NCBI GenBank assembly: GCA_020431405.1
Contig: JAGQIK010000067.1
Coordinates: 1 to 53,400, forward strand
Length of the DNA: 53,400 nt
Origin: Myxococcales bacterium
Lineage (GTDB): Bacteria; Myxococcota_A; Polyangia; GCA-2747355
Reading direction: 5' to 3'
A program made the translations under genes and the position numbers. Below, one piece after another: positions 1 to 53,400 of this stretch. Each line of letters starts with the position of its first letter. The first letter of the stretch is position 1. The notes under the pieces are model-generated. The model worked only from the letters and a program-made list of their open reading frames with translations, ran no database searches and had not been told where the DNA came from.

Positions 1-1
1 C

Positions 2-2680
2 GATCCGTTCTGGCGCGTGCGTTTCGCCGCGCTTCAAGGGCTCTCGCTGCTGGTGCTGGCCGACGAGAAACAAGGCGACGCACGCGGCGCGGACGACGCG
101 CTGCGCGAGGCGGCGCTCGCCGAGCGCGCGGGCGTCGACGAGGCTGCCGACGCCGCGATGCGTTACCTCGCGCTGGCGCTCGACGCGGCGCCGCTCGAGG
201 CGCTCGAAGCAGCCGAGCAGGCTGCCCGTCGCGCGCCGCTGCGCCGCGACTTGCCGCCGCCGCGCCACCCACTGCTCGCCGACGCGGATCCTGCCGTGGT
301 CACCGCGCAGCTCGAGACGCTCGACGTGGGCGCGCTCGACGCGCGCGAGCTGGTCGGGCTGCTCGCCGACTCGCACCGCGCGCTGCGACGGGTCGCGGTA
401 CGCCGGCTCGAGCAGCTGATCGCGACCGACGAGACCGATGGCGCCGTCGAGGCGTTGACGTTGGCGCTGGGCTGGCTCGACGAGCCACGCGTCCCACACG
501 CGGCGGAGGCGGTGCGTTCGCTGCTCTCTCGCCTCGACCGCCGGGCCGACGCGCTGGCGTCGGCCGTGCTGCGCGAGGCGGCGGCGCGCGTCGAGCGCGG
601 CGCGGCGATCACGACGCCGCTCGGCGTGGCGTGGGCCTGCGAGCGCGCGGCGCGGCGCAGGATCGAATCGCTGCGCCCGCAGCTGCGCACGCTGGTGGCG
701 GCGTCCGATGCGGCCGCGTGCGACGAGCCGTGGACCAGCGCGACGCGCGCGCTCGGTGGGCTGCTCGTCGCAGGCGAGCGCGAGCGCGAGGGCGCTCGCG
801 ACGACGACGACGAGGCACGCACGGCGCTGCTCGCGTCGCTGACCGCGCGCCGCGTGGCGCTGCGCGCGGCGGCCATCGATGCGCTCGCCGAGCTGGCGGA
901 CGAGGCGTCGCTGGCGGCGCTGTCACAGTGCCGCTTGCTCGGACTGGCCGCCGACGGCCAGCGCAGGCCGCACCTCGCAGATGTCGCGCTCGTGCAGGCC
1001 TGGGTGCGCCGCCGGCTGAGCGAACCGCTCGGCGCGGCGCTGCGCGAGCGGCCGCTGGCCGAGCGGCCCGCGAGCGTGGCCGCGGCGCTGCTCGACGGTG
1101 CGACGCAGCTGTCGCTATCCGACGACGTGGCCGCGCGTCGCGAGGAGGCGCTGCGAGCGCCAGACCCGTGGGTGCGTGCGGCGGCATACGAGGCGCCGCG
1201 CGCCGCCGAGGCGCTCGGCGCCGACGCCACCTGCGGCGAGGACAACCCGCTGGCGCGCCGGGCGGCGCTGCTGGCGCTTCTGCCCTCGCTCGCCGCCGAC
1301 GCGGCGCAGCGCACGCGCTGGGCCTCGCGGCTCGCTGGTGAGGCCGACGCCTTCATGCGCAGCCGCGCGGCGCGGCTGCTCGACGCCAGCGGCGACGAGG
1401 GGCTCGCCGTGGCGCTGCGCCTGGCGCACGACGAGGAGCCGATGGTGCGCGCGTGGGCGGCGAGCGCGCTCGAGTGCTGCGATGGCGATGACGATGACGC
1501 GCTCGCGCCGCGGCTCGATGTCTTGCTCGGCGGCGATTCGTTGGACACGCACGCGCGCCTTTCGGCCTACAGCCAGCGCCTGCGCGGCCCCGGGGACGTC
1601 GAGCGCCTGCGTGCGGCCCTCGCCGAGGAAACCGATCCGCGCTTGCGCGAGCACCTCGAGACCATCGCCCTCGCCATCGACGACGCGGCGGCTGACCGAG
1701 CGCTGGCGCTGGCGACACGCGAGCGCGAGCGTACGGCGCGCGAGCGTGCGGCGCGGCCTCGGCCACGCGAGCGCACACAGCCGGCGCTGGCAGCGCGCGC
1801 GCTGTGGCGCGGCGGACCGGAGATCACACCGCTGGTGCTCTCGGGTGCCAACGACCTGCACGAAGGCTCCTTGCGCGTCGCCTCCGAAGCGGGCGTCGAC
1901 ACGTTCTTCTGGGAGCCCACCTACCGCGCGCTGACGCCGTTTCTCGCGCGCCGCCCCGAGCTGCGCGTCATCGCCGGCAGCTACAACGCGGATCCGCGCG
2001 GCGTGGCGCGCGACCTCGAACGCGCGCGCCGCGTGCTGGGCCGCGACCGCATCGATGTGTTTCTGCTGTTCTGGGCGCGCTCGCCAGCGCGCGTCGGCAG
2101 TGCGGCCTACGAGATGATGGCCAAGCTGAAGAAGAGCGGCCGCGTGGGCGCGATCGGCTTTTCGTCGCACCACCGCGACATCGCCGCCGACGCGATCGCG
2201 CGTGATCCGTGGGACGCGGTGATGGTGCGCCACAGCGCCGCGCACACGGGCGCCGAGGCCGAGCTGCTGCCGCTAGCACGCGCGCGTGGCACGTCGGTGC
2301 TGACCTTCAGCGCCCTCTGCTACGGGCGCATGCTGCGCGCTGTGCCCGGCACGGTGGACGACGGTGCCGCGTTGCCGACGGCCGTCGACTGCTATCGCTA
2401 CAACCTGAGCCAGCCCGGCGTCAGCGCCGTGATCAGCGCGCCGCGCCGCCACGCCGAGCTGCTCGCCAATCTCGGCGTGCTCGAGGGAGCACTCGGCGAG
2501 GAGGCGCTCGACGAAGTGACCCGAGGCCGCCTGCTCGCGCACGGCGCGCGGGTGCGCGCGCACAATCACGCCTTCAACCGCTTCGTGCGCCGCGGCGACG
2601 TGTGGGGCACGCCGCGCGAGGTCGCGCTTCGCTGGCTCGACGAGCAGCAGGCCCAGCGCGAGCAGGAGGACCCGCGATGA
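2..2680 (+). CDS. HEAT-repeat protein fused to a degenerate aldo/keto reductase domain (5' end outside window)
   Basis: The reading frame is open to the window edge, and the residues before the first GTG (position 17) already read like a HEAT helix (DPFWRVRFAALQ), so the N-terminus is missing. About 600 residues of Ala/Arg/Glu/Leu-rich helical repeats with recurrent D-P-x-V/W-R-x-x-A turns fit HEAT repeats, a protein-interaction scaffold. From about nt 1810 the protein becomes an aldo/keto reductase-type TIM barrel: GVDTFFWEPTY, DRIDVFLLFW, GRVGAIGFSS and QPGVSAVISA match successive AKR strands. The usual Asp and Tyr have candidates (about residues 628 and 636, counted from the GTG at 17), but the usual active-site Lys and His positions read VIAGSY and LLFWAR, so catalysis is doubtful. 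The stop overlaps the next start as ATGA, so it is translationally coupled to the reverse transcriptase gene. It may be a sensor or scaffold (inference). Confidence 0.8.
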   Translation, partial: DPFWRVRFAALQGLSLLVLADEKQGDARGADDALREAALAERAGVDEAADAAMRYLALALDAAPLEALEAAEQAARRAPLRRDLPPPRHPLLADADPAVVTAQLETLDVGALDARELVGLLADSHRALRRVAVRRLEQLIATDETDGAVEALTLALGWLDEPRVPHAAEAVRSLLSRLDRRADALASAVLREAAARVERGAAITTPLGVAWACERAARRRIESLRPQLRTLVAASDAAACDEPWTSATRALGGLLVAGEREREGARDDDDEARTALLASLTARRVALRAAAIDALAELADEASLAALSQCRLLGLAADGQRRPHLADVALVQAWVRRRLSEPLGAALRERPLAERPASVAAALLDGATQLSLSDDVAARREEALRAPDPWVRAAAYEAPRAAEALGADATCGEDNPLARRAALLALLPSLAADAAQRTRWASRLAGEADAFMRSRAARLLDASGDEGLAVALRLAHDEEPMVRAWAASALECCDGDDDDALAPRLDVLLGGDSLDTHARLSAYSQRLRGPGDVERLRAALAEETDPRLREHLETIALAIDDAAADRALALATRERERTARERAARPRPRERTQPALAARALWRGGPEITPLVLSGANDLHEGSLRVASEAGVDTFFWEPTYRALTPFLARRPELRVIAGSYNADPRGVARDLERARRVLGRDRIDVFLLFWARSPARVGSAAYEMMAKLKKSGRVGAIGFSSHHRDIAADAIARDPWDAVMVRHSAAHTGAEAELLPLARARGTSVLTFSALCYGRMLRAVPGTVDDGAALPTAVDCYRYNLSQPGVSAVISAPRRHAELLANLGVLEGALGEEALDEVTRGRLLAHGARVRAHNHAFNRFVRRGDVWGTPREVALRWLDEQQAQREQEDPR

Positions 2681-4119
2681 ACTTGCCAGCCCTGCTGCTC
2701 GAGCTCCGACCGCTCGTCGCCGATATCGACAAGAACTGGGATCGCATCGTCGAGCTGCTCTCGACGCACAAACGGCTCGCCGAGTACGAGGTCGCGCGTT
2801 TCTTCGTCGCACGCCACGTGGAGTCCAGGGTCACCGAGCTGCTGCGCAGCCGCGACCCGCAGCAGCGCGCGCGCGGTGTGAAGATGCTCGAGCTAGCCTA
2901 CCCATCGACGCGCGCCGGCAAGCACCTCCGCCATCTGGTGCGTGACGCCGATGTCGAGGTCGCGCGCGACGCCACCGAGGCGGTCAGCAACCTCGACATC
3001 GACGACGTCGCGCTGCCCGATTTTCGGCTCAAGCCGCCGCGCGATCCGCGACATGGCTGGGGTGGCTGGAACCAGAGCAGCTGGCGCTTCGGCTTCCCGC
3101 TCGCCGACTGGGTGCGACGCAAGAAGCGCGTCGGACCCAAGAAGCTCAAGCTGCCCAAGATCGCCGACAAGGCGGCGCTCTTCGAGCTGCTCGGCATCGC
3201 CGACGAAAAGCACTACAAGCGCCTAATCCGACCCGGCGCGCAGAGCGGCGCACCCTACGTCGAGTTCACCGTGCCCAAGCGCTCGGGCGGAGAACGCATC
3301 ATCTCGGCGCCGCGCGCCGAGCTCAAGCGCGTGCAGCGCACGATCCTCGACAAGATCCTCGCCAAGATCCCCGTGCACGACGCGGCGCACGGCTTCGTGC
3401 CTGGCCGCTCGACGGTGACCAACGCGCAGCCGCACGTCGGCGCGTCGCTGGTCGTCAAGATCGACCTCACCGAGTTCTTCCCCTCGATCCACTTTCGCCG
3501 CGTCTACGGCTTGATGGGCTACTACGGCTACGAGCACGAGGTCGCCACCGCGCTGGCCGCGCTGATGACCCACCGCATCAAGCTCGACGACGGCAAGCGC
3601 ATGGTCGAGACGGGCCTCGTACCGCAAGGCGCGCCAACGTCGCCCGCGCTGGCCAACATCGTCTGCCGTCGCCTCGACGCGCGCCTGAGCGGCCTCGCGC
3701 AGCGCGCCGGCGCGCGCTACACGCGCTACGCCGACGACCTGACCTTCTCGTTCGCCGACGCGCCGCCGGACAAGGGGCTAGGGCGCTTCCTGTGGTGGGT
3801 CGACGCGGTCTGCCAGCAAGAGGGCTTCGTCGAGAACGCGGGCAAGCGGCGCGTGCTGCGACCGAGCCACCAGCAGCGCGTCACCGGCGTGGTGGTCAAC
3901 TCGCAGCTGAGCGTGCCGCGCAGCGAGCGGCGGCGCTTTCGCGCGATGCTGCACAACTGCCGCCACAAGGGCATCGCCTCGCAGGCCAAGCAGCACGGCC
4001 GCGACGAGGCAGAGTTTCGCGACTACCTGACGGGCTTCGCGTCATACGTGAAGATGGTGCAGCCCGAGCTCGGCAACAAGCTCGCAGGCGAGGTCGCCGA
4101 CCTGCTGAAAGGAGCGTAG
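2677..4119 (+). CDS. Retron-class reverse transcriptase with N-terminal helical extension
   Basis: 480 aa. The catalytic core runs from about residue 190 to 430: the first Asp motif KIDLTEFFPS (261-270), VPQGAPTSPALAN (315-327), and the YADD active site (351-354). Two signatures typical of retron RTs are present: NAxxH (NAQPH, 249-253) and VTG (402-404). Residues 1-115 are helical and partly HEAT-like, and 124-150 is a Gly/Trp/Arg-rich segment; this makes it longer than compact retron RTs (about 320 aa) and close to the long myxobacterial type. Retron RTs copy part of a structured RNA into branched msDNA, usually with partner proteins in phage defence. The ATG overlaps the upstream stop (ATGA) and AAAGGAG before the next gene follows within its end, so it lies inside an operon. 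No space for msr-msd is present on either side. RT identity is secure; retron function is an inference. Confidence 0.93.
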   Translation: MNLPALLLELRPLVADIDKNWDRIVELLSTHKRLAEYEVARFFVARHVESRVTELLRSRDPQQRARGVKMLELAYPSTRAGKHLRHLVRDADVEVARDATEAVSNLDIDDVALPDFRLKPPRDPRHGWGGWNQSSWRFGFPLADWVRRKKRVGPKKLKLPKIADKAALFELLGIADEKHYKRLIRPGAQSGAPYVEFTVPKRSGGERIISAPRAELKRVQRTILDKILAKIPVHDAAHGFVPGRSTVTNAQPHVGASLVVKIDLTEFFPSIHFRRVYGLMGYYGYEHEVATALAALMTHRIKLDDGKRMVETGLVPQGAPTSPALANIVCRRLDARLSGLAQRAGARYTRYADDLTFSFADAPPDKGLGRFLWWVDAVCQQEGFVENAGKRRVLRPSHQQRVTGVVVNSQLSVPRSERRRFRAMLHNCRHKGIASQAKQHGRDEAEFRDYLTGFASYVKMVQPELGNKLAGEVADLLKGA

Positions 4120-4123
4120 CGCG

Positions 4124-5491
4124 ATGGCGAGCGTGATGGTCATCGTCAGCAAGGCGGCCTTCAAGAACGACGTCGTCACCGCCGAGGGCAAGCAGGGCGA
4201 GCTCGGCGATGTCTGTCCGATCCCGCACTACCGCAGCCGTCACAAGAGCATCGACACGCTGCAGGAGGGCGGCGCGCTGTTTCTGGTCACGGTCCGTCCG
4301 CCCGAGCAGCTGTGGCTGTGCGCGGTGCTCGAGTCGCCGCGCGCGCTGTCCGATGGCTGGTACGGCGAGCCCAACGTCGTGCCGATCACCGACATCAGCG
4401 CGCTGCGCGACAAGATCAAGTTCACCTCGGGCAAGGGCATGAGCCAGAAGGCGGGTGCGCTGGCGATGTCGCTGCAGACGCCGCGCGCGCTCACCGACGA
4501 GGACGTAGCGCTGATTCGCGGCGCGTACGGTGGCAGCGCGGCAGTCGCTGCGGCCGCGGACGATCCGCTGCCCGACGGCGAGGAGGCGGAGCTTCTGCGC
4601 GCCGTCGTCGAAGCACCCAGCGACTACGCGCCACGCATCGTCTACGCCGACTGGCTCAGCGATCGCGGCGATCCGCGCGGCGAGATGATCGCGCTCGCCT
4701 GCAAGCTGCGTTCGGGTGACATCTACTTCAGCGAGCGCGAGGCCGCGCGCGCCCGCGTGGGGCAGCTTCTGCGCGCGCACGAGTCGCGCTGGGCCGGCGA
4801 GATGGGCCTCCCCGACGGCACGGTGAGCCGTCGTCACTGGTCGGCCGGCTTTGTCGAGTCGATCGAGGCGACGTCGGCGTCGAGCTTTCTGCGCGTGGCC
4901 AACGCCGCCATGGCGCGCACGCCGATCCTGCGCATGTCGCTGCTCGACATCACGGCGGGCCAGCTCGAGCAGCTGGTCAGCGCGCCGTGGGCCGCGCGCC
5001 TTCAGGGCCTCAAGCTGCTCGGCGACTCGGGCGAGAAGATCGCCGAGATCTTGGCTGGCGCGCCGTCGCTGGCCAAGCTCGAGCGGCTCAACCTGTGCTC
5101 GATGGAGCTTTCGCCCGACGCCGCCGAGGCGCTCGCTTCGTCTTCACACCTGCGCAACCTGCGGCGCCTGGCGCTGACGGCGAACGCCATCGGCGACGAA
5201 GGTGTCGCGGCGCTGGCGCGCTCCGAGGTGCTCGCGCGCTGCGAGGTGCTCTACCTGGCGGCAAACGAGATCACCGACGACGGCGTGCGCGAGCTGGCCG
5301 CGTCGCCTTATCTCAAGTCGCTGCGCGAGCTCGGCCTCGGCAACAACGAAGACATCAGCGCCAAGGGTCTCGACGCGATGCTGCAGTCGACGGCGATGCC
5401 GCAGCTGCGGCGCGTCGAGCTCGACGCCACCGCCATACCGTGGAAGCGCCAGAAGGACGCGCACGCGCGCTGGGCTTCTGTACGTTTCTAG
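4124..5491 (+). CDS. TIGR02996-domain leucine-rich-repeat protein with unassigned N-terminal domain
   Basis: 455 aa. Residues 1-130 form a compact alpha/beta domain (VMVIVSKAAFKND ... LWLCAVLESP ... VVPITDIS) that I cannot assign; its length and strand pattern would allow a PUA/EVE-like fold, but that is a guess. Residues 153-195 match the TIGR02996 repeat-companion domain (LLRAVVEAPSDYAPRIVYAD then WLSDRGDPRGE), common in myxobacteria and planctomycetes next to repeat domains. Residues about 235-445 are leucine-rich repeats of ribonuclease-inhibitor style (LRNLRRLALTANAIGDEGV, LYLAANEITDDGVRELA). The start has an excellent ribosome binding site, AAAGGAG ending about 10 nt before the ATG and lying in the 3' end of the RT gene. 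A recognition role within the RT operon is plausible but unproven. Confidence 0.85.
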   Translation: MASVMVIVSKAAFKNDVVTAEGKQGELGDVCPIPHYRSRHKSIDTLQEGGALFLVTVRPPEQLWLCAVLESPRALSDGWYGEPNVVPITDISALRDKIKFTSGKGMSQKAGALAMSLQTPRALTDEDVALIRGAYGGSAAVAAAADDPLPDGEEAELLRAVVEAPSDYAPRIVYADWLSDRGDPRGEMIALACKLRSGDIYFSEREAARARVGQLLRAHESRWAGEMGLPDGTVSRRHWSAGFVESIEATSASSFLRVANAAMARTPILRMSLLDITAGQLEQLVSAPWAARLQGLKLLGDSGEKIAEILAGAPSLAKLERLNLCSMELSPDAAEALASSSHLRNLRRLALTANAIGDEGVAALARSEVLARCEVLYLAANEITDDGVRELAASPYLKSLRELGLGNNEDISAKGLDAMLQSTAMPQLRRVELDATAIPWKRQKDAHARWASVRF

Positions 5492-5503
5492 CCGCGACCA
5501 GCC

Positions 5504-8110
5504 GTGAGTGACCACGAGCGCGAGATCGCGCGCTTGCGCGAGGCGCCGGATGACGACGAGGCGTGGCTCGTGCACGCTGACGCGCTGGTGGCGCGCGGCG
5601 AGCCGCGCGGTGAGCTCGCCCAGCTTCAGCATCTGGCCCAGCACGAGCGCGACGTCGAGCGTCGAGCGACGCTCGAGGCCGAAGTCGCGAGCTACGTGCG
5701 GCAACACGCCGAGGCGCTGCTCGGCGATCTGCGTCTCTCGTCAGCGCTGACGCAGCTGCGCTGGCGCGCGGGCTACATCGTGGGCCTACGCTTCGCCGAC
5801 GGCGACGGCGTGGTGACAGCTCCCGAAGCGCTGCTCGAACGGCTGCTCGCGTCGCCCGCGTGCGTGTTGCTGCGCACGTTGACGGTGGGGCAGCTGGCGC
5901 AGCTCGAAGGCGACTACGGTCCGCTGGTCGCCGTGCTGCGCAGCGCCGCGCGGCGCGACGTGCCCGCCACGCGCTCGCTGCGCGAGCTGAGCCTCGGCAG
6001 CGGCGTCGACGGCAGCCCCCTCGAGAGCGGGCTCGATCGGGCCTCGCTCGACTACGGCGCGGTGGCAGAGCTTTGCGGCGAGCTAAAATCGCTGCGCGCG
6101 CTCGCGCTCGAAGGTGTGTCGGAGAACCTGCCGCTGGCGGCCTTTCCGGCAACGCTCGAGCGTCTGGCGCTACGCAGCGCCGAGCGCGGCGACAGCCTCG
6201 CCGAGCAGCTCGCCGCGCTCGATACGCTGCGCGGCGCCCTCGCCGACCTCGACCTGCGCGGTGGCACACTCACCGATCGCGGCGCCGCCGCGCTCGCGGG
6301 CGCCAGCTGGCCACGCCAGGTGACGCTCGACCTGCGCGAGAACCTGCTCGAGCACGAAGGTGAAGCGCTGCTGCGCGAGCTGCCCGAGCGGGTGCGTGTG
6401 CGGCTGACGCCGCAGCGGGCGGCCGACGAGCTCGCCGAAGGCGGCCTCGGCAGCGTGCTGCAGGAGCCGCCGGGAGGCCGCTGCGCGCGGCGCCTGCGCG
6501 CCGGTCGCGCGCTCGTCGGGGCGTTTCGCTTCGACGACGCCGTCGAGGCGTTCGAGCTGGTGCTCGACGAGCCGGGGCTCGATGTCTATGTCGAGCGCAG
6601 CGTGCGCGTCGGGATCTGCCGCGCGCTTCGCGACGGCGGCCGCGTGCGCGAGGCGCGCTCGCAGCTGGAAGCACTGCTCGCCTTCGAGCGTGGCGTGGGC
6701 TCGCTGGTCGACGAGCTGTGGGCGCTGGTGATGATCGCCATCGTCGACGAGGACCTCGGTCAGATGCAGTCGTCGTCGGCGCACTACGCGCGTGCGCTCG
6801 AGCGGCTCGACGCGCACCGCGCCGCCTCGGTCGAGCAAATCGAGCCCATCGCCCTGCGGCGCCTGCGCGCGCAGGCGCTGGGTGGGCAAGCCAAGGCGCA
6901 GCTCACGCGAGGCAGACCGCGCGAGGCGATCGCCGCTTACGAGCGCGTGCGCGCGCTGCACGAGGACAACGGCGATGCGCAGCTGGTCGCCGAGGTCGAC
7001 GAGCGCATCGCCAGCTGCGAGCAGATGATGGGCAACTACGCCGCCGCGGAGGTGCGCTACCGCGCCGCGCTCAAGGGCTACAGCGCGGCCAACAACCAGC
7101 GCGCGGCGGCCAAGGCGCTGGGCAACCTGGCGACGATCTACTGGCACCTCGGCCGCTGGAACGACACCGAGAAGACCTACCTCGAGGCGCTCGAGGCGTC
7201 GCGCACCGTGGGGGACCGGCGCAACGAGGCGACGGTGCTGTCCAACCTCTGCCAGGGCTACATGTCGCGCGGGCGCAGCGACGAGGCCGAACGCTACGGC
7301 GCGCGAGCGCTGGCGCTCTTCGAGCAGCTCGGCCATCGGGCAGGCGCCGCGCGGGTCGAGCACTACCTCGCCGACTGCGCCACCATCCGCGGCGATCTCG
7401 AGCTGGCCTCGCAGCGCATGGCGCGCGCGCTCGCCGTCTACCGCGAGCTCGGCGACGAGCGCGCCGAGGCGCAGGGGCTCGCCACGCTCGGCAGCATCGA
7501 GCTCGATCGCGACGAGCTCGAGGCCGCGCGCGCCACACACGCGCGCGCGGTCGAGCTCTACCAGCGCTGCGCAGATCGCTACGGCGAGAACATGGCGCGC
7601 GTAGGTGCCGGCGGCGCGGCGCTCGGGCTCGGCGATCACGAGGCCGCGCGCGACGAGCTCTCGCGGGCGCTCGCTGGCTCGGAGGCGCTCGACAACGACC
7701 GCGGGCGCGTCGTCGCGTTGGCCTACCTCGGCCTCGAACGTTTCGTCGCGGGCGACGCGGCGGCGGCGCTCGAGCACTACGACGCATCGCTGGCGCTGTG
7801 CAGCGAGCAAGAGAGCCCGCACCAGCGCGCGCGCACCTGGGCCTGGCAAGGGGCTGCCTACGCGGCTGCCGGTGACCACGGCGCCGCGCGCGACGTGCTC
7901 GCAAAGGCCGCCAAGGCGTTCGAGTCGCTCGATGACGGGCAGGGGGGCGAGCAGCTCGCGGTGGCGCGCGCCTACGCCGCGCTGCTCGCCGACCCGACGG
8001 GCAGCCGCGCCAAGACCAGCGCGCGCGCCGCCGCCAACGCCGAGTATGTCGGCCTCGAAGCGCGCCTTCTGCGCGCCAAGCTGCGCGAGGCGCTCGAGCT
8101 AGTGACTTAG
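5504..8110 (+). CDS. TIGR02996 / LRR / TPR protein
   Basis: 868 aa, starting at GTG 12 nt after the previous stop. Residues 4-45 are a second, more divergent TIGR02996 copy (EAPDDDEAWLVHADALVARG), followed by a degenerate leucine-rich region (about 95-300) related in layout to the upstream gene. From about residue 320 to the end the protein is made of tetratricopeptide repeats, clearest in the segments NNQRAAAKALGNLATIYWHL, EATVLSNLCQGYMSRGRSDE and EAQGLATLGSIELDRDELE, similar to large bacterial TPR regulators. No enzymatic domain is visible. It is the last gene of the + strand operon and its 3' end overlaps the convergent S41-like gene by 12 bp at a near-palindromic CTAGTGACTTAG. It probably acts as an interaction scaffold; substrate unknown. 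Confidence 0.85.
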   Translation: MSDHEREIARLREAPDDDEAWLVHADALVARGEPRGELAQLQHLAQHERDVERRATLEAEVASYVRQHAEALLGDLRLSSALTQLRWRAGYIVGLRFADGDGVVTAPEALLERLLASPACVLLRTLTVGQLAQLEGDYGPLVAVLRSAARRDVPATRSLRELSLGSGVDGSPLESGLDRASLDYGAVAELCGELKSLRALALEGVSENLPLAAFPATLERLALRSAERGDSLAEQLAALDTLRGALADLDLRGGTLTDRGAAALAGASWPRQVTLDLRENLLEHEGEALLRELPERVRVRLTPQRAADELAEGGLGSVLQEPPGGRCARRLRAGRALVGAFRFDDAVEAFELVLDEPGLDVYVERSVRVGICRALRDGGRVREARSQLEALLAFERGVGSLVDELWALVMIAIVDEDLGQMQSSSAHYARALERLDAHRAASVEQIEPIALRRLRAQALGGQAKAQLTRGRPREAIAAYERVRALHEDNGDAQLVAEVDERIASCEQMMGNYAAAEVRYRAALKGYSAANNQRAAAKALGNLATIYWHLGRWNDTEKTYLEALEASRTVGDRRNEATVLSNLCQGYMSRGRSDEAERYGARALALFEQLGHRAGAARVEHYLADCATIRGDLELASQRMARALAVYRELGDERAEAQGLATLGSIELDRDELEAARATHARAVELYQRCADRYGENMARVGAGGAALGLGDHEAARDELSRALAGSEALDNDRGRVVALAYLGLERFVAGDAAAALEHYDASLALCSEQESPHQRARTWAWQGAAYAAAGDHGAARDVLAKAAKAFESLDDGQGGEQLAVARAYAALLADPTGSRAKTSARAAANAEYVGLEARLLRAKLREALELVT

Positions 8111-9343
8111 CGCGGCCTCGAGCGCGGGGTCTTTGCCCGCCAGCAGCTCCGCCGAACGAACGCCGACGGTCACGTCTGGCGAAAGCGTCGCCGGATCGCC
8201 GTCGACCTTCTTGAAGAACTTGGTCGAGTAGAAGACGCGCAGCCCGCTGCGGGGCAGCCGGAAGCTGCGCAGCTCGCCGTAGTGATTTGGCTTGCCGCTG
8301 GTGGGCTCGCCCACCAGCTTGGCGCCCGCCAGCTGTCGAAGCTCGATGGCGTTGAGCAGCGCCGACGAAAACACCGCGCGGTCGATCAGCACGCGCAGCG
8401 CGAGGCGCGCGCGCCGCGCCGCCAGGCCGTTTACCAGCGGGCGCAGCACGCGCGAGTTGCCGCCGCCGTTGCCGCGCAGATCGACGATCACGCGTGCGAC
8501 CTTCTTCATGTCGATGAAGCGCAGCATGCCGGGCGCAAAGCGCGTCATCGGGTTGCCGCGCATCTGCGTGCAGCTGCGGTAGCGCAAGTAGACGGTGTTC
8601 TTGTCGGCGAGGTAGGTGTTCCAGTAGACGAAGCGCGGCTTCTGATCGCGAAGCGGCGTGCGCGCCATCTTGACGCGGCGCCAGCGCACCGAGCGCGCGT
8701 CGCGCGCGGTCGCCACCTCGACGGCGCGCTCGCTATCGCCGGACTTGACCACCACGCGCGCCTTGTCGGCGCCCGCGGCCAGTGCGCCGAGCCGCCGCAG
8801 CAGCGGCGCCAGAACCACGTAGCGGGGGGCCTCGAGCTTGCGTCCGGCGACGTTGTCGGCCGGCAAGAACGCGGAGGCGCCGCGCAGCAGCTCGTCGATG
8901 GGCTTGCCGCCGATGCTGAGCAGCCGCGCGCCGACCATATCGGCGTGCGCTTCAGCGGCGGCGATGATCGTCACGCCATCGTCGAACCAGTAGAGCGCCA
9001 GCGGCAGACGCGCCATGCGCGGCAGCTCCAGGCGCGTGTGCGGATCGCCGACAAACGCCACCAGCTCGGCCAGCGAGAGCGCAGCCTGCGCACCGTCGCG
9101 CTTCGCCAGCGCGCGCGCGATCTGCGCCTTCTTGGCCAGCAGCTGCGCGCGCGAGCGCTTGAAGTAGAGGTTCTTGTGCTTCGTCGCGAGCCCGGAAACC
9201 AAGGCGTCGAGGTCAGCGAGCCAGGCGCCTGCGTTGGCACCCGTAGCGGTGCCCGTGCCGCTGCCCGTGCCCGTGCCCGGCCGCGGACAGCCGGCCAAGA
9301 CCAACACCAACACCAACACCAACGCGATCCCGAGCGCGCGCAC
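8099..9343 (-). CDS. S41 (C-terminal processing protease)-like lipoprotein
   Basis: 414 aa, starting at GTG. Residues 1-19 are a lipoprotein signal with lipobox LAGC, so the mature protein should be membrane anchored. A Thr/Gly-rich linker follows. The segment GDPHTRLELP and the C-terminal core VIVDLRGNGGGNSR, AVFSSALLNAI and GEPTSGKPNHYGE match peptidase family S41 (tail-specific/tricorn-like), with the candidate nucleophilic Ser in the FSSA segment and the usual glycine-rich DLRGNxGG strand. The PDZ domain typical of CtpA is weak or reduced (about residues 125-160, ARLLSIGGKPIDELL). It starts 7 nt after the NrsF-like gene stop on the same strand, so it may be cotranscribed with the sigma/anti-sigma pair and could belong to its regulon (inference). 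Confidence 0.82.
   Translation of the reverse strand: MRALGIALVLVLVLVLAGCPRPGTGTGSGTGTATGANAGAWLADLDALVSGLATKHKNLYFKRSRAQLLAKKAQIARALAKRDGAQAALSLAELVAFVGDPHTRLELPRMARLPLALYWFDDGVTIIAAAEAHADMVGARLLSIGGKPIDELLRGASAFLPADNVAGRKLEAPRYVVLAPLLRRLGALAAGADKARVVVKSGDSERAVEVATARDARSVRWRRVKMARTPLRDQKPRFVYWNTYLADKNTVYLRYRSCTQMRGNPMTRFAPGMLRFIDMKKVARVIVDLRGNGGGNSRVLRPLVNGLAARRARLALRVLIDRAVFSSALLNAIELRQLAGAKLVGEPTSGKPNHYGELRSFRLPRSGLRVFYSTKFFKKVDGDPATLSPDVTVGVRSAELLAGKDPALEAALSH
9240..9325. repeat. Two adjacent short tandem repeats in the lipoprotein signal and linker
   Basis: A 6-bp repeat (ACCAAC on the + strand, about four copies, 9299-9323) encodes the alternating Leu-Val of the signal peptide core, and directly next to it a GCCCGT-type repeat (9249-9278) encodes the Gly-Thr linker after the lipobox. 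Copy number changes in either would keep the frame and only alter hydrophobic-core or linker length. Confidence 0.7.
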
Positions 9344-9350
9344 CCGCGCC

Positions 9351-10106
9351 TCAGCTCCCGCGCCGCCCTCGTCGCACGCGCCGCGCGATCAACACCACCA
9401 CCAACGCGGTCAGCGACGCCACCACCGGCATCGTCATGTGGCCCAACAAAAGGTGCATGCGCCCGGTGATGGGGCAGTGCAGAAACAGCCCGACGTAGCC
9501 GGCCAGCGCGCCCGCGGCGGTCGCCAGCAAGAGGCTCGTCTCGCGCCGCCCGAGCCCCGACAGCAAGAGCCCGACCGGGATCCCTAGCGCGCTGCCGTAC
9601 ATCAGACAGCCCAACGCGCGCTTGGCCAGATCGTCGCCGACGCCCAGCAGCGACGCCGGATGCCCAGCGTGCGCCGAAGGCATCAGCGCCGACGCCACCG
9701 GCAGCGCCACCAGCATCAGCACCAGCAGCGGGATCTCGAGCGGGATGCTGGGCGGCGGCTTGTGCATCGGGCGCAGCCAGCGGCCGATCGCGAGCAACGC
9801 CAGCACCAGCGGCACGCACAGCTCGATCATCAACCGAATCTGCGGATAGGCGCCCGCGTCCACGCGCAGCTTGATCGCCCCCGCGGCGCCTGCGAGCAGC
9901 ACGGCCAGCGTGGCGAGCGCGAAGCGAAGCCCCGTGGAGCGGCTCGACAGCCACGCCCCCACGCCACGTTCGGCCGCCAGCGCCGCATCGACCGAAGTCG
10001 AAAGGCCGCTGGGCGCAGCGACGCCCTCGTCCAGCTGCAGCGCCGCTGCCAGCTTTTCGCGGATGTCGTCGAACCCGTCGCCGGGCTGTTCGAAGTGCTC
10101 GCTCAC
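9351..10106 (-). CDS. NrsF/DUF1109-like membrane anti-sigma factor
   Basis: 251 aa from a GTG 31 nt downstream of the ECF sigma stop; a longer reading to 10232 would overlap the sigma gene and its extra residues look non-native. The first about 75 residues are cytoplasmic and acidic; then six hydrophobic segments follow, as in the NrsF family of anti-sigma factors that hold an ECF sigma factor at the inner membrane. The conserved last loop with His-Cys is present (GLFLHCPITGRMHLLLGH), as is a short basic tail. The adjacent sigma gene upstream on the same strand supports the pairing. The signal sensed is unknown; in related systems it is often oxidative or metal stress, and a peroxiredoxin/Dps cluster lies just beyond. 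Confidence 0.78.
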   Translation of the reverse strand: MSEHFEQPGDGFDDIREKLAAALQLDEGVAAPSGLSTSVDAALAAERGVGAWLSSRSTGLRFALATLAVLLAGAAGAIKLRVDAGAYPQIRLMIELCVPLVLALLAIGRWLRPMHKPPPSIPLEIPLLVLMLVALPVASALMPSAHAGHPASLLGVGDDLAKRALGCLMYGSALGIPVGLLLSGLGRRETSLLLATAAGALAGYVGLFLHCPITGRMHLLLGHMTMPVVASLTALVVVLIARRVRRGRRGS

Positions 10107-10137
10107 TTGCGTCTTGTCGCTCTTGGCTCGCGCCGAG

Positions 10138-10665
10138 CTACTCCAGAAGCTCTTTGAGTCGTTTGTAGGCGCGGTGCGCCCGAACCTTTGCTGCGCTGCG
10201 CGAGACGCCGAGCGCTTCGGCGACCTCGGCAAACGGCAGCTCCATGAACCAATGCATCTCGATCACGTCGCGCAGCTTGGGCGGCAGCTGAGCTACCGCG
10301 TCGCGCACGCGCCGCGCCTCGCGCTCGCCGTCGAGCCCGCCGCCTGGATCTGACGCCTTGCCGGCGTGCTGGTCGGCCTCGAGCGGCACCTCCACGCGAC
10401 GCTTGCGCGAGCGCAAGTAGTCACGTTTTACGTTGTACGCGATCGTCATCAGCCACGGCCGCACTTTGCCTTTGTCGGGGCGAAAGTCGCGACGCGCGCG
10501 GTGAAGCTGCAAGAACGTCTGCTGCACGAGATCGCGCGCCACGTCGTCGCTCAGCCCGCCGCGCCGCAGCGCGCGCCACACCAGCGACGAGTAGCGGTCG
10601 AACAGCTGGCCGAAGGCCTGTCGGTCGCCGGCGGCGTAGGCCGCCATCAGCGCTTCGTCGGTCAT
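10138..10665 (-). CDS. ECF RNA polymerase sigma factor
   Basis: 175 aa. I chose the ATG that begins MTDEALMAAYAAGD, the usual first line of region sigma-2; an in-frame start at 10782 adds 39 atypical residues. Region 2 is seen in AFGQLFDRYSSLVWRAL, DLVQQTFLQLHRAR and KVRPWLMTIAYNVKRDYLR, and region 4 in LPPKLRDVIEMHWFMELPFA followed by a helix-turn-helix ALGVSRSAAKVRAHRAYKRL. It would direct RNA polymerase to a stress regulon and is probably restrained by the NrsF-like protein encoded 31 nt downstream. No strong ribosome binding site is visible at the chosen ATG, so the exact start is uncertain. Confidence 0.9.
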   Translation of the reverse strand: MTDEALMAAYAAGDRQAFGQLFDRYSSLVWRALRRGGLSDDVARDLVQQTFLQLHRARRDFRPDKGKVRPWLMTIAYNVKRDYLRSRKRRVEVPLEADQHAGKASDPGGGLDGEREARRVRDAVAQLPPKLRDVIEMHWFMELPFAEVAEALGVSRSAAKVRAHRAYKRLKELLE

Positions 10666-10812
10666 ACCCGACGCCGCTTGTGCGCTGTGTGCTGCCGCGA
10701 CCGATGAACTGGCGTGCTCGCCCACGATGGGGCGAATGTGCCACGGCAGCGGAAGATACAAAAGTCGAGCGATCCCGATCACCCCGATACCTACGAATCA
10801 GGGGAGGAGCGG

Positions 10813-11157
10813 TTACTCGCCGGTGACGTTCTTGAGGCGGTTGTCCAGGCGGCTGATGCCGCTTCCGGGGAAGGTCTTGACGCGCTCGCCGCCCTTGTAG
10901 ATGACGTTGAAGGGCAGCGCGTCGACGTCCGCTAGCCAGCCGTTTTCACGCTTGAAGCTGGTCAGACCACGCTGATCGAGCGTGATCTTGCCGAACCGTA
11001 CCTGCGGCCAGAAGGCCTCGTCGCGCAGCGCTTCACCGAGCTCCTCGGTCCAGCGCTGACACGACGCGCAGTCGGACTTGCCGAGCATCAACACCGCCAC
11101 CGGCGCGCCGACGAAGTCTCGCCACGCGTCGCCTTCGAGCTGCTCGAGTCTGCTCAT
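10813..11157 (-). CDS. Thioredoxin-like protein
   Basis: 114 aa, the usual length of a single thioredoxin domain. The redox motif is CASC in VLMLGKSDCASCQRW, followed by the strand VRFGKITLD and a cis-proline region (DALPFNVIYKGGERV). There is no signal peptide, so it should be cytoplasmic. The CxxC differs from CGPC, suggesting a specialised partner. It lies 39 bp downstream of the peroxiredoxin gene on the same strand and is a candidate electron donor for it (inference). The start has an AAGGGGG stretch about 5 nt upstream. Confidence 0.85.
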   Translation of the reverse strand: MSRLEQLEGDAWRDFVGAPVAVLMLGKSDCASCQRWTEELGEALRDEAFWPQVRFGKITLDQRGLTSFKRENGWLADVDALPFNVIYKGGERVKTFPGSGISRLDNRLKNVTGE

Positions 11158-11196
11158 GAGGCCCCCTTCGCAGGTACGGTCGGAAACTACATCGCG

Positions 11197-11721
11197 TCAG
11201 CCGACGAAGCCGTCGCCCTTCTTCCAGTCCGCGCCGCACAGGCCGCCGCTCTGGAAGGCCTGCACCGTGCGCAGCACCTCGTTGGGGCTGCGTCCCACGG
11301 CGGTGTCATTGACGGCTACCGAGCGGACGATGCCCTTGTCGTCGACCACCACGGTGGCGCGGTAGGCGATGCCGGCGTCCTCCTTGAGCACGCCGAAGGC
11401 GCGGCTCACGGAGTGGTTGGTGTCGGCGAGCACCGGGTGGGTGATCGTCTCGGCGAAGGTGTCCTTGTCGTTGAACCACGCTTTGTGGCTGAAGAACGAG
11501 TCGGTGCTAGCGCCGATGACGGCGATGTTGTCCTCGGCGAACTCGGGCAGCAGCTTCTGGAAGCCGCGGATCTCGGTCGGACACACGAACGTGAAGTCGA
11601 GCGGGTACCAATAAAGCACGTGCCACTTGCCCGCGTAGTCCTTGCTCGAGACGGTCTTCTGCTCGCCGTTGACATACGCAGCAGCGCTCCACTCGGGCGC
11701 CTTCTGGCCGATCTGGGTCAT
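11197..11721 (-). CDS. ahpC: 2-Cys peroxiredoxin (AhpC/TSA family)
   Basis: 174 aa. It reduces peroxides to water or alcohols in the cytoplasm. The peroxidatic cysteine lies in YPLDFTFVCPTEIRGF and the resolving cysteine in the C-terminal GGLCGADW, a typical 2-Cys arrangement; the conserved Arg that activates the cysteine is in GIAYRATVVVDD. The start has GAGGAG 6 nt upstream. It lies between dps and a thioredoxin-like gene, all on the - strand, forming a peroxide-defence cluster. The symbol is used in the family sense; the alkyl hydroperoxide reductase partner AhpF is not in the window. Confidence 0.92.
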   Translation of the reverse strand: MTQIGQKAPEWSAAAYVNGEQKTVSSKDYAGKWHVLYWYPLDFTFVCPTEIRGFQKLLPEFAEDNIAVIGASTDSFFSHKAWFNDKDTFAETITHPVLADTNHSVSRAFGVLKEDAGIAYRATVVVDDKGIVRSVAVNDTAVGRSPNEVLRTVQAFQSGGLCGADWKKGDGFVG

Positions 11722-11831
11722 GGATGTCTCCTCGCTTGCCGAGCCATTCAGCGAGTGACTCGGTTGTGGGTTTCAAAAACGTCTATTGCTGATCGCGAGC
11801 TGCGATCCGTACCGCCGCGCGCGTCGTCGCG

Positions 11832-12302
11832 TCAACCGTCGAGGTGGGCGCGCAGCATCCAGGCGGTTTTCTCGTGCAGGTTCAGTCGCTGGTTCATCAG
11901 GTCGGCGGTGGCGTCGTCGCCCGCGTCGGCGGCGCCGTGCAGCAACGAGCGCGCCGAGCGCGCCAGCGACTCGTGATCGGAGAGCAACGCGCCGAGCATC
12001 TGGCGGTCGCTCAGCTTGCCGCTGGCCTCTTCGAGCGACGACAGCTCGCGCATGGCGCTGAGGCTGCCCGGTGCGTAGACGCCGAGCGCGCGCACGCGCT
12101 CCGCGATCTCGTCGATGGCCATCGCCAGCTCGGTGTACTGCGTGCCGAACAACTCGTGCAGCGCCTGGAAGTGCAGGCCGGTCACGTTCCAGTGAAAGCC
12201 TTGCGTCTTGAGATACAGCGCGTAGGTGTCGGCCAGAAAGCCCGTGATGCTGCGCGCGAGCTCGGCACGTTTTGCTTGGTCGATGCCGGTATTGATCGTC
12301 AT
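11832..12302 (-). CDS. dps: Dps-family DNA-protection ferritin
   Basis: 156 aa. Dps forms dodecamers that bind DNA and oxidise Fe(II) with hydrogen peroxide. The ferroxidase helix pattern is seen in GFHWNVTGLHFQALHELF and the partner Asp/Glu in MAIDEIAERVRALG. The start (MTINTG) is fixed by AAGGAG about 7 nt upstream; an in-frame ATG 60 nt further up lacks one. A TACAAT candidate -10 element sits about 20 nt upstream of the ATG (12323-12328). It is divergent from a double cNMP-binding protein, sharing a 201-bp AT-richer intergenic region, and precedes ahpC. A 6-bp stem (11791-11796 with 11802-11807) lies 25 bp past the stop but has no close T run. Confidence 0.93.
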   Translation of the reverse strand: MTINTGIDQAKRAELARSITGFLADTYALYLKTQGFHWNVTGLHFQALHELFGTQYTELAMAIDEIAERVRALGVYAPGSLSAMRELSSLEEASGKLSDRQMLGALLSDHESLARSARSLLHGAADAGDDATADLMNQRLNLHEKTAWMLRAHLDG

Positions 12303-12359
12303 GTTTCGCTCCTTGGCGCTGCATTGTAGAGCAAGCGCCGAGCCAATCGGAGACCGATT

Positions 12360-12430
12360 CAACTATTGATAATCAAAGTTGTTGGACGATTCCGAGACGT
12401 CATTTCGTCGAATGAGATAACGATATATCG
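12360..12430. promoter_or_regulatory. AT-rich dps / cNMP-protein intergenic region with short palindromes
   Basis: This block is visibly poorer in GC than its surroundings. It contains the 11-bp palindrome TTGATAATCAA (12366-12376), an overlapping CAACT...AGTTG pair (12360-12364 with 12377-12381), and the 10-bp palindrome CGATATATCG (12421-12430). The first recalls Fur/PerR-type operators but matches neither consensus well. It sits between the divergent dps and cNMP-binding genes, where a peroxide- or iron-responsive operator would be expected. Assignment to a regulator is a guess. Confidence 0.35.
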
Positions 12431-12503
12431 GTGATCGACGGTATTTCGGTTTAGTCCCGCCGCGGCAGTCGAGATATGGTTTTGCACCCTCAGGAGACAT
12501 GTC

Positions 12504-13781
12504 GTGAAGCACGCCACGCTCAACGTGCGCGCCAGCGCCGATATCGCCCTGTTCGGCGGCGACCCGGCTGGTGCCTTGCCGCTCTACACCGCTGTCGTGC
12601 GCGCTGTACCCGACGACTACCGCGCGCGCCTCTCGCTCGCCGACGCCCTCGCGCAGGTCGGCGCGCGCGCGGAAGCCGCCAAGGTCTATCGCTGCGTCGC
12701 CGAGATCTGTATCGACGGCGGCCGGCCGCTGCCGGCGGTCGTCGCGGCGCGCGCGCTCGAGACCGTCGCCGATTCGCCCGCGGCGCTCATCGAGCAGGTC
12801 GCCGTCACCTATGGCCGCGGGTCCGACTCCATCGCCGAGATGGGCGCGCGGCTCAACGCGCACCACGAAGGCCACGAGCTGCGCGACAAAGACATCAAGC
12901 GCCAGGCGCCGCTGGCCGAGATGGTCGCCGATGCAGTCGCCGTTGGCACCGATCGCAGCAACCTCGTCGGGCTGCCGCCGCGCTTTCCGCCCACGCCGAT
13001 CCTCAGCGCGCTGACGCCGGAGAAGCTGCTCGCCACGCTCAACGCCGCCACGGTGCATCGGCTGCCGGCCGGCCACATCCTGATGCGCGCCGGCGAGCGC
13101 GGCTTCTCCTGCTATCTCGTCGCGAGCGGCAAGCTGCGCGTCTTCGCCGAAGACGACACCGGCGCCGTACGCGAGCTAGCGACCCTCAGCGAGGGCGCGC
13201 TCGTCGGCGAGATGGCGCTCATCACCGGCTCGCCGCGCCTGGCGAGCGTCGACGTGGTGGCGCCAGCCGACGTGATCGAGCTCAGCCCCGACGCGCTGGC
13301 GGCGATGGGAGACGAGCTCGACCAGCTCGCGCCAGCGCTCGACAAGATGGCGCAGAGCCGCTGGATGCGAAACCTGCTCGAGAACAGCCCCATCTTCAGC
13401 ATCTTCGAGCCAGCCCAGCGCCAAGACATCCTCAAGCGCTGCTCGGCGCACGAGGTCCCCAAAGGCACGATCCTGGTCTCGCAGGGCGAGAAGGCCAAGG
13501 GGCTCTACATGCTGCTACGCGGCGAGATCGTGCTCTCGCGCCTCGTAGTACCGAACCGGCCGCCAGTGCGCGCGCCGCTGGCCGCCGGCGCGGTCGCGGG
13601 CGTCGACTCGGTGCTCAAGGACCAACCCTCGGAGACCACGGCGAAAACCATCGCGCCATCAACCATACTGTTTCTTTCGCGCCGCTTCGTGCGGCGCCTG
13701 GTCGACGCCGTGCCCGAGTTCGCAGACGCCGTTCGCCGCGTCGCCGAGCACCGCGACCGCATAACGAAACCGCCGGTGTAG
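12504..13781 (+). CDS. Protein with two cyclic-nucleotide-binding-like domains and a TPR-like N-terminus
   Basis: 425 aa, starting at GTG with AGGAG 7-8 nt upstream (an ATG at 12499 is out of frame and stops at once). Residues 5-95 are helical and TPR-like (GDPAGALPLYTAVVRAVPDD). Residues about 165-300 form a CAP/cNMP-type beta-roll: HRLPAGHILMRAGERGFSCY, VASGKLRVFAEDD and EGALVGEMALITGSPRLASV, the last resembling the phosphate-binding cassette (GE-hA-x-x-x-x-xRxAS) with the Arg kept. A second, more degenerate roll follows (EVPKGTILVSQGEKAKGLYM, then LRGEIVLSRL). There is no helix-turn-helix at the C-terminus, so it is not a Crp-type regulator; it may sense a cyclic nucleotide and act through protein contacts. 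Confidence 0.8.
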   Translation: MKHATLNVRASADIALFGGDPAGALPLYTAVVRAVPDDYRARLSLADALAQVGARAEAAKVYRCVAEICIDGGRPLPAVVAARALETVADSPAALIEQVAVTYGRGSDSIAEMGARLNAHHEGHELRDKDIKRQAPLAEMVADAVAVGTDRSNLVGLPPRFPPTPILSALTPEKLLATLNAATVHRLPAGHILMRAGERGFSCYLVASGKLRVFAEDDTGAVRELATLSEGALVGEMALITGSPRLASVDVVAPADVIELSPDALAAMGDELDQLAPALDKMAQSRWMRNLLENSPIFSIFEPAQRQDILKRCSAHEVPKGTILVSQGEKAKGLYMLLRGEIVLSRLVVPNRPPVRAPLAAGAVAGVDSVLKDQPSETTAKTIAPSTILFLSRRFVRRLVDAVPEFADAVRRVAEHRDRITKPPV

Positions 13782-13851
13782 CGCAGTCGCAGCATCGACA
13801 AAAAGGGTCGTGGCACGGTATGCCTACATCGCGTACAGTTGCTTAGGATTC

Positions 13852-13865
13852 ACTACCATGGTAGT
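13852..13865. promoter_or_regulatory. 14-bp perfect palindrome upstream of the Cys-rich lipoprotein
   Basis: ACTACCATGGTAGT is self-complementary over all 14 bases and lies 30 bp before the start codon of the 929-aa lipoprotein, between the preceding stop (13781) and the GGAGGAG ribosome binding site (13884-13890). Its place suits an operator or a 5' UTR stem. No matching known operator comes to mind. Confidence 0.4.
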
Positions 13866-13894
13866 TAGATTAGCTGCCGGAGCGGAGGAGTAGG

Positions 13895-16684
13895 ATGTTT
13901 AGTCGTTCGGGGCGCGCCCACCTTCGGGTTGGGCTCGCGGTGCTCTCTCTGGTCACGTTGTTGACGGCTGCGTGCGCCGACAACACCACGCCCGCCACGC
14001 CCGAAGCCGGCGTCAACGAAGGCGGCGTCGACGCCAACGAACCGCTTCGCGCTTGCGACAGCCCCGGACAGTCCTGCGCGGCGCATACCACCTGCGCCAT
14101 CGACCCCGTCTGCGGCCAAGACAAGCTCTGCCATCCGAGCGGATACCAAAACTGCGACGACGGCCTCGCCTGCACTACCGACACCTGCCTCGGCAAAGGC
14201 GCCTGCGATCACAAGCCCGCCGACGGGACCTGCGCGCTGCCGGTCAAGACGCCGAGCGGCACCGTCATCCAGTGCTTCAAGGAAGGCGATCGCAACCCGG
14301 ATCCGACGCGCGGCTGTCTCGTCTGCGATCCGAGCCGCGACCCCAGCAGCTGGTCGCCCGCCAACGGCGGCCCCTGCGACGACGGCAACGACTGCACCAA
14401 GGACGACTACTGCAACAACGGCCAGTGCACCGGCACCTACTACGGCGACGAGTGCCAGGACGACCTCGGCTGCACCGACGACATCTGCGATGGCAAGGGC
14501 GGCTGCGTCGGCAACCCGCTGCGCTCGGACTCCTGTCTCATCGCCGGCGTTTGCTACAAGGACAAAGAGAAGCACCCCTCCGGCTCCTGCGTGCAGTGCG
14601 ACGTCAACAGCAGCCAGAGCCAGTGGACCAACATCGCGCAGACCTGCCACATCGACGGCGTCTGCTACAACGCCGGCGACAAGCACCCCGGCGGCTGCGC
14701 AGAGTGCGATCCCGCGGCGGACACCAAGACGTGGACGGTCAAGGGCAACTTCTGCCTCATCAACAACGAGTGCAAGAACCCCAACGACAAGGACGCCATC
14801 GCCTGCGCCGAGTGCGTGCCTGCCACGGCGAAGTACGATTGGACGCCCATCGCTGGCCTCTGCAAGATCCACGGCAGCTGTTACAACTCGGGCGCCGCGC
14901 ACCCGGGTGGCTGCGCGACCTGCAACCCGACCGTCAGCGCGACCTCGTGGACCGTCGGCGCCAGCAACCGCTGCCTCATCAACAACGTCTGCTACAACGC
15001 CAACGACACCAACCTCAGCGGCTGCGGCGGCTGTCAGCCGACCAGCGACAAGTACAACTGGACCACGCTCGCTGGCCTGTGCTCGATCGACGGCGAGTGC
15101 TACACCAGCGGCGCGACGCACCCCAACAACTGCGGCACGTGCAACCCGTCGCAGTCGTCCACCGACTGGACGGCCAACGCGGGCAGCTGCGTGATCAACG
15201 GCACCTGCTACGCGTCGGGTGCGCAGGCGCCGGCCAGCTGCGGCAGCTGCAACCCGTCGCAGAGCACCACGCAGTGGACGGTGACCACCAACCAGTGCCT
15301 CATCGGCAGCCAGTGCTACGCCAGCGGCGCGCCCGAGCCGGGCGGCTGCGGCACCTGTGACCCGTCGCAGAACAAGGCCGGCTGGACCAAGGCCGGCAAC
15401 TGCCAGTCGTCGTTTCAGTGGGCGACGCGTTTCGGCGGAACGTCGAGCGACTACCCCTACCACATCGCCACCGACGCCAGCGGCAACATCTACGTCACGG
15501 GCTACTTCACGACGAGCATCGACTTCGGCAGCGGCGTGATCACCAGCAAGGGCTCCAACGACATCTTCGTCGCGAGCTACACGCCGAGCGGCAAGCTGCG
15601 CTGGGCCAAGGGCTTCGGTGGCACGAGCAGCGACATCGGCTACGACATCGCAGTCGACGGCTCGGGCAACGTCTACGTGGTGGGCCGCTACTACCAGTCG
15701 ATCACCTTCGGCGGTCCGACGCTCACCGGCACGAGCTACGAGATCTTCCTCGCCTCGTTCACGTCGGACGGTACGCACCGCTGGTCGAAGAGCTTCGGCA
15801 GCACGAGCAGCGACTATGGCTACTCGGTGGCCGTCGATCCGAGCGGCAACGTCACGATCACCGGCACGTTCTACAACACGGTCAACTTCGGCGGCACCAA
15901 CCTGACGAGCAAGGGCAGCGCCGACATCTTCCTCGCCAGCTTCTCGACCACCGGCACGCATCGCTGGTCGAAGAGCTTCGGCAGCACCAGCAGCGACTAC
16001 GGCTACAAGCTCGCCGCCGACAACAGCGGCAACGTCTATCTGACGGGCTACTTCTACAACTCGGTGGACTTCGGCGGCGGCGCCATCGCGAGCAAGGGCA
16101 GCACCGACATCTTCCTCGCCAGCTACGACGCGGGCGGCCAACATCGCTGGTCGAAGGGCTTCGGCAGCACGAGCAGCGACTACGGCTACGGCGTGGCCGT
16201 CGACAACGCCGGCAACGTCGCCATCACCGGCTCGTTCTACAACACGATCAACTTCGGCGGCAGCACACTGACCAGCAAGGGCAGCATCGACGCGTTCGTC
16301 GCATCGTTCACGTCGGCGGGCACGCACCGCTGGTCGAAGAGCTTCGGCGGCACGAGCAGCGACTACGGCTACGACGTCGCCGTCGACAACTCCGGCACCG
16401 TCTACAACATCGGCTACTTCTACACGTCGGTGGACTTCGGTGGCGGCGCCGTCACGAGCAAGGGCTCCTACGACATCTACATCACGGCGCACACCTCGAG
16501 CGGCGCCTATCGCTGGTCGCGCGCGTACGGCTCGACGAGCGGCGATCAGGGCCGCGCCATCACCGTTGGACCGTCGGGCAACATCTATGCGGCGGGCACG
16601 TTCTATAGCTCGGTGGACTTCGGCGGCGGCCCGCTGACGTCGGCCGGCTCGCTCGACTGCGTGCTGATGAAGATCGCGCCCTAG
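13895..16684 (+). CDS. Cys-rich lipoprotein with C-terminal seven-repeat beta-propeller (SBBP-like)
   Basis: 929 aa. A signal peptide ends in lipobox TAAC, so the mature protein is lipidated and exported. Residues about 45-510 are Cys-rich modules, first of the DDGxxCTxDxC type (GLACTTDTCLGKGACDHKP) and then repeated CxIxxxCYxxGxxxPGGCxxC units typical of myxobacterial surface proteins. The last about 425 residues are seven repeats of 61 residues, each beginning around W(S/A)KxFGxTSSDYGYD and ending near FLASFxxxGxHR, similar to beta-propeller SBBP repeats. Seven units would close one propeller. The start has GGAGGAG a few nucleotides upstream. It is monocistronic, flanked by a palindrome and a terminator. 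Likely a cell-surface or secreted adhesion/interaction protein. Confidence 0.88.
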   Translation: MFSRSGRAHLRVGLAVLSLVTLLTAACADNTTPATPEAGVNEGGVDANEPLRACDSPGQSCAAHTTCAIDPVCGQDKLCHPSGYQNCDDGLACTTDTCLGKGACDHKPADGTCALPVKTPSGTVIQCFKEGDRNPDPTRGCLVCDPSRDPSSWSPANGGPCDDGNDCTKDDYCNNGQCTGTYYGDECQDDLGCTDDICDGKGGCVGNPLRSDSCLIAGVCYKDKEKHPSGSCVQCDVNSSQSQWTNIAQTCHIDGVCYNAGDKHPGGCAECDPAADTKTWTVKGNFCLINNECKNPNDKDAIACAECVPATAKYDWTPIAGLCKIHGSCYNSGAAHPGGCATCNPTVSATSWTVGASNRCLINNVCYNANDTNLSGCGGCQPTSDKYNWTTLAGLCSIDGECYTSGATHPNNCGTCNPSQSSTDWTANAGSCVINGTCYASGAQAPASCGSCNPSQSTTQWTVTTNQCLIGSQCYASGAPEPGGCGTCDPSQNKAGWTKAGNCQSSFQWATRFGGTSSDYPYHIATDASGNIYVTGYFTTSIDFGSGVITSKGSNDIFVASYTPSGKLRWAKGFGGTSSDIGYDIAVDGSGNVYVVGRYYQSITFGGPTLTGTSYEIFLASFTSDGTHRWSKSFGSTSSDYGYSVAVDPSGNVTITGTFYNTVNFGGTNLTSKGSADIFLASFSTTGTHRWSKSFGSTSSDYGYKLAADNSGNVYLTGYFYNSVDFGGGAIASKGSTDIFLASYDAGGQHRWSKGFGSTSSDYGYGVAVDNAGNVAITGSFYNTINFGGSTLTSKGSIDAFVASFTSAGTHRWSKSFGGTSSDYGYDVAVDNSGTVYNIGYFYTSVDFGGGAVTSKGSYDIYITAHTSSGAYRWSRAYGSTSGDQGRAITVGPSGNIYAAGTFYSSVDFGGGPLTSAGSLDCVLMKIAP
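15403..16683 (+). repeat. 183-bp tandem repeats, seven copies, inside the lipoprotein gene
   Basis: The CGCTGGTCGAAG block recurs at 15779, 15962, 16145 and 16328, exactly 183 bp apart, with weaker copies before and after giving seven in total. The middle copies are very alike at nucleotide level, which favours recombination between copies. Confidence 0.85.
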
Positions 16685-16710
16685 CGCTTCGACTGATCTG
16701 CGCCCAACGA

Positions 16711-16752
16711 ACAACGCCCCGGCAACCACGAAGGTCGCCGGGGCGTTTGTCG
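16711..16752. terminator. Bidirectional rho-independent terminator
   Basis: A perfect 11-bp inverted repeat AACGCCCCGGC / GCCGGGGCGTT (16713-16723 with 16737-16747) with a 13-nt loop and a T-rich flank lies between two convergent genes. It can stop transcription of the Cys-rich lipoprotein from the left and of the CpxP-like gene from the right. Confidence 0.85.
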
Positions 16753-16759
16753 TTACTGA

Positions 16760-17254
16760 CTACTGAGCCTGCTGGGTGGCGTTGCGCTTCTCGCGCCAGG
16801 CCTTGCGCTTGGCTTTCCACTTGGCGCGCCGGGCCTGCTTGAGCTGCGCGAGCTGCGCCTGCTGAGCGGGCGTCAGCAGCTGCTGGAACTGCAGCATCGA
16901 CTTCACGCGCAGCCTCTTCATCTTGAAGCGCAGGTCATTGACCGTCTGCATCTGCGCCATCACCGCTGGCTCGTTGGGGCTCTGCGTCTGCAGCAGCGAG
17001 CGCAGCTGCGTCTTGGCGTTGCGAAGCTGACCACGCAGGGCTTGGCGCTCGGCCTTGTTCTGCGTGCGCAGCGCGGCAACCTGCGACTTCTGTGCGTCGC
17101 TGAGGTTGAGCTGCGAGATCATCTTCTTGAAGTGGGCGCCACGTTTGCCGCGGTGAGCGCGGTGGCCGTGGCCTTTGCCGCCGCCGCAGGCGAGCGCCGC
17201 GGTCGGGGCGAGGAGGGCGAGGCTGAGGATTCCGACACCGAGTTGCTTTTTCAT
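16760..17254 (-). CDS. CpxP/Spy-like periplasmic protein (LTxxQ family)
   Basis: 164 aa. The ATG at 17254 has AAGGAAG upstream and begins a signal peptide (MKKQLGVGILSLALLAPTAA, cleavage near ALA-CGGG). The mature N-terminus is rich in Gly, His, Lys and Arg (GKGHGHRAHRGKRG), then comes a long basic helical region with two LTxxQ-like motifs: LNLSDAQKSQVAALRTQNKA and LLTPAQQAQLAQLKQA. This is the arrangement of Spy/CpxP chaperones of the envelope-stress response. The His-rich start may bind metal. It is divergent from the RelA/SpoT-type gene and ends at a strong terminator. Confidence 0.82.
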   Translation of the reverse strand: MKKQLGVGILSLALLAPTAALACGGGKGHGHRAHRGKRGAHFKKMISQLNLSDAQKSQVAALRTQNKAERQALRGQLRNAKTQLRSLLQTQSPNEPAVMAQMQTVNDLRFKMKRLRVKSMLQFQQLLTPAQQAQLAQLKQARRAKWKAKRKAWREKRNATQQAQ

Positions 17255-17445
17255 GGGGGCTTCCTTTTTCCAGGTGCGAATCGGACGACGCACAGCGCGC
17301 GTGCAGAGCAGTCGCCATGCCAGCGGCGCCAACATGCAATCTCGTGTTGTTGGAGCGCGCGCGTGCGCGGTGCCGCGCATTTTTTGCACCAGCGCGGGAT
17401 GCAATGTCTGCGCGGGCCGAACGCTCTGATACGCTGGGAGCGGCG

Positions 17446-18456
17446 ATGAAAATCGACCGCGCTGACTTTCTGTCACGGTATGGAATCTCGTCCGGCGAGC
17501 TCAACGCGTCGGGTCTCGACTGGGACGAGCTATGCGCGATCGCCGACGATCATCGCGCCCGCGAAGAGGAGCTGCTGCCGGTCTCGCAGCGCATCAGCAC
17601 GCTGCTGCACGCGGTGCCCGAGGTCCACTCGATCCGCGTGCGCATCAAGCATCCCGAGCACGTCGTCGAGAAGCTCGTGCGCAAGTGCGTCGAGCGGCGC
17701 CACAGCGGCGAGGCCTTTGGCCCCGTGACGGTGGCCACATACCGTGACCTGATCTGGGATCTCGTCGGCGTGCGCGTGCTGCACCTGTTCAAGGCCGACT
17801 GGCTGCCCATCGACGACGTCATCCGCGAGCGCTTCGAGCAGCTCGAGCCGCCGCTTTGCAACGTGCGCCGCGGCGATCCCGAGGCAGTGGTCGCGCAGGT
17901 GCGCGAGCGCGGCTGCGAGGTGCGCGAGCATCCGTTCGGCTATCGTTCGGTGCACTACGCCGTGCGCGACGAAGAGGGCTACGTCGCCGAGATCCAGGTG
18001 CGCACGCTCTTCGAAGAAGGCTGGGCCGAGATCGACCATCGCGTGCGCTATGGTCAGGGATCGCAGAGCCCGGTGCTGGCGCAGTATCTGCGGCTCTTCA
18101 ACCGCCTCGCCGGCACCGCCGACGAGATGGGCACGTACATGCGCTTCTTGCAGCGCGACGTGGAGCGCACGCAGCAGGCGCTTGCCGACCTGCAGCGCCA
18201 GCTCGATGGCCTCGAGCTCGAGCGCGAGCAGCGGCAAGCGATCGCCGCGCGCGTCTCGCAGGTGCACGAAAACCTCTTCGACTGGAGCGTGCTGCCGGCG
18301 ACGCCCTTCGACGTGGTCGAGGGCGTCGAGGGCGGGCTCGAAGAGAGCCCGAGCGGCGAGCGCGCGCTGGCGCGCCGACCGACGCTGCCCTTCGGCGCGC
18401 ACCGTGATCGCGACGGAGCGGACGGCGGCGGCGGTGGTGAGCGCGGGGGCACGTGA
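17446..18456 (+). CDS. RelA/SpoT-domain (p)ppGpp synthetase-like protein
   Basis: 336 aa. The ATG at 17446 has GGGAG 5 nt upstream and starts MKIDRADFL; a longer in-frame reading adds unlikely residues. The synthetase domain covers about residues 40-215: VHSIRVRIKHPEHVVEKL, YRDLIWDLVGVRVLHLF, HPFGYRSVHYAV and AEIQVRTLFEEGWAEIDHRV are the family's conserved blocks. There is no HD hydrolase domain and no TGS/ACT region, so it is closer to a small alarmone synthetase with a C-terminal coiled coil (VERTQQALADLQRQLDGLEL) and a Gly-rich tail. It overlaps the next gene by 4 bp (GTGA), so the two are coupled. Confidence 0.85.
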   Translation: MKIDRADFLSRYGISSGELNASGLDWDELCAIADDHRAREEELLPVSQRISTLLHAVPEVHSIRVRIKHPEHVVEKLVRKCVERRHSGEAFGPVTVATYRDLIWDLVGVRVLHLFKADWLPIDDVIRERFEQLEPPLCNVRRGDPEAVVAQVRERGCEVREHPFGYRSVHYAVRDEEGYVAEIQVRTLFEEGWAEIDHRVRYGQGSQSPVLAQYLRLFNRLAGTADEMGTYMRFLQRDVERTQQALADLQRQLDGLELEREQRQAIAARVSQVHENLFDWSVLPATPFDVVEGVEGGLEESPSGERALARRPTLPFGAHRDRDGADGGGGGERGGT

Positions 18457-19817
18457 GTCGGCGCGAGCACAACCGCGCCTACCGCTTCGTGCGCGCCAGC
18501 TTCACCATCATCAGCGCCGTGCTGCGCTACGGCTGGCTGCTTTTGCGCGAGCGCCTGCCGCCGCGCCTGCACCCGACGCCCGCGCACTGGCAGCGGGCAC
18601 ACGCGCGCACCGGCCAGCAGATCCTCGAGCTCGCCAGCAGCCTCGGCGGCGCCTTCGTCAAGGTGGGCCAGATCATCGGCGCGCGCGCCGACGCGTTCCC
18701 CGAGGCGCTGATCGCGCCGCTTCGTGCGCTGCACGACCGCATGCCGCCACGCCCCTTGGCCGAGCTGCGCGACTACGTACGCGAGGAGCTGGGCGGTGTC
18801 GCGCTCGAGACGGTCTTCGAGCACGTCGAGCCCGACGCGATGGCAGCGGCCTCGCTGGCGCAGGTGCACGGGGCGCGGCTGCTCGACGGCACCGAGGTGG
18901 TGCTCAAGATCCAGTACCCCGAGGCGCGGCGGCTCTTTCCGGGTGACCTCGCGTCGCTCAAGCGTGCAGTGGCGATGGTGCGCCTGCTCGCACCGCGCTT
19001 CGATCTGACCGGGCTCGCCGACGAGCTGGCGCGCTACATCGTGCTCGAGCTCGAGTTCACGCGCGAGGCAGCCTCCACCGAACGCGCGCGCGTCGCGTTC
19101 GCCCAGCGCGCCGACGTGCACGTGCCGCGCGTCTACAAGAACCTCAGCAGCGATCGCCTGCTGGTGCTCGAGCGGCGTCCAGGCGTCGCGATCTCACAGG
19201 TGGCTGCGCTGCGCCGCGCGGGCATCGATCTGCGCGCGCTGGCAATGCGCGTGGCCGACGTCTATTGCGAGATGATCTTCGCGCACGGCTTCTTTCACGG
19301 CGATCCGCACCCGGGCAACATCCTCGTCGACGACAGCGGCGAGATCTCGCTCATCGACTTCGGGTTGGCCAAGGAGCTGCCCGCGGGCTTCGCGCTCGGC
19401 GTGGCGCGCATGATCGTCGCCGGCCTCGGCGGCGATGGCGCTGGGGCGCTAGACGCCGCGCGTGCCATCGGCTTTCGCGTCGAGCGCGGCGATCCGCAGC
19501 AGTTCTTGCGGCTCGTTCAGATGATGTTTGGCGGCTTCGGTGGCCCCGAAGCGCTGATCGGCGTGCTCGAAGCGAGCGACATCGACGAAGTGCCGCCCGA
19601 CCTGACGCTGATCCTGCGCGTCTTTATCCTGCTCAACGGCCTTTCGCAGACGCTCGCGCCGAACGAGCGGTTGATCCCCACGGCCATCGGGCGGGCTCTG
19701 ATGCCGCTGCTGGCGGCTGCGGGACGCGCACCGGGGCTCGGCGCAGACTCGGGCGCGGGCGGACGGGCGGCGCTTCCGGCGCCGGGCTCGCGCTCGGGGC
19801 CGGCGCTTTCGGCATGA
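18453..19817 (+). CDS. AarF/ABC1/UbiB-family kinase-like protein
   Basis: 454 aa from a GTG overlapping the previous stop. Family hallmarks are present in order: the N-terminal KxGQ motif (GGAFVKVGQIIGARAD), the Ala-rich loop AAASLAQVHGARL, LELEFTREAAS, the catalytic HGDPHPGNILVDD and the metal-binding DFGLAKELP. Members are atypical ATP-dependent proteins linked to ubiquinone or lipid metabolism. The C-terminal hydrophobic stretch usual in UbiB is not clear; the last about 30 residues are a low-complexity Ala/Gly/Pro tail. That tail lies within a 185-bp convergent overlap with the integrase-like gene on the other strand, and may have been created by a junction there. Coupling to an alarmone synthetase gene is notable. 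Confidence 0.9.
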   Translation: MSRREHNRAYRFVRASFTIISAVLRYGWLLLRERLPPRLHPTPAHWQRAHARTGQQILELASSLGGAFVKVGQIIGARADAFPEALIAPLRALHDRMPPRPLAELRDYVREELGGVALETVFEHVEPDAMAAASLAQVHGARLLDGTEVVLKIQYPEARRLFPGDLASLKRAVAMVRLLAPRFDLTGLADELARYIVLELEFTREAASTERARVAFAQRADVHVPRVYKNLSSDRLLVLERRPGVAISQVAALRRAGIDLRALAMRVADVYCEMIFAHGFFHGDPHPGNILVDDSGEISLIDFGLAKELPAGFALGVARMIVAGLGGDGAGALDAARAIGFRVERGDPQQFLRLVQMMFGGFGGPEALIGVLEASDIDEVPPDLTLILRVFILLNGLSQTLAPNERLIPTAIGRALMPLLAAAGRAPGLGADSGAGGRAALPAPGSRSGPALSA

Positions 19818-20763
19818 GCTGTGGCTGCGGAGCCAGCTGCTCGTCGAGCACGCGCTGTAGATCGTAGCGGCTCGCGACGTCCTGGCTGAGCAGCGCTTCG
19901 GCGAGCCGCTCGAACAGCTGCTGGTGCAGCGGCTCGTTGACGCCGTTGCGCTGCGGATTGCGCGTCTGCAGCCAGCGGTGGCGAATGCCGCGCTGCACGA
20001 GGAACGACTCGTAGACGTGACGAGGCAGCCAGCCGCAGAACTCGCTGCCGCGATCGGTGACGATGGTCTCGAGCGTCAGTTCGAGCGCCGCGTAGCGGGG
20101 CAGCACGCGCTCTTCGAGGAAGTCGGCGGCGGCGCGCGGCGAGCGCTCGCCGTAGAGGCGCGCGAGCGTGATGCCGCGCAGCGGATCGACGAAGGTGTGC
20201 AGCCACACGCGGCCGGCGCGCGCGACGTAGCCGAGGTCGAAGGTGTCTTGGTAGCCGCGCGGCGCGACATCGCCGTCGATGTTGAGCCCGCTGGCTTCGG
20301 CGTCTGCGACGGCATCGAGCACGCGCTCGACCTGCGGGACCGTCAGGTAGACGCCGTAGCGGGCCGAGCGCGCGATCAAGGCTTCGATGCGAGCGCGTCG
20401 GCTCGCCAAGCGGCCGCGCAGCAGCACGGCCTGCACGTCGGCGGGTGCGATCTCGCCCTCGTCACCGAGGGCGAGCAGGTTGGCGATCTGGATCTGGTCG
20501 AAGCTCGGCTGCTCGATGGCGATCTCGATGATGCGCCGCTCGCAGGCGTCGTCGACGACGGGTGCGCCGTCGGCGATGGGTCCGGCGGGCGACACGGTGC
20601 CGCTCGCCAGCAGTGGGGCGAGGTAGGCGCTGCTGCTGCCGATGCTGCGACAGGCGCTGAGGATGCTGCTGTGCGCGCGCGCGACGCGCAACAGCGCACG
20701 CTCTGCGCTGGCGAGCGAGCTGCGCGTGCTGCTGCTCCTGGTGGCGACGCCTCGTGTGCCCAT
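19633..20763 (-). CDS. Stand-alone IS481-like DDE integrase/transposase
   Basis: 376 aa from the ATG at 20763; an in-frame ATG at 20832 is possible. Residues 74-130 resemble the second helix-turn-helix of IS481-type transposases (ERRIIEIAIEQPSFDQIQIA ... VLLRGRLASRRARIEAL). The integrase catalytic core follows: D173 in QDTFDLGYV, the hydrophobic strand VWLHTFVDPLRGITLARLY, D237 in VTDRGSEF, and E277 in RNGVNEPLH, so the DDE triad is intact. The first helix-turn-helix is weak. The last about 60 residues are Pro/Ala/Arg-rich and run antisense to the AarF gene end. No terminal inverted repeats were seen. It could be a remnant insertion sequence or a domesticated integrase. Confidence 0.72.
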   Translation of the reverse strand: MGTRGVATRSSSTRSSLASAERALLRVARAHSSILSACRSIGSSSAYLAPLLASGTVSPAGPIADGAPVVDDACERRIIEIAIEQPSFDQIQIANLLALGDEGEIAPADVQAVLLRGRLASRRARIEALIARSARYGVYLTVPQVERVLDAVADAEASGLNIDGDVAPRGYQDTFDLGYVARAGRVWLHTFVDPLRGITLARLYGERSPRAAADFLEERVLPRYAALELTLETIVTDRGSEFCGWLPRHVYESFLVQRGIRHRWLQTRNPQRNGVNEPLHQQLFERLAEALLSQDVASRYDLQRVLDEQLAPQPQLMPKAPAPSASPAPEAPPVRPRPSLRRAPVRVPQPPAAASEPARWPWGSTARSARASAKGR

Positions 20764-20895
20764 GTAACCGCAGGTAAGAGCACGTCCGATGCCAGCAGCG
20801 GCCCGTCGGATCTCGACGGCTTGCGGCGCCACGCCGGGGACTTGGCCCCCGCGTCCGTGGCCGCGCTGCGCCGTTGCGCCGGCGCTACGCGGTGG

Positions 20896-22680
20896 CTATT
20901 GGTTGGGCACGCAACGGTAGTAGACGTCGTAGGGCGCGCTGCTCGAGGTGCGCGTGGAGTACGCGGCGTGCAGCCGCTTGCCGACGCTGTCGTAGTACAC
21001 GTCGGTTCTGCCCGGCACCGAGCCCTTGGCGCCGTCGCTGGCGACGACCCAGGCTCCGCCGCTCTGCTGTTGAGCGACGGCGAGCTGGTAGCCGCTGCCA
21101 CCGGTGTCGAAGAGATAGGCGATACGCGGAAGGGCGCCGGCCATAGTGATGCTCAGCGACTGCTCGGGCACGTTGGTGCTGACGACCACCTCCTCGACGG
21201 CGCTCGGCGCGCCGCTCGCCCCCCACGTCTGGTGCTGCACCCCTTCCATCGCTGACGCGGACGCGGTCTCGTAGCCGCCGAAGTGCGCCACCCCTGCGGC
21301 GATGCCGACGGCGGTAGGGCCGGTCCACGACTGGGCGCCGTCGAGCAGCTGCGTATTGGCCCCGTTGGGGGCGACGCGGAAGCCCCACACGCCGTCGCCG
21401 GAGATGCGCAGCGTGATAGCCACCATCGTGCCGTCGGATCCGATGCGTACGTGCTCTGGCCCCGAGAGGCCGGGCGGCATCGACGAGAGGTTGACCGGCA
21501 GCTGTGCGAAGCCGCCGCCGCTGCTCGCCTCGTATCGCGCGTTGACGACGACGTTGGGGACGCCATCGTCGCCGGCGAGCGCGACGTAGGCGCGGTCGCT
21601 GCCAACGCGCGCCACGTCGAAGGTGATCGGTGGCGTGGCGCCCGCCAGCGCTGCCGCGAAGGTTGCCTGATTGGACCACGTGCCGTTCGGGCTCTGGGTG
21701 AAGTAGGAGACCGAGTTGCTCTGCTGCGAGTAGAACAGCCGTACGGTGCCGTCGGCGTGCACAATGGCGTCCCAGTCGACGGGCGGTCCAGGGCTGGGAA
21801 AGGCGTGGCCGGCGCCACGCTGCACGAAGGCTGGCAAACCCGCTGGACGCTGCCAGACCTCGACGGTGGAGCTGCTACCCGACGATGTCTTGATGACGTA
21901 GGTCGCGCCGGCGCTCAAGCCGGTGGTCGCCGTGCCTATGACCACGTGCGGGCCCATCGCCTTGGCCACGCTCACGCTCTGACTGGTCAGCGCGCAGACG
22001 TTGGTGCTGCTGCCGCCGCCGTCTACCGAGAAGTCGACGACCGGCTGCCCGTCCGCCGTCGCGTCGCCGCTGCCGTCACCGCCGCCGTCGCTGTCGTGAC
22101 GCGCGTCGCGCGGGCCGTCGCTGTCGACGGTGGCGTCGCTGTCGATGGTGGCGTCGCCGCCAGCGAGGTCGGCGGGGAACGCGTCGGCGGCGCCTGCGTC
22201 GGCGAGGCTCGTCTCGAGGTCGGGACTGTAGTCGGGCAGCTTCTCGCCGTTCTTGTCCACCGTCTCGCAGCCGATCTCGCCGCAGGTCTGGTCCTCGCCG
22301 CACTTGACGCCGACGCAGCGCGCGATGAGGTTCATGCTCAAGAAGATCACGCGGTCGCGTACGAACGAGAGCCGCGCTTGGCGGCCGACCAGCGTCTTGC
22401 CCGACTTGCGCGCCTCGACGGTGATATCGACGACACGCCGCGCGTCGCTTCCGGGCACGAGCGCGAAGCGCGCCGGCAGCTGGATCTCGGGGCCCAGGCG
22501 CCAGGTCACCTCGGTGACGCGCTGTTTGGGCTGTATGTAGCCGATGCCGAGAAAGACCTCGTCGAAGCGCGTCGACGGAATGTCCGTCGAGACGCCGATG
22601 ATGATCTGCGTTTGCTTCTGAGCGCTGCAGCCTGGGAATGCGAGGAACGCGAGCACGAGGACAGTCGCTGCGCGGCGCAT
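20896..22680 (-). CDS. Large lipoprotein with Asp/Gly-rich linker, function unknown
   Basis: 594 aa. The signal peptide ends in a lipobox-like FPGCSAQ. Residues 20-150 form a beta-rich domain (IIIGVSTDIPSTRFDEVFLG, TVEARKSGKTLVGRQARLSF) ending in Cys pairs (CVGVKCGEDQTCGEIGCE). Residues about 155-225 are an Asp/Ala/Gly-rich linker with repeated DATVDSD-like units. The remaining about 370 residues are strand-rich with alternating aromatic and glycine residues and could be a propeller of sensor type (VIGTATTGLSAGATYVIKTS, FHGGYETA-like). I do not recognise the family. It starts 12 nt after the SulP stop on the same strand, so it probably shares that operon. Confidence 0.78.
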   Translation of the reverse strand: MRRAATVLVLAFLAFPGCSAQKQTQIIIGVSTDIPSTRFDEVFLGIGYIQPKQRVTEVTWRLGPEIQLPARFALVPGSDARRVVDITVEARKSGKTLVGRQARLSFVRDRVIFLSMNLIARCVGVKCGEDQTCGEIGCETVDKNGEKLPDYSPDLETSLADAGAADAFPADLAGGDATIDSDATVDSDGPRDARHDSDGGGDGSGDATADGQPVVDFSVDGGGSSTNVCALTSQSVSVAKAMGPHVVIGTATTGLSAGATYVIKTSSGSSSTVEVWQRPAGLPAFVQRGAGHAFPSPGPPVDWDAIVHADGTVRLFYSQQSNSVSYFTQSPNGTWSNQATFAAALAGATPPITFDVARVGSDRAYVALAGDDGVPNVVVNARYEASSGGGFAQLPVNLSSMPPGLSGPEHVRIGSDGTMVAITLRISGDGVWGFRVAPNGANTQLLDGAQSWTGPTAVGIAAGVAHFGGYETASASAMEGVQHQTWGASGAPSAVEEVVVSTNVPEQSLSITMAGALPRIAYLFDTGGSGYQLAVAQQQSGGAWVVASDGAKGSVPGRTDVYYDSVGKRLHAAYSTRTSSSAPYDVYYRCVPNQ

Positions 22681-22692
22681 GTGCAGAGTGTA

Positions 22693-24885
22693 CTAGAGCT
22701 CTGAACGGTTTGGTGTCTCGTCGTCCGCGGCGAGCTCTCCGATCTCGTCGGCGTCGCCGACCTCGAGCGGCAGCCCCGCCGCGCGCCAGGCGAGCATGCC
22801 GCCGCGCATGCGGTGGATGTCGTCGAGGTCGACGTGTCCGGAGAGCATGCGTAGGGCGTGGGCGCTGCGTCGTCCCGTGCGACAGACCAGCAGCAGGGGG
22901 CGCGTTTCGGGCAGCTCGTCCTTGCGCTCGATCAGCTCGCGCAGCGGCAGCGAGAGCGCGCCGGCGATGTGGCCGCGGCTGTGCTCCTCGGGCTCGCGCA
23001 CGTCCACCAGCGCCAGCTGCTCTTCGCGCTCGAGGCGTGCTGCGACGTCGTCGACGGCGAGACCGCCGTCGTCTTCGAGGTCCTCGAGCGGGGCGAGGTG
23101 CGGCATGTCGTCGGCGTCGTCCACGTCGGGACCCTTGCGCACCGCCTGACACTCGGCGAACACGCGCACCGCGCAGCGATGCACGCAGTAAAGCGGGTCG
23201 AGCACGTTGAAGAAGACGTGCGCGATCGCGTCGTCGCCGGTGAGCAGGTTGCGCAGGCCGAGCAGCTCGTCGAAGCCTGCGCTTTTCATCAGCCGCCGCA
23301 CGGGCGGGCGCACGCCGCAGATGTAGACGTCGCCGCCGTGCTCGCGGTAGCGGCGTACGACGGCCTCGAGCATGCGGATGCCGCTGACGTCGCAGTGATC
23401 GACGCCGCCGAGGCGCAGCATCAGATAGCGCTGGTCAGGGTGCTCGAGCAGGTTCTCCACCAGCCGGTGCTCGACGTGCTGCACGGCGCCGAAGTAGAGC
23501 GAGCCGCGCACGGCAAAGATCGACAGCTGCGGGCAGCTCGGCTTGTCCGGCCGCGCCACCAGGTGGCGGTAGGCCTGATCGGGCACCACCTCGATCACAG
23601 CTGGCGTGGCGGTGCGCACGACGTAGCGGGTCAGCGAGATCAAAAGGCCGGTGAGCACGGCCCAGCGCAGCGGAAGCGTCAGCGTGGCCAGCGCCGTGGC
23701 GAAAAGGATCAGCGTGTCGCCGCGCGAGCTGCGCGCGATGCGCTTGATCTCGGCGAAGTCGATCATGCGGTACGCGGTGACGATCAGCACGCCGGCCAGC
23801 GCGGCGCGCGGCATGTGCGCCGCCCACGGCGCGAAGATCAACATCGCCGTGAGCACGGCGAGCGCCGCGAATACGTTGGCTAGCGGCGTACGACCGCCGC
23901 TCTGATAGATCAGCGCCGAGCGCGTGAAGCTGCCCGAGCAGGGATAGCCCGAAAGAAACCCTGCCGCGATGTTGGCCAGACCCTGGCCGATGAACTCCTG
24001 GTTGCTGTCGAGCTGCTGGCCCGACTGCACGGCGATGGCGCGCGCGATAGAGAGCGCTTCGACGAGCCCCATCGCCGCGATGGCCAGCGCCCCGCTGAGC
24101 AGCGGCTCGACGTGTGACCAGTCGAGCAGCGGCAGCGCCCGCGGTGGCGGCAGCGAACGCGGCAGCACGCCCACCGTGGCAACGCCGAGCTTGACCAGGT
24201 CGAAGAGCGCGACGGCGAGCGTAGCGCCAACCATGCCGAGCAGCGCGTCGGGCAGACGCCGGTCAATGCGCCGCGCGACGAGCATCACCAGCAGCGTGCC
24301 GAAGCCGATCGCGACGCAGATCCAGTTCGTCGCCGAGGCGTGCTCGGCCGCGCGCGAGATGTTGATGAAGAAGTTGGGGTCGCCTGCGATGTCGAGCCCG
24401 AGCAGCGGGCGCAGCTGGCTGCCGACGATCAGCAGCGCGATGCCGGTGGTAAATCCGATGATCAACGAGTCGGCGATGAACGAGACGAGCACGCCGAGAC
24501 GCACGGCGCCCATCAGCACACGCACCAGTCCCGCGAGCACCGCCAGCGTGCCGCAGGCGATCAGGTATTGCTGCGAGCCGGGTGCTGCGATGCCCACCAG
24601 CGACGAGAGCACCAGCAGCGAGGCGGCGTTGGTCGGACCTGTCTGCAGGTGGTGCGACGAGCCCCACAGCGCACCGACGGTGGTGCCGACCACGGCGGCG
24701 AAGAGGCCGACGCTGATCGGCAGCTCGGCGACGGTGGCGTAGGCCATCGCCTGCGGTAGCATCACGACGCTGCACGTCAGCCCCGCGATCAGATCGGGTC
24801 TCAGATCGGTTCGGTCGACCTTACGCAGGACGGCGATGGGACGCAGCAGCGCGCGGACGAGGTCGTGCAGCCAGTGGCGCAGCAT
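22693..24885 (-). CDS. SulP-family anion transporter fused to STAS and rhodanese domains
   Basis: 730 aa. The N-terminal about 430 residues are a SulP permease: DLIAGLTCSVVMLPQAMAYA is the family signature, followed by repeated hydrophobic segments (GLFAAVVGTTVGALWGSSH, GFTTGIALLIVGSQL, AAGFLSGYPCSGSFTRSA). A STAS domain follows at about 450-570 (LSIFAVRGSLYFGAVQHVEH, YLMLRLGGVDHCDVSGIRML). Unlike ordinary SulP proteins it ends with a rhodanese domain (about 625-712): VDVREPEEHSRGHIAGALSL, and the active-site cysteine in LLLVCRTGRRSAHAL. Membrane transport of sulfate or a related anion coupled to sulfur transfer is plausible. It lies 12 nt after the MarR-GNAT gene. Confidence 0.92.
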   Translation of the reverse strand: MLRHWLHDLVRALLRPIAVLRKVDRTDLRPDLIAGLTCSVVMLPQAMAYATVAELPISVGLFAAVVGTTVGALWGSSHHLQTGPTNAASLLVLSSLVGIAAPGSQQYLIACGTLAVLAGLVRVLMGAVRLGVLVSFIADSLIIGFTTGIALLIVGSQLRPLLGLDIAGDPNFFINISRAAEHASATNWICVAIGFGTLLVMLVARRIDRRLPDALLGMVGATLAVALFDLVKLGVATVGVLPRSLPPPRALPLLDWSHVEPLLSGALAIAAMGLVEALSIARAIAVQSGQQLDSNQEFIGQGLANIAAGFLSGYPCSGSFTRSALIYQSGGRTPLANVFAALAVLTAMLIFAPWAAHMPRAALAGVLIVTAYRMIDFAEIKRIARSSRGDTLILFATALATLTLPLRWAVLTGLLISLTRYVVRTATPAVIEVVPDQAYRHLVARPDKPSCPQLSIFAVRGSLYFGAVQHVEHRLVENLLEHPDQRYLMLRLGGVDHCDVSGIRMLEAVVRRYREHGGDVYICGVRPPVRRLMKSAGFDELLGLRNLLTGDDAIAHVFFNVLDPLYCVHRCAVRVFAECQAVRKGPDVDDADDMPHLAPLEDLEDDGGLAVDDVAARLEREEQLALVDVREPEEHSRGHIAGALSLPLRELIERKDELPETRPLLLVCRTGRRSAHALRMLSGHVDLDDIHRMRGGMLAWRAAGLPLEVGDADEIGELAADDETPNRSEL

Positions 24886-24897
24886 CTCTGCGCACAG

Positions 24898-25827
24898 CTA
24901 TAACACCTTCACGTAGCGGACGTTGCACTGATAGTGGCCCGTCTCGCCGAGCGGCTCGTCGATCGCCGTGCAGCCGGCGCGCTGATAGAGGCGGTTGGCC
25001 GCGGCCATCGCCGCCGTGGTCTCGATGTAGACGCGTCGATAGCCGGCGGCGCGCGCGCCATCGAAGATGCGCGAGAGCAGTAGCCGTCCCACGCCGAGAC
25101 CGCGCAGCTCGGGCAAGAGATACATCTTGCGCAGCTCGCAGACGTCGGGCTGCGCGCCGGCGAGCGGTCCGAAGCCTGCGCCGCCTTTGGGTACGCCGCC
25201 GCTGACGACGACGAGGTAGCTGGCGCGCGCGCGACTATAGGCGCCGTACATGTCGCGAAGCTCGCCATCGGCGGTGGGGCCGCCTTCGCCGCAGGTGCCG
25301 TACTCCTGCGAGACGCGCTCGACGATCTCGGCCAGCGCGCGGTTGTCCTCGCGGCGAATGGCGCGCACGAACGTCTCGCTGCGTCGGCGCGCGCGCGCTA
25401 TCGCGTCGGCGTAGAGCGAAAGCCCGCGCGCGACGAGCTCGCGCTCTTCGGCGTCGAGCGCCTCGAGGGCGCCCGCCACCTGGCTCTTGCCGTACTGGTG
25501 CACGTGCGCGAGCTTTTCGCGGCCGAGCTCGGTGAGCGCGGCAGGGCGGCGGCGGCGGTCGTGCGGATCTTCCGTGGCGACCACCCAGCCGCGCCGCACC
25601 AGCTGTCCCAGCGTACGGCTGGCGCTCGACTTGTTGAGCGCCAACGCGCTGGCGAGCTCCATCACGGTCATCGGGCCGTTTTCCAGCTCGAGCAGCACGT
25701 GACCCTGCGCGTAGGTCACGTCGAGGTCCGCGTCGCGCGGCGTGGTGGTGAGCATGCCCAGCTCGCGCACGAGCCGTCTCGTCGCCAGCCTGACCCGCTC
25801 GACGTCTCTGTCGACGTCTCTCTCCAT
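24898..25827 (-). CDS. MarR-type regulator fused to a GNAT acetyltransferase
   Basis: 309 aa from an ATG with GGGGAG 5 nt upstream, which I prefer over a GTG two codons earlier. Residues 1-150 are a MarR winged helix: MTVMELASALALNKSSASRT is the recognition region and EDPHDRRRRPAALTELGREK the wing. Residues about 155-309 are a GNAT domain: VCELRKMYLLPELRGLGVGR holds the acetyl-CoA-binding motif A, then AAGYRRVYIETTAAMAAANR and LYQRAGCTAI. This two-domain arrangement is widespread and usually annotated as a bifunctional regulator/acetyltransferase. As first gene of a run with the SulP transporter it may control that operon (inference). Confidence 0.9.
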   Translation of the reverse strand: MERDVDRDVERVRLATRRLVRELGMLTTTPRDADLDVTYAQGHVLLELENGPMTVMELASALALNKSSASRTLGQLVRRGWVVATEDPHDRRRRPAALTELGREKLAHVHQYGKSQVAGALEALDAEERELVARGLSLYADAIARARRRSETFVRAIRREDNRALAEIVERVSQEYGTCGEGGPTADGELRDMYGAYSRARASYLVVVSGGVPKGGAGFGPLAGAQPDVCELRKMYLLPELRGLGVGRLLLSRIFDGARAAGYRRVYIETTAAMAAANRLYQRAGCTAIDEPLGETGHYQCNVRYVKVL

Positions 25828-25922
25828 GACCACTCCCCGGCGCAGCGCGCGGCGTGCGTGACGAGCGCGGGTCTAACGAGCGTGGCAGGTGCTTGTCAAC
25901 CGCCGCGCGCTCGAGCGCGGGG

Positions 25923-26690
25923 TCACGGACGGGTCAGCGGGGCCGTCTTCCAGTCGGACGCGTTGAAGTTGGGGCATTGGCCGCTCTGCTTGGCGCGCTG
26001 GAACGACTGCTTGGAGCTGTCGAACGCGCTCGGCCAAGGGATCGCGGCGAAGCTGGCGCCCGCCGGCAGGTTGACGTTGCTGCCGATGGCGACGTAGTCG
26101 AGCAGCTCGCCGCCAGGTGCGAAGAGCGCGACGGCGTTGGGCTCGGTGGCCGTCGGCGGCCCGTCGTAGAACGGGATGTTGGCGCCGGTGTTGATGTCGC
26201 TGGGCAGCTTGCCCTTGGTGTACTCGAAGACGTACGCGATCTCGCCAGGCATCAGCTTCACCGACGTGGGTACGGTGAACACCGCCGTCGGCGAGATGCC
26301 CGACATCACCATCGTGTAGCCCTTCATGTCGAGCGGCGTCGCGCCGACGTTTTTGATCGCGAGGTAGTCCGGCTGGGAGACGGCGATCTCGTAGAGCACT
26401 AGCGGCGAGGCGGTGCTCTGGCAGACCGCGGCCGGGATCGGCGTGCCGTCGCCGCTGAAGGCGTCGGCGCCGACGGCGATGTCGCCGACATAGGCGTCGG
26501 GGATCAGCCCGTAGTCGGGGCTGCCATCGAGCTGGTGCGGGCCATCGTTGCTGGCGATGTCGGGGAGCGACGCCGCGTCGCCGACGCCGCTGTCGCGCGA
26601 CGCAGGGCTGTCCGCGCTGCTGCAGCCGGCCGTGATCGCGGCGAGGATCGCCAGCGCGGCCAAGCGGTAACGGAAATCAAAGGAACTCAT
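25923..26690 (-). CDS. Lamin-tail-domain-like lipoprotein
   Basis: 255 aa. Signal peptide with lipobox ITAGC, then an about 65-residue linker rich in Asp, Gly, Pro and Ala (DSGVGDAASLPDIASNDG). Residues about 95-225 look like a lamin-tail/immunoglobulin-like beta sandwich: LVLYEIAVSQPDYLAIKN (compare LxxEVxxxxxxEWIELxN), VGATPLDMKGYTMV, VKLMPGEIAYVFEY and VALFAPGGELLDYVAIG. Such domains occur on secreted and surface proteins of this group and probably mediate binding. No enzymatic residues are recognised. The upstream 110-bp gap has a 10-bp palindrome CCCTATAGGG (26738-26747) that may be a control site. Confidence 0.75.
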   Translation of the reverse strand: MSSFDFRYRLAALAILAAITAGCSSADSPASRDSGVGDAASLPDIASNDGPHQLDGSPDYGLIPDAYVGDIAVGADAFSGDGTPIPAAVCQSTASPLVLYEIAVSQPDYLAIKNVGATPLDMKGYTMVMSGISPTAVFTVPTSVKLMPGEIAYVFEYTKGKLPSDINTGANIPFYDGPPTATEPNAVALFAPGGELLDYVAIGSNVNLPAGASFAAIPWPSAFDSSKQSFQRAKQSGQCPNFNASDWKTAPLTRP

Positions 26691-26767
26691 AAAGTTATCC
26701 GACTAAGAGTCGCGCTGTGGCCGGGGCCGCGAGCGCTCCCTATAGGGTAGCTCGCCTGCGCGGTTCT

Positions 26768-26794
26768 GCAAAAGAGACGTGTGCCCTAGCACAC
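26768..26794 (-). terminator. Possible terminator of the acyl-CoA synthetase gene
   Basis: A 6-bp stem GTGTGC / GCACAC (26779-26784 with 26789-26794) with a 4-nt loop lies just past the synthetase stop; reading the - strand, a short CTTTTG run follows after a few bases. The stem is short, so this is tentative. Confidence 0.4.
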
Positions 26795-26800
26795 AAAAAG

Positions 26801-28603
26801 CTAGATCGGCCAGCGCCCCGCGACGACGTCCGCGTAGACCGCCTCGCCGAGACGGACATAGCGCCGGCCTTGGGCATCGAGCACGTAGAGCGGCTCTTCG
26901 ACACGGCTCGGATCGAAGCCCTCCTCGGCGAGCTCGCGCTTGCGGTGCTTGAACGTGACGGTGGTGGTGACCTCGCTGACCACGCGCACGAAGCGCGGTC
27001 GCGCGTAGGCCGGCAGCGCGCTGACGTGGGCGAAGAGCGCCGCGCCGTCGAGCGCGTCGGCGCTGCCGAGGCGCCCGCCGTCGCGCAACGTCAGCGCGCA
27101 CATGCCGCAGCGTCCTTCGGTGCCGGCGACGGCGACGCCGTAGACCGTGCAGTCGAGCACGTCGGGGTGCGTGGCGAGCTGCTCGCCGACCTCCTGCGTC
27201 GAGACGTTCTCGCCCTTCCAGCGGAACGTGTCGCCGAGGCGGTCGACGAAGTAGAGGCGCATCAGGCGATCGCGCTTGAGCAGGTCGCCGCTGTTGAACC
27301 AGCGATCGCCGCGCTTGAAGACGTCGCTGAGCACCTTGGCGCGCGTGGCGCGCTCGCTCTTGTAGCCCGAGTACTCGTTCTTGCCCTCGATGGCGCCGAG
27401 CAGCAGCCCGGGCTCGCCGGCGGCGGCGCGTTTGCAGAAGCCCTTGGCGTCGCGCACCAGCTCGTCGCGCTCGATGTCGTAGCGCGCGAGCGCCATCTTG
27501 CCGGGCAGCAGCACGCCGCAGCTGCCCGGCGTGCCGAGCACGTTGGCGGTCTCGGCGTTGCCTTCGGTGGCGGCGTAGAACTCGACGATGCGCTCGATGC
27601 CGAAGCGCTGGCGGAAGGGCTCCCAGATGTCGGCGCGCAGGCCGTTGCCGAGCATCACGCGCACGGCGTGCGCGCGGTCGGCGTTCGATGGCGGCTGGTT
27701 GTAGAGGTAGCGGCAGAGCTCGCCGATGTAGACCGCGACGGTGGCGCCGGAGCGACGACAGTCGTCGAAGAAGCGGCTCGCCGAGAAGCGCCGCGCCAGG
27801 GCCAGCCGCGCGCCCTGCGTGATCGCCATCGACGTGCCGATGATGTTGCCGTTGCCGTGATAGAGCGGCAGGCAGACGTAGACGCAGTCGGAGGGCGTGG
27901 TGCCCGTGATGCCGCCCATGATGCGGCCGGCGCGCAGGAAGCGATGGTGTTTGACCACGGCGGCCTTGGGCAGGCCGGTGGTGCCGCTGGTGAAGATGTA
28001 GGCTTTGACGTCGTCGAGCGTCAGCTCGGCGGTGCTCGGCGGGTCGTGATGCGGCTGCCCTTCGAGCGCGGCGGAAAAGTCGGTGGCGAGCTCGCGCGCG
28101 AGGGTGTCGGAGTCGCTGTCAGGTTCATCGTCGTCGCGCCACAGACGCCACGGGCAGCTTTCGCCGAGCGCGCGGCGCAGCGCGCCGAAGCGTGGCAGCC
28201 GCTCGTCGTCGACCACGACGTGCCGCGGGCTGCAGCTTTCGACGGCGTGGGCCAGCGCGCGCCCCTCGAGGTTGGGGTTGAGCAGCGCGGCCACTACGCC
28301 GAGCTTGGCGAGCCCGTAGAAGTGAAAGAGGTACTCGGGGCGGTTGCCCATGGCGAGGGCGACCACGTCGCCGCGCGACAAACCCAGCGCGGCGTAGGCG
28401 TGAGCGTGCTCGTTGACGGCGCGGTTGACGGCGCCGATGCTGTGCTCTCGGCCCTCGAACCACAGAAAGGGCGCGTCGGGCTGGCTCGCGGCGCGGCGCT
28501 CGAGCAGCAGCGCGACGGTGGTGTTGGAGGTCGGCTGCCAGAAGAAGTTGGTCAGGCCGGCGTCGAGCAGGGCGCGCAGCCTTCGTGCGTAGTCGAGCAC
28601 CAT
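26801..28603 (-). CDS. FATP-type long/very-long-chain acyl-CoA synthetase
   Basis: 600 aa from the ATG starting MVLDYARRLRALLDAG; a longer reading to 28654 is less likely because it would reach the divergent gene. It activates fatty acids with ATP to acyl-CoA. The AMP-binding motif is KAYIFTSGTTGLPKAAVVKH, followed by LPLYHGNG, the FATP-type EFYAATEGNAETANV, and DRWFNSGDLLKRDRLMRLYF then VDRLGDTFRWKGENVST, the family's characteristic segment. The C-terminal Lys region (TTTVTFKHRKRELAEEGFDP) is present. Several surrounding genes are membrane or lipoprotein genes, but no lipid pathway neighbours are visible. The promoter must lie in the 59-bp divergent gap with the thioredoxin-fold gene. Confidence 0.92.
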   Translation of the reverse strand: MVLDYARRLRALLDAGLTNFFWQPTSNTTVALLLERRAASQPDAPFLWFEGREHSIGAVNRAVNEHAHAYAALGLSRGDVVALAMGNRPEYLFHFYGLAKLGVVAALLNPNLEGRALAHAVESCSPRHVVVDDERLPRFGALRRALGESCPWRLWRDDDEPDSDSDTLARELATDFSAALEGQPHHDPPSTAELTLDDVKAYIFTSGTTGLPKAAVVKHHRFLRAGRIMGGITGTTPSDCVYVCLPLYHGNGNIIGTSMAITQGARLALARRFSASRFFDDCRRSGATVAVYIGELCRYLYNQPPSNADRAHAVRVMLGNGLRADIWEPFRQRFGIERIVEFYAATEGNAETANVLGTPGSCGVLLPGKMALARYDIERDELVRDAKGFCKRAAAGEPGLLLGAIEGKNEYSGYKSERATRAKVLSDVFKRGDRWFNSGDLLKRDRLMRLYFVDRLGDTFRWKGENVSTQEVGEQLATHPDVLDCTVYGVAVAGTEGRCGMCALTLRDGGRLGSADALDGAALFAHVSALPAYARPRFVRVVSEVTTTVTFKHRKRELAEEGFDPSRVEEPLYVLDAQGRRYVRLGEAVYADVVAGRWPI

Positions 28604-28662
28604 CGGCGCTGACAGTGTAACGCGATTGTGCTCGGGGCCTTCGTCGCAGTACAAGCAAAGGA

Positions 28663-29424
28663 GTGGCTGGCCAGAGCACCATCCGCATCGAGGTCGCGGT
28701 GGGCGCGCTGCTGGCCGCCGTGGCGCTGCTCATCGTCTCGCTGATGGGTGGGCACGACGCCGGCTCGGCGCGTTCGGGCAGCAGCAAGGGATCGGCTGCT
28801 GCGGCGGCCGCGGCGACGGCGGACGCGTCGGCCAAGGCGGTCGCGTCTCGGCACAGCGCGCTCGACGCTGGACCGCTGCTCGAGGGCGCGCCGCTGGCGA
28901 TGCATGTCTATCTGATGTCGCGCTGCCCCTTTGGCGCACGGCTGCTGCGCGCGCTCGACGCGGCCAACGACTGGCTCGACGGGCGCATCTCGCTGCGCGT
29001 CGACTTTATCGTCGGGCAGCATGCCGACAAGCCGCTCGCGGTCGGTGGCCCCGACGAGCTCGCCACCGATGCCGTGCTGCTGTGTGCCATCGAGCAGACC
29101 TCGCAGCGCGCGTGGTTGCCGTTCGCCGCGTGTATCGGCACGCCGCCGGGTGATTGGAAGGCTTGCGCCCAGCGCGCGAAGCTCGACGCCGCGCGCATCG
29201 CTCGCTGCATCGCGACGCGCGGCCCGTCGATGCTCGCCCAGTCGGCGCTGCGCGCCCGTGCCGCCGACGCCACGCGCAGCCCGACGTTGTTTATCGCGGG
29301 CCGGCGCCACGATGGCCCGCGCGCCACGTTCGATCTCGTACGCGAGGCGTGTGCGCGTCTCGAGCCGCCGCTGCCCGTGGTTTGTTGGGCCGAGCTCGAG
29401 GGGCGTGCGCCGCCGCATCGCTGA
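28663..29424 (+). CDS. Membrane-anchored thioredoxin-fold protein (DsbA/GILT-like)
   Basis: About 253 aa. A single hydrophobic segment at residues 10-28 anchors it to the membrane, followed by an Ala/Ser-rich linker (residues 32-60), leaving the domain outside the cytoplasm. The core begins LAMHVYLMSRCPFGARLLRA; the single Cys in SRCPFG occupies the place of a CxxC active site but lacks the second Cys. Further cysteines (LLCAIEQ, AACIG, KACAQ, ARCIA) resemble GILT/DsbA-like proteins with helical insertions, and SPTLFIAGRRHDG is the cis-Pro strand. The GTG start is awkward: AAAGGAG runs directly into it with no spacer, so the true start may be the GTG at 28699. It diverges from the acyl-CoA synthetase. 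Confidence 0.7.
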   Translation: MAGQSTIRIEVAVGALLAAVALLIVSLMGGHDAGSARSGSSKGSAAAAAAATADASAKAVASRHSALDAGPLLEGAPLAMHVYLMSRCPFGARLLRALDAANDWLDGRISLRVDFIVGQHADKPLAVGGPDELATDAVLLCAIEQTSQRAWLPFAACIGTPPGDWKACAQRAKLDAARIARCIATRGPSMLAQSALRARAADATRSPTLFIAGRRHDGPRATFDLVREACARLEPPLPVVCWAELEGRAPPHR

Positions 29425-29436
29425 GCCCTGAGGTTG

Positions 29437-31068
29437 CTACGGGCAGAGTGGCAACGCAGCGAGGCCGGGATCGCCCCACGGCACGGCCGAGGCGATGCAG
29501 CTGACCTTGACGAAGGTGCCGGGCGACAGCGAGTTGGTCTTGCGCAGGATCTGGAGGTAGTGCGGCGCAGCTGTGCTGCAGGTGCTCGGGTCGCTGACGA
29601 TGCGCCAGCATGGGCATGTGGCGCCGCAGTCGCTTTGTCCGCTGGCGCCGAACGCGGTGGTGTCGCAGCGCGGGATCGGCGTCTGCGTCGCAGCGCTGGT
29701 GCCGGGGTTGGCGATCTCGACGACGTTGCACTGCGCGGCCTGCAGACACGAGCTCTGGCACGACGTGCCCTTGGTCGGCGTGTCGCCCTGCGCGCAGAGT
29801 AGCGCTCCGCTCTTATCGAGCAGCGGGCTGTGCAAGCAGATGCCGCTGAGGGCTGGCGCGCTGCGGACCGCGTTGCCGATGAACGAGAGATCACCCTTGC
29901 TCGTGCCGCAGATGTCGAGCATTTGCGCGTCGGGGGCCAACGCGTCGACCAGCGTTCTGATGCGCAGGGCAGGCTCGGCCGAGGTGATCGTGCCGCTGCA
30001 GGCGGGCGCCAGCGTGGCCTTGAGGTCCGAGTCGACGACCTCCACACGCGCGGTCGCTGCGCCGGCGACGGCAGCGAGCAGCAACCGCCCCTCGGGCTTG
30101 AGCGACTGCAGGAAGTCGACGTAGCGGCTGCGCACCTCGTGCAGATACGGTCCCGCTGGCCGACACCCGAGCTTGGTCCCGGCGCTCCACAGGTCTGCGT
30201 CGCCGCAGTTGAAGCCGTTGGCGAAGCAGCGGTGCGAGGTCAGCGGCCCTAGCACGTTCGTGCTGCTGTCGAACAGACGCGCGTCGGCGGCCGAGCAGTC
30301 GTCCTCGTTGGTCAGCAGGATCACGGCGAGCGTCGCGTCTGGACGCAGGAACCCGGGGTTGATCGCGAACGCTGGATCGATGGCGCGACGCATCGCTTCG
30401 AGCGTGTGCTCGAAGCCGCAGCCGAGCTCGCCGAGGGTGCCGATGCAGGCGATGGCTTCGTCGAGGGCCTTGACGACGTCGAGCTGCGCGCCGCCGACGT
30501 TAAGCCCTGCTGCGTTGTAGGCGATCCACGGCGCGCTGGGCGTCAGGCAGCTCGAGATGCGCGAGATGCTCTGCAGCAGCGCGCCATTGCCGACGCTGCA
30601 GTTGCCGAGGCCGCCGAGCGGCGCGCCGAGATCGGAGCTGACCACGCCGACGCGCAGATCGGGCAGCGCGCAGCCCGAGTGATCGCCGCTGGTGCACGGC
30701 TTGTTGCTGCCGTCGGGACCGAGCGCGGGCGCGCGCAGCGCGTTGGCCAACGAGCCGACGATGCGGCCTTCGAAGAACGCCTGCTGCACGTTGGCCATCG
30801 ACATCGAGTTGTCGACGACGATCAGCACGTCGAGCGTGGCCGGCGCGGGCACCACCAAGAAGCGCCTTTCGAGCTGCGTGGTGCGCGGCGGAGACGGCGT
30901 GACCGTCGCGTCGGGCAGCAGCGACTCGCCCGGCGACGGGCCGACGTCCGTCGCATCCGTCGCCTGCGGCTCACCGGCGACAAAGGCGGCGAGCTCGGCG
31001 CAACCCGTCAGCGCCAAGACTGTGGCAGCCGCGAGCAGCAGCATCGCTGTGGTCGACCTGCGGGGCAG
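29437..31068 (-). CDS. VWA-like lipoprotein
   Basis: About 543 aa. The lipobox is LTGC. Residues after an Asp/Pro linker contain a von Willebrand A-type domain: LDVLIVVDNSMSMANVQQAF is the metal-binding DxSxS motif, and AVILLTNEDDCSAADARL supplies the later acidic loop. The C-terminal half is Cys-rich (ALLCAQGDTPTKGTSCQSSC). This family is common in myxobacteria. The start is unclear: the ATG at 31044 gives a signal without positive charges, the ATG at 31152 gives a 51-residue leader, whereas a CTG at 31068 preceded by GGAGG at 6 nt spacing gives a normal 23-residue lipoprotein signal with Arg-Arg. I used the CTG, tentatively. Confidence 0.82.
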   Translation of the reverse strand: MPRRSTTAMLLLAAATVLALTGCAELAAFVAGEPQATDATDVGPSPGESLLPDATVTPSPPRTTQLERRFLVVPAPATLDVLIVVDNSMSMANVQQAFFEGRIVGSLANALRAPALGPDGSNKPCTSGDHSGCALPDLRVGVVSSDLGAPLGGLGNCSVGNGALLQSISRISSCLTPSAPWIAYNAAGLNVGGAQLDVVKALDEAIACIGTLGELGCGFEHTLEAMRRAIDPAFAINPGFLRPDATLAVILLTNEDDCSAADARLFDSSTNVLGPLTSHRCFANGFNCGDADLWSAGTKLGCRPAGPYLHEVRSRYVDFLQSLKPEGRLLLAAVAGAATARVEVVDSDLKATLAPACSGTITSAEPALRIRTLVDALAPDAQMLDICGTSKGDLSFIGNAVRSAPALSGICLHSPLLDKSGALLCAQGDTPTKGTSCQSSCLQAAQCNVVEIANPGTSAATQTPIPRCDTTAFGASGQSDCGATCPCWRIVSDPSTCSTAAPHYLQILRKTNSLSPGTFVKVSCIASAVPWGDPGLAALPLCP

Positions 31069-31191
31069 CGCGATCCTCCGACTGAAAGCTAGTACGACGT
31101 CGAGTGTGCTCCAGTACAACGCCCGAGCGCACCTTGGCTGTTCCAACGCCATGGCGTAGGCTCGCGGCGAACCACGCTAGAGGAGCCGAAG

Positions 31192-32175
31192 GTGAAGCTC
31201 GCATCGCTCAAAGATGGCCGCGACGGGCGGCTCGTTGTCGTCGACCGAAATCTGCAGCGCGCCGTCGAAGTGCCTGATATCGCGAAGACAATGCAGCAGG
31301 CCCTCGATAACTGGGAGGCGATGCGGCCGGCCCTCGAGCAGGTCGCGGCCCGCATCGACGGCCACCCGGGCGCCTTCGACCTCGACACCGCCAAGCTCGC
31401 GGCGCCGCTGCCGCGCGCCTATCAGTGGGTCGACGGCAGTGCCTACGTCAACCACGTCGAGCTCGTGCGCAAGGCGCGTGGCGCCGAGATGCCGCAGAAC
31501 TTCTGGACCGATCCGCTGATGTACCAGGGCTGCTCGGACGGCATGCTCGGCTGCAACGACGACGTGCCGATCGAGTCGGAAGACTGGGGCATCGACTTCG
31601 AAGCCGAGCTGGCGGTGATCACCGACGACACGCCGATGGGCGTCTCGGAGCAGGGCGCGGCCGCGCACATCAAGCTGATCACGCTCGTCAACGACGTCAG
31701 CTTGCGCATGCTGATCCCGGGAGAGCTGGGCAAGGGCTTTGGCTTTCTGCAGAGCAAGCCGGCCACGTCGTTCGCGCCGGTGGTTTGCACCCTCGACGAG
31801 CTCGGCGACGCCTGGCGTGACGGGCGTGTGCACCTGCCGCTGTGCACCGACTACAACGGCGAGCGCTTCGGCGCGCCCGAGGCGGGACCCGACATGACCT
31901 TCAGCTTCCCGCGCCTGGTCAGCCACGCGGCCAAGTCGCGGCACCTCTGCGCTGGCACCATCGTCGGCTCGGGCACCGTCTCCAACGAAGACCGCTCGCG
32001 CGGCTCTTCGTGTCTCGCCGAGCGTCGCATGCTCGAGATCATCGAGCACGGCGCGGCCAAGACGCCGTTCATGCGCTTCGGCGATCGCGTACGTATCGAG
32101 ATGAAAGACAAGGACGGCGTGTCGATCTTCGGCGCCATCGATCAGACGATCGTGCGTTACGAGCCGCAGAGCTAG
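31192..32175 (+). CDS. Fumarylacetoacetate hydrolase family protein
   Basis: 327 aa from a GTG with AGGAG 7 nt upstream. FAH enzymes cleave a C-C bond in beta-diketo acids; the last step of tyrosine breakdown yields fumarate and acetoacetate. Metal and substrate motifs are visible: YQGCSDGMLGCNDDV, DWGIDFEAELAVITDD (acidic ligands), LQSKPATSFAPVV, and the glycine-rich end CAGTIVGSGTVSNED. It is only 3 nt from the maleylacetoacetate isomerase gene, the preceding enzyme of homogentisate catabolism, which strongly supports fumarylacetoacetase as its role. It belongs to the shorter bacterial FAH-like group (compare about 420 aa in eukaryotes). Homogentisate dioxygenase is not in the window. Confidence 0.88.
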   Translation: MKLASLKDGRDGRLVVVDRNLQRAVEVPDIAKTMQQALDNWEAMRPALEQVAARIDGHPGAFDLDTAKLAAPLPRAYQWVDGSAYVNHVELVRKARGAEMPQNFWTDPLMYQGCSDGMLGCNDDVPIESEDWGIDFEAELAVITDDTPMGVSEQGAAAHIKLITLVNDVSLRMLIPGELGKGFGFLQSKPATSFAPVVCTLDELGDAWRDGRVHLPLCTDYNGERFGAPEAGPDMTFSFPRLVSHAAKSRHLCAGTIVGSGTVSNEDRSRGSSCLAERRMLEIIEHGAAKTPFMRFGDRVRIEMKDKDGVSIFGAIDQTIVRYEPQS

Positions 32176-32178
32176 GCC

Positions 32179-32832
32179 ATGCTCGAGCTCTACGGCTATT
32201 TCCGCAGCTCCGCCGCCTATCGCGTGCGCATCGCGCTCAACCTCAAGGGGCTCGCCTACGAGCAGCGGTCGCTGGCGCTGCTCAAACACGAGCAGAGCGC
32301 GCCCGAGTATCTGGCGATCAACCCACAGGGGCGCGTGCCGTGTCTTGTCGACGGCGAGCACGCGCTGGCGCAGTCGCTGGCGATCATCGAGTATCTCGAC
32401 GAAAAGCACCCCGAGCCGCCGCTGCTGCCGAGCGATCCGCTGGGGCGCGCGCGCGTGCGCAAGCTGGCGCAGGTCGTCGCTTGCGACATCCACCCGCTCG
32501 ATAACCTGCGCGTGCTGCGCTATCTCAAGCACGAGCTCGGCGTGAGCGACGAAGGCAAGGACGCCTGGTACGCGCACTGGATCGTGGAGGGCTTTGGCGC
32601 CATCGAGCGCGAGCTCGGCGAGAGCCCGCACACGGGGAGCTATTGTCACGGCGAGACGCCGACCATCGCCGACCTGTGTCTCGTGCCGCAGTGCTATAAC
32701 GCGCGCCGCTTCAACATCGACCTGGCGTCGTTTCCGATCATCGAGCGCATCGAAGCGCACTGTCTCGCGCAGAGCGCCTTCGCCGCGGCGGTGCCCGAGC
32801 GCCAGCCCGACGCGCCCGAGCAGTTGCGCTGA
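32179..32832 (+). CDS. maiA: Maleylacetoacetate isomerase (zeta-class GST)
   Basis: 217 aa, the usual length. It isomerises maleylacetoacetate to fumarylacetoacetate using glutathione. The N-terminal thioredoxin fold carries the zeta signature YFRSSAAYRVRIALNLKGL (the usual SSCSWRVRI, here with the Cys replaced by Ala), the glutathione-binding NPQGRVPCLVDG and ALAQSLAIIEYLDE (Gln-Ser). The C-terminal domain has VACDIHPLDNLRVLRYL and TPTIADLCLVPQCYNARRF, both family-typical. It is coupled to the FAH gene at a 3-nt gap. The missing active-region Cys is seen in some homologues and need not abolish activity. Confidence 0.92.
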   Translation: MLELYGYFRSSAAYRVRIALNLKGLAYEQRSLALLKHEQSAPEYLAINPQGRVPCLVDGEHALAQSLAIIEYLDEKHPEPPLLPSDPLGRARVRKLAQVVACDIHPLDNLRVLRYLKHELGVSDEGKDAWYAHWIVEGFGAIERELGESPHTGSYCHGETPTIADLCLVPQCYNARRFNIDLASFPIIERIEAHCLAQSAFAAAVPERQPDAPEQLR

Positions 32833-32846
32833 GCTAGGCTTATTCG

Positions 32847-33731
32847 ATGTTGTTGATCTTCGTCGGGCTAGGCGCAGCGGGCGTGGCGATCGCCGCCGCC
32901 GTGCTCGCCGTCCGCCTCGACATCAACACCGGCGCATTCAACAGCGTCGCCAAGCGGCTGGTGCTCGACGACCATCTCGACCGGCTGGCCAAGGTCTGCA
33001 AGGTCACGGACGCGCCCTACGTGCGCGCGTGCGGCGCGCTGCTCGCCGAGGCGCCGACCATCGCCGCGAGCGCGGCGAGCAAAGAAGATCTGTGCGCGCG
33101 GCTGCGCGACGGCTTTGCCGAGCGCTTCGCCGAGCTCGCCGAGAGCAGGCTCTCGCTGCTGCGCGGCCTCTCGTGGGTCGGCATGCTCTCGTCGATCGCG
33201 GCCGCTGCGCCGTCGATGGTGTTCATGCTGCGACCGACGCTGCCGCTCATCGCCGGCGTCCTGGGCGCGGCCATCGGCGCCTTCGCCGTGACGCGCCACG
33301 CGCGCATCGTGCGCTCGCCCGCGCGCTTCGACGAGCTCGCGGTCGCGCTCGCGCAGCACTACGACAGCAAGCGTCGCGTCGACGAGGGCGCCTTCCGCTC
33401 GGCGCCGGCCGATGCGCCCGCGCCGCCGGCCGCGACGACGGCGCCGCCGGCCGCGACGATGCCGACACCGCCGTCAGCGCCGCTCGCGGTGGCGCGCGAG
33501 GACGACGACGGCGGAGACCACGGCGAGCGCGGCGAGCGTGCGCCGGCGATGACGCTGCGTTGCGCATCGTGCGGCGCCGATGGGCTGATGGACGTCAGCG
33601 ACGAGGCGATCGAGCGCCTGCGCGTGACGCAGCCCGGCGCGGATGCGACGCTGCTGCGCGCGAGAGTCTGCAAGCAATGCGGGCGTATCGATTGGTATGT
33701 CGATCCGAAGAAGGTGGGCGAGCTCGCCTGA
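32847..33731 (+). CDS. Membrane protein with C-terminal zinc ribbon, function unknown
   Basis: 294 aa. An N-terminal hydrophobic segment (MLLIFVGLGAAGVAIAAAVL), a helical region, then two more hydrophobic stretches (LSWVGMLSSIAAAAPSMVFM and LPLIAGVLGAAIGAFAVT) give three likely membrane passes, loosely resembling MotA/TolQ-type topology without enough identity to claim it. A Pro/Ala-rich linker (residues 200-240) leads to a zinc ribbon: CASCGADG ... CKQCGRIDWYVDP, two CxxC knuckles about 38 residues apart. It starts 14 nt after maiA and is followed closely by the esterase gene on the same strand. Function not recognised. Confidence 0.75.
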   Translation: MLLIFVGLGAAGVAIAAAVLAVRLDINTGAFNSVAKRLVLDDHLDRLAKVCKVTDAPYVRACGALLAEAPTIAASAASKEDLCARLRDGFAERFAELAESRLSLLRGLSWVGMLSSIAAAAPSMVFMLRPTLPLIAGVLGAAIGAFAVTRHARIVRSPARFDELAVALAQHYDSKRRVDEGAFRSAPADAPAPPAATTAPPAATMPTPPSAPLAVAREDDDGGDHGERGERAPAMTLRCASCGADGLMDVSDEAIERLRVTQPGADATLLRARVCKQCGRIDWYVDPKKVGELA

Positions 33732-33757
33732 GCGCGAAGCCCCGCGGGAGCTACACG

Positions 33758-34789
33758 ATGAAGCGTTATGCCTCGATGCTGCTGTGCAGCGCTGTGTTGT
33801 TGGTGGGCGGCTGCAGTGACGACAAACCGGCGACCGGCGGTGACGCGCCGCGCGTGCTCGACGGCGGCGCTGACCAGAACGTCGGCGATGTGACGATCGA
33901 TCCCGACGCCGGTCAGACCGATGGGACGCCTGCTGACGCCGTGACCGACACGCGCCCGCCGCTGCCTGACGGCCCGCTGCCGACGACCTTCGGCGGCTCG
34001 CGGCCGGTAACGCTGCAAGTGCCGGCGAGCTACGACAGCAAGAAGTCCTACCCGCTGGTCTTCATCCTGCACGGCTTTCTCGCCTGGGGCAGCATTCAGA
34101 AGGGGCTCTTCGGCCACGGCGCGCTCGTCGACTCGCGCGAGTTTCTGCTCGCCGCGCCCAACGGCACTCAGAACGCTGCTGGCATTCGCTTCTGGAACGC
34201 CACCGACGCCTGCTGCGGCTTCGGCGCCACCGTCGACGACGTCGGCTATCTGAGGGGCCTGATCACCGAGATCAGCAACGTCTACAACGTCGACCCCAAG
34301 CGCGTGTACATGATCGGCCACAGCAACGGCGGCTTCATGAGCTACCGCATGGCGTGCGAGGCGTCCGACAAGGTCGCCGCTATCGTGAGCCTCGCCGGCG
34401 CGATGTTCAACGACAAGGCGGACTGCAAGCCGAGTCAGCGGGTCAGCGTGCTGCAGGTGCACGGCACGCTCGACGCCGTCATCGCCTACAACGGCGGGCG
34501 AACCAACCCGCTCGACGCCACCACCGCCTATCCGAGCGCCAAGACCAGCGTCGACGACTGGCGCCAGTACAACGGCTGCACCGCGGGGCTCAAGGCGCGC
34601 TCGGCGAAGTACAACATGGACTCGCTGATCCCCGGCGACGAGACCAGCTCCGACGGCTACGACGGCTGTCCAACCGGCATCGACGTCGAGCTGTGGACCA
34701 TCGCAGCGGGCAGCCACCTGCCTTCGCTGATCGGATCGGACTTCGCGGCGAAGACGTTGGACTGGCTATTCGCCCACCCCAAACCCTAG
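33758..34789 (+). CDS. PHB-depolymerase/LpqC-like lipoprotein esterase
   Basis: 343 aa from an ATG with GGGAG 8 nt upstream. The lipobox LVGGC is followed by an Asp/Gly/Thr linker (DGGADQNVGDVTIDPDAGQT), so the enzyme is anchored to a membrane. The alpha/beta-hydrolase core shows the oxyanion strand PLVFILHGFLAWGS, the nucleophile elbow YMIGHSNGGFMSYR (Ser), the acid strand VLQVHGTLDAVIAYNGG (Asp) and the final His in AAGSHLPSL. This matches the polyhydroxybutyrate depolymerase/feruloyl esterase-like family PF10503. A CC pair in DACCGFG is also typical there. The TAG stop lies in the target-site duplication of the 148-bp element that follows. Confidence 0.9.
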   Translation: MKRYASMLLCSAVLLVGGCSDDKPATGGDAPRVLDGGADQNVGDVTIDPDAGQTDGTPADAVTDTRPPLPDGPLPTTFGGSRPVTLQVPASYDSKKSYPLVFILHGFLAWGSIQKGLFGHGALVDSREFLLAAPNGTQNAAGIRFWNATDACCGFGATVDDVGYLRGLITEISNVYNVDPKRVYMIGHSNGGFMSYRMACEASDKVAAIVSLAGAMFNDKADCKPSQRVSVLQVHGTLDAVIAYNGGRTNPLDATTAYPSAKTSVDDWRQYNGCTAGLKARSAKYNMDSLIPGDETSSDGYDGCPTGIDVELWTIAAGSHLPSLIGSDFAAKTLDWLFAHPKP

Positions 34790-34937
34790 GGTCACTCTCT
34801 GATCCGCAGGTTACCGAGATCACAGCGCGCCTGACCCACAATGACATTTCCGCCATTCGGACATTTCCGGATAGCGGAAATGTCATTGTGCTCTATGGAG
34901 CCTGCGATTGCGCGGAGTTGTGGGTCATAGAGTGACC
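34790..34937. mobile_element. 148-bp non-autonomous insertion (MITE-like) with CCTAG target duplication
   Basis: Terminal inverted repeats: GGTCACTCT at 34790-34798 and its exact complement at 34929-34937, extending to about 16 of 19 matches. Both sides carry CCTAG (34785-34789 and 34938-34942), a 5-bp direct repeat as left by transposition. Inside, a 17-bp perfect inverted repeat (34837-34853 with 34874-34890) forms a hairpin, and GACATTTCCG occurs three times (34843, 34860 and inverted at 34875). There is no open reading frame of note. The repeated internal motifs recall the multi-repeat ends of IS21-like elements, from memory and unverified. It sits exactly between the stops of two convergent genes. 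Confidence 0.8.
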
Positions 34938-34938
34938 C

Positions 34939-36774
34939 CTAGATGCGGACGACGGCGAGCAGGCGGATGCCGGCGAAGGCCGGGAAGATGCGGCAGATGC
35001 CGTTGAGGCACTTGAGGCCGGGGCGGTTCTGGCCGAAGCGCACGCCGACGAAGGTGCTGGGGTTGAAGAAGTAGCGGATCGAGCCGCCGAGGTAGACCTT
35101 CGACTCGACGACTACCGTTGGGTCTGACTGCAGCTCGGCGGTGAAGGCCACCGAGATGTAGGGCGACCATTTCCACTGCGCCGCGACGTCGAGCACGTTC
35201 CAGCTGACCAGCTCGAGTAGGTGGCGGCTGCGGCGCTGGTAGAGCCACGTCAGCTGCACGGCGTGGCGCTTTCCGATCGGCTGCTCGATGTCGCCTTGCC
35301 AGAAGATGTCGCGCCGGTACTGCTGGTCTTGTTCGAGGTCCCACTCGTGGCGCACGCCGGCGCGCGTGTTCCAGTGGCCTTTGCCGTCCTGCCACTGCAG
35401 CTCGATGCCACCGAAGGTGTCGTGCAGCTGATGTTGGCCGAACTGTCGCGTGCGCTGAAATGAGTAGCTGGCGTAGGCCAGCAGCTGAAACGGGCCGACC
35501 TTGTCGAAGTTGTGGTCGATGCGCATGCGTGCGCCGGTGGTGCTGCTGTTGTCGGTGACCTCGGAGATGACGCGCTCGAGGGTCGGCGGCGTGGCCCACA
35601 GCAGCGGATAGGGTGGCGTGCCGTTATCGAGCGGGCGCACCTCATAGGCGTCGTAGTGCTTGGCCTCGAAGTTGAGCGTCGTGTCGCCCTGCGAGTAGGT
35701 GATCGACATGTAGGCCGCGAGGCCCGGCATGATCGCGTAGGTGTTAGGGGACGTGAAGGCCGTCGCCTCCTTGTCGATGTTCCAGCCGCGCACCGCGGCG
35801 CCGCCGCGCACCGAACGCATGATGTCGACCTCGAAGTCGACGCTGAGCTTGCCCGAGGCGATGCTGGGCAGCGAGACGGTGGCGCCGGTGATCAGGTCGT
35901 AGTCGATGCCGGTGGCGCCCGCGCTGCTTCGATTGGCCTGGTTCTGCAGGATCCAGACGCTGTGCACGCCGGCGAGCACGGCGTCGAAGAAGCGGTACTC
36001 GAGTCGGCCAGCGATGATCGGCGAGGGGTCCCAGGCCGGAGAGATCTTCCGACGCCAAGTATTGGGCGGTCCCGTCTTGTCGAGCGGCGCCTGCGGGAAG
36101 TTGGCGTCGCCGATGTAGCCGGTGCCCTCGTCGGTGTCGAGGATGTTGAACTGGCCGGCGAGGAAGGTCAGCCCGAGCTCGCCCTCGTGGATCACGAGCT
36201 TGCCGCCGCGGATCATGTTGTCCTGGCCGACGTTGTCGAACTTTACCGCGTTGAGCGCGATGCCCTTGCCGAAGGAGGCGTAGAAGTCGCCGAGGGTCAG
36301 GTCGTAGGACGGCTTGTTGATCGTCAGATAAATGCGCTCGGGGAGCACAACCGATTTGCGGTACAGACCGTAGTGACTGATGAAGCGCGTCGAGCGTTGG
36401 CTGCACCAGCTCAGGCTCGTGTCTTTCTCGAAGCCCGGCTTGCACAGCCGCGTAAAGGGGCTGTTGATGTACGAGTAGATGTCGATGCGCGCGCCAAAGC
36501 GCACGTCGCCGGTGCCGAGGTTGAAGTCGAGGCTGTTGAAGATGCGGTGGTAGTTGTCGTCCTCTTCGGAAGCCAACTCCTCGTTGAGCCCTTTGGTCGA
36601 CGGGTCGTCTTTGATCCCGTCGTTGTCCATGAAATAGGTGTAGTCGAACGAGTTGGTCAGCGTCAGCGACCACTCGCGTCCGAAGAGCTTGAAGTCGGCG
36701 GCCAGCGCGGGCGCGCTGCAGGCAAACGCGAGCGTGAGCGTGGTCGCGACTGCCAGCCGGAGAACCTGAGTCAT
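34939..36774 (-). CDS. Outer-membrane beta-barrel protein candidate (DUF6029-like)
   Basis: 611 aa from the ATG at 36774, giving a signal peptide (MTQVLRLAVATTLTLAFACS ... APALA-ADF). The mature protein is a series of alternating amphipathic strands with many aromatic residues (FSLEWSLTLTNSFDYTYFM-like start, VRFGARIDIYSYINSP, LELTLGDFYASFGKGIALN-like, LNFEAKHYDAYEVRP), ending in strand SIRYFFNPSTFVGVRFGQNR; this is typical of large outer-membrane barrels. FYASFGKGIAL is the segment that suggests DUF6029. Two Cys pairs are present (about CKPGF/SWC and CLNGIC). Its TAG stop lies in the right-hand CCTAG duplication of the inserted element. It diverges from the first kinase gene. Confidence 0.75.
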   Translation of the reverse strand: MTQVLRLAVATTLTLAFACSAPALAADFKLFGREWSLTLTNSFDYTYFMDNDGIKDDPSTKGLNEELASEEDDNYHRIFNSLDFNLGTGDVRFGARIDIYSYINSPFTRLCKPGFEKDTSLSWCSQRSTRFISHYGLYRKSVVLPERIYLTINKPSYDLTLGDFYASFGKGIALNAVKFDNVGQDNMIRGGKLVIHEGELGLTFLAGQFNILDTDEGTGYIGDANFPQAPLDKTGPPNTWRRKISPAWDPSPIIAGRLEYRFFDAVLAGVHSVWILQNQANRSSAGATGIDYDLITGATVSLPSIASGKLSVDFEVDIMRSVRGGAAVRGWNIDKEATAFTSPNTYAIMPGLAAYMSITYSQGDTTLNFEAKHYDAYEVRPLDNGTPPYPLLWATPPTLERVISEVTDNSSTTGARMRIDHNFDKVGPFQLLAYASYSFQRTRQFGQHQLHDTFGGIELQWQDGKGHWNTRAGVRHEWDLEQDQQYRRDIFWQGDIEQPIGKRHAVQLTWLYQRRSRHLLELVSWNVLDVAAQWKWSPYISVAFTAELQSDPTVVVESKVYLGGSIRYFFNPSTFVGVRFGQNRPGLKCLNGICRIFPAFAGIRLLAVVRI

Positions 36775-36856
36775 GGCGGATCGCTTCTTAACGCACCGCA
36801 TGGGGGTGAGGCCAGGTAGAATTCCAAGTCCGCTCGACTCGAGGAACAAACACGCT

Positions 36857-39295
36857 GTGGTGTCCAAGCTGTTTCGCATAGGCACGCTCTTCGCCAACCG
36901 CTATCGCATCGAGGGTCGCCTCGGCGAGGGCGCGATGGGAGCGGTCTATCGCGTGCGCGACATCGACGTCGGCGAGGAGGTGGCGCTCAAGGCGCTCACC
37001 GCTGGCCTCGTGCGGCGCGAGCAGGCGCTGGCGCGTTTTCGGCGCGAGGTGCGGCTCAGCCGGCGCGTGACCCATCGCAACGTCGTGCGCATGCACGATA
37101 TCGGCCAGTACGACGAGATCCACTACCTGACCATGGAGCTCATCGATGGCTTCGCGCTCGACGCGGTGCTCGCCGAGCGCGACCGACTCGCGCCGTCGCA
37201 GGCGCTCGATATCGCCGTTCAGGTGGCGCACGGCCTGGCCGCAGCGCACGCGGCGGGCGTGATCCATCGCGACCTCAAGCCGAGCAACATCCTGCTCGAG
37301 CGATCCTACGTCGAGGGACGCGGTGGGCGCGTGGTCGTGACCGACTTCGGCATCGCGCGCTCGCTCGCCGCCGAGATGGACGGCGCGCAGACGCAAGGCG
37401 CCATCGGCACGCCGCACTTCATGGCGCCCGAGCAGGTCGAAGGCAAAGACGTCGACGCACGCACCGACATCTACGCGCTGGGCGGCGTGCTCTATCAGAT
37501 GCTCACCGGCAAGCTCGCCTTCGCCGAGAAGACGCCGCTGGCCACGGCGATGGCGCGGCTTTCGCGCGAAGCGCCCGATCCGCGCGACACCGTGCCGCTG
37601 CCCGACGCGCTCGCCGAGCACGTGCTGCAGTGCCTCGCGCGCGAACCGGCCGGGCGACCCGTGTCGGCCGAGCTGCTCGCGCAGGAGCTGGCGCACGTGG
37701 CGGCGAGCTCGCAGATCAGCGGGCTGGCGGCGACACAGATCGAGATGCCGATCAGCGCCGGGCCACTCAACCCGGTGGCCAGCGGCTTCGACCAGACCGC
37801 CGTGCAGGACCATCCGCCCGGCTCGTCGGTGTCGTTCGGCAAGCCGGCGTCATCGCGCGGCCGCACGCCGACCTTGCCCACCGGCCGCTCGCTCGCGGTG
37901 CTGCCGTTTCGCGTGCGCGGCCCGCGCGAGGATCTCGACGCCGTGGGCGACGCGGTGAGCGACGAGCTGATCGACGTGCTGTCACGCACGCGCGGTGTGC
38001 GCGTGTTCGCCAGCAGCGCCACGGCGCGCTTTCGCGAGACGCGCGACCCGACGCACATCGGTGGCGAGCTCGGCGCCGACGTCGTCGTCGATGGCACGCT
38101 GCAGGGCTCCGGCGAGCGCGTGCGGCTGTCGGCGCGCATGATCGACGTGCACAGCGGCGTGCAGACCTGGTCGGAGCGCTTCGACGGCCGCTACGAGGAC
38201 ATCTTCCAGCTGCAGGAAGAGATGAGCCTGCGCATCGCCGAGGCGCTGCGCGTCGAGCTCGTGCGCAGCGACGCGGTCTCGCTCGACGCCGCGGCCATCG
38301 AGGCATACGCGCAGGCGCGCGCGCGAATCCGCGCCACCGAATACGTCGGTCACGACGGCGCGCAGAAGCACTTCGAGCGCTGCCTCGAGCTGGCGCCCAA
38401 GTTCAAGCCGGCGCTGGCGGGCTACGCCATGTCGTGTGTGCTGGCGTGGTTCGAGCCCGATGGCTCGGTGACCACCACCAGCGGCGCACGCGCGCGCGAC
38501 GCGGTGGCCCACGCGCTCTCCGAGGCACCCGAGCTTCCCGAGACGCACCTCGCCGACGCCACGCTGGCGAGCAACGACGGCGACTACGAGCGCACCGCCG
38601 ACGCGCTGGCGCGCGCGTTGGAGCTGGCGCCGAGCTACGCCATGGCGCTTGGCTATCTCGGCATGCTGCAGTCGGAGGCCGGCCGCATCGACGCGGGCGT
38701 CAGCCGGCTCGAGATGGCCTACCGCCTCGATCCCCAGCTGACTGTTTCGTTGTGGTCACTGGCGCGCTTGCACGCGCTGCGCGGCGAGTACGATCTCTAC
38801 GAAGGGCTGATGGAGCAGGCTGCCGCCGCCGGGCGCGCGACGCACGCTGGCCACATCATGCTGCAGATCCGTGTCGCCTCGTGGCGCGGCGACATGGCGC
38901 GGCTCGAGGAGCTGTCGTCGAACATCCAGCTCACCGACGACGTGTCGGCGGGCTTGCTGATGATCTACAGCGCAGGTCTGCGCGGCGAGATGGACCTCGG
39001 CGACGCCGATCGCATGCTCTCCGGCGCGCTGCCCGCGTTCATCAACCAACGCTTCGCCACGCTGGCCTGCCAGCTTGCGTGCGAGTTCTTCATGATGGGC
39101 GACCGCATCGATCTTGCCGAGCGCTGGCTCAAAGAGGCGGTCGATCGCGTGCTGGTGGACATGGCGTGGCTCGACCTGTGCCCGCTGCTCGAGCCGCTGC
39201 GGCAGCGCGCCGGCTTCGCGCAGATGCGTCGGGTGGTCAAGGGGCGCGCCGAGGCGTTCTGGGGTCGCAGCGCGCGCGTCGCGCCGCACGTCTGA
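36857..39295 (+). CDS. Ser/Thr protein kinase with TolB-like and TPR domains
   Basis: About 812 aa from a GTG (next codon also GTG) with GAGGA upstream. The kinase domain is complete: GEGAMGAVY loop, VALKAL lysine, HRDLKPSNILLE catalytic loop, VTDFGIARSL, GTPHFMAPEQVEG. After a Pro/Ser linker there is a TolB/FlgO-like domain: LAVLPFRVRGPREDLDAVGD, then LGADVVVDGTLQGSGERVRL and SGVQTWSERFDG, as in adenylate cyclase and CadC-like proteins. The C-terminal about 330 residues are TPRs (ELPETHLADATLASNDGDYE). No transmembrane helix is evident. It is paralogous to the kinase 1 kb downstream; the two flank a small exported protein gene on the other strand. Confidence 0.93.
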   Translation: MVSKLFRIGTLFANRYRIEGRLGEGAMGAVYRVRDIDVGEEVALKALTAGLVRREQALARFRREVRLSRRVTHRNVVRMHDIGQYDEIHYLTMELIDGFALDAVLAERDRLAPSQALDIAVQVAHGLAAAHAAGVIHRDLKPSNILLERSYVEGRGGRVVVTDFGIARSLAAEMDGAQTQGAIGTPHFMAPEQVEGKDVDARTDIYALGGVLYQMLTGKLAFAEKTPLATAMARLSREAPDPRDTVPLPDALAEHVLQCLAREPAGRPVSAELLAQELAHVAASSQISGLAATQIEMPISAGPLNPVASGFDQTAVQDHPPGSSVSFGKPASSRGRTPTLPTGRSLAVLPFRVRGPREDLDAVGDAVSDELIDVLSRTRGVRVFASSATARFRETRDPTHIGGELGADVVVDGTLQGSGERVRLSARMIDVHSGVQTWSERFDGRYEDIFQLQEEMSLRIAEALRVELVRSDAVSLDAAAIEAYAQARARIRATEYVGHDGAQKHFERCLELAPKFKPALAGYAMSCVLAWFEPDGSVTTTSGARARDAVAHALSEAPELPETHLADATLASNDGDYERTADALARALELAPSYAMALGYLGMLQSEAGRIDAGVSRLEMAYRLDPQLTVSLWSLARLHALRGEYDLYEGLMEQAAAAGRATHAGHIMLQIRVASWRGDMARLEELSSNIQLTDDVSAGLLMIYSAGLRGEMDLGDADRMLSGALPAFINQRFATLACQLACEFFMMGDRIDLAERWLKEAVDRVLVDMAWLDLCPLLEPLRQRAGFAQMRRVVKGRAEAFWGRSARVAPHV

Positions 39296-39311
39296 GCGCT
39301 CGCGCGCGCGC

Positions 39312-40169
39312 CTACTTGCCGGCGAAGCGCGTCTGACAGCGTTTGACGCGCTTGACCAGGCGCGTGAGCGCGTGCTGGCGCAGCTTGCCCGCGATGGTGC
39401 CCTTGAAGCGGCGCGCGAGCCACGAGTTGAAGAAGTCGAAGCGGTGGATCTGGTGATAGCGCACACGCAGGTGACCGTTTTGCGGCCAGCTCTGATAGAG
39501 CTCGAGCGAGTCGGTGTAGTAGTGGTCCGAAAACAGCAGCGTGCGCCCGACACAGCGCGTGTTGCCGTTCTTCCAGGCGAATAGCTGCGTCAGCAGCACG
39601 GTGGGGCGCATGCGCTTGGAGGCGCTGACCTTGCGCCACTCCAGCACGTCGTGCGTCTTGACGGGGCCGTTGATCAGCCAGTGAAACTCGGGGAGCTTGG
39701 CGCAGGGCTCGCCTTTGACCTGATAGTGCTCGATGCGGTAGCGCTTGCGCTTCTTGTTGGCGGCCGTGGCGAGCTCGTAGAGCAGCTGGTAGTAGACGCG
39801 CTTCTTGTTGGCCAGTCCGCTGGCGGCGGCGATGCGCACCTTCATCGACTGCGGAAACTCGTAGAGGCACTTGCTGGCGCTGCAGGTCGAGAGGATGCGC
39901 TCCTCTTCGGCGGTCCAGTGCACGCGCCCGAAGATCGCGCTCGGGTCGGCGCCGCGGCGCACGCGCCGCCGCCCGCGGGCGAGGCACTGGCCGAGCTGCT
40001 CGCCGCTGAGGCCGTCGACATCGAGCGTGATCGTGGTGTTGATCTCCTCGCGGCGCGGCGTGGCGCCCTTGACCTCGACGAGCGTGATGTCGCCGGCAGC
40101 CCGCGCGCGCAGCGGGGCTTGCGCGACGAGGACGGTCAAGAGCAGCGAAATGTGCCGAGCGCTTCGCAT
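39312..40169 (-). CDS. Exported protein of unknown function between two kinases
   Basis: 285 aa from the ATG at 40169, chosen because it begins a clean signal peptide (MRSARHISLLLTVLVAQAPL, cleavage near ARA-AGD). The mature protein is basic, with a Cys pair (CSASKCLYEF), and C-terminal aromatic-rich strands HLRVRYHQIHRFDFFNSWLA followed by a basic helix (QHALTRLVKRVKRCQTRF). No known domain is recognised; the SRPBCC/START-like alternation of strands and a long C-terminal helix is a possibility only. It lies head to head with the second kinase (102-bp gap) and tail to tail with the first (16-bp gap), so it may share regulation with one of them. Confidence 0.7.
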   Translation of the reverse strand: MRSARHISLLLTVLVAQAPLRARAAGDITLVEVKGATPRREEINTTITLDVDGLSGEQLGQCLARGRRRVRRGADPSAIFGRVHWTAEEERILSTCSASKCLYEFPQSMKVRIAAASGLANKKRVYYQLLYELATAANKKRKRYRIEHYQVKGEPCAKLPEFHWLINGPVKTHDVLEWRKVSASKRMRPTVLLTQLFAWKNGNTRCVGRTLLFSDHYYTDSLELYQSWPQNGHLRVRYHQIHRFDFFNSWLARRFKGTIAGKLRQHALTRLVKRVKRCQTRFAGK

Positions 40170-40271
40170 CGTCAACAGTGTGATCCCCTCCGCGCAGCCC
40201 ATACCATGACGCGCCGCACACGTCATCTCTTGGCGCAGACGGCGCGGGCCGGTTGCGAATAAGATGAATAC

Positions 40272-42614
40272 ATGACGGCGCGGCTCGAGGCCGGGACGCT
40301 CTTCGCGGACCGCTACGAAGTCGAGGCGATCCTTGGCGAAGGTGCCATGGGTGTGGTGGCGCAGGTGCGCGACCGGGCCGTCGGCGAGCGCGTCGCGCTC
40401 AAGCTGCTGCGCTGTGCGGCGCTCGGCGAGCGCGAGGCGGTGGCGCGTATGCGGCGCGAGGTGCGGCTGACGCGGCGCATCACGCACCGCAACGTGATCC
40501 GCATCCACGACATCGGCGAGGTCGGCGACGATCTGTTCCTGACGATGGAGCTGGTGCAGGGCGGCGACCTCGATCGCTGGCTCGCCGGTCGTGACGGACG
40601 CGCGCGCGGCGAGGACATCGAGGGCGTGATCACGCAGGTCTGCGACGGCCTCGAGGCGGCACACGCGGCGGGTGTCGTGCACCGCGATCTCAAGCCGAGC
40701 AACGTGCTGGTAGCTGCGGACGACCGAGTGGTGCTCAGCGACTTCGGCGTGGCGCGCTCGCTGCTCGGCGAAGGCGACGCGGCGAAGACGGGCGGCGCCA
40801 TCGGGACGCCGCACTACATGGCCCCCGAGCAGCTGCGCGGTCAGAAGGTTGACGAGCGCGCCGACATCTACGCGCTCGGTTGCATGCTCTACGAGCTGTT
40901 TACCGGGCGCCTGCCGTTCGAGGCCAGCTCGCCGCTGCTCTGCGCCTTCGCGCGCCTCAACGACGACCCCGACGATCCGCGCGAGCACGCCGATTTGCCG
41001 CAGGCGCTGGCAGAGCTGATCACGAGCTGTCTGGCGCGCGAGCCCGACGCGCGCCCGGCCAGCGCGCGTGCGGTGCGCGAGGCGTTCGAGCGCTGTCGCG
41101 GCGGTACCCCGGAGCTGCCGTCGACGATGCCCATCGTGCGGCCGGCCACGCTCGAGGGCGAGCAGACCGGCGCGCGCGAACAGCGCGAGGCGCAGGCGTG
41201 GGCCAACGCACCGACGCTGCGCCAGCGCGATCTGAAGCTCGCCGTGTTGCCGCTGCGGGCGCGCGGCGATGCCTCCGTCGAGGAGCTCGCCGAGCAGGTC
41301 AGCGAGGAGATCGTCGACGTGATCAACCTCATGCCGGGCGTGCGCGTGCTCGGCATCCCCGCCACCGAGCGCTTTCGAGACACGCGCGACCCGGGGTCGG
41401 TGGGCAGTGAGCTCGACGTCCACATGGTCGTCGATGGTCGCATCGACGGTGGCGAAACGCGCACGCGGCGGCTGGTGGTGCGCCTGCTCGACGTGGCGAG
41501 CGGCGAGCAGCTCTGGCACGGGCGTTTTGTTGTTGATCTCGACGACCTGCTCGGCGCCGACGCGGCGCTGCTTCTGGCGTGGCGTGGTGCCGACGCCCTG
41601 CGCCACCAGCTAACGGTCGAGCGCGCCGGCGTCTCGAACATTACGCGCCGCGCCTACGAGATCGCGCGCGAGGAGATGCGCCGCTACAACTTCACGGCGG
41701 CGGCGGCGCGCTTCGCCGAGTGCTTCGAGCAATCCCCTGGCTTCGTCCAAGCGCTGGTGGGACGCGGCCAGGCGCTCGCGTCGCGCTGGCTCGCGTCGGA
41801 CGACGGGACGCTCGAGGTGGCGCGCCCGATGATCGAGCGCGCCGTGAGCGAGGCGCCCGATCTGGCGGAGGCGCATAACGCGGCGGCGGTCATCGCGGCC
41901 CACGACGGGCGCTTTCACGACGTGATGGCGCACCTGCAGCGCGCGAGCACGCTGGCGCCGGCCTACGCCGAGGCGATGTCGCAGCGCGCGCTCTACGAGT
42001 GCGAGGCCGGGCGCGTCGACATCGGCATCGCGCGCGCGCGGCGTGCGCACGCGCTCGAGCCGACGCTGCTGCAGCCGCTGGTGGTGCTCGCGCGCACGAC
42101 GGCGATGTTGGGGCGCTTCGACGAGCACGCCGAGTGGGTCGCCCGCGCCGAGCGCGCCGGACACGGCAACGTCGCGGCGTTTCTCGTCTCGCGGCTGCGC
42201 ATCGCGGGGTGGCGGCGCGACCACGCCGTGATCGACGAGGTCATCGATCGTCTGCCGCTGGTGCAGCGACAGTACCGTCAGATGGTCGAGGCGCTGGCGC
42301 GTGCGCTGCGCGGCGATTTGACGCCGCGGGCTTATGGCCCGGTGCTCGAGCAAATCATCGGCGGCATCCCCAATCAGCGCATGGTGCTGCTGGTGCGCTC
42401 CATCGCCGTCGAGCTGTGCTGCCTCGGCGACGATCAGGCGCAGGCGCTCGCGGTGGCGGCGCCGCTGCGCGAGGCGCCGTTCATCGACGTGACCTGGCTC
42501 GAGCGCTGTCCGGTGATCGAGTCGATCCGCGACCACGAGCTGATGCGCGAGCTTCGGCGCGTGGCGCAGCGGCGCGCCGAGGTCTTCTGGTCGGCACCGC
42601 CGGCGATGATCTGA
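40272..42614 (+). CDS. Ser/Thr protein kinase with TolB-like and TPR domains (paralogue)
   Basis: 780 aa. All kinase signatures are present: GEGAMGVVAQV, VALKLLR, HRDLKPSNVLVA, LSDFGVARSL and GTPHYMAPEQLRG, so it should be active. The following region is a TolB/FlgO-like domain similar to the upstream kinase but more divergent (LAVLPLRARGDASVEELAEQ, MVVDGRIDGGETRTRRLVVR), and the rest are TPRs (SPGFVQALVGRGQALASRWL). Sequence and layout show the two kinases arose by duplication. There is no predicted membrane span. It ends 8 bp before the convergent PPC-domain lipoprotein gene. Confidence 0.93.
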   Translation: MTARLEAGTLFADRYEVEAILGEGAMGVVAQVRDRAVGERVALKLLRCAALGEREAVARMRREVRLTRRITHRNVIRIHDIGEVGDDLFLTMELVQGGDLDRWLAGRDGRARGEDIEGVITQVCDGLEAAHAAGVVHRDLKPSNVLVAADDRVVLSDFGVARSLLGEGDAAKTGGAIGTPHYMAPEQLRGQKVDERADIYALGCMLYELFTGRLPFEASSPLLCAFARLNDDPDDPREHADLPQALAELITSCLAREPDARPASARAVREAFERCRGGTPELPSTMPIVRPATLEGEQTGAREQREAQAWANAPTLRQRDLKLAVLPLRARGDASVEELAEQVSEEIVDVINLMPGVRVLGIPATERFRDTRDPGSVGSELDVHMVVDGRIDGGETRTRRLVVRLLDVASGEQLWHGRFVVDLDDLLGADAALLLAWRGADALRHQLTVERAGVSNITRRAYEIAREEMRRYNFTAAAARFAECFEQSPGFVQALVGRGQALASRWLASDDGTLEVARPMIERAVSEAPDLAEAHNAAAVIAAHDGRFHDVMAHLQRASTLAPAYAEAMSQRALYECEAGRVDIGIARARRAHALEPTLLQPLVVLARTTAMLGRFDEHAEWVARAERAGHGNVAAFLVSRLRIAGWRRDHAVIDEVIDRLPLVQRQYRQMVEALARALRGDLTPRAYGPVLEQIIGGIPNQRMVLLVRSIAVELCCLGDDQAQALAVAAPLREAPFIDVTWLERCPVIESIRDHELMRELRRVAQRRAEVFWSAPPAMI

Positions 42615-42622
42615 TCGATGAT

Positions 42623-43549
42623 CTAGCGCTTGGTTACCGCGACCTCGATGTCGAAGGTCGTGGCGTCGGGTGCGATGTTTTCGATGATGACGTGGTAGGT
42701 GTCGTTGAAGGGCAGCTTGCCGCCGAGCATCGAGTCGGCTTGTCCGGCGACGAGGTCGTCGTTGGTGCCGAGCCACTTCTTGTTCGAGACGGCGAACAGC
42801 GACAGCCGCGTGTCGACACTCGACGACGGCGTGAGCCGGCGCGCGTAGACGGTGGCATCGACCTCGTCGCCGGCGGCGGCGCTGAACGAAAAGACGCGCA
42901 CGACGCCGGGCGGGCTGAGCTGCGCCTTGACGCGCGGCCCGTCGACCGTGACGGCGATGGGCGCGCGGGTCAGCTCGTTGACCGTCAGCTGGTAGGTCAT
43001 ACTCGGATCGCCGACGCCGGCCGGGCTGCTGCCGGTATTGCGTTGGTCGCGCACGGCGACGAACACGGTCTTGGTCTCGAGGGTGTAGTACTCGCCGGTT
43101 TGTGCGCCGGTTCCTGCCACGACGGCGGGCGGCGTGCCCTCGGCGAAGATCGCCAGGTGCGGTTGCAGCGAGCTGCCGCCGCCGGGCGTGACGGTGACGG
43201 TCAAGCGCTGGCCAGCGGCGCCGGTGATGGCGAAGACGTCGGCGTCGTTGGCGCTGCCGATGGCGCCGTTGACGATCGCCGGCACGCTGATGGCGTTGAC
43301 CTCGCTGGTCTGCTTGCCATCGTTGGGCTCGACCTCGTTTTGCGGCGTGGGCCCGCTGTCGGCGGCCGGTCCGTCGGGGCTCGCGCCATCGTCGCCGCTG
43401 TCGGCGGCCGGTGGCTGGTCGGGCTGCGCGCCGTCGCCGGGCGCGGTCTCGCTGGCGCGCGCGTCGGCGGCATCGGGCTGGGGAGCTGGGCTGCTGTCGG
43501 AGCAGCCGGCGAGCAGGAGGATGGTGAGGAGGCCGGGTAGGGTACGCAT
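42623..43549 (-). CDS. PPC-domain-like lipoprotein
   Basis: 308 aa. The lipobox LLAGC ends the signal peptide, followed by an about 55-residue Asp/Pro/Gly/Ala linker. The segment NEVEPNDGKQTSEVNA then GAIGSANDADVFAITGAAGQ is the start of a bacterial pre-peptidase C-terminal (PPC) beta domain; a second similar sandwich follows (VRVFSFSAAAGDEVDATVYA ... NDDLVAGQADSML). PPC domains mediate binding or export on extracellular proteins. No catalytic residues are seen. The ATG lies within a hairpin and no clear ribosome binding site precedes it (see the feature at 43540). It follows the AgmX-like gene by 35 bp on the same strand. Confidence 0.85.
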   Translation of the reverse strand: MRTLPGLLTILLLAGCSDSSPAPQPDAADARASETAPGDGAQPDQPPAADSGDDGASPDGPAADSGPTPQNEVEPNDGKQTSEVNAISVPAIVNGAIGSANDADVFAITGAAGQRLTVTVTPGGGSSLQPHLAIFAEGTPPAVVAGTGAQTGEYYTLETKTVFVAVRDQRNTGSSPAGVGDPSMTYQLTVNELTRAPIAVTVDGPRVKAQLSPPGVVRVFSFSAAAGDEVDATVYARRLTPSSSVDTRLSLFAVSNKKWLGTNDDLVAGQADSMLGGKLPFNDTYHVIIENIAPDATTFDIEVAVTKR

Positions 43550-43571
43550 AGCGGCGAACTATGCGTTACCC
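43540..43571 (-). promoter_or_regulatory. Hairpin enclosing the PPC lipoprotein start codon
   Basis: GGGTACGCATA (43540-43550) pairs with TATGCGTTACCC (43560-43571), 11 pairs with a single bulged base and a 9-nt loop. On the transcript the AUG (43549-43547) is in the 3' arm of the stem. No Shine-Dalgarno sequence is evident upstream, so the structure could limit initiation. Confidence 0.5.
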
Positions 43572-43584
43572 GACGGGGCGTCGT

Positions 43585-44499
43585 CTAGCGCAGGCGGAAC
43601 GGATAGCTGACGCTGATCGGCACGCCGGAGAACTGCGGGAACGAGGCCTTGCGCACGGCGTCGGAGACGCAGGTGCCGGTGGGCGTGCGCGCGAAGCGCC
43701 CGGTGACGCGCGCGCGCGCCGTGCCGCTCGGCGAGATGGTGATCTTGGTGAAGACGAAGCCGGGTACGTGGTAGCGCTCGTAGCAGCGCGACACCGCGCC
43801 GAAGACTTGTCCACGCATCACGTGTTGGATCTGTCGCCGCTCGAGCGTCTTGGGCAGCCCGCTCGCGGCCTTGGCAACCTCGCGCTTCTTCGGACCATCC
43901 ATCCCATCGATCAACCGCTCGAGCTCGCCCTTGGGCTTGGCCGCTACCGCAACCTTGGTCTCGGTCTTGGCCTTGGTTTTGGCCTTGGCCTTGGCCTTGG
44001 TCTTGGCCTTGGCCTTGGCCTTGGCCTTGGTCTTGGTCCTAGACTTAGGCGCAGACACGGCCTCACCCATCGAAGGCACCACCACGACGCGCGCCTCGCG
44101 CTTGTCCTTCTTCAGCGGCACGAACACGCGCAACCCGACCTCGCCGCCGCGCTGCGCCACGGGCCACACCAGCTCCGCCGGCCCCTCGCCGTGTGTGACG
44201 ACGGCCACAGCGGCGAGCGCTACGGTGGTGACGACCATCACAGAGAAGCCGCCGACGAGCGCAGCAAGCCTCGGGTTGAAGCGTCGCGGTGCAGCAGGCG
44301 CGAGCACCGCAGGCGCCGGCGTGAGGTCAGCGCGCGGGAGCAGCGAAGGCGCCGCGTCGAGGTCGAGCGAGGCGAGCAGGTCATGGCTGCGGGTGTTTTG
44401 GATCGGCGTCGAAGGGCTGGTGGGTGTCTTGGCGATGGCGACGAGGTCGTCGAGGCGAAAGAGAGTCGAGTCGTCGCGGCTTTCGGGTCGGTTCGTCAT
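43585..44499 (-). CDS. AgmX/TonB-like membrane protein with Lys-Ala linker
   Basis: 304 aa from an ATG with AGGAG 7 nt upstream. One membrane span near residues 92-118 (LAALVGGFSVMVVTTVALAA) separates a cytoplasmic N-terminus from a periplasmic region. Then comes a KTKAKAKAKAK-type basic spacer, as in TonB and energy-transducing proteins. The C-terminus (about 220-304) matches the AgmX/PglI-type domain of myxobacterial motility proteins: GQVFGAVSRCYERYHVPGFV, KITISPSGTARARVTGRF, and CVSDAVRKASFPQF then YPFRL, with two conserved Cys. A role in energy coupling or envelope complexes is inferred. No ExbB/ExbD gene is in the window. Confidence 0.82.
   Translation of the reverse strand: MTNRPESRDDSTLFRLDDLVAIAKTPTSPSTPIQNTRSHDLLASLDLDAAPSLLPRADLTPAPAVLAPAAPRRFNPRLAALVGGFSVMVVTTVALAAVAVVTHGEGPAELVWPVAQRGGEVGLRVFVPLKKDKREARVVVVPSMGEAVSAPKSRTKTKAKAKAKAKTKAKAKAKTKAKTETKVAVAAKPKGELERLIDGMDGPKKREVAKAASGLPKTLERRQIQHVMRGQVFGAVSRCYERYHVPGFVFTKITISPSGTARARVTGRFARTPTGTCVSDAVRKASFPQFSGVPISVSYPFRLR
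43970..44043 (-). repeat. Hexanucleotide array encoding the Lys-Ala/Lys-Thr linker
   Basis: About a dozen imperfect copies of CTTGGC/CTTGGT (+ strand) lie in series. On the coding strand each copy is AAG GCC or AAG ACC, giving the Lys-Ala/Lys-Thr spacer. The 6-bp unit keeps the frame, so slippage would change linker length only. Confidence 0.88.
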
Positions 44500-44706
44500 A
44501 TGCGGCTCCTGCTTAATCCACTCACGAGCAATAGACACGGCTGGCGGGACACCCCCTTGGATCTCTTTCGGCCAGCCACCTGCGCCGCGCTCGGCGGCAG
44601 GCGACATTTTTGTTGTACGGATCAATACGCCGTTGGGTTTGCGCAGGAACAAAGATCGGTGGGATACGGTAGGCGGACGTGCGCCTGCGCAGATGGCGGG
44701 AGGAGA

Positions 44707-45489
44707 CTACTTGGCGCCGCGTCCGCGCGTGGCTACGGCTTGCAGCTGCTCGGGCGTGCCGAGCAGCGTCAGCTGCAGGGAGGTCTCGAGCGCCAGCGCC
44801 TGTTCGGGCGCGAGCCGCGGCGCCCGCTCGAGCAGCCGCTTGGCGGCGCGCACGGCGCTCGGCGATCTGCCGGCGATCTCGCGCGCGGTCGCGAAGGCGG
44901 CGGCGAGCGGATCGTCGGCCACCGCGGTGACGAGACCGAGCTCGGCGGCACGCTCGCCCGAGATCACGCGGCCGGTGTAGACCAGCTCCTTGAGGCGGTC
45001 GAGCGGCATGAACGGCAGCAGCGTCTGCGTGATGGCCATGTCGGGGATCAGCCCGTACTGGATCTCCATCACGCTCAGCTGCGCGTCGCGCGCCGCGTAA
45101 CGGACGTCGGCGCCGAGGGCGATCTGCAGGCCGCCGCCGAAGACCGCGCCGTGAAGCGCGGCGATGACTGGTACGGAGAGCTCGCGCCACTGAAGCGCCA
45201 CGCGCTGCGCGCGGTTGCCCTCCGCGCCGGTGGGGCGAGCGAGCAGTCGCGGCGCCACTTCGGGCGACGCCATGAAGGACTTGAAGTCGAGACCCGCGCA
45301 GAACGCCGGTCCATCGCCGCTGAGCACCACGGCGCGCAGGCTGTCGTCACGCGCGAGTGTCTTGGCGGCGTCGAGGATCGCCTCGAACATGGCGAGGTCG
45401 AGGCCGTTGCGCTTTTCGGGGCGCGAGAGGCGCACGTGCGTGACGCCGTCGTCGCCGCGCTCGATGTTGACGCGTTCGGAGTGGGACAT
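44707..45489 (-). CDS. Enoyl-CoA hydratase/isomerase (crotonase) family protein
   Basis: 260 aa. The crotonase fold is recognised from THVRLSRPEKRNGLDLAMFE, the oxyanion segment LSGDGPAFCAGLDFKSFMAS (AGxD), and PVIAALHGAVFGGGLQIALG (GGG loop) and ADVRYAARDAQLSVMEIQYG. The hydratase catalytic Glu positions read GGLQIAL and MEIQYGL, so the reaction may be an isomerase or hydrolase type rather than hydration. It starts 22 nt after the HTTM gene stop and may be the distal gene of that operon or independent. The 207-bp gap downstream to the AgmX-like gene shows no gene; it holds only a GC-rich stem without T run (about 44579-44602). Confidence 0.9.
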   Translation of the reverse strand: MSHSERVNIERGDDGVTHVRLSRPEKRNGLDLAMFEAILDAAKTLARDDSLRAVVLSGDGPAFCAGLDFKSFMASPEVAPRLLARPTGAEGNRAQRVALQWRELSVPVIAALHGAVFGGGLQIALGADVRYAARDAQLSVMEIQYGLIPDMAITQTLLPFMPLDRLKELVYTGRVISGERAAELGLVTAVADDPLAAAFATAREIAGRSPSAVRAAKRLLERAPRLAPEQALALETSLQLTLLGTPEQLQAVATRGRGAK

Positions 45490-45510
45490 GCGATTTCGCC
45501 TCGGCTGGAG

Positions 45511-46893
45511 TCAGCGCGAGCTTAGCGCAACGCGGCGGTCGAGCGGCACGATCCAGGGCTTTGCCGCGAAGCTCCAGCTCGCGCGCGAGAGGTCGACGCC
45601 AGGGTCGATGAAGCGCTGGCGCCGCCGGCCGTTGAGCGAGGCGTAGGCGTCGGCGGTCACGCGGGCGACCTTTACGCCGCGCCGCTCGAAGTCGCGTCGG
45701 ATGTGCCGCGCCAGCTGTGCGATGAGGTCGGGCTCGCCGGCCATCACCGTGATCTGCAGCGGCGTCAGGTAGCGGCAGGGCGAGACCTCGTAGCGCCGGC
45801 CGTCGCGCGTGTCGTGCACGGTGAAACGCACGTCGCCGCGCTTTTCGATGATCATCACGTGCCAGCTGAAGCGAAAGCCTTGGTCGGTCCAGAGGTGATT
45901 GCCGCGATAGAGATGGTGGCGCAGCGGCAAGAGCAGCTGCAGCGCGAAGTGCAGCGCCAGCAGCGCCAGCAGCGCGCGCGAAAGCGGCGCCGGCGTCGCG
46001 CTCGGCATCGCTCGCGGCACGAGCGCACGGGCACGAGGAAAAAAGCGCCGCGGCCAGTCGGGCGAAAAGAAGATCGGCGCCAGCGCGATCATGACCCACG
46101 GGAAGATGCCGATCTCGAACAGCGCCCACGTCATCACGTGAAAGCCGAGCACGGCGGCGTAGGCGAGCGCGCGCGTGCGGCGCCAGCACAGCGCGAAGGG
46201 CACGAGCAGATCGAAGAGCGCACCGCCCCAGGCGAACAGGTAGGGTGCTTCCGGTCGCACGAGAAACGCGCCGACTAGCGGCACGTCGCCGCGCGCCGCG
46301 AGCCAGCTCCTGAGCGGCTCGGCGCGAAGCAGCCAGTCGCCCTGCAGCTTGGCGACGCCAGCGAAGAAATAGACCACGCCGAGCTGAAGCTGCAGCGTGA
46401 CGAGACACCAGCGCGGCAGCGTCTGCGCGCAGGCGATGCCGCGGCGCGCGCGACGCCAGGCGTCGACGCTGTAGACGCGGCCGAGGGGCATCAAGACCAG
46501 TAGCGCCGCGAGCACGCTGACCAGGTAGTAGTGGTTGAGATAGAGCGTGCGGTCGACGAGCTCGATGTACGTGAACGTCAGCAGCAAGACGAGCGCCGAG
46601 AGGCGGTAGAGCAGGCCGATGGCGACGAACAGGCCCGACAGCGCCAGCGCGCCGAACATCGCGTAGAGCGCCCAGCGCGGCGGGGCGCTGACCCATTCGA
46701 AGCCGTAGTACTTGAAGTGCAACGCGGGCGCGACGTAGAGACGCTCGATCCAGCCGTAGGCGATGAAGCGGATCGCCGCGACCGCGACGACGACGCCGAA
46801 GGCGGCGCGAAAGAGCGCCATCGACGCGCCGTGCACCGGCGCTGCGAGCCACGCGCGCAGCGTCTCGCGCTTGCTTTGCCGCTCAGTCGCCAT
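45511..46893 (-). CDS. HTTM / vitamin K-dependent gamma-carboxylase-like membrane protein
   Basis: 460 aa, starting 11 bp inside the end of the imelysin gene. Family signature segments are clear: RTLYLNHYYLVSVLAALLVL, QLQLGVVYFFAGVAKLQGDW, GALFDLLVPFAL, FHVMTWALFEIGIFPWVMIA and FSWHVMIIEKRGDVRFTV, all as in HTTM proteins related to vitamin K gamma-glutamyl carboxylase. The Lys in the FAGVAKLQ segment corresponds, by my reading, to the catalytic Lys of the human enzyme, so an oxidative membrane chemistry is possible. About six to eight membrane spans precede a soluble C-terminal domain. It is the fourth gene of the Fur-type operon; its substrate is unknown. Confidence 0.88.
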   Translation of the reverse strand: MATERQSKRETLRAWLAAPVHGASMALFRAAFGVVVAVAAIRFIAYGWIERLYVAPALHFKYYGFEWVSAPPRWALYAMFGALALSGLFVAIGLLYRLSALVLLLTFTYIELVDRTLYLNHYYLVSVLAALLVLMPLGRVYSVDAWRRARRGIACAQTLPRWCLVTLQLQLGVVYFFAGVAKLQGDWLLRAEPLRSWLAARGDVPLVGAFLVRPEAPYLFAWGGALFDLLVPFALCWRRTRALAYAAVLGFHVMTWALFEIGIFPWVMIALAPIFFSPDWPRRFFPRARALVPRAMPSATPAPLSRALLALLALHFALQLLLPLRHHLYRGNHLWTDQGFRFSWHVMIIEKRGDVRFTVHDTRDGRRYEVSPCRYLTPLQITVMAGEPDLIAQLARHIRRDFERRGVKVARVTADAYASLNGRRRQRFIDPGVDLSRASWSFAAKPWIVPLDRRVALSSR

Positions 46894-47956
46894 CGTTGTT
46901 GCTCAGCGTGACCTTGACGTCGAGCGCCGGCGCGACCTCGGTGACAAACGTCTGGCGCAGCGTGCGCGCGGCCTCGTAGATCGGCTCGACCTTGGCCGGC
47001 GCGTCGACCATCAGCACGCCGAGCGGCATCGTCACGCCAGCGAGCAGCGCGTCGAGCCCGTCGATCTGCGTGCGCACGTCGCTCGCCACGGCGGGTCGCA
47101 GCTGTGCAACGAGCGCCTGCAGCGTGTCGGGGCCTTTGGCGCCGGCGCCGTAGCTCTTGCTGATGCCCTCGAGCGTGCCGCGCGCGTCGGCGATGCTGCT
47201 CTCGGCGCGCGGCGACTCGACCAGCTCGGCCTGCACGAAGCCGGCAGACTTGCCCAGCGGCACGCCGATCTTCTTGCTCACGATGAGCTCGACGCTGGCG
47301 ATGAGGTGGTTGATCCAGTCGTCGTAGGCGCGCCGCCCGACGCTGTAGCGCGTGCTCGTGGCGCTGCCGGCCTGGCGCAGCTCGTCGGCGAAGCTGTCGC
47401 GCCACGCGCTGCGCAGCTTGCCCGCGGCGCGCGCCAGCGCCTTGCCGAGCGCCTCGGTGTAGCCGCAGCGCTTGCTGTCGGCCTGCGCCACCAGCACAGC
47501 GGCGTCGTCTCCACCGATGTCGCCGAAGAGCAGCACCTCGAGCGCCGGCAGCCCCTTGGACGAGACGCCGAGCTTGTCGATGGCCGCGTCGTCGAGGCTC
47601 GTCGTCTCGGCGATGGCCTTTTCCACCGTGTCGGGGCGCGCGGGCCAGAAGTCGACGTCGACGCTGATGCCGTCGTCGTCGGCGGGGCCGAAGCCGTAGG
47701 CCTGGGTGTGTTTGTAGGCGAGCCGCGCGTCGAGCCACGCCTGCTGTGCCGCGTAGAGCGTGGTCTGCGAGACCGACGCGCACAGCGCGCTGACGGCTGT
47801 CTTCAGCGCGTCGGCTTTGTCGACGAACGCGTCGAGCCCGGGCAGCACGACCTCGTCGACCAGCTGCGCCAGCACGAGGCGGCGCTGCTCGAAGCCGGGG
47901 CCGGAAGAGGAGCAAGCGCTGGCGAGCAGCACCAGCGCGACGAACAGGTGTTTCAC
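46883..47956 (-). CDS. Imelysin-family lipoprotein (second copy)
   Basis: 357 aa from a GTG overlapping the previous stop (GTGA), giving a lipoprotein signal VKHLFVALVLLASAC. Imelysins are periplasmic or outer-membrane four-helix proteins of iron uptake. Typical segments are AAQQAWLDARLAYKHTQAYG, VDFWPARPDTVEKAI, ALEVLLFGDIG and YDDWINHLIASVELIVSKKI. The GxHxxE motif of classical imelysins reads GLPALE, with Pro for His. It is encoded between the di-haem protein and the HTTM gene and is clearly paralogous to the first-gene imelysin in role though not close in sequence. Confidence 0.88.
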   Translation of the reverse strand: MKHLFVALVLLASACSSSGPGFEQRRLVLAQLVDEVVLPGLDAFVDKADALKTAVSALCASVSQTTLYAAQQAWLDARLAYKHTQAYGFGPADDDGISVDVDFWPARPDTVEKAIAETTSLDDAAIDKLGVSSKGLPALEVLLFGDIGGDDAAVLVAQADSKRCGYTEALGKALARAAGKLRSAWRDSFADELRQAGSATSTRYSVGRRAYDDWINHLIASVELIVSKKIGVPLGKSAGFVQAELVESPRAESSIADARGTLEGISKSYGAGAKGPDTLQALVAQLRPAVASDVRTQIDGLDALLAGVTMPLGVLMVDAPAKVEPIYEAARTLRQTFVTEVAPALDVKVTLSNNDGD

Positions 47957-49338
47957 AGCGACTCCAGAAAACGCACCAGCGCGGCACGATCCTCGGCGGA
48001 CATCGTGCGGAAGGCTTCGCGCGCCGCTTCGCCCTCGCCGCCGTGCCAGAGGATGGCTTCGGCGAAGCCGCGCGCGCGGCCGTCGTGCAGCAGGTTGTCG
48101 TGTCGGTTGACGCGCTGGACGAGGCCGAGACCCCAAAGCGGCGGCGTGCGCCATTCGCGGCCGTCGGCGAGGAAGTCGGGCCGCCCGTCGGCGAGGTCGT
48201 CGCCCATGTCGTGAAGCAGCACGTCCGTGTAGGGCCAGATCGTCTGCTTCGACAGCTCGGGCGCGTCGGCGAGCGTGCCGGTGGTCATGCTCGGCCGGTG
48301 GCAGGCGTCGCAGCGCGCCTCGCGAAAGAGCGCGCGTCCGCGCAGCACGTCGGGGTTGTCGACATCGCGTCGCCCCGGCACCGCGAGCATGCGCGTGTAG
48401 AACGTCACGCGGTCGAGGATCAGCGTCGTCGCCTCGGGCATACCGCCGCTGGTCGCCGCCTTGCAGTCGGCTTGCGCCGCGCTGCAGTTCTCCTCGCCGA
48501 ACAGCGGCGTCGTGATGCCGATGTCGCCGAGGAAGGCGCCGGCGTTTTGCTGGCGCAGCGACGGCTGATTAGCCTTCCAGCCGAAGCGGCCGAGCACGGT
48601 TTGGCCGCTGGCGGCGTCGTAGACGCGGTTGGCGCGACCCGAGATGCCGTCGCCGTCGCGGTCGTCGGGATCGGCCCAGGCCATGATGGTCGCCTCGTCG
48701 ACGGCCTCGATCAGACCGAGCCCGTAGACGCCGGGCGCCACGCGCGCCGACGTCAGCACGTCGCTGCTCATCGGGCCGTAGCCGAGGTTTTCGAAGCTCA
48801 GCTCGGGGCGGCGCAGCTCGTAGGACGAGCCGTCGCCGTAGCGGCCCGGCACGGCGACCCAGCGGATCGCGGCGTCGCCCTCGCCGGTCACGCCTTCGAT
48901 GGCGCGCGGGTTGAGCTGGCCGCCGTAGGTTGGCTCGGGCTTGGGGCCGCCGTGCGCGTCCTCGCCTGGCACGCTGAGCCGCACCAGCAGCTGGATCATC
49001 GGCTGCCCTGCGTCGGCGGGGCGGCCGCGGCCGTCCTTGAAGTGGCAGGTCGCGCACGAGCGCGCGTTGTAGAGCGGCCCGAGGCCGTCGCGCGAGTCCG
49101 TCGAGGCCGGCGCGGTGACCCAGTTGTCGGTGAAGAACGAGTCGCCGACGAAGAAATTGCCGCTGCGCTCGCCGTCGAGCGCTGGCGCGGGCCGGCTGAA
49201 AGCGTCGCGCGTGTCGTCGAAGACGGTCACGTCGCCGCCGCTGTTGGCCTCGCGCGGGTCGGGCTGATCGGCGTCGCTGCTGCAGGCGACGCACAACGCG
49301 AGCGCGACGAGCGTCGCGCCGTGGCTTCGAGCGTGCAT
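47953..49338 (-). CDS. Di-haem oxidoreductase-like (DUF1111/DHOR) lipoprotein
   Basis: 461 aa. The lipobox is CVAC. Two c-type haem attachment motifs are present: CATCH (YNARSCATCHFKDGRGRP) and CDACH (FREARCDACHRPSM), and conserved text GSSYELRRPELSFENLGYGP, RDGDGISGRANRVYD and GRFGWKANQPSLRQQNAGAF is diagnostic for the di-haem oxidoreductase family PF06537, often encoded with imelysins. It would act in the periplasm or outer membrane, perhaps in iron redox handling. It is 3 nt from the upstream imelysin stop and overlaps the downstream imelysin start by 4 bp. Confidence 0.9.
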   Translation of the reverse strand: MHARSHGATLVALALCVACSSDADQPDPREANSGGDVTVFDDTRDAFSRPAPALDGERSGNFFVGDSFFTDNWVTAPASTDSRDGLGPLYNARSCATCHFKDGRGRPADAGQPMIQLLVRLSVPGEDAHGGPKPEPTYGGQLNPRAIEGVTGEGDAAIRWVAVPGRYGDGSSYELRRPELSFENLGYGPMSSDVLTSARVAPGVYGLGLIEAVDEATIMAWADPDDRDGDGISGRANRVYDAASGQTVLGRFGWKANQPSLRQQNAGAFLGDIGITTPLFGEENCSAAQADCKAATSGGMPEATTLILDRVTFYTRMLAVPGRRDVDNPDVLRGRALFREARCDACHRPSMTTGTLADAPELSKQTIWPYTDVLLHDMGDDLADGRPDFLADGREWRTPPLWGLGLVQRVNRHDNLLHDGRARGFAEAILWHGGEGEAAREAFRTMSAEDRAALVRFLESL

Positions 49339-49341
49339 AGC

Positions 49342-50520
49342 TCAGTCGTCTATGTCGGTGTTGAGGTTTTCGTTGCCGAACAGCGCCGCCACGTCGACGA
49401 TGCTGTCGGCCTGCTTCTGTAGCGCGTCGACGGTGGCTTGGATCAGCGGGCGCTTGCTGTCGTCGGCGATGGCGGCGTCGAAGGGCGCCGGGATCGCCTT
49501 GGCCGCCGTGATGCTAGCCGCCAGCTCGTGTCGGATGCGCTCGTCGAGCGCCGGATCGAGCCGCGCGACGAGCATCGAGAGCGAGTCGCCCGTCTCGCTG
49601 GCCCAGCGACCGAGGTAGACGTTCTCGACGCCGGTGGCGTTGAGGATGATGTCGTTGTGCGTGTTGTCGCTGAAGCAGGAGTGCTCGTCTTCCTGGTCCT
49701 TGGTCTGCAGCGCGACGGAGATGCGCTGGCCTGCGAGCTCGCCCTTGCTGAGCACGCCCATGCCGGTGAGCATGCGGTTGAGCGCGACGTGGGGCGGCAG
49801 CGCGACGAAGGTCGTGCGGTAGTTGTCGGCGCCCTCGGCCCAGGCGTCGACGAGGCTCTGCAGATCATCGACGAGCAGCGCGCCGACGGCGGCGAGATAG
49901 GCGGCGCGGCGGTCGCCATTGGGCGCCGTAGCATCCTGCGTGGTGAGGTAGTCTTCGTAGCTGCGCGCGCCGGGGCCGGTCGCCGAGAGGTCTTGGCCCC
50001 AGAGCAGAAACTCGATGGCGTGATAGCCGGTGGAGATCGCGGTCTCGCTGGTGCCGCCGGCCTCGTTGAGCTTCACCAGCGTCGCCTTGTCGATGGTCGG
50101 GTATTGCGTCGGGTTGTTGATGATGCCGGCGTCGGGCTTGCCTTCGACGTAGTCGATGTAGTTCTCGTCCATCGGCCAGGCGTTGATCTGCCCTTCGGGG
50201 CCTTTGTCGTCGTCGATGGGGCCGCCATAGAAGCGGTAGACCTCGGTCTGGCCGTACGGCGTGCGCGCGTCGAGCCACGCGGCCTTGGCGGCGTCGAGGC
50301 CGGCGGCGCTCGGCGCGGCGAGGAACGCGTCGATGGCGCTCTTCAACGCGGTGGCCTTGTCGAGCGAGTCTTTGTAGCTGCTGTAGACGACGCTGGCGTA
50401 GCGCTGCTTGACCGCGGTCAGCTGGGCGTTGCTGAAGGCTTCGAGGCCTCCGGCCTCGCCGCAGCCGGCGACGACGAAGAGACTCAGGAGGGTGATGGGG
50501 ATGCGCGTCGTGATCTTCAT
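49342..50520 (-). CDS. Imelysin-family iron-regulated lipoprotein (first copy)
   Basis: 392 aa from the ATG at 50520, which gives a compact signal peptide ending in VVAGC; an upstream ATG at 50553 would lie within the Fur box. The classical imelysin GxHxxE motif is intact (STGYHAIEFLLWGQDLS), with conserved AAKAAWLDARTPYGQTEVYR, GQINAWPMDENYIDYVEG, and NRMLTGMGVLSKGELAGQRI then SVALQTKDQEDEHSCFSDNT further on. These are features of IrpA/IcmP-type proteins required for growth under iron limitation. It is the first gene of a four-gene operon and is directly downstream of a strong Fur site. Confidence 0.93.
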   Translation of the reverse strand: MKITTRIPITLLSLFVVAGCGEAGGLEAFSNAQLTAVKQRYASVVYSSYKDSLDKATALKSAIDAFLAAPSAAGLDAAKAAWLDARTPYGQTEVYRFYGGPIDDDKGPEGQINAWPMDENYIDYVEGKPDAGIINNPTQYPTIDKATLVKLNEAGGTSETAISTGYHAIEFLLWGQDLSATGPGARSYEDYLTTQDATAPNGDRRAAYLAAVGALLVDDLQSLVDAWAEGADNYRTTFVALPPHVALNRMLTGMGVLSKGELAGQRISVALQTKDQEDEHSCFSDNTHNDIILNATGVENVYLGRWASETGDSLSMLVARLDPALDERIRHELAASITAAKAIPAPFDAAIADDSKRPLIQATVDALQKQADSIVDVAALFGNENLNTDIDD

Positions 50521-50535
50521 GACGAGCACCGTTCT

Positions 50536-50575
50536 AATGATAACGATTCTCATTTACAAGTTCTAAATGAGAATC
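50536..50575 (-). promoter_or_regulatory. Fur box with extended inverted repeat
   Basis: AATGATAACGATTCTCATT (50536-50554) differs at only two central positions from the common Fur site AATGATAATCATTCTCATT. In addition GATTCTCATTT (50545-50555) and AAATGAGAATC (50565-50575) form an 11-bp perfect inverted repeat with a 9-nt spacer, suggesting a second dimer. The site ends 16 bp before the imelysin ATG, where it would block the promoter under iron-replete conditions. Confidence 0.85.
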
Positions 50576-50602
50576 GGTCGCAGAAAGCCGCGACGTGCTC
50601 GG

Positions 50603-53002
50603 CTAGGCCGAACCGAAGTGCCGTAGCGTCGGCACCGCGCGCTCGGCGCGCTGCTTGATGCCACTCAGCATCTCGCGGTCCATCACATAGCTGATCGGCT
50701 CGAGCAGGGTCGGGCCATAGGTGATGCGCGAACGCAGGTGATGCGAGGTGGCGACGCGATAGCGGCTGATCAGCAGGCAGCGTCGCGGCGTCAGCGGCAG
50801 CACCTGCAAGACCCAGCTCGACTCGACCCACGGCTTGCCGTTGTGACCGCCGCTGCTGGCGTGGGCCACGAGATGCCGCCCTTCGACCAGCTCGACGATG
50901 CGCAGCGACGGACCGCCGGGCGCGAGCGACAGCTCGTCGCCGAGCTGCAGCGCTTGTTCGGGGCGCACGCGCTCGGCGTTCTGCAGCTCGCAGCCAACCG
51001 CGTTCTCGAGCCACTGATAGCTGTAGAAACCGCCGCGGTCGGCGCCGATCTGCGCGACCCACGGCCAGACCTCGTGCGCGGGCGCTTCGATCTCGATGCC
51101 GTGCGTGTAGCCCCAGCGCGGGTTGGCCACCAGCTCGTCGCCGGGATGGGTGCGCGCGGCGAGCTCGGGGTCCACGCCCCAGATCGTGCGCCGGTCGCGG
51201 TCGAAGGGCGTCAGCAGCGCGCCGACCATGCGCGCGACGCCGCCGATGCCGGCCGCGATGTCGCGCCAGTCATCGCGCGGCATGCGACCCTCGGCCCGCG
51301 CCGCGAGATTGCGAAGCTGCGCATGCTGCATGATCGCATGTATCGGTCGTGCAAACAGCCCACGTACGCGCTCGGACGCTGACAACGCGACGCGTGCCCG
51401 CACGTGCAGCCGCGTGCTGCGGCCATCGAGCGGCTCGAGCACGAACGCCCACGTCACGTGCCAGTAGCGCGAAGGTCGCTCGGCGAGGAACGGCAGCTGC
51501 ATCTTGCTCTCGGGATCGTAGAGCCCACCGAGCACCAGGCAGCGCGGCGCGTCGATGCGCAGCACCTCGAATCCGTCGGGGCCGTTGGGCGTCGCGGGGA
51601 TCACGTCGCCCACCGAAAGCGGCGGCAGCTCGGGGTGCAGCTCGCGCGCGCTGCGCTCCGTGCCGTTGTCGAGCACGTCGATGCTGTAGAAGCCTGCGCG
51701 ACCGCACCCCATCTGCGTCAGCCAGGGCCAGATCGCTTCGGGTGGCGCCGCGATGTCGATGTGGTGCGTGGCTTGCGTGCTGGCGTCCTCGAGCAGCTTG
51801 TCGCCGGGCAGCTGGCGCTCTTCTTCCTTGGCGTCGAGCGTGCCGAAGGTCTCGGCGAGCCCGGCGAGCGCGTCGCGGCGGATCAGACGCGAGCCGATAG
51901 CGATCACACCGTAGTAGCGACGCAGCTTGCGCCACGCGCCGTCGTCGGTGGCGTCGATGCGCACTTCGACCTCCACGCGCGAGCCGCTCTCGCCGCGCGG
52001 TCGCACGCGCAGCGCCCAGGCGACCTTGGCGAAGTCCGGCTCGTCGAAGCGGGCGTAGGCGCCAGCGCCGTCGACGTGTACGAAGGGGATACGCGCCTGC
52101 CAGACCTTGCCGATGGCGCCGACCACGATCTCGCGCGGCGGGTCGTCGATCAACACGCTGAAACCTGGGCTTTGCGGCGACGAGACGAGATCGTCGATGC
52201 GGATCGATGACACGCCGGGCTTGTCACCGCGCAGCCGGCCAGGCAGCGCACGCAGCGCGAATAGCATCTTGACCATCCGCGTGTCGCCGAGGTTCTCGTG
52301 CCGCAGGTGCGCCCAGACGCGCTCTGGCGGCGCGGCGAGATCGATGTGATCGATCTCGGCCACGCGCGGCGTCGGGATCAGCCGGTCGAGCGCGTCGTCG
52401 GGGTGCGCTTCGATGGCGGCCGCTCGTGCGCACACGGCACGCAGCAGCATCTTGCTGACCAGCGCGCCCATGGGCTGGATCACGCGCCAGTAGCGCGCGA
52501 ATTTTCGCTCGGCCTCGCCGGACAGCGCGCGCGTGGCGTGCTCGAGCACCAGCCAGTGCTCGCCGGGCTCGCCCGTGGGCTCGACGCGCACGCTGATGAA
52601 GAGCTTCTCGTAGTCGGGGTCGTCGAAGGCCTCGAAGGCGGCGCGACTGTCGAACGTGACGGGCCTCTGATCGACGATGTGGTGCAGCACGCCGGCCGAC
52701 GCGGTGATCAGCTCGTGCGGCGTGTCGGCGAGGATCAAGGTGCCGGAGCCGCGCAGCACATCGATGAAGGGGCGCGTGGCGTCGTCGGGCCCTTTGCGTC
52801 CGAGAAGTCGCGCCGGCAGGTAGCGCAGGCCGCCGATAGCCCAGGCGAGCTTCATGTCAGCGAGCGAGACGCGCTGCAGCGCCGGCAGCAGCGCGCCCCT
52901 GTCGACGCCGCGGACGGGTAGGGCGATGCGGTCGCGAAACTGCGCATCGTGCGCGAGGGCTTCGAACAAGGGCGAATCGGAAACTGGTGCACGCGTGATC
53001 AT
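50603..53002 (-). CDS. Large protein with repeated SRPBCC (START-like) domains
   Basis: 799 aa from an ATG with GAGGAGG 8 nt upstream; a longer reading to 53056 lacks such support. At least three homologous units open with the SRPBCC signature: IDLAAPPERVWAHLRHENLG (about 225), IDIAAPPEAIWPWLTQMGCG (about 420) and IEIEAPAHEVWPWVAQIGAD (about 640), the last two with a matching GGFYS or AGFYS continuation. A fourth more divergent domain occupies the first about 200 residues. SRPBCC domains hold hydrophobic ligands; no catalytic residues stand out. It may represent a lipid- or polyketide-handling protein. The gene ends 83 bp before the Fur-controlled operon, same strand. Confidence 0.85.
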   Translation of the reverse strand: MITRAPVSDSPLFEALAHDAQFRDRIALPVRGVDRGALLPALQRVSLADMKLAWAIGGLRYLPARLLGRKGPDDATRPFIDVLRGSGTLILADTPHELITASAGVLHHIVDQRPVTFDSRAAFEAFDDPDYEKLFISVRVEPTGEPGEHWLVLEHATRALSGEAERKFARYWRVIQPMGALVSKMLLRAVCARAAAIEAHPDDALDRLIPTPRVAEIDHIDLAAPPERVWAHLRHENLGDTRMVKMLFALRALPGRLRGDKPGVSSIRIDDLVSSPQSPGFSVLIDDPPREIVVGAIGKVWQARIPFVHVDGAGAYARFDEPDFAKVAWALRVRPRGESGSRVEVEVRIDATDDGAWRKLRRYYGVIAIGSRLIRRDALAGLAETFGTLDAKEEERQLPGDKLLEDASTQATHHIDIAAPPEAIWPWLTQMGCGRAGFYSIDVLDNGTERSARELHPELPPLSVGDVIPATPNGPDGFEVLRIDAPRCLVLGGLYDPESKMQLPFLAERPSRYWHVTWAFVLEPLDGRSTRLHVRARVALSASERVRGLFARPIHAIMQHAQLRNLAARAEGRMPRDDWRDIAAGIGGVARMVGALLTPFDRDRRTIWGVDPELAARTHPGDELVANPRWGYTHGIEIEAPAHEVWPWVAQIGADRGGFYSYQWLENAVGCELQNAERVRPEQALQLGDELSLAPGGPSLRIVELVEGRHLVAHASSGGHNGKPWVESSWVLQVLPLTPRRCLLISRYRVATSHHLRSRITYGPTLLEPISYVMDREMLSGIKQRAERAVPTLRHFGSA

Positions 53003-53146
53003 CGCTACGCCTCCTCGGCGCGATGCGCATGCATGCCCTCTGCCACGCGAAAACACTGGAGGTCCCGCGGCGCGCGCGCGACGAGCGGCTCGCGATGACC
53101 CACTAGCGGGTGGCAGCAGCCCTGAAGCGGGCCGCTCGGGGCCACG

Positions 53147-53400
53147 CTAGAATTCCTCGTAGCCCTTTTCGAGCTTCGCTTCGCAGAGCTTGTTGGCCTG
53201 CTCGGCGGCACGGCGCGGGCTGGGAAATGTCAGCACCTCGACCTTGGGATCGCGCCCGACGCGGCCCGAGGTGATGGTGAGCTTGCAGCCCGACTGCTCG
53301 ATCTCGTAGAAGCGCGCCGTGCGGCCGGCCTCGAACTGCAACTGGCGCGAGACCTCGTCGACTGGCTCCTCGGGCTCGGGCGCGGGCGCAGGTGTTGGCG
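53147..53400 (-). CDS. WGR-domain protein, C-terminal part (gene continues beyond window)
   Basis: The frame is open to the right edge, so only about 83 C-terminal residues are seen. A Pro/Glu/Ala linker (PTPAPAPEPEEPVDEVSRQL) is followed by a WGR-type domain: ARFYEIEQSGCKLTITSGRV, GRDPKVEVLTFPSPRRAAEQ and KLCEAKLEKGYEEF, ending at the natural stop. WGR domains occur in PARP-like, HEAT-repeat and myxobacterial regulatory proteins and bind nucleic acids or proteins. The rest of the protein is unknown. An apparent TTG start at 53341 is not credible since the linker extends in frame. Confidence 0.82.
   Translation of the reverse strand, partial: PTPAPAPEPEEPVDEVSRQLQFEAGRTARFYEIEQSGCKLTITSGRVGRDPKVEVLTFPSPRRAAEQANKLCEAKLEKGYEEF

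Follow-up and report, generated by a model that had tools for sequence, protein, structure and literature searches.

The window analysed here, the 53,400-nucleotide stretch of contig JAGQIK010000067.1 from a Myxococcales draft genome, opens with four co-directional open reading frames on the forward strand, spanning positions 2–8110. Gene calls reproduce their coordinates and, with them, the layout proposed in the first-pass annotation of this DNA: an ATGA overlap at 2677–2680 joins gene 1 to gene 2, while gaps of 4 nt (4120–4123) and 12 nt (5492–5503) separate gene 2 from gene 3 and gene 3 from gene 4. Because the contig begins at base 1 of the window, gene 1 (2–2680) is truncated at its 5' end; the open frames of its homologues extend for about 930–1030 residues. 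A gene on the reverse strand (8099–9343) converges on gene 4 and shares 12 nt with its 3' end. At related loci of lower GC content, genes were identified from tblastn matches and open frames.

Gene 1 encodes a HEAT-repeat protein with a C-terminal pseudo-aldo-keto-reductase domain (AKR, 1796–2596), and is referred to as HEAT-AKR hereafter. Domain searches return PF00248 (8.8e-12) together with weak HEAT matches, profile comparisons retrieve both HEAT/alphaRep and AKR structures, and the AF2 model resembles the PP2A scaffold as well as AKR barrels, the AF2 models (pLDDT 64 and 60) being of modest quality and serving for domain class only. PADLOC has no match for this gene. Within the catalytic tetrad Asp-Tyr-Lys-His, the positions of Asp, Lys and His are replaced in all HEAT-AKR homologues (FFWEP, GS/T and LLFW in the alignment with the window protein). 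Because these catalytic residues are gone, yet FWEP, SxHxR and other motifs are invariant among the homologues, the AKR domain probably serves for binding or as a scaffold. At many related loci a gene for a small TPR/CLCxxCL protein lies 5' of HEAT-AKR; in the window genome it would fall beyond the contig edge.

Gene 2 (2677–4119, 480 residues) was initially recognised as a retron-class reverse transcriptase (RT) from its NAxxH, YADD and VTG motifs, an assignment that the comparisons support. The three motifs are present in the translation, as NAQPH at residues 249–253 (3421–3435), YADD, the catalytic motif, at 351–354 (3727–3738) and VTG at 402–404 (3880–3888); the protein matches RVT_1 (3.1e-20) and the solved retron RTs, with E-values down to 1e-34. 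Its best PADLOC model is RT_XIII (4.8e-115), which covers residues 155–477 only and scores 383 bits, versus 525–624 bits for true members of type XIII. The preceding residues 1–105 (2677–2991) form an all-helical, HEAT-like domain that is specific to, and conserved across, the clade of the window RT, with six helices in the AF2 model (pLDDT around 80) and a weak match to HEAT_2. Full-length comparison, including the N-terminal 150 residues or so, delimits a distinct set of RTs: members within the class have E-values of 4.6e-108 or lower, and the nearest class RTs outside the clade, in a search of the phylum, lie at about 4e-75. In a tree of 42 rows, from which the broken RT of genome G327 was excluded, the 27 closest RTs and a sister group of five stand apart from the group containing type XIII RTs with support of 100/100, and the type XIII RTs encoded elsewhere in the window genome fall in that other group. 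On this phylogenetic evidence, the clade of the window RT is separate from type XIII retrons and well supported. Three loci of the sister clade (L058, L059 and L060) have an FGE-sulfatase-type gene after the RT, with a 4-nt overlap in two of them. As to the broken RT of G327 (L056, about 8457–9868), its frame is interrupted near residue 375, by sequencing error or recent decay, and eight ncRNAs are still present in that genome.

Gene 3 (4124–5491) combines TIGR02996 (2.6e-14) and LRR sequences with a new, uncharacterised N-terminal domain (4124–4534), which shares 45–53% identity with six homologues and has no Pfam family and no relative in the PDB (best E-value 0.23); PADLOC gives no match for the protein. 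Full-length homologues directly follow the RT in four other genomes (G415, G416, G421 and G422), and homologues of the TIGR02996-LRR part adjoin the RT in further ones. Because the N-terminal domain occurs in 20 of the 27 genomes that have the window-type RT versus 12 of the 291 other genomes of the class, gene 3 is, by its distribution, a frequent partner, genuinely but more loosely tied to the system. Gene 4 (5504–8110) encodes a TIGR02996/LRR-like protein with TPR repeats (TPR_12, 3.4e-34; weak TIGR02996/LRR), to which PADLOC assigns a generic TPR model and a weak match of 0.058. Related loci contain no full-length homologue of it, only short TIGR02996/LRR matches, and it is probably a co-directional neighbour that is not a component of the system.

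The first-pass annotation had joined the four genes in one system, and had suggested searching for RT homologues and their partners in other genomes. This search covered 318 genomes of the class, mostly drafts, with thresholds of E ≤ 1e-85 for the RT and E ≤ 1e-3 for the ncRNA model R1 described below. The RT is found in 27 genomes, which are exactly the 27 with R1 matches; since relatedness inflates such counts, it should be added that they represent 13 of 152 genera. With the AKR domain as query, 26 loci exceed 150 bits and the following match drops to 129.6 bits; 25 of the 26 lie in the 27 RT genomes. The two RT genomes without HEAT-AKR are G415, which is 73% complete, and G416, in which 210 bases of contig precede the first ncRNA. 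The sole HEAT-AKR homologue outside the RT set, in G374 (L110, C13:58724–59482), is found in a genome with no RT or ncRNA of the window family, and no R1 match lies near it. The dedicated partner that is among the criteria for retrons is therefore found, as judged by presence only, in 25 of 27 genomes, and HEAT-AKR with the RT is, on this distribution, a real conserved partnership. The proposal of a single system thus stands for genes 1 and 2, extends more loosely to gene 3, with its full-length homologues after the RT, and is not supported for gene 4.

As described, retrons are compact and encode RNA, RT and effector together in cis. In relatives of the window locus, a canonical msr-msd RNA usually separates the HEAT-AKR gene from the RT, occupying the interval that corresponds to the ATGA overlap of the window (2677–2680), where the ncRNA is absent. 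The elements of this RNA follow the order a1, TAGC at the start of msr, an msr stem (CGCGATGCAACGTCGCGG-like), the msd hairpin, GCAAGTAG on the 3' side and a2. Nine copies served to build model R1, which detects others, often as tandem pairs just 3' of HEAT-AKR, with E-values that are to be taken as rough. Pairing is kept in 92.8% of cells across 56 copies, with double changes in 247 cells versus 71 in shuffles, figures that lean towards structure given that the alignment was fitted to R1. No retron family of Rfam matches the window or a cis ncRNA of the relatives. In one genus, the tandem ncRNAs are separated from the RT by a YhgA-like (Transposase_31) gene (L045:7050–8147, also L043, L046 and L049).

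How, then, would the RT of the window obtain its template? A search of window positions 1–12000 with filters off yields no match higher than 7.4 bits, and no ncRNA is found in the window as a whole; a cis-encoded msr-msd with its a1/a2, placed 5' of the RT, is a criterion for retrons that most relatives display and this locus does not. The 11.2-Mb genome of the window (G000) contains, at places distant from the RT, two strong and intact solo matches to R1, one of 85.8 bits (C87:3697–3866) near gyrB- and pepA-like genes and one of 70.5 bits (C568:62552–62724) adjoining a sigma-factor-like gene, these gene names being read from translations. Both lie inside contigs, in ordinary gene surroundings with no RT or HEAT-AKR neighbours, and their a1/a2 helices differ in sequence while pairing well in each case. 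Also encoded in this genome are two canonical type XIII retrons composed of HEAT-ARM/WGR, SWIM and RT (L072 on C531, L073 on C550), which offer a helpful contrast from within, and a further RT on C105; any of these enzymes could serve the solo RNAs. Counting against such use, R1 has no match at these three RT loci and none in genomes of the class without the window-type RT.

The ncRNA lies immediately before the RT in about 15 genomes and within a few kb after HEAT-AKR in six; another six (the window genome, G236, G327, G483, G415 and G422) have none at the RT locus, G415 being the weakest case with an RT contig of only 3.4 kb. Genomes with the split layout have up to eight dispersed elements each. 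In G236, G327 and G483, HEAT-AKR and an ncRNA just 3' of it form one unit and the RT and the TIGR02996-LRR gene another, additional ncRNAs standing solo beside ordinary genes; G223 and G349 have HEAT-AKR and the RT on different contigs. The trans layout occupies at least three places in the tree, namely the window genome, the pair G236/G483, and G422 with G415 within one genus. The a1 and a2 segments of 22 solo copies pair with each other at a mean of -47.6 kcal/mol, versus -31.2 with swapped partners, and the cis copies behave similarly (-40.6 versus -27.6 kcal/mol); in L091 and L093 the pairing is no better than in swaps. Six comparisons of sites shared within one genus, among G236, G327 and G483, of which five concern solo copies and one the AKR-linked copy, give identities of 0.63–0.84 for the ncRNA and 0.32–0.70 for the flanks, a rough contrast since flanks may include coding sequence. 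The ncRNA exceeds both flanks at five of the six sites, which argues against the solo copies being relics; the exception is L077/L084, with 0.70 in the 3' flank and 0.63 in the ncRNA. Hexamers resembling -10 elements precede 7 of the 22 solo ncRNAs, where 1.9 are expected, a mild and weak excess.

Taken together, the sequence comparisons indicate that the window carries the protein-coding half of a retron, one whose family is akin to type XIII. The explanation we consider likely is that the template RNA of this family is not in cis at the window and that the RT uses dispersed msr-msd elements in trans. Because no RNA adjoins the RT and matching templates stand solo far off in the genome, a single RT probably acts on several templates scattered across it. 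One system would comprise the msr-msd RNAs, the HEAT/pseudo-AKR protein, the RT, which has a HEAT-like domain at its own N-terminus, and often the TIGR02996-LRR protein; within it, the window RT would prime on at least two solo msr-msd genes, those of C87 and C568, to produce several different msDNAs. In the complex that may then assemble from RT, RNA and msDNA, HEAT-AKR would act as a scaffold or sensor and the LRR protein would be the recogniser or the effector, in a guard role directed most plausibly against phage. On a bolder formulation, about which we are evenly divided, the system would be a 'trans-retron', in which a single RT operon serves distinct msr-msd genes kept vertically across the genome, yielding several msDNAs that share one HEAT-pseudoAKR/LRR apparatus, possibly for stable cellular sensing beyond phage defence.

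Among the other explanations, an ordinary type XIII retron with divergent partners is the least improbable, though unlikely. RT_XIII is indeed the best model for the core of the window RT, and a HEAT-type protein is encoded upstream of it, but PADLOC finds neither HEAT-ARM_XIII nor SWIM_XIII in genes 1, 3 and 4, and just one homologue of the family, L085, has a weak HEAT-ARM match (3e-6). HEAT-AKR takes the place of HEAT-ARM and SWIM, the N-terminal domain of the RT is different, its clade is separate, the ncRNA is possibly dispersed, and two true type XIII loci coexist in the same genome. Next in probability, and likewise unlikely, comes a decayed retron, in which the window locus would have lost its ncRNA and function, leaving solo ncRNAs as relics or retrotransposed copies. 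It would suit the position of the solo elements between unrelated housekeeping genes, and such an origin was once proposed for Nannocystis exedens, with Ne160 as a precedent; against it, the motifs of the RT and the operon are intact, the split layout recurs in several lineages, and the solo copies retain a1/a2 pairing, surpass their flanks in conservation at most shared sites and contain a1/a2 segments that are absent from msDNA.

Slightly further down the scale of unlikely readings, a cis ncRNA could lie just 5' of HEAT-AKR, outside the contig, or in a gap of the assembly, with the solo elements as incidental extras. The contig does start inside gene 1, the draft leaves the region 5' of this gene and about 4% of the genome unseen, and G349 combines one copy beside its RT with three on another contig; but the relatives carry their ncRNA downstream of HEAT-AKR, not upstream, and G236, G327 and G483 have none beside RTs that are well inside contigs. 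Chance adjacency of the four genes is very improbable: gene 4 is not conserved, as it would predict, but the three-way co-occurrence over 318 genomes and the synteny of gene 3 contradict it, so that it is refuted for genes 1 and 2 and largely so for gene 3.

Mx162, Mx65, Sa163 and Ne144 are cis retrons. They resemble the window family in having a retron msr-msd RNA and in an extended RT N-terminus (PMC6868368). By the account of Simon et al. (2019; PMC6868368, citing Lampson and Rice 1997), Retron-Nex1 (Ne160) of N. exedens consists of msr-msd repeats with no RT within a kilobase, for which duplication and insertion by a distant RT were suggested. As far as that account goes, and by analogy of layout, Ne160 is the closest precedent for dispersed retron templates; it concerns one species, whereas the window family spans several genomes, in which RT and partner genes are linked and the solo copies bear signs of selection. 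The literature searched, in which subscription papers were scarcely covered, contains no HEAT-AKR retron and no HEAT-AKR partner of the four cis retrons. If the reading of templates used in trans is true, a family whose RNA departed from the operon on several occasions would show retron RTs to be capable of serving many templates in trans; the dispersed copies, apparently under selection, could explain the orphan msDNA repeats described for N. exedens in 1997. It also predicts HEAT-pseudoAKR, TIGR02996-LRR and CLCxxCL proteins as new partners, which would escape surveys that recognise retrons by an adjoining ncRNA. The CLCxxCL domain, elsewhere encoded by its own gene before HEAT-AKR, is fused to the N-terminal domain of gene 3 at two loci (L045:570–1214 and L049 from 16608).
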